Source: Sistotremastrum niveocremeum HHB9708 (Eukaryota > Basidiomycota > Agaricomycetes > Sistotremastrales > Sistotremastraceae). Taken from it: DNA of 64,000 nucleotides. How positions within the stretch are numbered: position 1 is the stretch's first letter; each line of letters begins with the position of its first letter. The translations under genes were made by a program, and so were the position numbers. Below the pieces are notes generated by a model. That model searched no databases. It saw nothing but the letters and a program-made list of their open reading frames with translations, and was not told where the DNA came from. The stretch spans positions 110,724-174,723 of the forward strand of contig KV419425.1 in the NCBI GenBank assembly GCA_001630475.1, in the 5' to 3' direction. Of the stretch, positions 1-64,000 are shown one piece after another.

Positions 1-142
1 AAGGACCGGACCAGGACCAGTCTTTTTAGGACCGGTCCTGGTTGCTGGTCCCACCAAATCCCAAGGACCAGGACCGCAAATCAGTCCTGGTCCCACCTCA
101 AAAAACACCAAAGACCGGACCGGACCGGACCTTCAAACCCTA
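1..142. mobile_element. Right end of a hAT-like MITE (left end outside window)
   Basis: The stretch is built of GGACC/GGTCC repeats and ends at base 142. Read inward from that end it begins TAGGGTTTGAAGGTCCGGTC, which shares TAG-x-GTT-x2-AAGGTCC-x-GT with the terminal inverted repeat of the complete element at 1641-2149, so the two are one family. The 8 bp after it (143-150, gtcgaagg) would be the target-site duplication, but the partner copy is off the window. No coding capacity is seen. Identity rests on similarity to the complete element; the length is unknown. Confidence 0.65.
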
Positions 143-481
143 GTCGAAGGTTCCGATTGCATTGGGCTCCAGATCCGGGAAGCTCGTGATAGTTGTACCT
201 TTAGTTGTTGCAGTGGATTGACCATCGAGCCAAACCCTTAGGACCTTCATATTGGCTATAGCGGACCGTAAGTTAGCCTTATTCATATCATTGAATTCGG
301 CGAGTTTCTAACCGCTTTGCATAGCTGAGCAGAGAGTATGCTGGTCATTCGTCGACAACCCAGCTGCATAATATAAATTTGCCCCAGCAAATGAGGTTTG
401 TCCTGATGAGCCACATGAAGCAGCAAAGACGCTAGCAATACTGATGGCGGCGACGGCTAAATATTTAAGAGTGATCATCAT
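143..481 (-). pseudogene. GH5-like secreted glycoside hydrolase, N-terminal part, cut by MITE
   Basis: Two exons (481-313 and 255-143) flank a 57-nt GT-AG intron (312-256) with a CTAAC branch-like site. They encode a signal peptide (LAVAAISIASVFA) followed by a mature start with the motifs FAGANLYYAAGL, NMKVLRVWLDGQS and FPDLEPNAIGTFD. These resemble the first beta-alpha units of fungal GH5 glucan/mannan hydrolases. The reading frame runs directly into the hAT-like MITE at 142, so about 90 codons are present and the catalytic glutamates are not. Either the gene was broken by the insertion or its remainder lies beyond the left edge. The GH5 assignment is by motif pattern only; the exact enzyme is not known. 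Confidence 0.6.
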
Positions 482-1632
482 TGCGACTCGGAGGATGCGT
501 TCGAGGTATGAGAGATGATGCTTGTAAGCCTCCTTTTAAACACTTTGGAGCAGAATGCGACTTCGCCTCCGCTCTCAGGTAGGAGAGAAGAAACCACATT
601 ATTCTGTCGGACTTTTGGGAAGAACTGGTACACATGATTCAGTAGTCGGCACTCTACACGAGGTCAACTGAGGGAACCTGGATTACTCTGCAGGTACTAA
701 CAGTCACGGCACAACATTGAATGACTATCCGACGCGAGATGACAGCATTGAGGACGAAATGAGCTGTCCAACAAATCAGATGCTCGTGAACTGAGATGGG
801 TTGGCCGCTGCGATGCGCTGAGGACAGGATACCACCTTGCCTTTGTCACAAGACTTCTTCAAAAAGGTGGATGATTCCAGAAGCGTATCGCGCAAGGTGA
901 GATTTCGGAATAAGTATGCAGATGGAGCACGAGAGCAGATAAGACAACATGGCAGCGAAGAGTTCTTTCTAGATGACAGTGAGCCGTCAACACGTCGACG
1001 ATCTTCAAAGGATCCCGGGATTCCGGGCCGTCGAATCAGAGTGTGCTAAGCGCTTCCTTGATGGTTTTTTGACTCCGACCAGCGAGAGTACTAAAAATAG
1101 ATGCTTTGAAAGCCTAAACGGGCCAAAGGATACAAACTCCGATCCAACTCCTCTCTTGCAAGTCCATCAAGACCTGGTCATTCCTGGCGACAGGATCTCA
1201 GTAGCTGCAATCAAACACCGATGGAGATGAATGTGATAGATTTACATCCGGTGCCGTCCGACGTTTACATGTATCGTGCAGGCAGGAAGCCCTCATGATC
1301 TGTCAGTTGACTCTGGAGTCTGTACCAAGTCTCCAGCTCGGTATTGAACTTGAAGCCCAGACGTCGTAGACATCCTCTAATTTCCAGATTTTGATCGCGG
1401 CGAGGATATACTGAGATTTTTACCGGTATGGCTTTGACTTTGACTGGCACCAAGTCCCCGTTGCTCTGCTACACCCCGTCTGTTGGGGGAACTTCTCTAA
1501 AAGTCCTATTTATTTAAAATCTAGAACTTTAGAACTCTGTTCACACTTCGTTTATCTGGCCCTATGAAGTTCGGAGAACTGATGAGGTCAGTTTAATCTC
1601 CTGACGTCCGGGTCTTTTTTTCTCGATGCTCC
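482..1632. other. No clear gene
   Basis: Upstream region of the GH5-like fragment, then sequence with only short open frames. An open stretch on the minus strand at 1265-1450 contains LGFKFNTELETWYRLQ, which looks protein-like, but it has no convincing start or continuation. Nothing else is recognised. Confidence 0.4.
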
Positions 1633-1640
1633 GATGTATT

Positions 1641-2149
1641 TAGTGTTCCAAGGTCCAGTTGCCGTGACCGGTGGCAACCGGCAGTCGCGACCGGACCGTG
1701 ACCGGACCGCAGTTGCCGGTTGCCTAGGTTTCTGGAAAATCAGGCAACCGGCAACTGCAGTCATGACTGGTCGTGACCATGGTTGCAACCAAGGACCCTT
1801 AAGGGTCCCCAACCAGGGTACTCAGAGGGTATTTTGGCTCCCAAATGGGGGTTTATAGTGACATATCTGGTGTATATTGGTCTCTATATGCATGTACCAC
1901 ATCATATGAGGTGTATATACAGTATATATAATATAATAATGATTAAAATATTGATAAAAGACCAGTTGTGACTGGAAAAACTGGCCATGACCGGTTGCGC
2001 AACTGGTCGCAGCCGTGACCGGTCGCCGGACCGCAACCGCAGTCGCAGTTGCCAGTCACGCCAAATTTTGGACGGCAACCGGACCGGCAGTTGCCAGTCG
2101 CACCCTCTGGGGGTCAAAAGTCCAGTCGTGACTGGACCTTGGAACACTA
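1641..2149. mobile_element. Complete hAT-type MITE, 509 bp, 8-bp TSD
   Basis: The element begins TAGTGTTCCAAGGTCCAGT at 1641 and ends with the exact reverse complement of those 19 bases at 2149. It is flanked by a perfect 8-bp direct repeat, gatgtatt, at 1633-1640 and 2150-2157. An 8-bp duplication and a TAG-x-G terminus are hallmarks of hAT transposons. Subterminal GGTCAC/CCGGTTGC/GACCGG-rich motifs are repeated in both orientations around an A+T-rich centre (about 1850-1960). There is no transposase frame, so it is non-autonomous. The perfect TSD and TIR suggest a fairly recent insertion. Confidence 0.88.
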
Positions 2150-2157
2150 GATGTATT

Positions 2158-4190
2158 CAGGAACCAAGCTGTCTACTGTGGAGGTTGTTATTACAATAGT
2201 AATGTTCGCCTGCGCGTCAACTAGCACAATCCAGACCACGGCTCTACTGTCGACGACTCTGTCGTTCCTTGTACCTTATGGTCAAGAGCATATTCGCAAA
2301 CTGGAACGTCCCAGAGACCCATTCACGGATTTTACTGGACGGATCATCCAGTTCCAGAGCTATCGGAGCGCGCAGGTAACAGAGATACGAGTCCGACGAA
2401 CCAACATGATCAAGCTCGATCAATAGTGTCGTTGTACAATAGTCACTTCAATGGGCAGTATTTCAGATTACAGGAACTGCAACTTAAATGTCTGTAATGG
2501 GCAAATCTTGTACTCTACCAGTCGACTAGTTACCTTGCTTATCACATCTATGATATCAAGATATGTAGTCATAATGTAGATAGTAATGTAATCGAGACTG
2601 GAGAGTAAAGAGTATCTGGTTCAAAGGCTAACTTCCTTGTATTCCTACTTCCGGATTCTTTATCACTAATCTGTATTGGGTATTATATATGAGACAATCG
2701 AGCCGTAAGATTGGGGCTTGTAGCCCAATCTCACCAACAATCACCAACGTTGATAAGCCAAGTGAGAAGATGGACAAACAAATTGCACCACAGTTTTGCC
2801 TTCAAGTTGTGAGGAATAGAGCTATATTCGAGCCTTCGCTGCCGGCTGAGTGTTTGAACTTTTAAGCAGATGGTCCGCATGAAGGATAAAATTACTCTCA
2901 AGTTCGCGCCACATCGTCGTCAAACCCGCACAGTGTGCCCTCATCATAGCGTAGAGCAACGAGCATGATGAATGAAGGGTCTAAGTACGCCTTGTAGTCG
3001 TCGCAACAACTCGCAACAAGAACGACACCGATCTCATTCGTGTGTCAGGTACTTCAGCCTGTCTGGGATAGGAAAATCGAGGTCGTGAGATCCGAGAAGC
3101 CTTCGGCGAGATCTCCGGAAGCCTGAGTCGCATGATTTCATTAGCAGTCAAGTATGTTGAGTCGGTAACGCTTTCACTGAGATTTTTGTTTGTCCCTGTA
3201 GGGCTGAGTCTTCGGTTTGAGCGCGAAGTCCGTCTTGAGGAACTTAACTGCAGTGGGAAACGTCAAACCATTCCGGGTTCGCCGGGACGCAAAGCGTGAA
3301 GACGCTAATTGAAGGCGTCGGCGTCCCGTACACCAGCAACGCACTAGCCGCTTGGCCGTGCACAGAAGGGCCATCAACGGGCATGCTGAAGAAATATTAA
3401 TTTGATTTGTCCGGCTGACCGGAAATTAAGGTGGCGGGGATTTCTTCATCTGGGCTTCTGTAATTCCTTAGCTCGATCCGAGTTTCAGATAGATGAGGAC
3501 CGAACTGCGGAACAAGTTCAACAACTCCCTACCATCATATATGGCTCCGTTTTCGGCTCGTTCAAGAGCTTGGCCGATAATATCTTGAATGATTTCACTA
3601 ACTGTCATTTTTTTGATGCATGCAGCTTGACATGCCTAATAGACCTGCCTGTTCAGGAAAGACAGGGCCTGCGGCCTGAGAGAGCGTGGACGTCGGAGTT
3701 AGAAAGTTCAACTCTTCCCGTGGTTCCCCACATTGAGCCCACGAGTCTCTCATCCGCAGCACCGTCTAGCCTGCTGATTGCCTGCTTTTCGGCTCAGAAA
3801 CGACAACTGCCCATGCATCTGTAGCCATGCCGTCCACGGCGATGTTCTATTGAGCAACTAACAACTGTCGAATCAGTCTTATGTTCGGCGCAAGCTTTGG
3901 CGCTCGTTTCAAACTGTCGAACCCCCGACTATCAACGTCGGACGTGCGTCTCTCGGTGTCTGTGTCTAGGGTGCTTAAAATCAGCTCCAATGGTTTCCCC
4001 TATTAGCCATGCACTGGCTTCGGAAGACGTTCAATGAGCTCAATATCCACCGCAGTTGTCTCTCACGGTTATTATTTTGAGCTTTCTCACACGATCTGTC
4101 CTTGTTGATTGGGCCGTGGTTTTCCGTGAGAGTGAATTTTGCGGGCTTCCTGGAGCTGAGGCAACGGTGCGCCTTCGGTCGGTAACGACT
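2158..4190. other. No clear gene; short open frames only
   Basis: About 2 kb between the MITE and the cupredoxin gene. The longest open frame (3402-3824, +, about 140 codons) has no recognisable motif, no clear start context and an unremarkable composition. I see no repeat boundaries, RNA gene or spliced gene model here. Confidence 0.4.
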
Positions 4191-4196
4191 CCAGAT

Positions 4197-4206
4197 GATA
4201 TAAAAG
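4197..4206 (+). promoter_or_regulatory. TATA box of cupredoxin gene
   Basis: gatataaaag lies 67-76 bp before the ATG at 4273 and is followed by a long pyrimidine-rich stretch (about 4220-4265), a usual arrangement for well-expressed fungal promoters. Confidence 0.6.
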
Positions 4207-4272
4207 ACTGAGGGTACGACTTTCTCTCACTCCCCACTTTTTCCCGAAACTTACCTCCCCCTCAGTTTAACG

Positions 4273-5164
4273 ATGCGTGTTTCCACCACTCTTGGTTTTC
4301 TCTCTGCTGCTGCCCTTGCTTCAGCAATCACTCAAGTTGTAAGTCGTTCGTCCGAATCGACCACGAAATTGGCTTTAACAAGTTGCAGGTCGAAGTCGGC
4401 ACTGGGTCCAATCCTTTCAACTTCAACCCCAACAACTTGACTGCCGCTGAGGGAGATGTCATCCAATTCGTCTTCTCTGGTGCTCCCGGTCTCCACAGTG
4501 TAACACAATCCAACTTCGCCAACCCTTGCCAGCCTCTTGAGGGTGGCTTCAACTCTGGCTTCGTCTCTGTTGCCGCTGGCTTCACTGGACCGTTCGTCGA
4601 ATACGAGATCACCATTACCAACGCTTCTCAGCCCATCTGGGTAAGTCCCTTGAAGTTGCCTGTGATCATGATCGTTGTTGACCACGAAATATAGTTCTAC
4701 TGTGCACAGACCAGTCCCTCTCCTCATTGTATCGCCGGTATGTCCGGTGTCATCAACGCACCCCCTGGCAAACCTTTGTCGGCCTATCAATCGGCTGCCA
4801 GTGCCCTGGCTGCTCTCCCTACCGTAAGCGTTTCCTCCTTCCGGCGATACAATTATCCTGACGCGTCTCTCAGCAATCTCCTTCTCTCGCCGCTACCGGA
4901 GGTGTCGGTGTCTCCATCTCCGCACCCCCTGCCACTGGCAGTGATGCTGCTGCAAGCACGACCGTCCCTCCATCCGCCTCCGCGACCGGTGGATCGAGCT
5001 CGTCCTCTGGTTCTTCGTCTTCCGGAGGATCCTCCTCTTCAGGCGGAAGCTCATCTTCCACTAGCGCGCCCGCCGCCACTTCTTCCAGCGCCGCTGCTGG
5101 CACCAAGGCCGTCAGCGGTCTCGTTGCCCTCGCCGCCGCCGCCGTTCTCGGATTGTCCATCTAG
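4273..5164 (+). CDS. GPI-anchored cupredoxin-domain surface protein
   Basis: Four exons (4273-4338, 4389-4640, 4695-4823, 4874-5164) keep one frame and give a 245-residue protein. Residues 1-18 are a signal peptide. Residues 20-140 are a cupredoxin fold with a full set of candidate type-1 copper ligands: His in GLHSV, then Cys, His and Met in FYCAQTSPSPHCIAGM. A Ser/Gly/Ala-rich stalk follows, and a hydrophobic C-terminus (VSGLVALAAAAVLGLSI) preceded by small residues is typical of a GPI-anchor signal. Fungal proteins of this layout are extracellular serine-rich, cupredoxin-like wall or surface proteins. Because all four ligands are present it may bind copper, but the reaction, if any, is unknown. 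It has its own TATA box. Confidence 0.9.
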
Positions 5165-5929
5165 ATTATATTCGAACATAGATGATCTGACCGACTGGCT
5201 CAAAATGCGTCTCCTACCTATCCACGCCCATCCATGTAGAATTCTCTACTTATTTTCCATAATGAACATTGCTCTTTCTTGTCACGAACGTTGCAGGGTG
5301 CTGGTGTCAGTGTGAGCCCTCTCAGGGTCATAACGCGCCATTACGACACGCGTCAAAATGGCTCATAAGACCGCATAGATTTTCTTCGAGCTCTGCGGGA
5401 GACTTGACCCATTTGGAGATAGGCCCTGAGCCAAATGTGTCTCGTTGCATTCGCACCGTGGGGTAGATGCCTCATGGACTGGCAACACACCGATAAGGGC
5501 TGTGAATGATTCATTATAATAATTGTCCGATGCATTGGTAGGTGATCCGACGTTCTAACGCTCTTTCGCATGTTATCTTTGGATTCTATCAATACCTTCG
5601 AGGACCCTCGCTCTCTTGAGAAGAAATCTTGTGGAGAGGGGTATGAACGTGTTGGCTGTGAGACCAAATTCGAGCAAACCGTTCATTACAATCAGAAGAA
5701 AATGAGCTCGATCAACGAGGTGTAGATTACATCCATATCCATGAACAAAAAGGGAAAGAATAATGACATGACATGACGAGATGAAAATGACATACAGTGA
5801 TGTAGAGATGCAAGAATAAAGATCAACGCAAAAATAAACAGCTACACAAAATATCATGATCAGTATAGTATCGTGCAAGACATTTCCTATGCGATGAAGA
5901 TGGTCAATCTAAATGAGATGGGTATATGA
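5165..5929. other. Convergent intergenic region
   Basis: Holds the 3' ends of the cupredoxin gene (+) and the histidine kinase gene (-). A+T-rich around 5700-5900. No gene is recognised. Confidence 0.5.
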
Positions 5930-8900
5930 TTAGTTCGTGGCAGAGGGTACTCCGCGTAGCTTTTCGATGAGTTCGGGTAGTTTGTAGGGCTTGATCTGCC
6001 ATTATCTTCATGTTAGCACTAGCGAAGGACCGACTTCAGGGAAAGACGTACGAAGACGTCGTCCATTCCAGCATCGCGCGCTGCTTGAACCTGGCCGGAT
6101 CTTGCATTCCCTGTCAAGGCGAAGATCTGATTTCGTGCCGGAAGCTCGCCTGAAATCTCAAGTCGTCGGATTTCCCGAGTCGCAGTGAGGCCGTCCCTGC
6201 CCGAACACAGTAAGCCTAAACGTCACGAAGCTTAGCGCAATGACTGACATAACAGGCATCTCGCAATCCATCTATAATGTGGTCAGATATAGTAGCGGCG
6301 CATCAGGACCTCGGAACATACTAAAATCGCGTTGAATCCGGGTTCGTCCATAGTCTCCTTAGCTCGCAACTGTAACTGTTCTATTGCTTGCTTCCCGTTG
6401 TTGGCTAACGTAACGAGGAAGCCTTCTTTGCGGAGTTGACGACTGTCAGGATACATCAGCATATCTATTCCGAACACCTTTCTCGAGAGCGGATAATCAC
6501 CTGAGTATCATCTGGTAAAGGATGTCGTAAGCATAAGCATACGCCGAATGAGACGAAAAGTACATACCTGGTTGATCAAATTGTCTTCTGTTATCATCAC
6601 CCTATACGTTGGACATAAGTCGTCATCCAGCGCTCATATCGGTAGCCATACCGTGGAGCGCCGCTGGATTGCCGTCGCAGACGAGCAGCATCCGTTGATC
6701 CCGAAGACGCACTTCGTTCGACCTTGGAGCTAGAGGACGGTGACTTCTCGTCGCTGTACACAGCAGTTGATTTGATGTAGAACCGGAACGTAGCTCCAGA
6801 GCCATATACACTATCCACCTGTCGAAATTTGAGATTGAGCTCTGTACGAGGAAAACGTTCAGGGAGCTTACATCAATCTGACCGTCCATCAATGTGCAGA
6901 GTTGCCTTGACACGAAGAGACCAAGACCTGATCCACCAAAGACTTCGTGCGAGTTCTAGTTGGAGCTGAGTGAGATAGGCGCTCGTCTTCGACGAATAGA
7001 ACTTACAGAGCCCTGCTGGAACCTAAGCTCGTTGTAAGTCTACGATAAGCTTAGCAATGCTCCGAGAATTCCTCACCGTTTAAACAGAAGCGCCAAATCC
7101 TCAGGTTGGAGTCCCGGTCCTGAATCTTTCACGGATACAAATATGTAAATCGGAAGTTCGACTGGGATCTCAGTAGGTCGAGGTCCAATGTCTTCGGGGA
7201 CTATACATCCGTCTCCTACTGGAGGATTAAAGGATACATCCACTCTGACAGATATATCTCGAGCGTCAGTTGAAGTGTCGGTGAACTTGATCGCGTTGGA
7301 TAATCTGATGCAGATAAGCGATGACATCTTCGACCCGCAGGGTTGTATAGCTTACAGATTGGTACTGCAGATTCAATAAGCACGAATTTCGATCAAAGCG
7401 TTTTGGAACATACATGACTTGTCCAAATCGTGCTTTATCCGACTTGACCCTCTTCACAGCAAGCGTCGTAACGGTATCGCCGAATGTCAGCGTCAACTGG
7501 ATGCGCTTGCTGTAGTCAAGCTTTAGCGATATCGTCATAGAGCGATTCCAGAATCCCACTCACATCTTGACTTCGTATCGGAAGATGGAGACAATGCTCT
7601 CTATCTCCTTCTTCAGGTCGAATTCAAGGGGTTGTATCGTCAGCACATGAAGCTGAATACGGGATAACGACAGGACATCATTCGCAATACGTTCCTGCGC
7701 AAGACCGCACTATCATTCCGACACCCATCAGTATGTCATCCAAGCACAAGATACAGCGGACGGTACTGACTTGATAGATAGCATCCAAAGCTTCCAGATC
7801 CTCATCAATGACTTTCAGAAGATGCTTAGAGGGAAAGAATGGTTTCTCCTCTGCATCGCTCTGCCCAAGTCGGTCTCTCAACGTAACGAGATTCGATCGA
7901 ACTAACGAGCTGCAGTTCAGAATCGCCGAAACAGGCTGGCGAAGCTCATGCGATGTTACATCGATGAGCAGCTCTAGCGCAACACGACAATCGTCAGCGG
8001 GAGGAAGACGTGATGGGATATTAAGTGAGACCGACCTTGTCCTCGACGACGCTCATCAGCTTCTTTCTGTCGTTCCTCGGCATCTTCAGCCCTCTTTCGC
8101 GCATCAGCTTCTTGTCTTTGGACATAAGCAAGTTTCGCGGCTTCAAGGAGTCGTTGGTCCGAAATGTCCGTGAGAGTTCCTATGTTCCATGTCAGTTGCG
8201 CAGAACGCAAGAGCGAGGCGGAACATACCCAATACTCCGGCTGGGCAGCACGACGATCAGTTAATCATCAAGAAGAGTATGATGAATCGACTGACCCATT
8301 CCGCCCGTTTGTAACGTCAGCGGCTCAATTTGACCTAAATCACCCATTCACCGAATATCATACTTCGTATACCGAAAAACGCGTACCTTTCGTCCACGTC
8401 CCATTCTTCCACTCTATACTCCATCATCAAACGACACCCATCAAAAGAAACGCATGAAAACGTACGGAATTCGAGTGATCCACCTTTCTCCTGATCAAGC
8501 GCGTGTCTCCATACTTCTAAAAGTGCCTCGCGATCTTTCGGATCGACGCTGTTCGTCCTGTATTCATTCGTCGGTAATGTATCACCATCACCGCAGGAAT
8601 GAAATACCATTCGTCTATGGAGGCTTTCCGAGGGTGTCCGGATACTTCGAAGAATCGGTCGTTGGCTGTACGAAGACGCGTCAGTTACGAATCGGCTGCG
8701 CGACTTGATGAGCATTTACCGTAGGTAATACTGTGGCACAACTTTAGCGACAATGAAATCAGAAAATACTGGGCAAGCAACGTACCGTCCTCCCGCATCC
8801 GTCCTAAATATCCCAACAGGCGAAAGATCTGAAAGAAGCTTAATCTCCTGCGTCCTCACACTAAAACACAATCAGTAGCGTCCTTCTCGTCCGCCGAAGA

Positions 8901-11900
8901 AGGCCCAACGTACTCAAAGCGAAGCTGTACAGATCTCTCTCAGCATCGGCACGATGAAGGAAACACAAGGAAAACGTACCTCCAATTCGGCCCTTCGTTT
9001 ACCGAGCTGCATCTGCAGATTAACACGCGCAATCAACTCCTTCCCTTTAAAAGGTTTCGATAAATAACTGCACATTCCACAATCAGCAATCATCCTGTCT
9101 TCGACGGCCGATGACATACTCATCAGCACCCGATAGCTAAAGTCCTGATCAATCGACGAAGTCAGAGGAGGTAGCAAAGGACATACCAGTCCATCAACTT
9201 TAGCTTCATCCCCCGCTTGCGCCGTTAACAAGATAACCGGTATAAGTCCTACATCCCATCCCATCAGCTTCAGCCTTCAGAAGCCGTACGTAAACCGAAA
9301 GGTACGTACGAGTATCGGATCTATTCCTCAGCGCTTGAAGGAGTTGATATCTACATTCCACATTCCATAAGATGAAGTGAAGTGAGAGAAGGGGGAAGGG
9401 GGAGACGTACCCGTCCATGATTGGCATCATTTTATCCGATAAGACGAGGTTAGGTCGTTGTTTGTCTATTATGTCTAGTGCTTCTTTGCCATTTGCAGCT
9501 TCGAGAATCGTACAATGTGGCGAGAGACTGTTTCCTTCATCAGCGAAGTTCGGGAAGGCTGAATGTGGAGGAGGCTTACAGTGATCTAATATACTACGCA
9601 ATCATCAGCACCGTCCAAAGCGAAAAGGAGGAAGGAAGACTCACTCGTCGCATATCCGCATTATCATCCACTGGACCCCACCACCACCATCAACCACCTT
9701 CAGAAAGAACGAAAGAAAGAAAGAAAGAACATACCAAGAAGAATAACATCCATCTTCGAAAAGAAAAGCATACTCCGATCCAACCGACTCCCTTCACTAC
9801 TCTCCCTCTCCTCACTCCCCCCTCCTCCACTCCCTCCACTCCCTCCTCCACTCCCTCCACTGCCCCCTCCACTCCCCGCAGACCCCTCACTACTCCCCAC
9901 CCCAAACTCGCTCGGAGTCCCCAACGTCCCCTCCGCACCCGGCGTCCCCATGCCCCGTCCAACAATCCACGAACTCGCCTCCTCAATAATCCCCAGCGCA
10001 TATTTCCGCTGTGTAAGTACCTCCGACGCCGAGGCGGATTCTTCGATGAATTCGGCTGAGAGGTGATCTTTCCCGAGAGGAAGTGTGACGGTGAATGTGC
10101 TTCCGTGGGAGCCGTCGGGTGATTCGGAGGCGGTGTTGGATTCGATTGACATTGTTCCGTTGTGTAGTTTTATTAGTTCCTTTATCACTATGTCAGTTGC
10201 GAGTCTTCATGGGGAGGAGGGACGTACGCGGGTTAATGAAAGGCCAATTCCAGTCCCTTCATGACTCCTAGATATACTCTACGCCCATCAGCTTCATCCC
10301 TTAAGCTTCCTATAATAGAGAAGAACATACAGAAACCCGATGAAACCTCTCCCCAATCTTATGTATATCACTCAACGGAATTCCAACGCCTGTATCAGCG
10401 ACGCTGAATATAACATGATCCTTGGAATACCGAATGCGGACTTCAATTCGGCCCTTTAGTGTGTCTGCAACCAATTAGTTTGATGTGATACGGTGGATGG
10501 ATGAACGGACATTTGAACGCGTTGCCGATGAGATTGAAGCAGATCTTCTCCCAAAGACTATGAATCGATCAGTTCTTGTCCTGTCGCTGAGAAGAGACAG
10601 GGAAACGTACTCTGGATCGACGTAACACACCCGATCTTCCTCATCACACTCTACAATGAACTACACCATCAATCAGCCTCAAATCCCACAATCCCGCCCA
10701 AACGACAACCCACCTCAATACTACTCCTCTCCACAACACTCCTAAACAAACTCGCCAAATCCACCGTAAATCCCCCAATATACACAGGCCTAAAACACCC
10801 CCTCATCTTCCCTCCTTCAATCTTCGAAAAGTCAAGTAACGAGTCAACAAGTCGAGTTAAACGAGTAACGTTTCGCGTAGCGAGAGTTGCTCGTGCGTGG
10901 ATCTTTGAGAGGGCTTTGGAGAAGCGAGGTTCGGTACGAGATTCGGCTCCGGAGCGGGATTCGTTAGGGATATCGAGATTGGAGGAGGGCTCGGATGAGT
11001 GGGAGGAGGAGGAGGAGAGGGAGAGGATTTCTTCGAGGGGCCCGCTGATCAGCGTTAATGGTGTTCGAAGTTCATGCGATGCATTTGAGAAGAACGCCGA
11101 TTTCGCAGCATCAAGCGATTGTAACTGTCTACACCCCCCGCATAAGTCAGTCCAAGTCTGCAGCTAGAGGAGAAGGAGGGGAACGTACTCGGCTCTGCGA
11201 ATCTCAGACTCGCGATGAACGACAGTACCCAACGCAGTACCAAGATTAACTCTAACAAGATCTATCCAATCTCTATAATCAGCGTCGTATGGCCTTCGGG
11301 AGTTCAATCCTATAATTAGGAGAGCGCGAGGGGGCTTGGGGGGTTTCGACCGCGCATTCACAGTCCGTTGAGACGAATTCGAAGGATTCGAGGGGTTGGA
11401 GGGGTTGGAAGGATTAGATTGACGAGATTGAGATTGACTGTGAAGTCTCCCAAATTGTCTCCCCCCATGTAAATTCCCATACCCATATTCACCTCCTTCC
11501 GCCTCCCCTCCCTCCGCCTCCTCCCCTTCGCCCTCCCCCTCACCAACCCCGGAATGAGGATGATCATGATGATCCGAATCCGAATCAACAGAGATAGGAA
11601 TGACGACTGCGTCCCTCACTACCTCTCCCCATCCTTTATTCCTCCAGTCGAAACTCTCTGCTACGTATGAGGGGATTGGGATTGGGGATTGCGCGGATGT
11701 GGATTGGGATGCTGATGCGGAGGAGGAGGAAGAGGTGAGGGAGGGAATTAGAGGCCATTCGAAAGATTCGTTCTGGTTGTCTTTGGTTGATGGAGGGGTC
11801 GAAGCGGATGCAGAGGCAGATGCGGAGGCGGAGGCGGAAGTAGAGGTAGAGGTGGAAGAAGAGGGAGGAGAGGCGGTGGAGGTGGAGAAGTTGGGAGACG

Positions 11901-13419
11901 TAGAAACGCGTCCCCGTCCCTCAGCATCATACTCGACCCATATCTTCTCCGGCAAATATGGATTATCAACCGGAACACCCGAAGAACTCGACATCGTCAA
12001 CGTCACTTTCATCTTCGTCCCCCCTCCCATTTCCGCCGAAGATGTTGAAGTTGAAGAGGACTTGGGAGACGATAATTCCGCTTCTGTGAAATAAAATGCG
12101 GCGAAAGGGGCGTCGATCGTGAATTCGTCGAGGACGGAGAGAACGGCGTTTGCGAAATGTGCGGGGGTGCGTGCGACGACTGTTCGTTCGACGAGGGTGC
12201 GAAGACAATCTAGTCTGCGAGCCGCAATGACTTTCTGACTCGTATCTAGAACATGGTAAGAATTTCGCATCAGAATGAAGAGAAGAACCGTACCGAAATT
12301 CATATTCAAAAGCCCTCCAACCTCCCCATCCTCCTTCCGAACAGGCACCCAACTCCACGTATGATAAGTCTCCTGCCTCCTCCTCTCCACCCCCAAATTA
12401 TTAAAAAACAGCAAATCATCACTCTTCGCCACCACCTCCCCCCTCATCGCCCTCTCCGCCTCAACTCCCAAACTATCCCAAAGCTCTCCCCAAGCTTCCG
12501 AACCCGCCTTCCCGAAAATCGAAGGATGTTTAGAAAGTGACATAGATGCGTATGCATCGTTGTACATTAGGATTAGGGAGGGACCCCACCATAGTGCTGA
12601 GGGGTAGGTAGATGCGAGGATGTAGGATGTTGTGGTTTTTAGGGATTGGGGCCAGGCGTTGTAGGGGGGTAGACCGACGAGAGGCCAGGGGTGGGTTTTG
12701 TAGAGGGTGTGGATTGAGCCGTAGTGTGGGGACGGGGAGGAGAGTGGGCGGGATATTGGAGGGGGGAGAGCGGGACGTGTTGATGATGATGAGGAGGAGG
12801 AGCGGGATGAGGTTGAGGCTGTTGATGGGGAGAGTGAAGGAGGTGGGAGAGGGCCGAGGTGGAGAGCGGGATTCTTGTAACTCCCCGACGAACTCGACGT
12901 GCCCACGGCCGTCGTCGTCGTCGGGGGTTTAGGAATTGGATCCAGAGGCGTACACACAAGAACGATGTACTCTTCCCTAACAAGACTCTTCCCCAGCACA
13001 AACTCAACGACCCATTCATCCCCTTCCCTCCCATAAGCATTCAGTTTAACTCTCAACGTCGCCGAATCCGAAGAAGATTGAAGCCACGTCCCAAAGTGTG
13101 CAACGGAAGAAGCAGAAGGGAAAGTCGAGAGAAACTTTGACGAGCCGGAATATCGTTCTTCAGCAGGTGTCGAGAGATTCTTCGGGTCATTCCCCGTCAT
13201 TACAATTTCCTGTGTCGTATTCGCACCCGCACTAGCCAACGGCGAAGGATGCCACGTAATAAACCTCGTAAATGCTTTGTTGGCCCATACTGGTAAAAGG
13301 CTTATAGCAGCTGATCCAGGTGGTCGGAAAGTTGAGAATACGGCCGAGGGATGGCGAGAGGACGTCAGGTATTGAAGAAGGGAATGGGAAGCGAGGAACT
13401 CGGACGCCATTTTCGTCAT
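5930..13419 (-). CDS. Hybrid histidine kinase with two HK-REC modules
   Basis: A multi-exon gene, over 20 short exons, read from 13419 to a TAA at 5930-5932. Domain order: PAS-like region (residues about 10-160), Ser/Pro-rich linker, second PAS (about 245-375), GAF-like region (from about 405), HisKA with SHELRTP (phospho-His codon near 11075), HATPase with IGNAFK and GTGIGLSL, a Gly/Ser-rich linker (about 9800-9960), receiver 1 with LSDKMMPIMDG (Asp near 9439), PAS-like segment (8340-8720), a second HisKA with SHELRQP (near 7941), a second HATPase with NLLSNAIKFT and GGSGLGLFV, and receiver 2 with MDCEMPVMDG and a final KPYKLPE. Both modules keep their key residues. Such dual kinases are known from Agaricomycetes; the signal sensed is unknown. 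No transmembrane segment is seen, so it is probably cytosolic. The start at 13419 is the first ATG in the frame of the PAS region; an upstream exon is possible. Confidence 0.88.
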
Positions 13420-14481
13420 CTTGTCCGAGTCCGTACTCAGGCTCGTCTGGCTTGAACAAGCTAAGAGATAAACTGAGATCTGCCAGTGGCCCAGTGGCGT
13501 CTCGTGTCGATCGTCGAGAGCGCTGAGCGCTGAGTTGAGGATGCGTGCTTGACTGATACGGCATGGAATTTGCCGGATTGATTTTCCTTCTTCGGTACGT
13601 CATTCTCTTGTAATCAGCCCATCACGCGAGCCATCATGCATCACCGCCATGGCCACGTCTCCTTCCTCCTCCCCCTTTTTTGAAACCAAGGTGACTTTGA
13701 AAGATTTGGTGAGGTCCGAGATATTCGATTGAAGGCCCTATGTGAAGTGCTCTGCTGAAGCGCTTCAGAACGTCGGGGTTCATCGTTTTTGTTCGTGCTT
13801 GGGTGGAACAGTCGACCATAAGCGCTCAAGCTCAAATCATGACAGTTCCGTCGTCTCACGTCTATCGAAGCTGGAAGAAAATTCTCGACAAGTGAGCTTT
13901 CGAAGTCTGTTGCAACTTCGACCTGGTCCAGCTTGTATCGGACCGGCAAGGCAACAACTCCGTGTTCCGTAACATAATCATAACAATGCATTCGCAACAG
14001 GTATTGGTCGTCGTTGCAGCCGAGAAAGTCGACCCCTCCCAATACTAGTATTACTAGACTCTCAATCATCAGCTCTCTCCATCAGCCGATCGTTGAAGTC
14101 CATGCATCCGGTCTCGTTCGAGGATGATGTTAAGCACGTCAGTAGCATTGAAATTTTCAGTAGGAAGAGTAAGAGCCAGAATAGAGAGAGTTGCAATCTT
14201 GCGAAGATCTGAAGCGATACACAGCGTTACAACAGCAGTCCTACAAGGTAGGAATCCCGGTAACATGTGGTGACTGAATGTCCTTCTATCAGGGATCGTG
14301 ATCGACTATCAAAATAGTACTGTCATTGTCATTTTTATTCGAAGAGGGGATACTGTACTGAGCGGGTCCCTCGCAAGTTCGCACCGCTAAGCTGCGTAAG
14401 CAGAATTGCCTTTTCAGTTTGGTATCGTCGTGACAGGCCTGGGCTCGTTGTAACGCTTGAGTGACATGTGACGTCAAGGCA
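13420..14481. other. No clear gene
   Basis: Upstream region of the histidine kinase. Several open frames of 60-140 codons on the minus strand (13641-14477) could be exons of an unrecognised gene, but they show no known motif and no consistent splice phase was found. Confidence 0.4.
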
Positions 14482-14591
14482 GCCCGCCTAGCTCAATCGG
14501 TAGAGCGTCAGACTCTTAAGAGTGCTTACGTCATCTCACGTGACTTGATTACGTCATCTGAAGGCTGTGGGTTCGACCCCCACGGTGGGCT
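14482..14591 (+). tRNA. tRNA-Lys (CUU) with 37-nt intron
   Basis: The acceptor stem pairs GCCCGCC with GGTGGGC (one G-U). The D arm is GCTC/GAGC. The anticodon stem TCAGA/TCTGA is perfect around the loop CTCTTAA, giving anticodon CTT. The T arm is GTGGG-TTCGACC-CCCAC. The intron (14519-14555) sits after position 37, the canonical place. Spliced length is 73 nt with T as discriminator base. Internal A box (TAGCTCAATCGG) and B box (GGTTCGACCCC) are present, and T runs follow. Confidence 0.95.
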
Positions 14592-14600
14592 ATAGTTTCC

Positions 14601-14617
14601 TTTTTGTTTTTCTTTTT
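14601..14617 (+). terminator. Pol III terminator of tRNA-Lys
   Basis: Three runs of five T starting 10 bp after the tRNA 3' end, as expected for RNA polymerase III termination. Confidence 0.75.
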
Positions 14618-15381
14618 ATGCTCTGGCAACGTTCTTGAGACCTGAAGAATGTCGTAAGTCCAACTTTTGGATTTTCTGGAATTTTTTCGAGGTTCCATGT
14701 ACTTTTGCGAAGGGATTAGTAAGATTCACAAGACATGTCATAGATTCCGTTGCTCGGACTTGCTCCAAAAAGATCTAGTACGGCTACGGAATGATAGGTT
14801 GACGACTCGGATTGAGCGAGGCAGTCCGTATTCGATAGATCGCATCAATAGCACTGATACCATATGCATTAGTCACCAGTATGATAGTATCTGTCATTCG
14901 GTAGGAACGACTTGTGGTTTAGTCAATTGAACAGTTGCTTTCGCGAAGCATGCACACTGACAATCGTCCACCGCGAGGTTCGAACTCGCAGGCAAGCTCG
15001 CAGGGGATCCCTTCGAATATTCGGGGAAATTGTTCTGTCGGTCACAGCTCCCTTGCCACGGGATTCTCGTACGAAGTTGTGTAAATCGTAGGTTGACGCG
15101 ATTGAAGAAATCGACCATTTCAGAGTAGACACGCCGTTGGAAACTTGGCACAATGATAACAGTTAGGGGCCTGTAAATTTGAACGGGTCGAGAATGTATG
15201 AGAACTAGATGTTAATAGGCTGTGGACGATATCGAATCATACAAAAAGCAAATAAAAGTGGGCGATTAGGGTTTGTATGGTCCGATGGAGAAAAATGCAA
15301 GAGCCAATTCAACCGAACTTCCACGAACAAATGTTCTGAAGACTGGAACATCAGACAAAAATGATCAAGATCAGTAGGATG
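14618..15381. other. No clear gene
   Basis: Sequence between the tRNA and the 3' end of the decayed MYND gene. A short minus-strand frame (14894-15151) has no motif. A T-arm-like string at about 14970-14995 is not part of a foldable tRNA. Confidence 0.45.
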
Positions 15382-17302
15382 TTAGGATGCCTCCGCCGCG
15401 ACACAATTCCGCTTATGCGCTTTCCAATGCTGCCTAGGAAAAAATGAACATGGAACGGTACTCAAGAACATACACTCGACTCACTTCTGATGTTCAGCTC
15501 CGCAATACCAAATCTTTCGACATCTCGAACAAGCCTTCAATTCATGGGGCGTTCCGCAAGTCGCACAAAGTGCAATCCTAGCCTTATCCCTCCGATCAGA
15601 CACAGTCTCTTGCATATAACTAGGCAAAGAAGTCTTTCCACTGACAGTCCTCTCATCAAAAGTCCTCGCAGTCGATTCTCCTTACTTCAAAGGTCTCTTC
15701 AATCCCATGCCATTGACAGTACTAGTACCAGCGAACATAGACATAGTATCGAAACTCCGCGTCATTTGTTGAATGAATGTCTTTCCTCCCTTTCGGACAG
15801 ACGCTGGCGATGCTAGAGCTTCTGAGACCTCCTTTTGACATTCTTCAGACGGAGAAGTGGAAGAGATCGTATTTCCCGTTGAGGGCTTTGTTTCGATAGT
15901 TGTCGGCCCATTGCACCATCTCGACCGCTTCTTTCTTCGACTCGCCGGAGCCATGATAATATTCGTACATGATCCCAGCACACCGTCTGATACACATTTG
16001 GTTGAGTCGCATTGTCCGGTACGATAACGATGACCATCACGCACCCATTTCCTCGACTGTTCTCGGGTGGACACATGCCTCGACCTTCTAGTACCATAAC
16101 CGCCCCATCGCTATCTTCCTCAGACAAGATCGCCTCAACCTACACACCCCAAAATAAACATCACTTCTCACAATCATCAAAAAAGAAATGAAGCACCTCA
16201 ACCCGATGACCCAATTATCTCCAAAATCATACAACTATTCAAATGCCTCACCCTCACTCTGCAAAAGATGCGCAAGAATGTATTCATCGGCGTGTAGGAA
16301 TTCATAGCCCACGCTGTCCTTGTGGGATATATCGACTGTCGAAGCGTCCTGTGCGTAGAGATATCAACTCGCGGTTATGCAGCATTGGCAGGAAGAAGGC
16401 GTACTCTCGGTCCAAAGCCTGCACCGTCACTGAGGTCCGTAAAAAGATACGCATGGGCATTACGGTCCCTATTGAACAAGCATAACTCAGACTACGAGGA
16501 TCAAAATGACTAGAAGAAATCACATACCAGCCCATGATAGGTTGCAACACCTTGTCTTGAAAGGCTTCCAAGTTGATGCCACCGGATACTTTAAATCATC
16601 GATAAATCAGTTCAGGCCCAAGCGCTTCACGTCATCTATGTCTCTTAATATCATCCAAGGAACGCAATGTTTTGGGAATATCACTTGGAAAAAATTAGCA
16701 GGTACGGGGTTGCATTGAGAAATGTATGCACGGCATGTAGATCTTGAGAACAAAATCCCGACGACGAAGATCGTCAAGGTTCAAGGACGCGAAATCAGCC
16801 GCCTGTCGGTCAAAGCAGTATCAGATAACAGCGCTTGACGCGGTATTGGTGGCGTGGTGGGATGAACGATTTTTTTTTTTTGATAAGTGCGTTCATAAAT
16901 TGATTCTCTGTTGGAGGCAAGTGCCATTCCAAGTACGGAAGTTGCACTTGCATCTGCATCGCCCACATCAACAATCGATCACGATCGATATGATACGAAA
17001 CGGAATGGATCCAACCGTACCTTCCTGATCCCTTCAAATATTTGATTGGACACCTCATACCCATACTCAACGTACGGTCTAAGTCCCCAACACACACACT
17101 CTCCCCCAAATCATTCCCACACGGAACGAACTCATCAGAATCTTTCATCGTATCCTTTGGAACCGTAGAATCGAGGGTGGCATGATAAGTAGATATATAT
17201 CGTACTTTCCAAAAAGACAGGATCCAACAAATCAGCCGGGTCATCTGGATGAAGACGGACGAATTTCGGCTTTGGTCGCGCTTTTGAAGATCTCGGAGGC
17301 AT
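15382..17302 (-). pseudogene. Decayed MYND / pRiA4b ORF3-like gene
   Basis: This is a paralog of the intact gene at 24474-26270 and follows it along its whole length. It starts MPPRSSKARPKPKFVRLHP, includes VSGGINLEAFQDKVLQPIMGW-like sequence and the SASTVDIS/YEFLHADEYILAHL part of the pRiA4b-type domain, and ends in a well-kept MYND finger (CATCGTPHELKACSRC, then YC) and a TAA at 15382-15384. Compared with the intact copy the frame is interrupted by in-frame stops at about 16632, 16596, 16235 and 15682, and one base is missing just after the third stop, in the YDFGDxW motif. The introns sit at matching places. I therefore call it a pseudogene with an intact-looking MYND end; a truncated product from an internal start cannot be excluded. 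Confidence 0.75.
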
Positions 17303-17829
17303 GATAGTATCAGTTATCTTGAATTTGAGTGAGATATGAGAGACTGGGATGAAGATTGGAATGGGGATGGATGTGGTGGCAGTTGCTACGAGAATAAATT
17401 TCGAGTGCGGAAACCAAGTGCGAGTCGGAAGCGCGGATGTAACGCGTTGTCACGGGGTCTAGACCTCAGGCTTTGTGTCACGGAACAGTCACGCTTGCGT
17501 GAGCGATTCGAGAGAAATCTGAAAGGAGCGAAACCTTTTGGTCGTCGGACTTCGAGCATCGCATGCGGAGGCTTTTAGATGAGCAGGGAAAGCGATGTCA
17601 TAGAGAGAGAACATTAAAGTGCGAGGACCGAGAACGAATATAAGGATACTGGAGAAAGCGGAAGTGTGTGAACAGGAAAGAAAAATGCAAGAATGTACTA
17701 GGAGCGAAGGAAGAAATAGCAGAAGAAGATAGCACATGAGGATAACCAGAGCAAAAGAGTGTAGTTTGAAAGGTTGAAGCCAGAGAACTTGCAAAATCCG
17801 ACTGCTTGCTCGAACAGATCAGTGACCCG
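17303..17829. other. Upstream region of decayed MYND gene, no gene
   Basis: Intergenic; no open frame with recognisable content. Confidence 0.5.
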
Positions 17830-18928
17830 TCACCGAGAGAAGACCTTTCCTTTCCTCTTGCGATCTTTGTTATCCCTCTTCTCGACCTTCTCCGAATACT
17901 GAGTCAACCGCATGACAGCTACCTCACTTCCGCTCATCCTCTTCACTCTGATCTGGCTTTCATTTGGTATAGCAAAGTCTTCTTCCGCCGGAAGAATACC
18001 ACGAAGGCAAGTAGAATAAAGCCGTGTTGAACAAGCTGCGGTATCTCGAGGATCAACAGAATCGATCCAATCGTCCGCAATGTTTGCAAAGTCCGTAGAC
18101 ATATCAGGTAGATCGTCCAGAAGAGACGGAGGAGCTTGAGTGGATGTGGGAGATGCAAACAGCGGAAGGGAAGGAGAAGAAGGCAGACATGCGGGACGGG
18201 ATATGGGCGTCACGGCAACCTTTCGGATGACAGTCGATATTGTAGCGCCCGTCGAGGTATCCGATGGAGTATATGCGTGCCCAAGACGAATTGGAGAAAT
18301 CGGTGGAAGAGTAGAAGACTTATTCGACGAGGGGTACGATGCGGATTCGTTGTGCGATGCTTTGATGGTATGAGGTGCGGCATTCGAGCGCGAAGATGGT
18401 TTCTGTGTCACTGTAATGGGAGACGAGATGGTCGTTGATATCGCAGAGATCGGCGCCGTTCCATTGGAGGAGACCGATCTCGAAATAGCAGGAAATGGTC
18501 CATCGAGAAACTTGAGCCCCTGGAAAAGCTCCTTCTCCAGTTCGTCTTCAACTATATTTGAGGAATTCGACCGTGACAGCCCTTGCAGGGCGAGCGGATC
18601 GAAAGCCTTCGCCCAAAGTGGTAGAGAATGAGCCCTGGGGACCAAGGATGACGAATCGCTGGATGCATCGTTCGCTTCGAGTTGGGTATTGGAGCCGTCA
18701 ACGAGTTGGACGATGACAGGCTTCGGGGGTGTGGTACATGGCGTAGGTGGTAGTGGGTAGGGTGGAGGCGATCCCGGACTATTCTGTAAGGATCGTCTTA
18801 GAAATGTTATCGAATACACGTGTTCATCATACCTTATGAGACACAGCCCGCCTCTGAATGCTGGCGCTGCATGACTCCTGCTCTGCGACATCGTCGACGC
18901 ACTCGACGCGCTTAGGAGAGGCGGTCAT
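17830..18928 (-). CDS. Unknown Ser/Pro-rich protein, 349 aa
   Basis: Two exons (18928-18833 and 18783-17830) join in frame across a 49-nt intron with GTATGA donor and CAG acceptor. The first exon starts MTASPKRVECVDDVAEQESC. The protein is low-complexity, rich in Ser, Pro and Thr, with an acidic/hydrophobic patch near the middle (LLDDLPDMSTDFANIADDWI) and a basic C-terminus (KVEKRDNKDRKRKGKVFSR) that could act as a nuclear signal. No known domain is recognised. The composition (disordered, acidic patch, basic tail) would fit a regulatory or scaffold protein, but this is a guess. An unspliced frame also exists; the spliced model is preferred because it restores a good start and removes no conserved sequence. 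Confidence 0.6.
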
Positions 18929-19560
18929 GGACGTCTCGGGCGCGATGCGGTCATGGATTGATCCCTGTAGTAAACAAAGAGGTCATTTTTACCTCGCGCC
19001 ATATAAGTCGTCACTCGAACCTTATAAGCAGGAGTATCAGATCGTCCATCTATGAGGCCATCAATCCAGAGAGCGTCCATGAGTGTGTCGTGCGCGTTGG
19101 AGGGCCTCAGCAAAGGTTAGCTGTTGGTCGGAGGCCACCAGGTAGTGATGGGAATGAGGAAGAAGAGGTTGAGTGGGCTTTGAAAAAGCAGCATTGTACC
19201 AGTGTCGAGAATCGAACACCCCCTTGGAATCGAACTGCGAGATGACAGGCACGAAGGCAAGAGCAAAGACCTGGATCGGACATATCGGCCTTCAGCTCGT
19301 TGCCTCAGAAAATTGAAAAATATTCACAGATTTGAATTCGCCCAACGTGAACGACTCCACTTGATGGGCCGTTACAGAAGAAATACGATGAGAAGTCTAT
19401 ATGAAAAAGAACATCGATGCCCTTCGACATGAAGACGACATATAGTACAGTGATATTATCTAATTATTGCTGATCTACCTAAACCCATTATGATCCATCA
19501 ATAGGAACTCTACCCATTATGCTCAATCTCCATGCAGAGAGTACGACAAGGTGTCCAATA
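18929..19560. other. Possible short minus-strand frame, otherwise empty
   Basis: An open frame on the minus strand at 19061-19252 starts MPVISQFDSKGVFDSRHWY and runs 63 codons. It looks protein-like but has no family match and no clear downstream exon. It may be an N-terminal exon of an unrecognised gene or a relic. Confidence 0.3.
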
Positions 19561-20822
19561 TCACTCAATGGGAATCTCCCCGCTTTCCATTCTAATCCTC
19601 TCGAGCGTAGAATCAAGCAAAGCCTCCTTCCACCCAATGCCTCTATCACCCACAACATCACTAATACTCTCTTTCGTCTGAATGACTATCTGTGGATAAA
19701 CGCTGAACGTCTTCAGCCGTCTTTGTAGCGTCAAGTCTTTGATGACATGATCGACAGGACGGCTGTAAGCGAGGTCTGGCGAGCGGGCATGGCGGATGAG
19801 ACGCCTCACTCCGGTCGAAGAGACTGCATAGGCATGCGTGCAGAGAGTGTGATACATCGGCCGAAGTGCAACGGACCCTGGTAGAGGCTGATTCTCGTAT
19901 TCCGCCGACCAACAGTGCCCTGGCAAATGCGATGATCAACAAGGATATGAAGGTAAGTAGGAAAAGACTTACCGAGCATTACAACATCCCAATCTTTAGG
20001 AAGGGCGGGCCACATCCTGAGAATCCTCTTCTCAATATCAAACTCCATATCAATATCGTCCTCAAAGATGATAGCGACTTTGTCTCCATTTTCGACTATC
20101 TTCCTCCAAAGTCTCGCATGGGAATCCCAACACCCGATCATAGCATTCGTCAAGGCGACATTCTTATACGCATCATTGAAACCGATAGTTGACATGATCA
20201 TCTTCTTGTCTCTCGTCGACGGCAGAGGATGGCTCGCTTCCCAAACTGGATCCGGAGGGTCTAATGTCCAATAATCAGAGCCTGCTATGACGAGAGAATT
20301 ATTGAGTGGATTGAGCTGATTAACGATGACGTCGCTTGACCATTGGAAGGGGTAGGCGTCGAAGATGACTTCAGGATGCGATTCGGTATCAGCTTCCGGC
20401 CAGTCGGCGGGTTCAGCCTCTCGGTCATCAATCCTCCCCCTCTGCCATTTAACGCGATCCATGATCTTAGCGACGCGTTCAGAATGATGATCCGTGCCTT
20501 CGAAGTAGGTGAAAGTGATGTCCAGTGCTCGTGCAATCTTGTCCATCAACTCTCGACGGTCTATTCGTTTTGGAAGGGTTATGAGATACACGTTATCCGC
20601 GACTCCCAGAGTTTTGGAATGCGGCCGAGTGTCGGTGGACCGTATAGCACTAATTCGTGCACGATATTCTTCATCTTCGTTAATGTGAGTGGTCGAGCCA
20701 TTAGCGGCGACCGGGGTGGCATATCGTGCTGCCGTCGAAAGCGACGAAATAAGAGTGATGAATAGGACGACGATGAGAAGCGAAAGGATGAGAATTTTGC
20801 GGCTGCCGCCACATCTCAGCAT
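19561..20822 (-). CDS. GT25-type membrane glycosyltransferase, 402 aa
   Basis: Two exons (20822-19973, 19919-19561) are joined in phase over a 53-nt intron. Residues about 10-32 are a single hydrophobic segment (ILILSLLIVVLFITLISSL) after a short basic N-terminus, so it is a type II membrane protein, probably in the Golgi. The catalytic domain shows the GT25 (LPS biosynthesis/collagen galactosyltransferase) motifs: VYLITLPKRIDRRELM near residue 80, AMIGCWDSHARLWRKI, and the acidic metal-binding motif IIFEDDIDM. The length is normal for the fungal family. Sugar donor and acceptor are unknown. Confidence 0.85.
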
Positions 20823-21780
20823 TGGTGTGGCGGCCTGAAGGAACTAGCCTGCAACGCGCTGGTCTGAAGACTGGGTCTTGACTGCGAGTCGTCGACTCCT
20901 CGAGCGCTGGAACATCGCCAAGCTATCGGCGGTTTCCGGGTTGTCTTACGCGTACTTTTCACGTCGCAATGCTTGTCGACATCTACTGTTGCTGGTCGAG
21001 CTCTGACGCTGAATATGAAAATGATTATTGGCCCTGGCAAACGCCTATACCTCAACGGACGCCGTGCCTGACGATTTCTAGACTTTTTCGGACAGGTTTC
21101 TTACCCAGGACCTCAAACGTCCTAAGATCAAGAAAGGTACGCATAGTTCAAGGGCATTCTGGATCTCAAACGCACTTGATATGAGCTCATCTAAGTCCCC
21201 CCAGACTACAACGGCGTCATAAGAGACGTTTTGACTTTTCGGAGAAGTCTAAAACGTGACGCCTGCCTCCTTTATCCTTTAGACGCCGGTACTCCCACGA
21301 GCGTGTCAGACCATGCAAAAGCAATTTCTTCCAGGCCCGACATCTTGTTGTGCGGTCGTAGAGTGCAGATCATTCGGAGAAATTGGCTCTCTATCTCTTA
21401 TCTATGTTATCAGTAACGGCAAAGTAACGGTCCCATGACATCCCTACAGCGGCGAACTCTATCCAGTTTCGATGCCAGCACCTTGCAACGTTCATGCAAA
21501 ACCTCCTTTTGGCCGCTCCTCATGCTCATCGTCCCTGCTCCCATTTCGGGCTCTTCCAGATACCCTTTCGTTGCCTCTGCTGGGCTGGTTTCCCTGAACA
21601 GCGAGCGATCCATGTAATGGGGATCGTCGATGCACGAATCGCATCGCATCGTCAACTCCTTTTATTGTTCATGCGATCACTCCAGCAGCAATAAACAATA
21701 ATTATCGAGAATTTTCTGGTCCTGAAATAGACCAGGCTTTTATCACGCTCGGCATCGTGACTCTGAATAGGAGCTTCAAG
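20823..21780. other. No clear gene
   Basis: Upstream of the glycosyltransferase (-) and of the first small peptide gene (+). Only short open frames without motifs. Confidence 0.45.
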
Positions 21781-21788
21781 GATATATA
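21781..21788 (+). promoter_or_regulatory. TATA box of peptide gene 1
   Basis: gatatata 57-64 bp before the ATG at 21845. Sister genes have TATA-like boxes at similar distances. Confidence 0.45.
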
Positions 21789-21844
21789 CTGCCCTCCAAG
21801 TCTACTTCCTGCAGCGCCACCAACTTCGATTCCCCTCGACGACG

Positions 21845-22006
21845 ATGTGGGCGTTACCAATGAAGACGATCATCCTTACTCTTGCTTGCTTGGCTTCCCG
21901 TCAAGTCTTAGCCAATCCGGAACCAATCTGTTGTCCATGCGTGAATGGACGTCCGATAGGTGGAACATGCATTGCAGCCGAGGGTTGTTGTCCACCTCCT
22001 GGTTGA
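21845..22006 (+). CDS. Secreted six-Cys micropeptide 1, 53 aa
   Basis: A single-exon frame. Residues 1-23 form a signal peptide (hydrophobic IILTLACLA core, cleavage probably after VLA). The mature part of about 30 residues starts NPEP and holds CCPC, a lone C and CC: pattern CC-x-C-x9-C-x5-CC, rich in Pro and Gly. A second ATG at 21860 would shorten the signal peptide to a more usual form. It is the first of four related genes in a row with about 600-bp spacing. Three disulfides could form. No known family is recognised; possible roles include effector, antimicrobial peptide or cell-surface signal, none shown by the sequence. Confidence 0.72.
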   Translation: MWALPMKTIILTLACLASRQVLANPEPICCPCVNGRPIGGTCIAAEGCCPPPG

Positions 22007-22385
22007 GCACCTCGTAAGTCGTCAAAGTTATCGTCGACGCTATTTATTCAAGCTGTGATTTAAGTTATATTTCTTCGGCTTTGAGCGATTGCTGGAGAAT
22101 ATGGTATCATACTCCAATGTTATAGTATACGACATACAGAGCGTGATGTGCTTGTACTGCAAAGTTATGTGCATTGGTGTCGAAAAATTGGTTCTCCCGT
22201 TGTCCCACACGGATTATCGACGGTCTACGTCAGTCCACACGATTTCAAGGGGCCAAGTCTCGATCTTACTCCGGTGTACTTGAAGCGCTGACGATCACAA
22301 CTCAATACAATCAAATGTTTCTATCTCTTATCTGTTGAGCAAATGCGGTTTGGGACTACCAGCTTTTCATTGCTCCAGCGCATAT

Positions 22386-22397
22386 GATATATAAATA
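22386..22397 (+). promoter_or_regulatory. TATA box of peptide gene 2
   Basis: gatatataaata 53-64 bp before the ATG at 22450; the best TATA match in the array. Confidence 0.55.
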
Positions 22398-22449
22398 GAT
22401 GCATCAGTAGGAGTGTCGGGCATTTCAAACTACCAGTCTCACGACCATC

Positions 22450-22617
22450 ATGAGAGGCCATATCCAAACCCTCGTTCTCTTCGTCGTCGTCGGCCTTTCC
22501 GCTATGCAGGTTCTCGCGAGCCCTGAGCCGGTCCCCCCTTGCTGCGCGTGCGATGCCAATGGGATCCCTATCAGTTCTAGTAAATTTTGCAGCAGCAGCT
22601 TCACACCCTGCTGTTAG
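22450..22617 (+). CDS. Secreted six-Cys micropeptide 2, 55 aa
   Basis: Single exon. Residues 1-24 are a clear signal peptide (TLVLFVVVGLSAMQVLA). The mature peptide starts SPEPVPP, then has CCAC, C and terminal CC: pattern CC-x-C-x12-C-x6-CC, with the stop right after the last cysteine. The PEP tripeptide before the first cysteines is shared with peptide 1. It follows peptide 1 at 605 bp on the same strand, so the two probably arose by tandem duplication. Function unknown. Confidence 0.75.
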   Translation: MRGHIQTLVLFVVVGLSAMQVLASPEPVPPCCACDANGIPISSSKFCSSSFTPCC

Positions 22618-23064
22618 GCATTGACAAGTTTGATCTAACAAGGTGCGGCCTGAAATCGCTATAAGGACCTTTGTTGGAATAGAAATAACGCTTCGTAACA
22701 GCAACCCCAGCTTTTTTGCTTCTCGACTTTTGTGGATGGTTCAAGAAGACATTTCGGGAGTCCCGGGCGTGAGATCATGCAGGGCTCAGGACCCGTTTTG
22801 ATGCTTGGATTACCGGATTCGTTTGTACAATTGCAATGTGGATAGATCTGTAACTTTCGACCCGCATTCACGCCGCTAAAGCCTCAAGCATCCGTTTATC
22901 GTCACTACATACTCCATGAGACTCTTGACCGTTGTATGCCTCGAGATACACGTTTGTCGGATGGGAACCTCCCACCTTTCGGTTATTTAAACGGTCAAAG
23001 TGGGTCAAGCTCAGGCCGCAGACGCGTCCCCGACCCCATTAGTTTGATCGCCCTAAGTCGTCTC

Positions 23065-23212
23065 ATGGAGTTCATCTCTCTCTCCTTCGTATATGTCCTT
23101 GTCCTGGCGTACACAGTACATGCCAGCGCTATCACCCCGAAGCTGTTGCAAGTGTATCGACGATGTCCATCCTAAGACCTGCCCGCTCCTCCCGTGCTGC
23201 CCAGATCCATAA
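23065..23212 (+). pseudogene. Third peptide copy, apparently disrupted
   Basis: A signal-peptide-like frame (MEFISLSFVYVLVLAYTVHA) begins 615 bp after peptide gene 2, and a motif of the array type (CC-x-C-x8-C-x4-CC) follows directly, but the two are not in the same reading frame. The copy therefore looks broken. It keeps the position, strand and cysteine spacing of its neighbours, with a TATA-like ttatttaa at about 22983. A sequencing error is an alternative explanation. Confidence 0.5.
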
Positions 23213-23577
23213 AGTACGAATTCGTTCAGACATCGTTACTGTTTTTGGTCACTGATTAGGCCTGCTCTCAGTAATAATAGAGCTAATTCCCTGAGCCGAC
23301 GCGGATGGATTGCTGGATGAGATGTAGAGCTGTTATGGAGCGATAGGGTTTAACCAGTAGTCCAAATGAGATGTACTGGGTGTACTCGAAGCCGGTGGGA
23401 GTAGCGTACCTTCTGTGAGTCCTATCCGGCAGTTGGAGGAGCTCGTGGTTCATGAAGCTCATGGTTAGGCACTCTTGTCCGCTTTAGAAAATGATCGCGT
23501 GGAATATCTTCTAGTCATAGAATGGCCGTATTGATATCCCAGTCCCGGGATTTTGGTTTCCTCGCAGTATATAGTTC

Positions 23578-23584
23578 TTCAGTT
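23578..23584 (+). promoter_or_regulatory. TATA box of peptide gene 4
   Basis: tatatag 68-74 bp before the ATG at 23652. Confidence 0.4.
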
Positions 23585-23651
23585 TGCCAGTGTACCGCTC
23601 AAGAATATCGTCTCATCCCGACGGTATACGTCCCTACAGTTGCCAAGAAAC

Positions 23652-23807
23652 ATGTGGTCCAGTCTTAAAGCGCTAATGGCGGGCATAGCTATCTTCATGA
23701 CTGTTGGGACAGTTAATGCGAATCCCGCGGCGTTGTGTTGTCCATGTGGCCCGAGTAAAACACCATGTTTTGGTCCAGTGCCTTGCTGTGGTGCTCCTCC
23801 GCCCTAG
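23652..23807 (+). CDS. Secreted six-Cys micropeptide 4, 51 aa
   Basis: Single exon. The signal peptide (ALMAGIAIFMTVGTVNA) is followed by a mature peptide NPAALCCPC, C and PCC, pattern CC-x-C-x6-C-x5-CC, ending GAPPP. It lies 587 bp after the third copy on the same strand. NP at the mature start and the CCPC block match peptide 1 closely. Function unknown. Confidence 0.75.
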   Translation: MWSSLKALMAGIAIFMTVGTVNANPAALCCPCGPSKTPCFGPVPCCGAPPP

Positions 23808-24473
23808 AAAAATGCGCCTCTGACAGAAATGAGTCTCTGACTGTCAGTGTTTCTCAATTGATCCGGTAAAAGAGATGTACTGAAATTGACAAACTGTTGG
23901 ACCAGTGACGAGTCGCTGAAATGAACGCACCTTCTGATCCAATGTTCGGTATGATTGGGGTTCCAATGATGCTGTACTATGACAATGCTGTATATATATC
24001 AAAAGCGTGGAGAACCTGCGTCAGTTCGAGTTCTGAAAGCCGTTCGAGTTCTTTGGTCACTGGCAAACACTTCGCGTTTGGATGCTGCGAAAACTCGATG
24101 AGGTCCTATATGTAAGGATGCACAAAATTATCTTGAGGAGGCTATTTGGGGTGCTAGGGTTTCCTCGCATCTGTCGTTGTCGACGACGTGCTCGACACTC
24201 AAGTAAGGAAAGATGACAGTTGGGTAAAGACAGCGGTGATAACGGCGATGTAGCTGGCCAGGTTGCAATGAAATCACGCTCTTGTTCGGCGCCTCGGCGG
24301 GGGATTTTCTGCGTGACGGAAGCTGTGACGAGTGACGTGACCCGCACTTCCTGCTTCTGTGGCTTCCGTTCCAACCTGAGACAAGTCAGTGGTTTGCTGT
24401 CTGTGATCTGGCGAACTCTTTATACTTTTCATAACTTTATTCCTCTTGATTTCAAATTGATCACGCCACGACA
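23808..24473. other. Intergenic, no gene
   Basis: Separates the peptide array from the intact MYND/pRiA4b gene. Only short open frames. Confidence 0.5.
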
Positions 24474-26270
24474 ATGCCGCGCAATCGCTTGGATCGACCC
24501 AAATTCGTTCAACTCCATCCCGACGACGACGGTTTCAAGCTGGACCCAGTCTTCTATGGAGGTATCCAGAACATCTAACTTTTCCTTTTCCCGAAAGCTC
24601 AAAATTTGTATAGATCCTAAAGATTTTGTTCCCAAGCTGAACGTCTATGGTGAAGCTTTTGGCTGGGGTTTAAGGCCACACGATTCGTACGAAGATGTGG
24701 ACATTTCGCGGATTATGGGTCGAGTGGTGCGTACATCCAAGGCCTGAATCTTTCTGAGACTAAACATTGAAAATGCAACGCAGCAATATTCCCAGATGAT
24801 CTACGACAGGTGGGAGCCTGGCCCTCCAGAAAATCAGTTCGTAAACGCACTTGCAAAGAAAAAGGTTCGTTATCGACTGTCGGTTACTCAACTCTTAAAC
24901 TGTTGATCATAGTCAGAAGCATTGTTCAAAGTGGACATTGAGGGGCTTTGCCACTGTGACTATATCCTGAACATCGTCATGCCGTTCGTATCCATACCCT
25001 TTGCCCTCACTCCCTTATCAATCTCATCTGACTGATGCAGCGAGATTCCGTCAGAATACAAACCCTGGTCTTTCATTGAAAAGCATGAGGGACGAGGTGC
25101 ACTGGGACCTAATCTGATCAGTCGACGCTGCAAGGTGTCGGGTGGCATTAATCTCGACACCTTTCAAGACAAAGTCCTTCAACCCTTGATGGGATGGTAC
25201 GCAAGCAAATCACGCGTGGCTTTCCCTTCATTTCACACATCTGGTACAGGGATCGTAATTCGCATGCCTTTGTCTTCACCGATCTCAGCGACGGCGCGTC
25301 CTTTGGACCCAGGGTGAGTGATTTACCTTCACGCGAACTTCTTCCTCTCATATCGAAAAGGGATGTTCAACCATAGATATGATGTACAGAAATGGAGTAT
25401 GCTATGAGTTTCTTCCTGCAGATGACTATGTATTAGCACATCTCGCACGAAAAAAGGGAGATGTGTTCGAATACTTTTATGACTTTGGCGATCACTGGTA
25501 TCACAGAATCGAGGTCAGGATTATCATTTTTCCCTTCGCTGTGCTGATCTCACGTTGTGGGCGTTTTCATTAGGTTGAAGAGATTATCCCTCGCGATCAA
25601 AGCGATGGGGCTGTGGTAGTCCTAGGGGGAAATGCTATGTGTCCGCCTGAAAATGCTCGTGGAAATAGGTACGCGCAGAACTGCCGAAGAGTCACAATCT
25701 CACAACTTGTCACAGGATATGGGCTAGTAAAATGTATGAGTATTATCACGGTTCATCTCGTGAAAAGGCGGCAGCTCTGCAGATGATGGACGATGCTCCA
25801 AATTATCAAGCGAAGTACCCATACGGACCTCCTAACGGTGTATACGACCTTCTCCACTTCTCAATCGAGGAATGCCAGGACGATATCGCCAAAGCCTTGT
25901 CCTCTCATGCCTCGGTCCGCACAGGGGGAAAAGGCTACGTTCATCAGTTCAACCCCACTGAGGGCCCGCCTACTTTACCGCTGAAGCGGGGTCAAACCCT
26001 GTCGAAGACCTTCAACGCTGATTCAGATCCGATGGCGCCGAGTTACATGCAGGAAACCATCTCGAACCGTCGAGATAGGACACAGGTTGCTATTTGTGCG
26101 ACCTGTGGGACGCCGCATGAATTGAAAGCATGCTCGAGATGTAGGAAGGTTTGGTATTGTGGACCTGAACACCAGAAGTAAGTGTTCCCTCAGTGTTGCA
26201 TATATTCGATTCTCAGACGATCCCAAGGAAGCATTGGCGGACTCATAAACCTAGTTGCAAGTCCTCGTGA
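24474..26270 (+). CDS. MYND finger protein with pRiA4b ORF3-like domain, 441 aa
   Basis: Ten exons keep one frame: 24474-24561, 24614-24726, 24784-24864, 24913-24983, 25041-25196, 25250-25313, 25361-25513, 25574-25668, 25716-26177 and 26228-26270. The middle shows a pRiA4b ORF-3-like domain: DYILNIVMP, VLQPLMGW, DRNSHAFVF, then LAHLARKKGDVFEYFYDFGD followed by WYHRIE. The C-terminus is a MYND zinc finger, CATCGTPHELKACSRCRKVW then YCGPEHQKKHWRTHKPSC, where a His stands in place of one usual Cys. MYND fingers bind proteins; the pRiA4b fold was first noted in plasmid proteins and its role is unclear. The acceptor of exon 7 (AAAAG before GGATGT) is supported by the decayed paralog at 15382-17302, which aligns there (STVDIS/STIDMM). 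Confidence 0.88.
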
Positions 26271-26469
26271 GAGTGATATATATATATCGAAGTTATGGTT
26301 TCATTTCTGTGTTGCTCGCCACTTTCTTGATTTCATTGCATGACCCCGCACACCGTGCACAGTATACTCAGCTCATTACCAGACTCCACGCCCTCTCACT
26401 CCTATTTTGATTAGTCGCTAATTATACTTGTGCACTACGAATGTTATTAACCGGGTAGAATAATCTGAA

Positions 26470-27800
26470 CTACCACTTCGGCATTTCATCCGGAACTCTG
26501 TCCACACAGATGCTGAGCTTCCAATCCGACTCTCGCTTCGCCCAGCGATAGCATTTGGCCCCAAGAAATCCCGTCCTTGCCATGTCATGACAGGCAGCCC
26601 ATGTATCGGGCTTCTCGGCTGAAAACACATTCCATTCAAAGCTCCGCGCACGATCGTAGACGAGGGACCCGAACGCGTTCACTTGAATTTTGATCAAGAA
26701 TGGTTGATCCGAATGAATGTTCGGGGGCGGGCCCTCGTTAGGCTTCTTGATCTTTAGCTGTTGATCCGACCGATGGAAGCGGTTGATCTGACTAGTGAAA
26801 AGATTATTTGTTGGACTGAAATCCAAGGTGGTCCATGTCCCTCCAGCTAGGGAGTTGCACAAGGGCTTGTGGCGTCTCCAGTCCTCCTTCTGGCACGCTG
26901 AGAGCATTGTCATTAGTCGCGGCTGGGAAAGGCGAATAGGCAATATACAGCACCTTTACTACAATAAATGATGGATTGACACCCGGTGCACCTTAGATGA
27001 TTGTCGTTCGAACCACAAATGAAGCATCCAGCTTCCGCATTCAGTTTGCCAAGATCGCTCATGGTCAAGGGGCCAATCGGCCGAATAAAGGAAAGGGTGA
27101 AGTCGTGCTCGAAGTCTGATCGATCCGGCCGGTATGCATCAGCAACTCGCATAGCATTGATAGATAAAAGACGATAGAGCAGCTTTTGTTCAAGAACAGA
27201 GTTGGAGTGATGTGGACGGAGGACGTCTTGTTCGCCATCGGAGCTGCGCGACCATTGACGGAACTCAGACGCAGACTTCAGAGCTTCCAAGTTCACGCTT
27301 TTGAAAAGGAGAATCATGCTGGGACCTCCTTTCGAGCTTTTGACAACACTTATGATCTGAGACAATCAGGTGAGACAAGGTCAGATCATCCTCTAGTAAA
27401 GGACATTGCGTACGCGTATCAAAATACCGCAGGATTTCCCTTCCTTCTCAAATGAAAGTTTGCGATATCCCATATCCCATTCATCGCACATAACGCCGAT
27501 TGCGTTTCTCATACACGCGAACTGGTCGCTCCCGTCAAGCAGTCCGTCCATCACATGCTCGTAAAGATTGGTTTGGACGATTCGTGTTTTCAAAGGCTTC
27601 GATGCATAGTCCGTGTGATTTGAAAAGTCAATCTGAGATGAAGAAAATTTCTGTGGGGCAAGCTGGGCGTAATTGAGAGCTTGAGTGAGCTTGTTGCGGA
27701 GCCATTTGTCCGACGACTTGGTGTCAGCAGGAAGGTCGACGCCCAGAGAGCGCAATAGCCGCAAGGTGTCGCTCCTAGATAGATGTTCGTGTTCAGACAT
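26470..27800 (-). CDS. Agaricomycete-type MYND finger protein, 405 aa
   Basis: Three exons (27800-27414, 26... 27356-26954 and 26897-26470) join in phase over introns of 57 and 56 nt. The N-terminal region has the pattern LLRSLGVDLP/LRNKLTQALNYAQL. The MYND finger is complete: CFICGSNDNHLRCTGCQSII followed by YCSKACQKEDWRRHKPLC. The C-terminal part (PFLIKIQVNAFG, VYDRARSFEW, CYRWAKRESDWKLSICVDR) is a conserved region seen beside MYND fingers in many mushroom genomes. Function unknown. A diverged paralog lies next to it at 28147-29401, same strand. Confidence 0.82.
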
Positions 27801-28146
27801 TGAAATGTGCGGGTTGAAGGTGGATGGAAAGCGTAGAACAATGCTGACTGAGACTCGGAGCACCAGAAGAGTCGAGTTGTCTTACGTAACCCGAGAAGCT
27901 CGCACGAAAATCCACAATCGACATGAAATTTTGTGCTTGTATACATAGCTGTATCTATCTGGTCAATATCTGACGCTGTGACAATTGCAGGATGCGCAAG
28001 GGAAAAAATCTCAAGGCCGATGCTTTCCTACCCGGGCACTGGGCCATTCCCTATATTTATCTATCCAAGGACGTGCCCTGCTGAGTTCTCCAAAGTTCTT
28101 CTATCAGCTTAGATTTAGGGACCAGGCTCAATATCATGTAGGAGCA

Positions 28147-29401
28147 CTAGGAAGGACAAACACTACCAGCCGGGTGTTTTCTGGGTTCCTTATCGGTACA
28201 GACCATAAGATACCCATCCGCAATCCATTTCGCCCATCTGTAAATCGTTCCAGGTATCTCACCCTTTGACATGTCACGAATCGCGGCCCATGCCTTGTGT
28301 TTCGCTTGTTCCCGTAGATTGTACTCAAAGCGTCTCCCCTGATCGCACGTGAGGGCGCCTCCTTGGCTGATGTAAATTTTGATCATGAAGGGTTGGTAGG
28401 GATAAGTAATGGCAGGTCCTTTCGCCGGCCTCCGTTTGACACCATTATACATTCGGGTTGATGCAACATTGGACCATCCAAAATAGAAATGGGTCCATGT
28501 TCCTCCTGCAATTTCTCTGTAGAAAGTTTTGTGAAGTCGCCAGTCTCCGAGTTGGCATTCTGTCACCAAGTAGATGAAGTGACGTCAAGAGATAATAGAT
28601 AATAGATTATCTCACCTTCACTGCAGTAGTTGATGGAACGACACGCCCCACATTCTCTGCGAAGAGCTAGACCGCAAAGAAAGCAACCGAATCTCGCATT
28701 GAGTTCGCATACGGCACGGTCGGTCAAAGGTGCTAAAGGACTAAGGAAGGAAAGCCTGGTTGGCTGCGTCGAGAAAGGAGGACAGTAATCTCATGGTTAC
28801 TTGAGCAGAGTCTCCGCGAGTTGATGTTCCGTAGGCGAAGGAGCAGATGAAGCTGGAGGTTTGATGCCCACCACCGAGAATCGAAGGTTTCCTAATCAGA
28901 ATTGATCATTACTCGTGTGAAAATGGACCTGTGAAGGTACCTTATCCGCGTCGCCAATCCTATAGAGAATCGCGATGATAGGGTCGCCCTCGGCAGTCTG
29001 AAACACGTCGAGAAACTACGTGACTTCAGTGCCCTTCAATCGTGAAAAAGATAGTTGCGCTCGGTCCTTTCTCTGTACCAGTCCTCGCACATTGCTGCAA
29101 TTTTCCCCCTCAAGGATAGGTATGTTTCCGGGTCATAATTCTGTTTCATCGTGGCTGATTCGAAGGCACTGTAACTCATAATAGAGGTTTCCAGAGATGT
29201 CCCAGTGAATTTCTTCAGAGACGTGAGGCCGATCGCAGAAGAAGCTGACTTTGTTGGTGCAATTTGAGCAAATTTTAAGGCTCTGGATAGCTTTTTGCGA
29301 AGATCAGCATCCGAGAGGAGGATAGTAGCCGAGGGCTCGACGTCGAATCCGCGAAGTAGCTGTACAATCTTCTGCCTTGTGGGTGGCTCATGGGCCGACA
29401 T
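28147..29401 (-). CDS. Diverged MYND paralog, possibly decaying
   Basis: It is related to the neighbouring gene at 26470-27800 along its whole length: MSAHEPPTRQKIVQLLRGFD at the start, LRKKLSRALKFAQIAP, GDPIIAILYRIGDAD, a MYND segment CFLCGLALRRECGACRSINY then CSEECQLGDWRLHK, and the C-terminal PFMIKIYISQGG, YRWAKWIADGYLMVCTDKEP. The last MYND cysteine is replaced (HKTFYREIAGG against HKPLCNSLAGG). The MYND intron splices in phase, but for the junctions at about 29040 and 28930 I could not find splice sites that keep frame and homology together. So the gene is either spliced in a way I cannot see or is losing function. The start ATG is at 29401. Confidence 0.55.
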
Positions 29402-29594
29402 CACGTCAGCTAGCTAGTGCACTCCTCCTCGAGTTTACTGGACCAAAGGTTTTCAAGGCCTGCAGCCCGAACCAGTGATGAACGCAAGCAGCAGGGATTA
29501 GTTTACGTAAGCTCTCCCCGCGAACTGTCGGAGTTCGGAATCGGAAACCCCAGCAAATTTTCTATTCGGCTGGTACTATCAACTGCTACTTCTC

Positions 29595-30762
29595 ATGCTG
29601 CGAACAATGTGATCTTCTTCTTTCTCATTGGTTTTGCAATTCACTAATGAAATCTCCAGCAAACCAAAAAATGCGCGCTCAAAACGTGCGATGGAGGCCA
29701 GAGAACCCAAAGAGGTTGAGGATGCGAAGACAGTCATATTCGTGAAAGGTTCACACACTGGGGAGACTGTTAATAATGCTATGAAGGAGCTGGTGCGTAT
29801 TATTGAGTGATTTCATAAACCGTGAGATATTGACAAAGCTTTGTTCTTTTGTCAGGATAGATGGCCCTGAAACGACCTCACGCCATTTCTTTTGCTAAGA
29901 AAAATGTCGTGCGCCCATTTGAAGATTCGGCATCTCTTGAGTTCTGGTCGAAGAAGAACGATGCGCCTATGTTCGTTGTCGGTCAGAGCACCAAGAAGCG
30001 TCCCAATGATCTGACGTTCGCGCGGATGTTCGACGGGAGGTTGTTGGACATGGTGGAGCTCGGGATTGATAACTTTGTTGGGATGGCAGAGTTCAAGGTA
30101 CAAGGCATTCTCCTCTTCTCATTCTTGTGCTAACCATGTGGCAGACTCCCAAAGCCACTCCCGGTCACAAACCAATGCTTCATTTCGCATCGGAACTCTT
30201 CGACACACATCCTCGGTTCACCCAACTACGCTCCATGCTCGTCGATTTCTTCAACGGAGAAGTCATCGAATCAATATCACTACAAGGCCTCGAACACGTT
30301 ATCAGTATCACTCTCGGACCCACACCACCGACATTAAATACCGCAGAAGATAACACTACCCCTCTCCCCAAGGTCCACATCCGTTGCTATACCCTAAGCC
30401 TTCTCGCTTCAGGAGTTCGTATTCCCCGCGTAGAGTTGGTACCCATGGGACCCTCACTCGATCTGACGATGAGGCGTCATCAAGATGCTGATCCGGACCT
30501 CTGGAAGGCGGCGATGAAGAAGCCGAAGATGAAGAAGCAGGACGTTGAGAAAGGCCTTGGCAAGAAGCGAAAGAATATGGAGGTGGATGATATGGGTGAT
30601 TTGAGAGGACGCCTGCATGTGGCCAAACAGGATTTGAGCAAGCTCCAGACGAGGAAGATGAAGGGGCTCAAGGATGCGTTCGACGCTGACGGCGAGAACC
30701 AACGAAAACGCAGAAAAGCAGTCTCAGAAGAGGCTGATGATGACGATTCTGGGGGCGAGTAA
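29595..30762 (+). CDS. RPF2: Ribosome production factor 2, Brix domain, 333 aa
   Basis: Four exons (29595-29608, 29660-29792, 29861-30097, 30145-30762). The start MLRTIKPKNARSKRAMEARE matches the RPF2 family start only if the 14-nt first exon is used. The Brix domain follows: VIFVKGSHTGE, ALKRPHAISFAKKN, RPFED, SLEFWSKKNDAPMFVVGQST, KKRPNDLTFARMFD, then GLEHVISITLGP and VELVPMGPSLDLTMRR. The tail is Lys-rich and ends acidic (EEADDDDSGGE), as in nucleolar proteins. RPF2 works with RRS1 to bring the 5S RNP (5S rRNA, uL18, uL5) into pre-60S particles in the nucleolus. Length is normal for the family. Confidence 0.95.
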
Positions 30763-32300
30763 TCTATGTACTTTCACCGTTTCTTTGGTCCTTCACAGGC
30801 TCACCTGCATTATCCTGCTATGATATTCTTGTATTCACTGATGCATGCAATCGTTATTGTTTCGTCATATATCATCAACCCTCAACGCACATATATCTTC
30901 GTTCAAGGAAATTTCTTCTCAGCATACATGTCATAATCAAAATCATTAAGTACGGCATGGTGAGCTTTTTCTTTGATCGTGTGATCGTGTGGTACGAAAG
31001 CCGCCGCGCTGTCTTCTTACGTCAGGCACTTCTACCCTTACCTCCACTCAACTTCAGCTTTCAGGACACAGGTTCAGGAGTCAACTTCCCCTTGATCACC
31101 CAGGTAGCCGCGTTTCTCGTGAAAAAGGCTTGTTGAGCCACTTCTCGATTTATGCACACTGCTGGCGCACTGCTAATCCAGACCCGTCGTTTTCCCCGCC
31201 CCTTGAACGTAAATTTTGACATCGGGAACGTCTCAGGTGGATGTCGTTCTTCGAGCTCCCAGCTCAACAGCATGACTCTTAGGTACTGAATAGATATGTA
31301 TATCGGATGCTGGGATCGAGGGAGGACTTTGGACAACACGCGGCACTGGGACCGTATCCCCAGTCATGCTTCCTGTCGGCGTTCACCCGTATGCCTTGGT
31401 CATCGCAAGGGCGGAAGTCTCACTTTACTAATGGATTTGACCGAGAGAAGGTTCACTTGGGCAACTCTGGGACGTGAAGATGGTGCAACCCAAGTGCCCC
31501 CTAATATAACCTAACTGCTCGATGACATCTGACAGCAAGGGCCCTCAAGGTTCCATACTAGCAGTTCACCAATCGGGTAGGTATGCCAACATTGAGCTTG
31601 AGCCTCGAGCCAGCCTACGCGCGTTCCCTGGCATTCAGAATAATGAACGTTGTCGCCGTTTGCGGATTGAATTTCTTCAAGTTACCGAGTTGCCCGCTGC
31701 CCAGACGAGTGGTCCATTATGGGGTGTTACGAGTGTGTGTTAAGATGGGGCCTCCTAAATTAAACGATCGCGATCGCCCATCGACAGACTGGCAGACTCT
31801 CACCTTCCTTCGTATTGGATGAGCAAAGCCCGCGGTCGGAATTGGCGGCGTTGTAGCACAAAAGAAACCAAGCACAGTGCCTGCCAGATAGTTAAGATTC
31901 ACGAGAGAGGTTATCAGTACTCAGTTCCTGTGAAGCAATATGAACGTCAGAGGGTCAAGGCCAAGATGAAGGCCGAGATCTCCGACAAGATCGTAACCAA
32001 AAGTACTGCGCGCACTATTTTCCCGAGCGGCAAACGGCAATCAAAAACACTTTGCTTAACACACCGTAGCTACAAGGCAAACCCTTGAATGAATTCATTT
32101 TTTATATGAAGTTACAGACGTGAGTATCACCCTGGAAACCAGATCATCGGTCTTGCCGGATGCTTTCGTTGGGTTTCAACGTTGTAGGAGATGATGAAAT
32201 CTCCGTGCAATACTTCTGCTAAGGGACAGACAGACCCTCAAGAGTGTTGTGACGAGCTATCATGCAGTTGAAGGCATGACAGCGGTGCTTTCCGAGCGCC
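30763..32300. other. No clear gene
   Basis: Convergent region between RPF2 (+) and adenosine kinase (-). A plus-strand frame at 31819-32088 (89 codons, Lys/Arg-rich) has no motif and is probably chance. Confidence 0.45.
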
Positions 32301-33535
32301 TCACAAAACGTTTTCCTTGGGCCATCTTAACTGAGGTCCAACCTGACAAGTGTCAACATATGATCGATCATATATATGTATGAATGGTACCTGTCCGACA
32401 CACATAGCTCCGAGCTTCTGCCCCACAGCAACACATTCGTCGAGAGTTTTTCCCAGGGTAAACGCTCCAATAAAGCCACCAGCGAAAGCATCACCGGCTC
32501 CATTGGTATCGACAATCTGATCGTCACTGAGCTTTTGAACAGGGTAGATTTTGGCTTCTTCTCCGGCTTTAACAAGCACAGTGGATTCAGCGCCGTGGGT
32601 GATCACCACAACTCTGCTACGGCTGGGATTCACTTTGGGAAGCGAAGCGATGGTTTTCGCGATCAGAGGAAGATCTGAGTGAGCAGACTCATCGAGACCT
32701 GCGGCAGATGCCCAGGCTGCCGCTTCTGACTCGTTGCCGATCAGAATGTCAACATAAGGGATAACTTGATCGAGCTGAGCTTTGAAGAATTGCGCGATAA
32801 ATGGCGCAGAGAGATTGATCGAGAAGACTTTGCCAGCATCGGAAGCTTTTTTGGCCAAGTATAAAGTAGATTCAACACCGTGTGTCAGGAAAAAGCCGCC
32901 CACGTAGAATATCTTCGCGTTTTCTACCAGGGGGGCAATAGCAGAAGAGGTGAGATGAGAGGGCTCGAACTTCTCGGCTGCTCTCAGCGTTGTCACCAGA
33001 GATCTTCATGACATCGTTGAGATAGCCTCATGCCAATGGTGACATTGACTCACCTGTGATGCCCAGTGATCACGACCGCACAAGCCCCAGTCCCCTCTCC
33101 TTCTTTAACGAGATAGGCACTTTCCACATCTTCTTTTTTATTCGCTTCTCTGAGCTGATGAGCCAGCTCATCATTACCCACGCATCCCGTGTAGACAACA
33201 GATTTGGGAGGTAAGACATACTAGTGCGCGATTGTAAGTATTAGCCGAACTTCAGATCTTAATCGATCGCACCGCTGCTGCGCGAGCGGCGTTCTGAGCG
33301 GCGCCGCCAGCGACGTAGGTCACTTTATAGTTCTTCAAGATTTCGTCGTATCTTTATCCACGTTTTAGATCGTGATAACATGCTCAGGCGAGAAATTGCT
33401 TTACATGGGAGCATGGACTTCCTCAGCCAAGATCGCGTCGTTCGCTTTGAGATTGTACTTTTTGAGAAGTTCTTCGCCGTTGGTCACTTGCATATCAAGG
33501 AGCGGATTGCCCATGCAGAATAAATCGAAAGTCAT
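32301..33535 (-). CDS. Adenosine kinase (pfkB family)
   Basis: Read from the ATG at 33535 (MTFDLFCMGNPLLDMQV) in several exons to a TGA at 32301-32303. The pfkB/adenosine kinase marks are present: GNPLLDM at the start, VAGGAAQNAARAA (substrate lid and glycine pair), VYTGCVGND, GTGACAVVITG, FYVGGFFLTHG, ILIGNESEA, and signature 2 DTNGAGDAFAGGF with the catalytic Asp. The last exon, VGPQLRWPKENVL, follows a 48-nt intron. The enzyme phosphorylates adenosine to AMP and keeps the methyl cycle running by removing adenosine made from S-adenosylhomocysteine; it acts in cytosol and nucleus. Length and order are normal. Confidence 0.93.
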
Positions 33536-34977
33536 CGTAGCAATGGGACGGCAGTTGAATCGATGAAAAAGATGTTGAACCTGACCGCACGTGTCGGCTC
33601 AGCGGCCGTATCTCACGCACACGGAGATATCGATATCTATCTCCGGGGAACGACACTCAAGTATAACACTGGCTTGCAAGGACGACAGCGAAAATTGCCA
33701 CGTATTTGGCGTATGCAAGGATAATAGTCTAAGATTTCTATCCTCGACGTATTTCTCCAGTGATCAAGCCAACACAGACATTTTGAACCACGCATCAGGC
33801 TTTCACGAATAATAAAGATAATCAACGAAAGCAATAGGCCGCCTATTGATGTACGACGATGTCTCCCGAACTAGTTGCTACAGACTCTAATGCCCGTCGA
33901 AGGGCCCATATCATCACTCTGACCTGCTATGAACAAAGATCCAAATGCGCAAAAAAATCGCGAAAGATTGCCACTCAGCCTCAGCCTCGAGAACCTTGTC
34001 CAAACGTTGGCAATTATGAATTCACCCTTTTGTGGGATCATCAGCAGACGAGTTGTGTTTATTTGGCTCGCTGAACCTATAGGCTCGAGCTCTTTACTCG
34101 AGGAGTATCCCTTATTTCACATAGGTTATCGGAGGGTGCAACGCTCACTACACAGCAACCTATAGGACTACGATATCTCTACGATATCGCTATCCACTGC
34201 GGACCCCATTTCCTGATGCAGGAGGTCCGATTTAGTCTATGTCCCGAAACATTGACTCCGTAAAACAGTCCTATACGGCATCAACAGGATCTTCGGTACT
34301 GGGAATACAGGGTTACACATGTAAATCACCCACACAAATTTAAACTTCTTACCGGGGAGACAACGCCTTGGTTTGATACAGAATTTAAGTCTACAGTGTC
34401 GTGTCCGAGCCAATCAACGGAAGGAAAAATGCATGTGCGCGTCTCGTCAAAGTACTAATAGGTTTTCAATGTCTTTTTGTATAAATTGATCTATTGTAAT
34501 GACAATGTGCCTGTAGGAGCGGAAAACAGGCTCCTTCCATGAATCTGGAGCCTGTCAGTGAAATGAGAAAGTACCTGCCGACCTTCGGGATTCTCAATCT
34601 GAACAACGTTATGCTAGACATGTAAAATACACATGGAAGTGATTCCATGGAGTCTTGGCAGTTGTTCACGCCGTAACTTCGATCAACGTATCTTTCATCC
34701 AGTCCTGGCTTTTTTTATTATCGGCGGCCAATGTCACCACTTCCTTGCGTGATTCGTGCGCACTAGGAGCACATCTATTTCCTTCCGCCCGATTAATGCA
34801 CAACGTTATACCATTAAAACGCCATCTCATCGTGCTCACTGGATTAGACCTCTTCAATTGGCGCGCCATAAAAATCCTCAAGCGCCAGAAAGCGGGCCTC
34901 AGAGTAGAAGTCTCAGTATAAAGCCTCAGAAAGTCGGCGTACCAGGCATCATCGCCTTTCAATCTCGCAGAGGAGAA
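33536..34977. other. No clear gene; one small hairpin
   Basis: A 9-bp perfect hairpin (acaggctcc at 34526-34534 with ggagcctgt at 34547-34555) stands out; its purpose is unknown. Open frames are short and without motifs. The region just before 34978 may hold the leader or a 5' exon of the dsRBD-like gene. Confidence 0.4.
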
Positions 34978-35303
34978 ATGGAAAGAGACCGGAAGTTCAA
35001 AGCATTGATCACAGCGCATCGGTTTGTCTCGGACCAGCCTCTTCTGCTGCAGCTGGATGCACTAGCGCGACAGAATCAAATTGTCCTCGAATGGAACATC
35101 ACTCAGGTGTTTGCGGGCAGCGAAACTCTCTGGCAGTCCTGTCCGAAAGGTACGCTAGTCTCGCGTACTGTCAGGTGGTCTCATCGTATCCTGTAGTGAA
35201 CGGGATATTGTGGGCACAATATTCACAAGCGGCGACAACGGAAGCAGCTTCCAAAGAGAAATCAGCAGAGGAGGCCATCAGACTGCTTCGAGGGAGATAC
35301 TAG
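34978..35303 (+). CDS. Stand-alone dsRBD-like microprotein 1, 92 aa
   Basis: Two exons (34978-35149, 35197-35303) in phase over a 47-nt intron. Almost the whole protein is one dsRBD-like unit: helix 1 LLLQLDALARQNQIV, strand LEWNI, a middle segment SETLWQSCPK, strand VNGILWAQYS, and helix 2 AASKEKSAEEAIRLLRGRY. The usual dsRBD GP-x-H patch is missing here (QVFAGSETLW), while the paralog at 37164 keeps GP. The helix 2 KEKSAEEAI corresponds to the KKxAK region of dsRBDs. An upstream in-frame extension exists (to 34756), but the paralog supports the ATG at 34978. Small proteins like this could bind dsRNA or dimerise with Dicer-type partners; not shown here. Confidence 0.68.
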
Positions 35304-37163
35304 CAGAGAGGAAGTCTCTTACAACGCACCTATTGAATGTAAGCATACGACGCACAACTGCTATATTTGTTAGGACTGACATATTGAAAGGGAAGTTCCG
35401 CCCTCAATTCGACCATCTTGTAGTTCCCTCGTAGCTGTAGCACAGTAGCAGATTCATTGATAGCCGGAACTTGATGTTTTCTCGGCTTTCCGATCGGACC
35501 AATACTCATTGTTATGCCATGTGGCTCGACTCCCTTTTCAAGTTTGAGGTCGCACGCGACTCTCAAACAGTTTCCTCTTTGTAATGCTTCCTATTCGGTT
35601 TCGAATCCTTTGGCTCAACAATGTGAGCATGGTACCATTGTGTGTAATCACAAAACGTTCCACCAATTAGCACCTGATACCAGGATGGTGGAGAATTTCA
35701 GGGAGGATATGGGCAAATTGCTCCACGTAGTTTGCGTGGAAGGTGTAGATCAGTCAATTGAACGCGAGTATAAGGGGGCCGATTGGGACTTACTTGGAAA
35801 TTCGTAAGCTACATGTAATGCTTGAATTTCTATCAGGTGACGTATATGTCGCAACGACTGTCACATATGGCCGACGAGCTAGTTTCTTCCAACCTCAAGA
35901 AGCGAGACTGAAGTGAAGCACCGGGCGATCTAGATTGGACTGAATTGTGATCCAAGTCCGAACAGCGTGTTCAACAAGTTGCCAAAACCTGAGCATGGGT
36001 AGCAGAAGTACTACAACGCCACAGTGGCTCAATGGTTGGTTGATGGCACCATTGACTTCCAGAAAATTGTGAAGGCGCTTCCTGCACCTGGGAAGCCGAA
36101 TAAGAACGTGAGGAACAAGCGCAGCGAAAGCGCCTTTAGCGAGACCTGAATTAATTACCGAGCTGGACGATCTGAGATGCATGTCTGAGAGATTGGGATA
36201 TACCTATCGGCCGAGATAGAACACGAATGATTAGCGTCTAGCCAATTCAAAGTCTGTGGAAGAATCTTGATAGAATCAAGGATAGAGTTGACGATTACGG
36301 AAGTTGATTCAGATGATCTGATTAGGTAACTTCCGCCCTGAAATTAGACGCCTTTCAAGCGAGGACAGTACGGATCCGACAAACGCAATGACAGTGTCCC
36401 TCCTCTTGTACAATCTACTTTGATACAATAAGTCGCAAAATAAGTCGGCGGAATGGTCACATCGACCGACAACATGTAACGGTGGCGACCGAGCCACCGA
36501 ACCGATAGCCCGAGTATGAGATAACGTTTCACAGACAACCAACCTCAGCCTAAATCTGAGCATCGACTCGGGTGTTTGAACACAGAAATATAGTGGTGTC
36601 ATTATGAAGGATCAACGTTCTACCCGGTCTCAGAGAATACATCAATAATATACAAGACAAGAGATCTGATCACTGACAAAGACCTACGATGTTCTTGGAT
36701 CACCTGTTTCGGGCCCGAGTCCAGGATTCCGAAATGCGAGTGATACAACTATGTCGAGGAGACAGAGCAATTGCAATGAGTGAGGACCAAAAAATGGGTT
36801 CAGCGCAGCCGAGAATTGATGTGAAGCCTCAAGCTGTTCGTCGAAAGATGAGAAACCGAAGGTCCACGAATTGATAGTGCTGTAATGGTTGAAGATCGTC
36901 GCGTACGGGCAGGGCGGCGGGTGATGAGTATGCGCATCAAACACTGACTTCGATCCCAGTCTTGAGCCGGGCGCAGCAGCTCACAGAGGATTTGAGCACC
37001 ATCCTCGAATAGTTTTCGCTTTGATGTTCGTCGACTTTAGCGGTGTGTTGACGAATATTTCGAGACATCGGCAGGAGGAAACGCTTCATAAGAAACGGCC
37101 CAACGTCTGGAAAAGTATCAACGCAAACTTCTCTCTCAATCCAAAGCACAATCCTCATAAACA
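35304..37163. other. No clear gene between the two dsRBD-like genes
   Basis: About 1.9 kb with short open frames only. I looked for a third dsRBD-like copy and did not find one. Confidence 0.45.
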
Positions 37164-37495
37164 ATGCCTCTCAGCCCCTTCCAGCAAGCCATTAGCGCTA
37201 ATAAATTCAACAATGTCCACACTCACCTTGCTCAGCTGAACGAACTCGCTCAGCAGAAAAGGGTGACATTGGAATGGCGCTCGAGCAACATAGGCCCAGC
37301 GTTTAGTCCTGTGTGGCAAGTGTATCCCGTAGGTGCGAAGAGATCATTTCTCTTCAAACATATACATGCGCTGAGAAAGATGTTTTCATAGTCAATGGAG
37401 AAGTTTGGGCAAATTACGCACAGACAGCTCCCAATGTTCAGGAAGCCTCCAGGCGTTCGGCCGACGAGGTCGTACGGATGCTGCGTAGATTCTAA
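37164..37495 (+). CDS. Stand-alone dsRBD-like microprotein 2, 90 aa
   Basis: Two exons (37164-37332, 37392-37495) joined in phase over a 59-nt intron at the same place as in the gene at 34978. Order: leader MPLSPFQQAISANKFNNV, helix 1 HTHLAQLNELAQQKRVT, strand LEWRSSNIGPAF, WQVYPVVNGEVWANYAQTAP, helix 2 VQEASRRSADEVVRMLRRF. GP before the second strand and the VxG turn fit dsRNA-binding domains better than in copy 1; the basic residues of helix 2 are Arg instead of Lys. There is no other domain. It is a tandem duplicate of copy 1 on the same strand, about 1.9 kb away. Confidence 0.7.
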
Positions 37496-37893
37496 CTAGT
37501 AAGCTGACATATCATCAGAGAGTTTGATATTGACTGAGGAATAACAGGCCATGATCGTCTATAAGATCTGCGTCTCTTCAGACTTCAAACGACTGTTCGG
37601 ATATTTTTTCGATTTTCTTGGTTCATGTCTCGGGACTGTTTCTCAGATTGTTTCTACAATCCCATAAGTTGTGTAGTCACGCCTGTATACTCTGAGTTCA
37701 GTCGATGGATCGTTGTACAGAGGATGCGTATTGACTGCTTGCCTAAATTTATCGCGATCTCATGAAACCGGTTGAGGAGGGCCGAGTCGGATTTTTGTCG
37801 GATGTACAAACAAAGGCCAAACACCTTCCTCCAAGGATCCCGGGCCTCAAAAATGACCATGAGTTCTCTACTGGTTCCCCTCGTTCCTCCACC
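37496..37893. other. Upstream region of beta-glucosidase
   Basis: Intergenic. An in-frame ATG at 37762 would extend the beta-glucosidase by 44 residues, but that stretch is not conserved-looking and is taken as leader. Confidence 0.5.
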
Positions 37894-40800
37894 ATGTCCA
37901 AGCCATCCGATATCGCACAAGCAGACCTTGACAAGCTCGTCAACGACATCAAGCTTGAAGATGCGATTGCGCTGACCAGCGGGGTTGGATTCTGGCATAC
38001 CCACGCTGTACCGAGTGCGAATATCCCTGCGATCAAGGTGAGCCATTTGGACGTTGGTCTAATCATATCTGACCGTAGTTAGGTCTCTGATGGGCCAAAT
38101 GGAATCAGAGGCAACCATTTCTTCATGGGCACGCCCGCAAAAGCAATTCCTGTTAGTCGCTCTGGTTCATCATGCCGGTCAGAGATGAAGATCTAACTGG
38201 CGCTCATAGAGTGCCACTGCCCTAGGTGCGACTTGGGACACCGAGCTCATTGGCAATGCTGCAGCCAAACTACTCGCAGACGAGGCAAAACTTCGAGGGG
38301 CGTCGGTCATCCTTGCACCTACGGTCAATATTCAGAGGGTGAGCTGTGATCATCTGACTGATTCTCGGCCGGCATTAACGGATCTCAATTTGTCAGTCTC
38401 CGCTCGGTGGCCGCGTGAGTTTCTTTCTTCCAGTCATGATCGATCATTGTTGAATGTCGTATAGAGCTTTGAAAGCTTCTCTGAAGACCCTCACTTGTCC
38501 GGGCACATCGCTGCTTCATACATAGCCAATGTTCAATCTAATGGAATTGGTGCTTGTATCAAGCACTTCGTGTGAGCCTTCCTTTGGGTCCCGCTTCTAC
38601 ATCTTCTGAGAGTGCGCCAGCGGAAATGACATGGAGAACGATCGCATGGCATATGACAGTATCATTAGCCCTCGCGCCCTGCGCGAGATTTACCTGATGC
38701 CATTCATGATCGCCCAAAAGTACGCTTCTCCCTGGGCGTACATGACTGCGTAAGCTAGACTTTGTTGAGCATGTTCCTTCTCTGACATAATTCATGAATA
38801 TAGATACAACCGCGTGAACGGTCTTCACATGGGTGAAAACCCATTGCTGAAGGAAGTTCTGCGTGACGAATGGAAGTCCGATGCGATGGTCATGAGCGAT
38901 TGGTTCGGTACCTACAGTTTATCGGAATCAGTCAATGCAGGGTCGGATCTCGAGATGCCTGGAGTCGGGAGATGGAGAACGCAGGACCAAATGAGCCGAG
39001 CTCTCCGAAGCAAAAAGATCACCGCACGTACCGTTCGTGAGCGTGCCAAGAAGGTTTTGGAGCTGGTTCAAAAATGTGCTAAAGGCGCCCCTGAGGTACG
39101 GGGAAAGATTCGCCATTACATCTGCTTCTAAGCCTCGTGATCAGGTCCTCGATGGTGATGGCGAAGAGAGGACGAAAGATTCGCCGGAAGACGTTGCTTT
39201 GATGCGTCAACTCGCTGCGCAATCGATCGTATTGCTCAAGAATGACGGTGGCATATTGCCCCTCAAATCCGGTCAGCTCAAAAAGGTGGCAGTCATCGGA
39301 CCTAATGCGAAAGCAAGGGTTCTTTCCGGTGGTGGTTCCGCTGCTTTGAAAGCTTCATATTTCGTATCACCGTACGAGGGCGTCGTCAACGCACTGCCCA
39401 AAGGTGTCGAGATTACGTATCACGAAGGAAGCCAAGGTACGAATACAGTCGCATTGTGATTTTCGTCTTTTAATGTGAATACTCCAGCATTCCTGACGCT
39501 GCCAACGCTTGACGGAGAGCTTGTTACCGAGGACGGAAAGCCCGGTTGGATAGGGAGCTGGTACTCCCATGTCGACGACAAATTCACACTCGCGCCAAAG
39601 CCCATCAAAATCCAGCTGGTCGACGAGACAAACATGATGATCAGTAACTCCCACCCTCCCGAGATCAGCGAGCGATGGTCATTAAACCTACGCGGTTTCC
39701 TCAAACCTCGTGCTACCGACGTAGCAGTCGAATTCGGCCTCACCGTCGCAGGTCGCGCGAAGCTCTACATCGACGGCAAACTTGTCATCGATAACTGGAC
39801 CAAACAGAGACGCGGTGAATCGTTCTTCGGCACAGGTTCTGTGGAAGAACGTGGTATATTCCAGTGCAAAGCTGGCGTCAAGCATGAGGTTTACGTTGAA
39901 TTCTCGAACGTCAAAGGTCCGGCCGACAACGATCTGGACGAAGTCATTCCTCTCGGTGGACCTGGTCTCAGGCTTGGCGGCGCGGATGTGCTTGATGGCG
40001 ATAAAGCCATCCAAGAGAGCGTGGAATTGGCTAAAGCTGCAGACGTCGCGATTGTCGTTGTCGGTCTCAATGCAGATTGGGAGACTGAGGGCTATGACAG
40101 GACCACCTTGGCATTGCCAGGACGGACTGACGAATTGGTATCAGCGGTGCTTAAAGCCAATCCCAAGACTGTTGTCGTTACTCAATCCGTAAGCTGCCAT
40201 CAGAATATGCAATCTTGGGTTGGTGATTCACTCTGCTATAGGGCTCTTCCATCGAAATGCCATGGGCCGAATCAGCACCAGCCATCGTTCATGCTTGGTA
40301 CCTTGGGAACGCTACTGGAGATGCTATCGCAGATGTCCTCTTCGGCAACGTCAATCCTTCTGGGAAGCTCAGTTTGACTTTCCCGAAGAGACTGCAGGAT
40401 AGTCCCAGCTACGGCCATTTCGCCAGTCAAAACGGAAAGGTAAGATAGCTGTTTGAAAATACTCGAATCTCGTTTCTAAAGGCGACTGCTAGGTCCGATA
40501 TGCGGAAGATCTATTCGTCGTACGTTATGGTCCTTTTTTCAGTTCTAACATCAACTCAGTGGATTTTAGGGCTATAAACACTATGAAAACATTGGTCTTG
40601 CTCCTTTGTTCGCCTTCGGGTATGGGGATTTCGTTTAATCCGACTATTTCATCGACTGATCGGATTTTAGTCACGGCTTGTCCTACACAACATTCGAATA
40701 TTCTGGACTCGAGCTGATTAAACCGAAAGCCTCTGCCAACGCGGAAGACTTTGAGGTCACAGTCAGCCTATCTGTCAAAAATACTGGATCCGTGACGGGA

Positions 40801-41088
40801 AGCGAGGCCGTGCAAGTCTACATCTCATTGCCAGCCGCACCTTTCGGTCAACTCCACGTGCCCAAGCAACTTCAAGGCTTCGCGAAGGTCAAGGAAATCA
40901 AGGCCGGAGAGTCGAAGAAGGTGTCTATTGTTCTCGACAAGTATGCTGTGAGCTATTGGGAGGAAGGCATTTCAAAATGGAGAGCTGAGCAAGGAGAGTA
41001 CACCGTTTCAGTCGCGGCCAGTTCTTCCGATGTTCGTCTGACTGGCAAGTTCGAGATTACCAAAGAGTTCGAATGGAGGGGCCTGTAG
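37894..41088 (+). CDS. GH3 beta-glucosidase with PA14 insert
   Basis: Multi-exon gene from MSKPSDIAQADLDKLVNDIK to EITKEFEWRGL. Domains in order: GH3 N-terminal barrel (VSDGPNGIRG, ALGATWDTELI, APTVNIQRSPLGGR, FESFSEDPHLSG, IKHFVANDMEN, YNRVNGLHMGENP, nucleophile Asp in VMSDWFGTYS), GH3 C-terminal domain (SIVLLKNDGGILPL, VAVIGPNA), a PA14 insert (WIGSWYSHVDDKF to AKLYIDGKLVIDNW), and a fibronectin-III-like end (VSLSVKNTGSVTGSEAVQVY). There is no signal peptide, so it is likely cytosolic and hydrolyses small beta-glucosides or cellobiose taken into the cell. An 18-nt exon (38397-38414) encodes SPLGGR. The start at 37894 has a good ACC before ATG. Confidence 0.93.
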
Positions 41089-41265
41089 GAAGTAGAAGAA
41101 CGTAGAGATAGAAGTACAATCAAACTCAAAAGGAAATCGTACACATGAACTCGAGTCAGAAAATTTTTCATTGGCTCCGCGGGATTCGGATGTTCATTCG
41201 GATGCTCTTCGACTTATTCTGAAATTGAAAACTCGAAAGTCAGAGCCTCGAACGCGAGTGAAACC

Positions 41266-42394
41266 ATGTCCAATCCTCTGTCTACGGATTCAGACGATGA
41301 TTTGGGTGATCTGTTTCAAGTATACTCGGGAGTCTGTGAGCCTTGGTCCTTCGGCTGACCATGTCCCACAGGAGCCTTCCAGGCCACCTTCACCTTTGCC
41401 TTCGTTTGCCTACTATACATCAAAATCGGGGAGAAATGAGCTCAAGATCAGACTAGTGGGATCCCATCCTCTCTGGGCACATCACTTGTCCGTAAGCGGC
41501 GCGCATGATTCTCTCGTTACTGGACTGACCAGCTCAAATCAGATGGAACGCAGCTCGACGATTTGCACAGTACCTAGAAGATAACCCGGAATTTTGTAGG
41601 GACAGAGTTGTCCTAGAGTTGGGTGCGGGAGGCGCATTACCTGGTCTGATCGCGGCCACCTTGGATGCTCGAAAAGTAAGTCAACTAGACTTTGGTGTGA
41701 GCATTGTCTCATGTAAGGCTTGATCAGGTCGTGATAACGGATTACCCAGACCCTCAGCTGATTCGAAATATCGAAATCAATGTGGAGAATAACATCCCTT
41801 ATATGACGCGAGATCGTGTGTCTGTGCAGGTATCGTCTTTTGGTGGCATGCTTTTATCGGCATCTGACCTCGATCCGTAGGGCCATATCTGGGGAAAGCC
41901 TGTTGAACCTCTGTTTGAGAGTATCCGAGACTCAAAGCCACACGAGGCCGGTGGAGGATTTGACATGATAATATTGAGTGACCTAGTTTTCAACCACTCA
42001 CAGGTGCGAGCTCTCTCTCTCGACTATTGATCATCCTGCTGATTATGAGACTCTTCTAGCATGATGCGCTTCTCCAAACTTGCTCGCGCGCTCTTCTTTC
42101 GCCGTCTTCCAATTCCGATCAGACTGGATCATCCAAGACGCCGTGTCTTCTCGTATTCTTTACACATCACCGTCCCCATCTTGTGGACGAAGACATGAAC
42201 TTTTTCCAAAAGGCCGAACAACAAGGATGGAAAGCCGAGAAGGTGGTCGAAGACAGGATGAAGGTATGTCTTCTTCTTCAAACTATCTATACCAAGCCCT
42301 CGCTAATTCGCGTGTACAGCCCATGTTTCCCGATGATCCAGGAGATGAGGTAGTTCGTGCTACGGTACATGGATGGCGGTTATGGAGGGTATAA
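41266..42394 (+). CDS. EFM7/NNT1-type protein methyltransferase
   Basis: Several exons give a protein of the yeast EFM7 (NNT1) family, a seven-beta-strand SAM methyltransferase that modifies the N-terminus of elongation factor eEF1A. Seen: acidic start (STDSDDDLGDLFQ), FAYYTSKSGRNELKIRLVGS then HPLWAHHLWNAARRFA, SAM motif VVLELGAGGALPGLIAA, VVITDYPDPQLI, IWGKPVEPL, MIILSDLVFNHSQ, LVFFTHHRPHLV, and a close PMFPDDPGDEVVRATVHGWR. All family blocks are present and in order. Exons join in phase, for example TT/A across 41488-41543. Substrate is inferred from the family. Confidence 0.9.
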
Positions 42395-43454
42395 CGTGTC
42401 CGGGGGTGTGGCGAAGACTCCTTCCTCCGTTGTCGAGATGCTACACTGGGTGGCACCTATCGAGGTGGGCGCTTATATTTATTTTACTCGTCTGATCTCT
42501 GAATCTCTAATCCATCAGCTCATTATACATTTCACGACCATTTATCTATCGTGAAAGCTGTATGAATTGAATACCATTCTTCTTCGTTCCAAGATTAGCA
42601 TATTCATCTGATTAAATACCCTCAATACCCACCAATAATCAACAGCATGGCTTCCAACTCGGACAGCCTGGTGGCACAGCTCCGTGTGTGCAAATGCAGC
42701 AAGGGGAAGTCCTCTCATCGAGCGTTGCAGATTCAGCGAAGTTGGAAAGAGACGCGAGTACGATCAGCGTAGCCAACAGTGTGAATGGAGCAAAATTCAT
42801 ATCGCTCAGTCCGGCTTCTATCTTCGAAGAAACATCGCTTCAGCTTTATCTTATGCTCTAGTCCCCCTAAGCCTCATCTAGCGCTATGCGTACCTCATAT
42901 CTCGACCGTTCAATGCTTATCTCGCGACTTATCGCAAGAGGCCTTCTCCTGAGTGCCCCACCAGTCATGTGCTATAGACAGCATGCAGTGCGGCAAATTA
43001 TACCCCTTACATCGTGTGCATCGAGAGGGCTACTTTTAGGCTTCCAATGCCGGCGGCCGCGACTCAAGTCGAAGATGACCTTGCCCCTCTCTAACTGCGA
43101 GATTGAACGTCGAATATATCCGTAGCTCTTGAGCATCGTTGCTAGTTCATAACGGACTGACTATACTAGAGCCCTTAGCGTAGCAGATGCTTCTTTGTGA
43201 ATTTGATATCAACGAGGCTGTCTGAAGCGAACACGACCGCGACATTTGGCATACACATTCATACAAGAATATATTGTTGTAGTCTAGATCCGTATCATAT
43301 CTCTCCAAGATGGACGCCTTTCGTGTGCAAGCCAGTTGTGATTCGCATGTGCCTCTCCGAAAATGTCACTCTCCCTCGTTCTTCGAACTACACTTAAGCC
43401 AGGTCAGAGACAAATTCGTCACAAGAAGAGAAGCACTTGCCAACCACGAAAAAT
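42395..43454. other. No clear gene
   Basis: A protein-like frame without an ATG at about 42660-42865 (+, includes GEVLSSSVADSAKLERDAST) might be an exon or relic. Otherwise nothing is recognised. Confidence 0.35.
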
Positions 43455-43637
43455 CTAGCAACATTCACAACACTTGGTATCACAAGTAGGAGGAATTTTA
43501 CCCGGGCCTCCACAGCAAGTCATGCAGGGAGCGATCCAAGGATTAGCCTCCGGAAAGGCGATAGCTGTCGCATCAACGTTCTCGAAGGAGAAAAGAACCA
43601 GAGCAGACAAAGCTGGAAGAAAGTACGACAATCTCAT
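43455..43637 (-). CDS. Secreted eight-Cys micropeptide 5, 60 aa
   Basis: Single exon from an ATG at 43637. Signal peptide LPALSALVLFSFENVDA, short spacer AIAFPEANPWIA, then PCMTCCGGPGKIPPTC followed by DTKCCECC: pattern C-x2-CC-x9-C-x3-CC-x-CC with the stop after the last Cys. The double cysteines, Pro/Gly content and size are like those of the 21.8-23.8 kb array, but spacing and count differ. A TATA-like CCATATAAACC lies at 43707-43717 on the minus strand, about 70 bp upstream. Function unknown. Confidence 0.65.
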   Translation of the reverse strand: MRLSYFLPALSALVLFSFENVDATAIAFPEANPWIAPCMTCCGGPGKIPPTCDTKCCECC

Positions 43638-43706
43638 GGCTTCGAGATTTGGGAGCGTCGCAGGGATAGCGAAGACGTGGAGAAGACGAAGGCAGGTGCA
43701 GGGATC

Positions 43707-43717
43707 GGTTTATATGG
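43707..43717 (-). promoter_or_regulatory. TATA box of peptide gene 5
   Basis: CCATATAAACC read on the minus strand, about 70-80 bp before the ATG at 43637. Confidence 0.45.
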
Positions 43718-44288
43718 AAGGATGAGGGTGATACCCCTGAAAGCAGGGACAGTCATGGGGGGTGTTGCGGGCAGATAAAAGGTTGTCCACGTGCAATGGT
43801 TCTTTCGATGGCGGACGCCAACCGCATAACACCCGCATCGAATAAATCGAAGTGTGAGCTTCGACTCGTGACAGCACGATAGAGGGGTCTGGAATACGAG
43901 ATGTATGAGTTGACGATGCATGGGGAGGAGTCGGGATCGATGCAGCACCATTCCCGTCTGCTGAGACACAAAGAGGCGAAGCCGACTGGGCTGGGTGAGA
44001 CGTGGCGACGGCATTGGATGCTAAGGGGTCATCGAAACTGATCACCGAGTATGAGCGTCAGCGATAGCCTGCATATGGGATGCGCGAGGTGGGATAGCAC
44101 ACGGAGCCATCGATCAATAACGCCGATTCGACTATGATGCTGCCTAAATGGAATAAATAGATAGGTGGTGGAAAGAAGGAGATGCAGCGTGAACGGCACA
44201 GGGATATCCTCGGCTTCCTCCGAGATAATGATTGAGATATGCCCCATTTGAAGCCAGGTATACCTGGCTTTGTTCAGTAGGCAGTCGC
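43718..44288. other. No clear gene
   Basis: A minus-strand open frame (43710-44045) starts MISFDDPLASNAVATSHPAQ and is rich in Ser and Pro, but overlaps the peptide 5 promoter and has no motif. Judged doubtful. Confidence 0.35.
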
Positions 44289-44411
44289 CTACGATCGACT
44301 ATCTGCGTCATCGTCGACGCCTGAGTGATTACTGTCAACTGGCTCCGTCGATACATGAGCAGTGAATGCGATGATGGCTATCGCGAGCAAAGTCGACGAG
44401 ATGGCTTGCAT
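44289..44411 (-). CDS. Short secreted peptide without Cys, 40 aa
   Basis: From an ATG at 44411: signal peptide (ISSTLLAIAIIAFTAHVS) and an acidic tail TEPVDSNHSGVDDDADSRS. It resembles the other small peptides in its signal sequence and the EP after cleavage, but carries no cysteine. It may be a relic, an exon of a spliced gene or a chance frame. Confidence 0.3.
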   Translation of the reverse strand: MQAISSTLLAIAIIAFTAHVSTEPVDSNHSGVDDDADSRS

Positions 44412-44496
44412 AGAGTAGATGGGGGTCGGTTGGGTGTTCCTCCCTGAAGCCGCCTCTGCTTTGTACACGCACCCCACTGGCCGCATGACTTAGTTC

Positions 44497-45801
44497 GGCT
44501 CGATAGCGGTGCGTGTAGCCTCGATAGCTCGATAGCGTCGGGCCGAGGCTATCGAGGGTCTAATGTAGTAATTAGCGATGATCTCCGCTTAGTTCCGGGA
44601 TCATGATGTAATGAGTACGAATAAATTACTATAAACGAGTACGGCGTATCGAAAGACCCTGAAATGGAACCGGGAAGCTTAGCTCAGCACATCCGACGGC
44701 AATTCCCGCGCTCGGCTTCACATTTCGCGGTGAGGCTCTTCCAATGAAGCTCACTCGCTCTCTGGGGCTTATCAAATAAAATAAAAATTTGCGCGAATCT
44801 AAAATGACAATTTCAAATTTTATAACAAAACGGTATTTTTCTTTGTGGCCTGGAAGCCTGAGCATTGAGACAATGTTGTATGTGCAGTCTAGAATATTAC
44901 ACCAGCAGTCTGGAAGTTTGTCCTAGCACTCACAAACTCACTGAACAAGATTGGGTATAATTTTAGGTGTATTGGTGAAATTTGAAAGATTGGAAAGCGG
45001 TCAGGGATGTCTGACGGAAGGGGACAAGAAATAAACCACAATAAATGTTTTGCATTTGTTTCCGAAGAGCAGCTAGGTTCTGTTACCGATCATTATAGCG
45101 ACATACCTCATTTTGACGCTAAAAGCGCTCCTTGAAGAGCAGCCAGCGTCCGCAGACGCGGTGCTCGAATATTCTCAGCCGGCGTAGCCGGCCCCGAAAA
45201 ACAACATTTTTGACATGTAAATCCCAAATTTCATGCTCCAGAATATCGCACTCAAGCGCATCTTGAGTCCAGAGGGCTCTTGGGGCAGTAACTTCACATT
45301 CTGTATCAGAAATAGCCAGCAAAGCCAGGTCCAGAAACAAATGCCTCATGCAATCTCCGGACCAGAAGTCAGCACCAAGACCCATGTCGGGAGACTAAAG
45401 ACTGATTGATGATTTCAATCTGAAAGTCCAATATACAATTCTGCTTCGAGTCTGACCATTCTGTGGTGTTCTTAGTTTGGGGAAGATTATTTTATTCTGC
45501 TACAGAGAACAGATTGGCAGCTCTCCAAGAGCTTCGAAAAATAGAAGGAATATATTATGACATATCTACAAAAATTCGTGAGAGTTGATCCAGAACTGCA
45601 AGAGCTATGGAATTTACAAGGTTGAGGCCAAGTATTAGCGTGCCCGGATCGAGCGCGATAAGTCCGCTATCGAGCTCGCTTGCTGTCAGCGCTCGGGAAC
45701 AGTAGATTAAATTAAATGATTTCTTTAATTTATTACTATATATGGGCCGTGGAATATTGCCTCTCTCGGCGGCAGGGTCCTACAAGCACCGCTATCGAGC
45801 C
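44497..45801. mobile_element. hAT-like TIR element, 1305 bp, 8-bp TSD
   Basis: Both ends read inward GGCTCGATAGCGGTGC, followed by gTGTAG (left) or tTGTAG (right), so the inverted repeat is about 22 bp with one mismatch. A perfect 8-bp duplication, cttagttc, lies at 44489-44496 and 45802-45809. Subterminal copies of GCTATCGAG/CTCGATAGC occur near both ends, as in hAT elements whose transposase binds subterminal repeats. The centre is A+T-rich and lacks a transposase frame (longest open frame about 88 codons at 45119-45385), so the element is non-autonomous. The terminal bases GGCTC are not the usual hAT CA/TA; the class rests mainly on the 8-bp duplication. Confidence 0.8.
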
Positions 45802-45809
45802 CTTAGTTC

Positions 45810-46360
45810 TAGACAAGTTCGTAATGTTAACAAAGAATCCACGGGATTACGATATAGAGACACACGAGCTTCATCTTGCCTCATAGACGCATGCAGAGGT
45901 GGAGAACGTGTGATGGTTACGAATCACATGGCTGACTGAAGCCGCACGTTATCGAAAATAAATCTATAGCTATGTAGAAAATGTTTGAGAGATCAAGCGA
46001 GGGTAGCAGGTGATTGCGCACTATATCTGGCAACATTTCATGCCTTTTGAAAAAATCGTCAGGCCATGCTGGATGCAAGGGCAGACGCTGATGGTGGTTG
46101 AGCGCTGAGCTCAGGCTTGATTTGGCTCTGTTGTTATCGCTTAGTCATGCTTCGCTTAGTGTCAATAGTCACATAGTGTGAAGCGTCATTTCTTATCGCT
46201 GTCGATTATTCAGTGTAACTTGAACATGTGACTCGAAGGAAAGATGCATTCTCAAATATGTATCGCAGCGTAATATTTCGGGATTGTGTATTCTCTGATG
46301 TGCGTACATTGGAAGATTTTCCACAATTCGAGCTCGTACTGGCTTGCCAACGCCCGCTTG
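45810..46360. other. No clear gene
   Basis: Downstream of peptide 6 (-) and beside the TIR element; only short frames. Confidence 0.5.
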
Positions 46361-46711
46361 TCAAGACTCTAGCGACCCTTTGATCAACAGTGCGTTCATA
46401 TAGTATCGCAAGAGTCCGTAGTATAGGATAAGTCTCAGATAGAGTTGTATCTGATGAACTGAACCAATGCCCGCATTTCGTTTCAAAAGCTGTAACAAGC
46501 TCATTTTAGTTCGGCGTCTCCGGACAGATCCCCAACATGCTACTGACCGAGTACGAACGCAACATCCCGCCGCACATCTTATACCCGGCGTCATGCAGAC
46601 ATCTGGGTTACAGCCCGCGCATTGCGGCGGCAATGGCAACGGCTCGGCGACGCTAGTAGCCGCAAAGGCGACCAATAAAGTGGTGACTGCAGTGAATGAG
46701 ATGAACTTCAT
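46361..46711 (-). CDS. Secreted Cys-rich micropeptide 6
   Basis: From the ATG at 46711: signal peptide (MKFISFTAVTTLLVAFAATS), then AEPLPLPPQCAGCNPDVC and MTPGIRCAAGCC, six cysteines in the pattern C-x2-C-x4-C-x6-C-x3-CC. The open frame continues to 46361, but directly after the last Cys there is a possible donor (GTTCGT) and a CAG acceptor 69 nt on, so the part after CC may be partly intron and the true end is uncertain. A TATA box (GATATAAAGTC) is 50-60 bp upstream. Similar in size and style to the 21.8-23.8 kb peptides. Confidence 0.6.
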   Translation of the reverse strand: MKFISFTAVTTLLVAFAATSVAEPLPLPPQCAGCNPDVCMTPGIRCAAGCCVRTRSVACWGSVRRRRTKMSLLQLLKRNAGIGSVHQIQLYLRLILYYGLLRYYMNALLIKGSLES

Positions 46712-46757
46712 AAACGACACAAAAACCTTGATAGATTAAGAGACTCGCATCCAAGTG

Positions 46758-46767
46758 ACTTTATATC
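46758..46767 (-). promoter_or_regulatory. TATA box of peptide gene 6
   Basis: GATATAAAGT on the minus strand, about 50-55 bp before the ATG at 46711. Confidence 0.5.
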
Positions 46768-49700
46768 TTTTGTCCCGCGCCGATAGAACTGGTGAGACAA
46801 TTGAGCCATATAGATATTCAAGATACATGTGCCTCCATGCATGGCGGCGTCACGCGGTAATTCAAAAGGTGGAGGCGTTCTCATCTAGCCACATGAGCCT
46901 CATCGCGAGCGCATCATGGGAGACCGAGAATTCGGCGGCAAGCTGTCGGCATGAAAGTCGTAAGCGACGTATCGGCACTGGTTTTCAAGTCTGGCACTTT
47001 CTAAGACGTCCAGCTCCTCCTGGAAGATAAGGTGCATCGTTTTTTGAGGATAGATTTCCAGATGGCCCGAAGGTCATAGACCAGGTAATCGCGACACGAC
47101 TCGAAGATAGTCGGGAAATAAAAGATTCAGAGGCATAGGCACCTTGAAGTAAGGTTCATCATCTATAAGATGATCCCAAAGGGGAAAAAACTGGGAATAG
47201 TATGATAGCATAGCCAGAGGAACATCGCAGATCGACTGTGTCGGCGGAATAAGTTCTCGATGCCAGACCACGACAACAGATGTGGATGCGATGATGGGAC
47301 AATATGGTCAGAAAAGATGGATGATAGCGTCAAACAAAAAGTTCGCCTTCGAACACCTTGACAAGCGTCTGAGCAGCGAGGTCAAGTGGGACGTAGAGGA
47401 GTAGTAGCAGCGAGTGATGCAAGGTGCTGGCATTTTGCTCCGTCGGGACATGCCGGAAGCAAGTGCCTGATCGGCATAACCGGCGTTCTCAAACTCGAAA
47501 GGCAAGATAGCGTAACAAAAACAAAAACAAGATCGTTCCCTTTTTTACAAATCAAATCCCTGATAGAGAAGGTATGTCATGAGATTTACCGGAGAAAACG
47601 CCCTTCCGGGAGAGGAATGACCACGCTTGGATCCTTAGACTGCTCAATCAGAGTCAATTTGAATGACAAGATCACCGGAAAGGAACGCGAATGAATAGGG
47701 TCCTCCACAGTACAGGGGCCCAGAGGCACTAATCAGATGCTATCGAGGTCATATCTTCTTAGATGGGTGGCTGCCCTAGTTTTCCGACATTCACGTCGCC
47801 AAGTCCAGTGTGTCGACTCCACATTCAAGGGTGTGAGGTAGCTGATCGACAGCATTGAATTCATGCAATAGACGCTATCTCGAAATCATACGGGAAAGGT
47901 AGGAAAGTTGGTTCGACGGTCGAAGCTTGAATGCCGGAAGGGTTCGGGAGGCTTTCCGCAAGGGTCCCGAGCTACACAACACCCAGTCACCAAGTTACGT
48001 TCCATGGATCCTGAGCTGACTAGGTAGAAAAGACACGAGAATGTATTCTCTCCCTGGCCTCGGTGTCGCCATCGGGTCATATGGAGAGGTCGCAAGGCAT
48101 AGATATGCCTGCGGCCGGGTTGCATGATTCAGAATGATCTTCGATTACCCAAAAACTGGTCTCGCAGTGACAGAAGACATCGCTACCGCCCTAGTCTTAT
48201 TGTGACTCCAGGTGATGCCGTCGAGGAACTCGGTGATACCAACCAGTGTTAAGAACCATGTTGCATCTTTCAGGAAAATAGATATCGCCCGCATAAATGA
48301 GCAGGAATGACCGAGGAGTCTTTGGTCGCGACTTATTTTTCCAGAGCAACCTTTAGCATAACAAAGGAGTAACTGGGACACAGAGAGCCTCGGCAAATAT
48401 TTCTGGAGCTCGACGAATATTTTCGGATGTCTTGGAATTTCGATAGCCGATGAGCTGTTTGCGGAAAGGATCTCGTTGAGAAGGGTCATCGATCATTGGG
48501 TGATCGCATCGACGCATCCTGATTTACATTGAACTTCTTGAGCGCCCCGCCCAAAAGTGCCAGTGACCCGTACCGATTTTTTTCCCGGCAGTTAGGCTAG
48601 GCGGTTGTGAAGATTAAGAGACCAAGTTCACGGTTTTTAGCAGTTGACTATAGTCGATATCTGTACCTTTGCTACCAGTATCTGGCTAGAGATCCGAACG
48701 CGATGGGAATCGTGAGTGTTTGACAAAAGGTGTTGATTATTTCCGGTTGTTGCGATGACAGGTGGAGATAGTGAAGTTGGCGAGATGAGAGCACCCTGCC
48801 TGGGTAATTTCCGGCGGCTAGCACGCTGTCGACGATCCCTCTCGCTTAGCGATCTGAAGTGCTCTCAGGTTGGTCCACCACAGGTAGCATCACTGAAAAG
48901 GGGCCCCGAATGTGACTTGACTAGCGTGCGTGGTCTGCTTTCGCGATGAGGTCGGTTGACTGAAAAAGCGCTTCCTACCGGTATGATGACTCGGATGGTC
49001 CTACCAAGAAATAATCAGGAAAGAAAAGCAAGTCATCAGGGGAATATAATCATGATATACCAGACTCTTAGACGGCGTTTCACGGCAGCGTCGGTAGCTG
49101 GCTTGCAAGATGGCCCGTTAGCTTGCCCGTCGACGTCGGTGAGAGTCTACAGTTCGATGACTAAGCATCAATCATGTTTCCTCTCCACCTCGTCGCCGCC
49201 CAATTTGGTTGTTGACTCGCTTAGCCACGCAGCGGCGATCAAGTGATCTGACGCAGCACTTCGGCTCCATGACCCCTCACAATTAAATTGATGTCTCGAT
49301 GAGATGCCCAAAATCACGGTGATCTAGAGAGATAACCTTCCCCTTATGGTCTGGACAAAGTGGATGGCGGTCATGATGCTATGCATGCCGAGACTAAACG
49401 CGTGGTAATGCTAGGGGTACAATTCTCAGTTCCTACTCTCGATTTCTCAGTTTCCGAAGAAAGCGCTCGTCAAAACCTATTCTACTTGAATAAGACCATT
49501 CGTCACTCATTGGCGAGTTTTGTCGAGCCAGAGAAAGTTTTGCCATTTATGATGGAAAGGCGGTGTGCTCATTAACTCTTTAGATCCCAGGTCGCTTCCA
49601 TTATTTTTGTCCTGTCTGGAGAATTTCGTACTAGTGTATCCCGGGACTCCGATCGCCTAGCAACTTCTTGGTCGTCAGAACAGTGCTCTGCTTTTTTCGG

Positions 49701-50150
49701 GCGCGAGAAAGACACCATTTGCCTGTACCCGACGAGTCAGGCTATAGTGCATTTGTTGCCCGAGATACTGGCGGGAACACATCGATCGAAATCTGAAATC
49801 TCCTAGATCCTCCGGCGCTGTACTACTGTCTTCGTTTCGGCTTTCAAAAACTGACTTCATCGCGTAGTCCGACGCCAGTAGCATGATATAGAGCGGAGAC
49901 AAAGGGCAAGATATACCGAAGCCGAAGCTTGAAGCGTGAGGCGTGAAGCTGACTGACCCTTTCTTGGGACGTCCGGGTAGCGATCATCACTACCTGTTCA
50001 GCATCGATCATCGCCTTTCATCCACATTCCTTTGAGGGATCCGATGCCTCTGCATGTGGACAATAACCAACGAGAAAAATCTGAAGAGTATAAGAACTCT
50101 GGAGGGCTCTCCAGTCAGCCAATAAACCTTCCTTTTCTACTCTTCCAACA
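46768..50150. other. 3.4 kb without a recognised gene
   Basis: Several minus-strand frames of 60-115 codons (47074-47271, 47308-47505, 48145-48489) and plus-strand frames (48956-49246, 49360-49575) are present, none with a known motif or a splice model. The region could contain a fast-evolving or decayed gene; I cannot support one. Confidence 0.35.
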
Positions 50151-52216
50151 ATGCCTCCCAGATCCACAGCCGACGCCGAAGGTGCAGTGAAGTCAACCCT
50201 ACAACGGGGAAAGGCTTGCTTAGCATGCCGGTCAGTACTTTGGTTCATTAGCAAAGCAATTGGTGAGACGGACATTACAGACACCGTAAAATGGTCAGTG
50301 GTCTTTTCAGGCCGTAGTATATTGTCCCATTCATCCTCCTTGTAGAGATGCGACGGTGCGAAACCCGTTTGCGGTCAATGCGTCAACAAAGGACGGCCGG
50401 AAGACTGCGAATACGACGCCGGCGGCATACGTTCTAGAACACGAATGTTAATGGAGAGCGTTGCACGGTTGGAGAGAACTGTTCAACAGTGAGTTAGCTC
50501 CTAGGACTCTCGGGTTCCTGTTCATTGAAGCGATTGTTTGACAGGCTGGAAGGCGCGAATGTACCACGGACGGAACCTGACATCTCGTACTTTTCTGAAG
50601 ACATGGTTCCAACATATCCCATGATGGATCCCGGCTCTTTTGCCACAATGCCGGACCATGCTTACGCCTCGTCGAGCGCATCTCCGTCCATTGTAGAGCA
50701 AGAACAGAATTTACACTGGACGGTCGATGAGCGTCAGGTTATCCCAATCGGACCAATGCTGTGCGGAAATCGCGTTATTTGCTGTCGTCAATATTTAACT
50801 CTCGCTATAGAATATCCGCATTCCTCCCCCATTCCGACCAGTCGTTCTTGACTCGGACACCCCAAGTTGGCCAGTGGGTACAGCTGCAGCTTCAGGCCGC
50901 GCAACCTAGTATAGGAGTCGCCGGAGCGCCTCATCCTTCCTTGATCAATGCCATCTATCTGTGGGGAACGCACTTTTGCGCTGATCAAGAAGCGAAGACT
51001 TGGTCGGATCTGTTCATGGCAAGAGCGATTGAACACACCTTCAAAGGGTTGGAGGCTCATAACCAGAACTATGTCTTGGACATGATCCAAGCGACCGTGC
51101 TAGTGGGACATTTCCTCCTCATCAGCGGCCAAAAGGCAGAAAGTTCGTATCAAATCGCAGCTGCCGTCTCCCTTGCCACCAGTTTTGGTCTTCATCAGCT
51201 TGCCATGCCTTCGTCATCGTCTACTACCGGAGGTCGCAGCGAAAACAACAGTCCATTGCGGCCTCCCAGAAATCGCGAAGAATTCGAGAACAGAGTGGAG
51301 GTATTTTGGAAGGTATTCGCGGTGGACAAGATTTGGACTTTGATTCATTCCGGCGCTGCTCACATGGCTGACGGTCCCAATCCTTTGACGAGAATCACTA
51401 CACCTTGGCCCGGAAGAAGCGGTAGACGGCATCCGGTCAGTCCAGTTCGCCCTGCCTCCGAGTATAACGGATTTCAGTAACAAAATTCTAGTCTCAGGTA
51501 GAACAGACAATCAAAGCTTGGAGCCTATCGCAGTCCGACCAGACGAACCAAGGCGATTCGACCCTGACTTCCTTTTTAAAGAGTCTCGCCGCAAACGATA
51601 TGGTGGCTCAGTTAATGCGAATCGTAGATAATGGTGGGCTTCTTCGAAATCCCGACTCCGTACTTTTCGAACTGTTTTCTTTGGCAGGAGGCTCACGCGA
51701 ACGAGTGATGACTGGTATCCAAGAGCTGGACTCCGTCATCCGGCGATTGAATATATCATTGCCAGGCGTTCAACCTCAAGGGTCACAAACACTCCCTGAT
51801 CGATACATCATCTACGCCCGCGGGGTAACAGCATTGGCCATGATTCGTTTGCATGCGAGGACTGCGGGCGAAATACCACGTTCACGAGATCGTCAAATAC
51901 TTGCTGCGAAACAAACAGTGAGCGATATTCGGATCCTCAGTTCCATGAACTGTGAATGGAGTCAACTTCATCCTCTTTATATTGTAAGATTTCCCACGAC
52001 TGACCTCTGTAACCTCGCTCACATATATTTGCGCTGCAGCCCTGTCTGATGAGCACTGTCGACGTTGTCCGGCAAGAACATACCCGATGTTCGTCACGAC
52101 CTGAACTCGCAAATTCGCTTTCTGCTCTCGAAGGAGACTTAGCCGCATTGAGAAGCGTGCTAGCTATCATGTCATCAACGAGCTCTGGCAGTGGCGCGGC
52201 GCCCGCTAGCTCCTGA
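50151..52216 (+). CDS. Zn2Cys6 fungal transcription factor
   Basis: The zinc cluster CLACRHRKMRCDGAKPVC then GQCVNKGRPEDC (C-x2-C-x6-C-x6-C-x2-C-x8-C) is put together from three exons: 50151-50230, a 13-nt micro-exon 50281-50293 (encodes the HRKM part), and an exon from 50346. A coiled linker follows (ARLERTVQQLEG). The middle region (PHPSLINAIYLWGTHFCAD, VLDMIQATVLVGHFLLISGQ, SYQIAAAVSLATSFGLHQLA, RVEVFWKVFAVDKIW) is the fungal-specific transcription factor domain. The last exon ends near APASS, TGA 52214-52216. It should bind DNA as a dimer and regulate nearby or remote metabolic genes. The SDR and ABM-like genes downstream are possible targets by position only. Confidence 0.88.
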
Positions 52217-52662
52217 TCATGGTCGTGGAGGACAGCTGGTCTGGATTACGTCAGGATTCCCAATCCAGGGTCCGAGTTATTAGATCTTAGATTTCGACCT
52301 GAAGCGCGCGTTTTCTTTCAATCGATAGACTATCCAGTTCTCGACCTATTTAAATAAACTACTTAAGTTACCCAGGTTTTGAGTGCATCGAAGACACGCC
52401 GCCAGCCCTGCGAGTCCTGGTCGGCTACACCTCCGACTCGGGTATGAGATCTCGCGGGCGGGCTTCTTATCTCCTGTAACTCACCGCCCGATCTGCTAGT
52501 GATGCTGATCATCTCCTAGCGTATAAGACCAGCTTAGCTTCGGTAGCCAACCCACGCGTCCATCCTCTGTCCGGCCCCAAAGCTCCCAACATCCTTGAAA
52601 CCGATCACCAGAGCAGACTTCCCTCGCCAACTTAAAGATCACATATAATACCAGGCTCCGAA
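52217..52662. other. Intergenic between regulator and ABM-like gene
   Basis: No gene. Contains the promoter of the ABM-like gene, with an acatataata element at about 52640. Confidence 0.5.
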
Positions 52663-53449
52663 ATGTCATTCGACTCATCTCCCAATGTTACCGAGTTTTT
52701 GAGCATGACCTTGAAGGCCGAACATATCAGCGATCAATCGGAACTTAAATCGATCACCGACGTTGTAGAAGGACAGAGATCAGGCGGGTTTCAAGCGCAG
52801 TATCTGGGTTTTAGGCTGGAACAACCGGATATCCTGCAGTGGTTTCTTAGTGGGTCATCGATCGCTACACCGATCAGACCGATGTTTTCCGATGAGCTCT
52901 CTAATTGATTTCTATGCCTAGATTGGGATAAATTGGAAGACCATAAAGCGTTCATGGCATCAGCCACTTATGGTCCTTTCAAGGCTCGCGCGGGTGGCAT
53001 TCGAGCTGCGGGAGGCATTTTTGAAATGGTCCACGTTCCCTTGTCACCATGGCCACCGATCGCCTTCGAGGCACCCGTCACAGAAGTGCAGATGCTTCAC
53101 TTGAAGCCTGGATATTCGTGGGAAACGTTCAAGGAACCATTGTTAGAACTTGTCAATGCTTGTCAGACGGAAGGACCGGGAGCTGTGGCCGGATCGGCAT
53201 CGTCGGGGGTAGCAGTTGAAGACGAGAAGCTTATTGTGACGGTAGCAGGGTGGGACAGTGCCGAGGTACGTCCGGAAAAGAGAGACTGGTCATAAATTGC
53301 TGACATGACACATTTCGTAGTCTCACAAAGCCTTTGCCGAAACTGAGCGATTTAAAGAACTTGCCATTGCCGTCCGAGAGCAGGTGGAGAGCAAAACGTC
53401 GTTTCATGTCACGCTGACAGACAGAAGGGTGGCCGAGAAGTTTACTTGA
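52663..53449 (+). CDS. Double ABM-like (dimeric alpha/beta barrel) protein, 219 aa
   Basis: Three exons (52663-52849, 52922-53265, 53321-53449) in phase. The first half (TEFLSMTLKAEHI, YLGFRLEQPDILQWFLNWDK, DHKAFMASATYGPF) and the second half (VQMLHLKPGYSWETFKEPLL, IVTVAGWDSAESHKAFAETE, FHVTLTD) each have the beta-alpha-beta order of a dimeric alpha/beta barrel, the fold of antibiotic-biosynthesis monooxygenases and small cyclases. It therefore looks like two fused units that can make a pseudo-dimer by themselves. Such proteins in fungi often serve polyketide or other secondary pathways, but many are of unknown role. No signal peptide. Confidence 0.72.
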
Positions 53450-55026
53450 TTAGTACTTGGATGGCTAGTGTCGATGCACTGCGCGAGGAGATAAAGCACC
53501 TCGGGTCGATATCTCTATGTTTCAGCAAGATCAGCAAATTGTAATTATATTAAATCTCGATGTAGACGAACCTGGGAAACGGAAGTAGATGATGTTTCAA
53601 GGCGGGAAGAGCTCATAGTGAAAATGAAAATGCTTGAGGTGTAGGAGGATGCCTAAGGGGCGACCATAGTTCAGTGACGAACACCTAACACTGTCAATAA
53701 CAAGATGTCGAGCGAAGCGTTTCTTCAGATTTGCAGTATCTGGCATAGCGCAGTCGGATATCAATAGTTTCAGAACGAAAAGCATATCCAGGTGATAGAC
53801 CTGCGAGTTACGCCGACGTGAAACACCCGGAAACTTGGAGAAGACGATGAACGGCATGATTCATCGTTCGAAACTGGCCGCTGTATACGAGCAGTCGAGT
53901 GAATACCAGTACTTTTGTCGGCGCTATGTCCTCCTAGTGAACGTATAATCTAATCATCGTCGTTGAAACATACAGGTGAGGAAGAAAATCAACTAGATCT
54001 TGTCGCCCCGAGCGAGTAAGATGATGGAAAGAGTCGAAAGACGACGGGCTGGAAAATCAATAGAACTGATCAGCTGGATCATTCCTTGTTTTCGGAGGAT
54101 TGGTAAAGCAGCCAAAAAGCAGCCTAAACCCGTCACACTCTGAGTAATAACGGGAGACCTACCCTTGATCAACGAACTCACAGCAAACTGCTCAAGCCTT
54201 GGTTGGTTCGCGAGCTCGGCTTCCCTCGGCCGGGACGTTACGAGTTTGTGACTGGCTAACCTTCGTCGGCCGAAATCGGAGTTTCATCCATGCTATCGTC
54301 CAAGGAACGTCACTTTCACCGACTGAAACCTCTCATCGGTTTGGCTAAGAATTATGGGCGCCGTCAACAAGCATATCGTATTCACCAGTGCTTCACTTGT
54401 CCTCGTGCTCGACGTGCTGTGAGAAATTCGGGCCTTGACTCTGAGCTAGATCAGGAGCTGTTCCGGAAGACTGGAACTTGAACATCGGACGGTGACGCTC
54501 TGAAGTCGTCTACGCAACCCGTCGATTCAACGAGTTACTTGATGCTAAACTGTTCAAGATTTTTGGAATTGCGTGCTACCGTCTCGGACAGGAATTTGCC
54601 AGAATGCGGGAAGTCTGCCCGAAATTGTGAGCGGACCCGTAGCAATGCATGCGGTGACTCGTTCCAGAACAGAGTCTTGGTGTACCAGGCCTTCAATTCG
54701 CCCACAAGGTTAATACCTTGCTCATCCGATGTGACTTCAGGCTAGAGATTGACGAGACTCCGACTCGGACCTGAGAACCACCGGAGTCGGCACCTACTCG
54801 CGCTGGACAGAACAACGAAACTGATGTTCAATCGTTCTATGTTCATGACACTACCTCGGGCAACGATGACCAAGCATCTGAGAGCAACTCTTGTACGCTT
54901 AGAAGGCGCCGATTGTAGAGCGACCTCCAAGATATTTAAACTGGCCTGGCAGGCAGACAATCTTCACTTCGTCACTTACACTCCGACCTAGAAACTCCTC
55001 TCTACACATATCAACTCGTCTCTCCA
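53450..55026. other. No clear gene
   Basis: About 1.6 kb of short frames. A hydrophobic minus-strand frame at 53993-54181 has no family match. Confidence 0.4.
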
Positions 55027-56150
55027 ATGCCTGCTCCAGCCGAAGATCTCGCGACCACCGAAAGGAACGAGTCAGTACCTACAGTATCCAATTATATATG
55101 CGTTGACATTGTGATCTCTAGCATCTATCCCGGTATTGACCCCACTCTCCACTATAAGAATCAGACGTACAAAGGCAAAGTTGTCTTCCTTACTGGTGCG
55201 AACCGCGGCATCGGCGAAGCCACCGCTTTGTTCTATGCTCGTGCCGGTGCAACTGTCTCCCTCGCTGCTCGGGACCCCACACTTCTTGAGGCGGTCAAAG
55301 CGAAGATCTTGAAGGAAATCCCGTCTGTTCAAGTTGCGACTTTCCCGACCGACGTTAAGAACGTCGAGGAAGTCAGGGCCGCAATAGAAGGAACTGTTGC
55401 CAAATTCGGCAAGCTCGACGTCGTATTTGCGAATGCCGGTGTTGCCGATCGATGGATCGAACGTACGCTTTTCACACTGCATGTCACTTTGAAATTTTAC
55501 TCATTGCGATATTAGCTTTTACTGCCACCGACCCTAATGCGTGGTGGAATAGTATGGAAATCAATCTTCGCGGTGTATACAACGTTGCTCAGTATGTTCT
55601 CAATACCCCCCATTATCAGTCATTCTCATTATCTACTAGTTTCGCTCTCCCGCATCTTGACAAGACCGGCGGATATTTCGTCTCCACGTCTTCCAAGCTT
55701 GGAGTGTATCGCCAGCCTTTCACCAGTTCCTATGCTGTTGCGAAGCATGCCCTCATCCGCTTGGCCGAATTCATTGCTATCGGTATGTCTACTTTGACTG
55801 CGTCGGCGATGTCGCTGACACATCTTCTTCAGAACATCCTCAGGTCAAGTCGTATGCTCTCCACCCGGGCTTGATCAAGACTGGTGCTACCGATGTTAAT
55901 CCCGGCATGTGGGACTGTCCAGATAGTCCAGAGCTTCCTGCTGGTACTATGTTGAGGCTTACGTCTGGAAAAGAGGACTGGCTTGCCGGAGGGTATGTTA
56001 TTATCCCACTCGCTGGGTGCAAAGTCGCTGATTGAACTTGTCATTAGATATGTATCCGCCAACTGGGACTTCGATGAAGTCAATTCTAAGTACAAAGAAG
56101 GGATCATTGCTCTTGGCGGCGTCGTCAGTCGCCTCACCGTTCCCCAGTAG
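55027..56150 (+). CDS. Short-chain dehydrogenase/reductase
   Basis: Exons start 55027-55070 and 55122 onward and end with TAG at 56148-56150. The classical SDR marks are complete: cofactor motif LTGANRGIG, LDVVFANAGVADRW (NAG), strand and Ser in GGYFVSTSSKLG, catalytic YAVAK, and the LHPGLIKTG loop after the active site. The first exon adds a short leader (MPAPAEDLATTERND) before IYPGIDPTLHYKNQTYKGK. The enzyme should be a cytosolic NAD(P)-dependent oxidoreductase; an Arg after the second Gly region (AARDP) hints at NADPH. Substrate unknown. The neighbouring gene at 56875 is its paralog. Confidence 0.9.
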
Positions 56151-56874
56151 TAGATTTTAGGATCGATAGACACCCAGATTAGAAAATTAGGAGTCGCTAT
56201 CAATAATTTGATATTGCTTGACTGTTTGAGCTAGCGCGCATTTTCGACGCTATCTTCACGATAGCCAGGACCTTTTCGAATTTCGATGTCCTTGAAAGAA
56301 GGTGCAGAGGAAGCAGACCAATTATGTCGGCATCGATGTCGAAGGCGGGGCTGATTATAGGTCTGATTTTGTAATCATTTCAAAGTCCGCCACATCCGCT
56401 GTTCCAGGCTTCAAGCTATAATCGTTTAAAAACTGAAGCTCTCGCCGCTAACAAGACTCCGGTTGTAGGATACGATAGAGGATGATTTCTATCATCGCGG
56501 GCGTCACTCAACTCCTGGAAGTTGTAATTGTTCCTGTTGCATCCACTGGGCCTGCCACACGAATTTATTGGCCGAGTCAAAACTCGGAACACCAGTTTCG
56601 TGATTCTTTCATCTGCCACGGTATTGGAAGCAATCGAGTCCTCCAGGGTGGTCAGGTGAGGGTGCCGTTCATTCCAATCTTGCGTGGTTCCTGGCTCATT
56701 TCCGATTCTAGCCATTCTGTTAGTCAGAAAACTGGGCATTCCGACTCGGAAAGGGTTAAATTATGCGCCTGGCTGGCCAGTTGGTTCCAATTAGAAGGGA
56801 CGGTGAGTGATAAGATCTTCCATATCTCAAAGAGGAGCCTCTCATATACGTTTATAGTAAAGCTTAGTCACTCC
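56151..56874. other. Intergenic between the two SDR genes
   Basis: A 176-codon plus-strand frame (56482-57012) runs through here and into the first exon of the next gene, but has no motif and is taken as chance or leader. A TATA-like catatacgtttatag lies at about 56842-56857. Confidence 0.4.
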
Positions 56875-58167
56875 ATGGCTAACTTCGGCAAGGAGCTTCA
56901 AGCCCAAGCTATTGAAATATGCAGTCCCCAGAAGTGTAGATCGTATAATCATCTCCCCCACCTACCACTACCATTCTCGCTCGACCAGTTTACTCATGTT
57001 TCCGACGTCTGAAATCCAGGATCTCCAGGTGACCTTGCATCATGCGTACATATACCTCCTTCGCGTTATCGACGTCGATACTGACCGTCATCCAGAGTCT
57101 ATCCCGGCGTTGATCTAAATCATCATTTCAAGACCCAGTCATACAAGAATAAAGTGGTCTTAATCAGTGGAGCTGCGGGACGTCTGGGCAGGACTACCGC
57201 TCTATTTTACGCGCGCTGTGGCGCTTCTCTCAGCCTCTTGTCCAATAGCATCCAACAGCTTTCCGGGCTCAAGAGCATCATTCTGGAAGTGGTCCCTGGC
57301 GCTAATGTTGCCACTTTCAAAACAGACGTGCGAGTCGTCAGACAAGTGCAGGCGGCTATAGAAGGCACCGCCGCCCTATTCGGACGCCTCGATATGTGCT
57401 TAGCGTTATCATCACTAGAACCTCTTGCAAATCTTCAGAGTCCGAGTGAGATTCATTCAGCTTCACCTGATAGGCCGTTACTGATTCAGATGAAAAGTAG
57501 CGGAACCCGATCCATATGCGTGGTGGGACGTGCTGGAGACAAACGTCCGTGGAGTATACAACGTCGCGCAGTAAATCAAAGTTGGAATTTCAATTGAAAA
57601 GCATCGTTGAATAAGAAGCAATCACAGCTTCTCCATGCCTTACCTCGAGCAAAACGAAGGCTACTTTCTCATGATGTCATCGCCTTTTGCATCTCAATTG
57701 TTTCCTGCCGCCTGTCCTTTCAGCGTCTCGCGGGATGCTTTGAGTCGTATGAACGAATACATCGCGCAAAGTAGGTGTTAATGTCACTCATTTCGCAACT
57801 TCCTCTCATATGACGTCAGATCACCCGAAAATCAAAAGCTTCACCGTCAACCCGGGATTCTTGCAGGAAGATAATACGGAATACAGTGTGCAAACTGGAT
57901 CAAGGGATAGCATAGATGAAGCTGAGTTGTCTGCCGCGACAATCATACGGTTAACGTCGGGAAAGGATGATTGGTTATCGGGACGGTGCGTTTGACGTTT
58001 TGTGCTTTCATAAAGGATAAAGGTCTGAATCTGATCGCAGATTCGTGTCAGCCAATTGGGATCTTGATGAGCTTGAACTGGCTTGGAAAGACCTTGTCCT
58101 CAAGCAAGATGCTTTGGTCCATAGACTGTTGCTTCCGGTTCGGCCTCCCATTGGCTCTAAGAAATGA
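56875..58167 (+). CDS. SDR paralog with lost active site (pseudoenzyme)
   Basis: It follows the SDR at 55027 exon by exon: IYPGVDLNHHFKTQSYKNK, VVLISGAAGRLGRTTALFYA, RCGASLSLLS, DPYAWWDVLETNVRGVYNVA, GYFLMMSSPFASQLF, PFSVSRDALSRMNEYIA, KIKSFTVNPGFL, LTSGKDDWLSGRFVSANWDL. Key residues are changed: the cofactor motif is SGAAGRLG (a Gly replaced by Arg), NAG is gone (DMCLALSS), and the catalytic YxxxK reads FSVSR. The frame is otherwise kept over the exons, so the gene seems to have been kept as a protein without SDR catalysis, or is in early decay. The first exon (56875-56923, MANFGKELQAQ) and its long 174-nt intron are tentative. Confidence 0.65.
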
Positions 58168-61100
58168 ACAGTTTACCAAACTCTTCCCTCCATGATTTTT
58201 GTTGAAAGCCTGGATCTATATACTTGCTTTGCTAACACATCATTGTCTCATTCTCGCATAGTCCGGTGATAATGTAGCGGTATTACAGTGCGATTAACTT
58301 TCAAGCTCAGGGAAAAATTATCGCCTGATCCTGCGATCGTGGAGATCGTGGAGGTCACAACGACACCTGGTTAATCAGTTTATCAATTCGCAGTGGGATT
58401 TTCCAGCTGGTCACAATATACACGGACCGCAATTGCGGTGCACCAGTCCCGAAAACTATCACGGCTGTCGGTAACCTTCATATACCGTCGGCCGTATTTT
58501 TCTGACCGGCCATCATCGTGCCGATGGAGCTGCTTCAAGATGTGTCTCGTGGTCTCTCCAGAACGAGCAATCGACAGTTCACGTTTATGCATGATTGTCA
58601 GTGTGCTCTGAGCCTTTGGTTTGGATGGATGATTCCGGCAGTATTATAATGTTACCTTTCGAGATGCAGTTGTTTATGATCGTTATCGAAGCCAATAATT
58701 CCAGTACTCTGGGTGATCTGGTTCAGCGCAAACATCGTGGTTGCGATGTCAGCAGATGGAACTTTCAATCGTTGGTCCAAATCGTTGCTTTCGGCAAGTC
58801 ATGTGTCGCTTTACCCACGCCGAGATACGGTATGGCATTCTCCGGAGCGACCATCTGAGCGACAACAGGCATATGGAGGCATTCTGTTCATGAGACCTCA
58901 CCGTCCGAGTCAATTGTTGCGCTGGACATACCAGAAAAATGTAGGAAAGACTGTATCCCCAAAGAGCCGTCACATCTCGTGGCATTTGCTTCCGAGATTG
59001 CAAGCCGATTGGGGTTTGGCAAACATCCGGCAACTATCGCGGTCAGCTCCAAGCTTCTGATGGCGGCGACTTCGAAGTTCACATGAGAACAAGAACGAGG
59101 GTCTTATACAACTTGAGCTGAATGACAAAGCACGGAGCAACATATTGTGCCAGCGTGCTGACTGTCGATTGGGCCCAATGCTCTTCGACATACCAGAGCC
59201 AAGGAGATCTGCATGGTGTCCGCGTACGTGGCATCCTTCATCAAAGCCATTGGTCGCTAGCCTCGGAAAATAGCGGAAGAAGACGCCACAAAGCTCTTGA
59301 GAAGCATCCCCGTACCAGTGCAGGGTCTAGAACAAGAATCCACGTCCAACGAATCTTGGATGCTTTGCGTAATCTGATTGGAACGGCTAGATAATGAAAT
59401 TGACACGGCGAAACTTGGCGTCAATTAAGAAGCGAAAGCAAGAAGAGATGAGAGACTTGGTTCGCTGACAGCTTTTCTCACAGGTGCATGGCATTCCCAA
59501 CAAGGCAATGAAAGCGGAGGCTTTATGAAACCATAATTGTCCGTCGAGGCACACGGAGCGAATTACGAGCTGGACCTGATTCAGAAGCTTAGGGGTATAG
59601 GCAATTAGAGCGGTAGAAAGGGGATGCAGAAGGTTCATTTACCCTGGAGTCGGGACGGGGTAGATGCTGACCACGTGAAGCGTCGTAGGATCGGCCTGTC
59701 CACCAAAACTGCATGCTCGCCGGCTAATTGAATTTTCCTGCTCGACTCCGTGTTCTGATTACGGTCCCAGTGAACACAATTGGTGGCGCCGGGATGAGAT
59801 ATCTACATTTGAGTTGCTTGGAGGATATGTTGCATGAGCTGAATATGGATTTTTCGATGAATGCACATGCGCGGCGATTAAAGATAACGCACTTATACAT
59901 GTGAGATTGATTGATTATTCAATTGATGTTGGTCTGGGGGCAGCGCACATTTGATAGGAGGCCACTGTTGGCACGGTGTCTCTACTGTCCAAACGGATGT
60001 AAATATCGCTGCGTGAACTACGCTTCAGATGAAGTGAAAGCGAACGGAGTGAAATAACCGGTGAATGCTGACTTGAACGACCGGTTCACATCCTAGAGAA
60101 TGAATGGTCAAATGAATGAAAACGATGACAGACGTGGGATCAAGCAATTCCCCATTCTGCAATGAAGAGATCTGACGCAGAAGCTTTACGTCAGATGCTC
60201 AACTCGTCGTGAGAACAGGGGATCTGCCTAGAAATGGTCAGCGGCGAATTCGAATAGACTTGAATTGAACGCCGGATTAGGTACCGCACTTTATGTCCCA
60301 AATAAAATATCCTCATCAGGCTATCGATCAAAAATCTACGTCAGTACAAATCACAGATATCAAACGCGCCATCTCACCGGATGCGCGATCGTTGAACAAG
60401 TTGAGTGGCGTCGGGATGTCGGTGAGTCGAATTTACGGCTATCTAAAGTTAAGAATAAGCCGATCGTCTCGAAGGGACATGGTACCCCTGGGCAATTAGC
60501 GGAAGAAAATTTGAAGTGGAGTCAGGCACGTGTGCCTGAAGGCGCGCCGTCCGGCGGATTTCGGAACTGAGGCTTCCTTTCCTTCCCGCCATGCGTCGGG
60601 AGCCGCAACGCAACGTTCAATGACATTCAAGACAGATCCATTCGATCTGGTGACCCCGCTCACCCTCTGTTCAAAGTGGTATAGCGTCTTTGGATTAACC
60701 TATCAGAAGAAACATGAGATCGGTCCGGCGTCATGAGGGAAGCCTATCATGGCAACATTAATGACGGCATCGTAATGTCTTCCAACGTCCACTATAGACT
60801 ATTTGGGCGGCGTGTTTCTCAAGAATATTTGGAGTTGAATCATCGTGTGTGAGTGGGACCCGGGGTTTCGATGTCCGAATCATACTGATTTCATCTGATT
60901 TGAAGTTCACTGACTGATCATCACCGGTGGTCGAGAGTCCGTCAAATTAACCAATGTTTGTCAGAATTTTGACAACTGTTTGATGTTAGTTATCATCCTA
61001 GACCTAGCGACATGTCTCGTGATGTTACCCTAACAGGATACCACCCAGTTATTATGATCACGAAGACTTTATTACTTTTCGGCTTCGGCGGGCAGAGACA

Positions 61101-61841
61101 CATCATGTAGATGGCGTCAACAACACATGTCCAACCCTACCTCGCTTAGCGCTCTCTCATTCATTCTCAACAACAGCGCCCCAATTCTCCAATCCAGCCA
61201 CTATCTTACATGTACGAGATCCCAGATCCCAGATCCGTGTCCGAATTGTACTTCGACTTCTCGACTTCTTCTCCGTCGCTGCAGACCTGTCAACAGGCCG
61301 GACAATAATCCTCCGATGTCTCGTCTGAAGTTACATGCACGCATCCACGGCGAATCTGCATTTCTTGAGACTTGCTCCATTGTCGGACCCTCTGACGACC
61401 GGCTCCGAGATTTACAGGACCCGCGGCCTCCGTCCCATGTTGGATCTTTGGACTGTCTGAAGTTGACAGATGTGCTAACCTATTTCATTCTGACGTATCG
61501 ACCACTGTGAACTGGGCAGTGGACATCAGTAGAGCCTTCTCAGCTTCGTATCAAACACGCAATGATCAATCGAGCTTGACGTGGTGGCAACACCGTGACC
61601 TCTGTTATTCTCTATCCCTATCTCAAGGCGACGTGTGAAAAAGTGATGTTGGATTTGAATGATGCGTTGACCCTCTCATGTCGTTCCTCAGGCCTCGGAT
61701 TGAATGTCAGGCTTCATTGTCCTCCTATATTCTACGCATAGCGACCACTGATCACGAGAAGTATTTCACACCGATCGTCTTTTGTTCGTCCAGTGAACCC
61801 ATGACGGACCTCTCCTATCTCGAAACTCAAGTCACTTGACA
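58168..61841. other. 3.7 kb without a supported gene; possible relic at 58.9-59.4 kb
   Basis: At 58900-59390 (+) three neighbouring stretches in different frames look protein-like (ALDIPEKCRKDCIPKEPSHL; GLIQLELNDKARSNILCQRA; KIAEEDATKLLRSIPVPVQG), which suggests a decayed or spliced gene of unknown family. Elsewhere there are only short frames, including 61127-61510 (+, 127 codons, no motif). Confidence 0.35.
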
Positions 61842-62002
61842 ATGACCGAACAACCTCAACACCCTCGCTCTCGTCCTTCGCTTCCGAATGACACCGTAGC
61901 CGTAATCCCTTCACCAACAATGTCAACACCAAATCATCCGATCCAATATCTTTTTTCCAGCACGAGATCACTCTTCAACCCCACATTTCGACTTCGACGT
62001 AA

Positions 62003-62695
62003 GGGGTCGTTTGGATGCGCCAATAAAATAGTATATAATGCCGAAATACAGTATTTTGAGTATTTCAGATATATTTTGACAAGTCGCGTTTGTTTGCACC
62101 AAAATATATCTTTGCCAATATATCTTGTGGATATTTTGAGACGATATAACTGCCAAAATATACCAAAAAGTAAAAACAGGTCTGACCTGTTTTTACTCCA
62201 TTTATATTCCTGCGCTCACTGCTGACTGCTCATGGCCTCTACATGTATGCTCGCTATATATGATCTGCCTACGACTACAGTACAATTCTCGCAGGCTTCT
62301 ATCTCTCTCTACGAGGCTCTCTGATACAGTTTCAGTCTCGGAACATTTTCCTGGAATATCGGGAGCCTCAGCGACAAGAACCCGGATCTTTCTCGCAATC
62401 GCGACAACCTCAGACAGTTCCGTCTCGCCGCCGCCTCCGCCGCCTCGCGCCACCCAGAAGCTTCGCTGTCGTCGAATGCAGCGTCGTTGTTGCTGTCCGG
62501 TGTTGCCACGTCATCTGCAGAGGTGACGTGGCGTAAAATTTGAAGTGTAGATATAATATTTCCGGAGTGGCTGTTTGGCAACTCCTCATGAATATAACAG
62601 AATAAAACGAGATATTGTATTTTGTATATCTCGAAATATAGTTTTGACATTATATACCGTTTGTGATATAATCGCGCGCGCATCCAAACGACCCC
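62003..62695. mobile_element. Tourist/PIF-Harbinger-type MITE, 693 bp, TAA TSD
   Basis: Both ends read inward GGGGTCGTTTGGATGCGC, an 18-bp perfect inverted repeat, and are flanked by TAA at 62000-62002 and 62696-62698. A 3-bp TWA duplication and a GGGG...GTTTGG terminus are typical of PIF/Harbinger elements. The inner ends remain partly inverted (tatataatg...). There is no transposase frame. The perfect TIR suggests it is not old. Confidence 0.85.
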
Positions 62696-62898
62696 TAAGA
62701 GAACTCAGAATAATATATTCACGCAGTGAAGAGGAAACCTCAAAACCCAACAAGGAAGAAAGAAAGACCGATCGTAGCGGCCAACGGCCCGTCCCGGTCC
62801 ACACATTCCTATGAAAAATACCCTTTAACACAATAACACTGTCAAAACAGTCTACCTGAAACGCCATACGGATACCTGGAGCTGAGAATGGAGTGACG

Positions 62899-63680
62899 TT
62901 CGAAGAATCGGAAGGAGAAAATTTGGATGGGTAATAAACGAAGGACCGAGGTGGACGAAATTTTCGAGGTCGGAATCGCGGTGGGACCGCAGCGCAGCAC
63001 GCATGCTGCCAGTTTGAGGGTACGATTGAATGCGAGCTGGGGGATTTCTTTTGTTATCCGATTTTTGCGGTTCGGGCTCGATTATTCAAGAGGCGATCTT
63101 CGAAGAAACGGATAGAGAAAATTTGACCGGCGAATAGACGTAGATCCGAGTTTAGACGAAATTCCTAGCCGCGGAATAGCAATGGGGCCGCTCGTTGAGT
63201 ACAAGTTCGGGAGTACGATGGAGTGGATGAGATCGGGAATTCTATCTCTTTCGTCTCGCAAGGACCAGCGCAGTGAGGTCCAAGGGACAGCACGCAAGAA
63301 CAAGAAAGAAAACGATCGAAGCAAAGGAGATAGCCTGAGGAACATCGAACAAGTGAATCGACATCAACACCATCTCGGGAATGTAAGTGGATGCTGAGCG
63401 CTGATCTGGGAACACACTATCAGACCGGAAAATGCGAGGGATTGAAATGAACAAAAAGACACACCGGAAAATCAACAGTTGATCGAAAAAATGAGAATCC
63501 CCGTCGGAGCGAATCATAATTTCAAGTTCGAACTTGATCAGGGCCGCCGGAATTCACTGACCATGGACAGCGGAATGTGAAAACTAGGAGATCCGCTGTT
63601 GAGTGTAGTTGTCGGGATGTCGGTGGACGCTGAGCGCTGATCGTCACGGTCGTGATCGAGAAACGTGGAACGTCGAGCAT
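62899..63680. repeat. Divergent direct repeats
   Basis: A segment starting ttcgaagaat at 62899 recurs 200 bp later at 63099 (shared: CGGA, GAGAAAATTTG, CGAAATT, CGGAAT-x-GC, GGG-x-CCGC in the same order). A second pair, around ctgagcgctgatc at 63394 and 63630, is 236 bp apart, with aaaatgcgag/gacagtgcgaag-like similarity after it. The copies are too diverged to be recent. The right edge of the window cuts the array, so its nature (old satellite or nested element) is unknown. Confidence 0.45.
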
Positions 63681-64000
63681 GGAACGGACAGTGCGAAGAG
63701 TGGACCGGGAAATACACCTATGATCGAGAAATTGCGTATTACCGTAGTAGCATCAAAAGGTCAGACCATGAACCCGGAATATTCGCAAGGCACATCACTA
63801 CAGGTAGAATATCTGTGTGTTGGAATGTCAAGTGGAGTACGAAGAACGGGAGGCTGGACTCTGGACTCAGGCCAGTCTCAAGCCTCGGGGTCGGGGTCGG
63901 CATCAGAATACTAGGAGAATGTCAATTCGAAGAAGGAGTGGAAAGCCAAATCGAGAACAAGGTTGACGGAAGTTATTAACGGAAGAAGATCGAACGAAGG

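Follow-up and report, generated by a model that had tools for sequence, protein, structure and literature searches.

A family of short, secreted-looking, cysteine-rich peptides on one contig of Sistotremastrum niveocremeum

The DNA analysed here, which we call the window, is a stretch of 64,000 nucleotides from Sistotremastrum niveocremeum HHB9708, equivalent to positions 110724-174723 of contig KV419425.1 (C32) in an assembly of 34.7 Mb and 111 contigs. On its plus strand lie four short loci (P1 to P4) whose starts and spacings (605, 615 and 587 bases) were exactly those given in an earlier note on this DNA, as were the cysteine pattern, with its variable loop lengths, and the disruption of the third copy. 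The four-copy array that the note described was therefore found, but it was incomplete, since two loci on the minus strand of the window (P5 and P7, with starts 837 bases apart) and one outside the window (P6) had been missed. In total seven loci, one of them broken, are spread across about 105 kb of the contig (Table 1).

Table 1. Positions of the peptide loci, their upstream elements and the second family (window coordinates unless a contig is named)
Feature	Position	Strand	Description
TATATA before P1	21783..21788	+	62 bases upstream of ATG
P1	21845..22006	+	53 aa precursor; predicted signal 23 aa; mature part ~30 aa; CC-x1-C-x9-C-x5-CC
TATATA before P2	22388..22393	+	62 bases upstream of ATG
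P2	22450..22617	+	55 aa precursor; mature part ~32 aa; CC-x1-C-x12-C-x6-CC
TATTTAA before P3	22984..22990	+	81 bases upstream of ATG
P3, signal half	23065..23175	+	Broken copy; ATG at 23065, stop at 23175; frame of ORF 22936-23175
P3, cysteine half	23144..23212	+	Other frame; CC-x1-C-x7-C-x4-CC core at 23144-23200
TATATA before P4	23568..23573	+	84 bases upstream of ATG
P4	23652..23807	+	51 aa precursor; mature part ~28 aa; CC-x1-C-x6-C-x5-CC
P5	42639..42800	-	53 aa precursor; mature part ~29 aa; CC-x1-C-x8-C-x5-CC
P7	43455..43637	-	60 aa precursor; eight cysteines, C-x2-CC-x9-C-x3-CC-x1-CC
TATAAA before P7	43709..43714	-	77 bases upstream of ATG
P6	C32:48787-48942	-	62 kb before the window; two residues between second and third Cys
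C38 family, locus regions	C38:268900-270200; C38:135300-285950		

The intact copies need no intron, each being a short frame with a signal-like start followed by a cysteine-rich mature part; within the array three loci (P1, P2 and P4) encode intact precursors, which range from 51 to 55 residues. The predicted mature parts are 28-32 residues long and have six cysteines arranged as CC-C-C-CC, except in P7, where 37 residues carry eight. Signal peptides were predicted by eye together with a simple rule on hydrophobicity and small residues, and the borders between signal and mature parts were set by eye. In P3 the signal half and the cysteine half lie in separate frames. We rejected an intron as the cause, because the sole fitting GT-AG pair (at least 40 nt apart) would delete almost all of the signal peptide; from the sequence, an error in sequencing cannot be distinguished from real decay. 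Two side observations concern its neighbours. The splice-donor consensus GTAAGT occurs at window positions 22014-22019, seven bases past the stop codon of P1, and perhaps marks an intron in the 3' untranslated region, while antisense to P2 there is a bare open frame of 127 residues (window 22321-22704, minus strand).

Several scans bear on whether such short frames could arise by chance. The core CC-x-C-x(3-20)-C-x(3-10)-CC occurred five times in the six frames of the window (P1 to P5), compared with none in 100 first-order Markov windows. Across C32:1-254500 a slightly wider strict core recovered the same five places only, and a looser core revealed P6, among other matches in frames unlike the family; in C32:254501-304500 this looser pattern gave two matches, neither resembling the family. 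These pattern scans thus covered the first 304500 of the 424879 positions of the contig, 12,372 of the bases read being N. When the 304.5 kb were scanned for short open reading frames with a signal-like start and a cysteine-rich remainder, the six hits were P1, P2, P4, P5, P6 and P7, compared with 2, 0, 1, 0, 1, 3, 0 and 1 hits (mean 1.0) in eight 300-kb second-order Markov sequences. A laxer scan, run without a control, gave eight hits, namely the same six and two unlike the family. P7 alone would be within the control yield; its position beside P5, with a chance of about 4% by rough estimate, and the TATAAA at -77 speak for it, although its membership of the family is weaker than that of the others.

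TATA-like elements precede six of the seven loci, at -62, -62, -81, -84, -77 and -77 for P1, P2, P3, P4, P6 and P7, respectively, while P5 has none nearer than -202. The earlier note had placed such boxes before all four loci of the array, at a distance of about 55-80 bases. A random 36-base zone of the contig holds a TATA-like start in 5.5% of cases and TATAWA in 1.4%, so that the binomial probabilities are 2e-7 for TATA-like elements in six of seven loci and 1e-8 for TATAWA in five of seven, values to be read with the knowledge that the zone was chosen after the positions had been seen. The frames moreover stay open despite silent sites that are at or near saturation. Judged from the sequence, the loci look like real genes, with a cysteine pattern far beyond chance.

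Kinship was assessed for all 15 pairings among the six intact copies by keeping the cysteines fixed and shuffling signal and mature parts separately, 1000 times. Under this segment-wise test P1-P2, P1-P6 and P4-P6 resembled each other beyond the cysteines, none of the 1000 shuffles being as good. P1-P4, P2-P5, P2-P7 and P5-P7 stood at 38-42 in 1000 and the remaining eight pairs at 64-819 in 1000; no pair that included P5 or P7 fell below 38 in 1000 with the cysteines fixed, and these two copies fit the family less well. Plain shuffles were more permissive (10 of 15 pairs beat all 1000). A gene family of short, secreted-looking, cysteine-rich peptides, as previously claimed, is borne out, with three pairs alike beyond their cysteines.

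Searches of the whole genome (34.7 Mb) added little to the family. With P1 as query the only other matches were P6 (E 0.0185) and P2 (E 0.0329). Queries with P2, P4, P5, P6, P7 and the cysteine half of P3 returned no other member, the P3 half finding only itself, and the P4 query missed even P1, so single-protein genome searches cannot count the family. A match to P6 on C12 (E 0.04) contains an internal stop, and the cysteine-pattern scan of that locus was empty; we took it as chance.

The proposed origin of the array by tandem duplication is supported in part. It agrees with the three pairs that are alike beyond their cysteines, but the other 12 of the 15 pairs fall short of this. In 20 comparisons of the 300 bases on either side of P1, P2, P4, P5 and P6, the flanking DNA showed no clear similarity, z never exceeding 2.2. 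Coding DNA, compared in the ten pairs of these five copies, gave z values from -0.1 to 4.1 (0.1 for P1-P2, no better than shuffled sequence), and a repeat search of window positions 20500-25500 found short weak families only, one of them within the coding DNA of P1 and P4. Since the flanks show no clear likeness and the coding DNA is only somewhat alike, the duplications are old, and recent tandem duplication cannot be read from the even spacing. The best protein partner of P4 is P6, about 85 kb away, so that the array is one old section of a family that extends beyond it.

The same age bears on selection. In all ten pairs of five intact copies pS (0.67-1.04) exceeded pN (0.39-0.59), with the alignment uncertain between the cysteines, and pS was at least 0.75 in seven of them. 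Because silent sites have reached or approach saturation and the alignment is uncertain, dN/dS is uninformative. The diversifying selection inferred in the earlier note is not supported, as paralogues of this age, with pS near or at its ceiling and above pN throughout, could not reveal it, and its fast evolution likewise lacks support. What signal can be read from these alignments points to constraint, and the loops between the cysteines may simply be free to drift.

The earlier note did not recognise the cysteine pattern as that of a named family, and our searches gave the peptides no name either. In Pfam, P1, P2, P4, P5, P6 and P7 all scored below the cut-offs, and NCBIfam gave nothing at its cut-off; known families in these two collections were rejected because the only matches (E 0.23 and 0.14) lay far under the cut-offs. 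A profile of five copies compared with 177635 distinct solved chain sequences found none at E ≤ 1. Two word-based alignment searches of 5.8 billion proteins yielded one and two candidates, none at E ≤ 10. That collection does contain proteins of Sistotremastrum suecicum, yet absence from it is weak evidence, because shared words of five residues are needed and genes of 50 codons may be unannotated. In the literature, a CC-C-C-CC peptide family in a fungus was not described among the matches listed, a set to which subscription journals mostly do not belong.

The peptides were compared with several well-known groups. Metallothioneins are cytosolic proteins whose reduced cysteines bind metal; the signal-like start of the window peptides would speak against a place among them. 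Hydrophobins, whose cysteine order is C-CC-C-C-CC-C, were rejected because five of the six intact copies have six cysteines in the mature part and P7 has a different order; no hydrophobin match appeared for P1, P2, P4 and P5 at E ≤ 1 or for P6 and P7 at E ≤ 0.1. Hydrophobins are likewise secreted and cysteine-rich, with two CC doublets, and are described as often multigene in basidiomycetes (PMC3879219), but in the species covered by one report they are about 90-150 residues long and carry eight cysteines (PMC7827705).

The order CC-C-C-CC, found in P1, P2, P4, P5 and P6 and not in P7, also occurs in animals. In M-superfamily conotoxins a signal peptide is followed by a mature part that is short and variable, and theta-defensins are cyclic peptides of primates, made by a different route. 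Most M-superfamily conotoxins share this order as framework III (PMC4278219; PMC5522442), but conotoxin superfamilies are described as being defined by the signal peptide (PMC4278219), and for theta-defensins the cysteine spacing is also given as CC-C-C-CC, with a symmetric connectivity (PMC5522442). Order alone does not make a peptide a conotoxin: the M superfamily is an animal venom family to which the window peptides are alike in cysteine order only, while in the fungal peptides one or two residues separate the second cysteine from the third and 6-12 more precede the next. Common descent across kingdoms would be very unlikely and we do not claim it. The St-CRPs of the ascidian Synoicum turgens also have CC-C-C-CC, are neutral and were without relatives according to their authors, who report moderate antibacterial activity; unlike the window peptides they are animal peptides of 18-19 residues with an amidated C terminus (PMC13208793).

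Among fungal proteins the comparison is one of kind. Small secreted proteins of fungi are defined in one account as having fewer than 300 residues and a signal peptide, and the majority are there described as orphan genes (PMC7105643); the window peptides, with 51-60 residues and a signal predicted by the simple rule, fall within this definition. The small secreted protein Ssp1 of Pleurotus ostreatus, which is reported as multicopy in many of the fungi where it occurs, and orphan small secreted proteins at large are similarly short, with a signal peptide, no known domain and several copies (PMC7105643). The window peptides are unlike them in having only 51-60 residues with CC-C-C-CC, and the two were likened by description alone. 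As sequence, then, the family is real, old and without a name that we found, and its kind is familiar, unnamed secreted peptides being common in fungi.

The chemistry of the peptides narrows what they might do. In all six intact copies the mature part has a net charge between -1 and +1 and an even number of cysteines; mature parts contain 4-9 prolines and about 20% cysteine. The near-neutral charge counts against a cationic, membrane-active peptide, and a defensin-like cationic antimicrobial peptide was rejected on the lack of a clear positive charge in any of these copies. An AlphaFold2 model was of low confidence (mean pLDDT 68.3, pTM 0.31).

We consider it fairly probable that the loci encode secreted micropeptides rich in disulfides, forming an old family that is perhaps specific to this lineage and that would act as follows. 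The precursor would enter the secretory path and its signal would be removed a little ahead of the first cysteine pair; probably three disulfides would then form, and a compact product would be released. Being almost uncharged, this product would bind a specific target outside the cell rather than disrupt membranes, which is the weakest step of the proposal. The most likely use would be competition with, or defence against, organisms around the fungus. Sistotremastrum, which is placed in Sistotremastrales, is a genus that lives on wood; among the matches listed, some of the literature naming it concerned deadwood or wood-inhabiting fungi and some only mentioned it, and the host fungus is probably wood-dwelling. 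For the role of the peptides we would put competition or defence first and self-signalling second.

Self-signalling, in which the peptides would regulate the development or metabolism of the fungus itself, has a precedent in a saprotroph, as this is what has been proposed for Ssp1 (PMC7105643), and neutral peptides suit receptor binding. We nevertheless think it somewhat unlikely, as a hormone whose receptor is conserved would be less expected to come in greatly diverged copies, one of them broken and another with eight cysteines. Improbable, in our judgement, is an effector-like action on a living partner (a plant root, an alga or an animal) during a biotrophic phase: the peptides are small, cysteine-rich, orphan and clustered, and cysteine-rich small secreted proteins are called effectors in accounts of host-associated fungi, but no host is known for this fungus, and the same accounts describe small orphan secreted proteins as common in saprotrophs too (PMC7105643; PMC4759460). 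The high cysteine content with CC and C-x-C, together with the high proline, would also suit metal-binding or wall-associated peptides whose cysteines are free or cross-linking rather than paired in three internal disulfides; we hold this to be quite improbable, given a signal peptide that would route them through the oxidising secretory path and the even cysteine count in every intact copy. That the loci are chance open frames and not genes, as their shortness and the lack of a database match might suggest, is highly improbable in view of a core pattern absent from every control window, TATA elements at set positions and likeness outside the cysteines in copies whose silent sites have reached or approach saturation.

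If the preferred reading of secreted, disulfide-rich micropeptides holds, the family would be of wider interest. Genes this short readily escape notice in fungi, and a fixed CC-C-C-CC core with free loops would lend itself to easy synthesis and be a possible source of stable bioactive peptides. A second family came to light when C-V-N-G-x-P, a stretch common to P1 and P6, was searched in the genome as a 17-place pattern, giving eight matches compared with six for the reversed control. Besides P1 and P6 there were six others, five of them unlike such a frame when read by eye; the sixth, on contig C38, led to a different family with at least nine loci at C38:135.7-285.8 kb. Its cysteine-rich stretch, C-x3-C-x2-CC-x8-C-x(5-8)-C-x3-C, is present in eight of the nine, with R in place of the last cysteine in the other. 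In all nine a signal-like stretch running from an ATG lies upstream of the cysteine part, either in a different frame or beyond an apparent intron, and the genes apparently have two exons each.

The C38 family had no Pfam match at E ≤ 1, and three matches to CP12 proteins among solved chains (E 0.42-0.78 over 11 residues) were taken as chance. Its profile showed no relation to that of the window family, built without P7 (probability 1.1%, E 0.05 over 7 columns). Both families consist of short, secreted-looking, cysteine-rich peptides clustered on one contig; the C38 family differs in its apparent two exons and its cysteine framework. It lends weight to the view that this genome has micropeptide clusters confined to single contigs. 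As a second, larger family with a different framework, it also hints that entire classes of such genes may go unnoticed in corticioid fungi. More speculatively, several such clusters with differing frameworks (at least seven loci on C32 and at least nine on C38) could form a modular, cone-snail-like chemical arsenal that evolved independently and was perhaps missed by annotation owing to the shortness of its genes, a possibility that we rate as unlikely.

The contig offers some further observations. A run of N (C32:108320-110723) stops at the base just before the window start, and a second occupies C32:233397-243364. The array is adjoined by a gene with a Pfam match to Glyco_transf_25 (window 19806-20822, minus strand), whose product is 77% identical over its full length to a protein of S. 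suecicum, which points to a basidiomycete in or close to that genus. Relatives of this glycosyltransferase family 25-like gene are few: of 3476 candidates, 19 proteins reached E ≤ 0.001, and two of these are named as S. suecicum.
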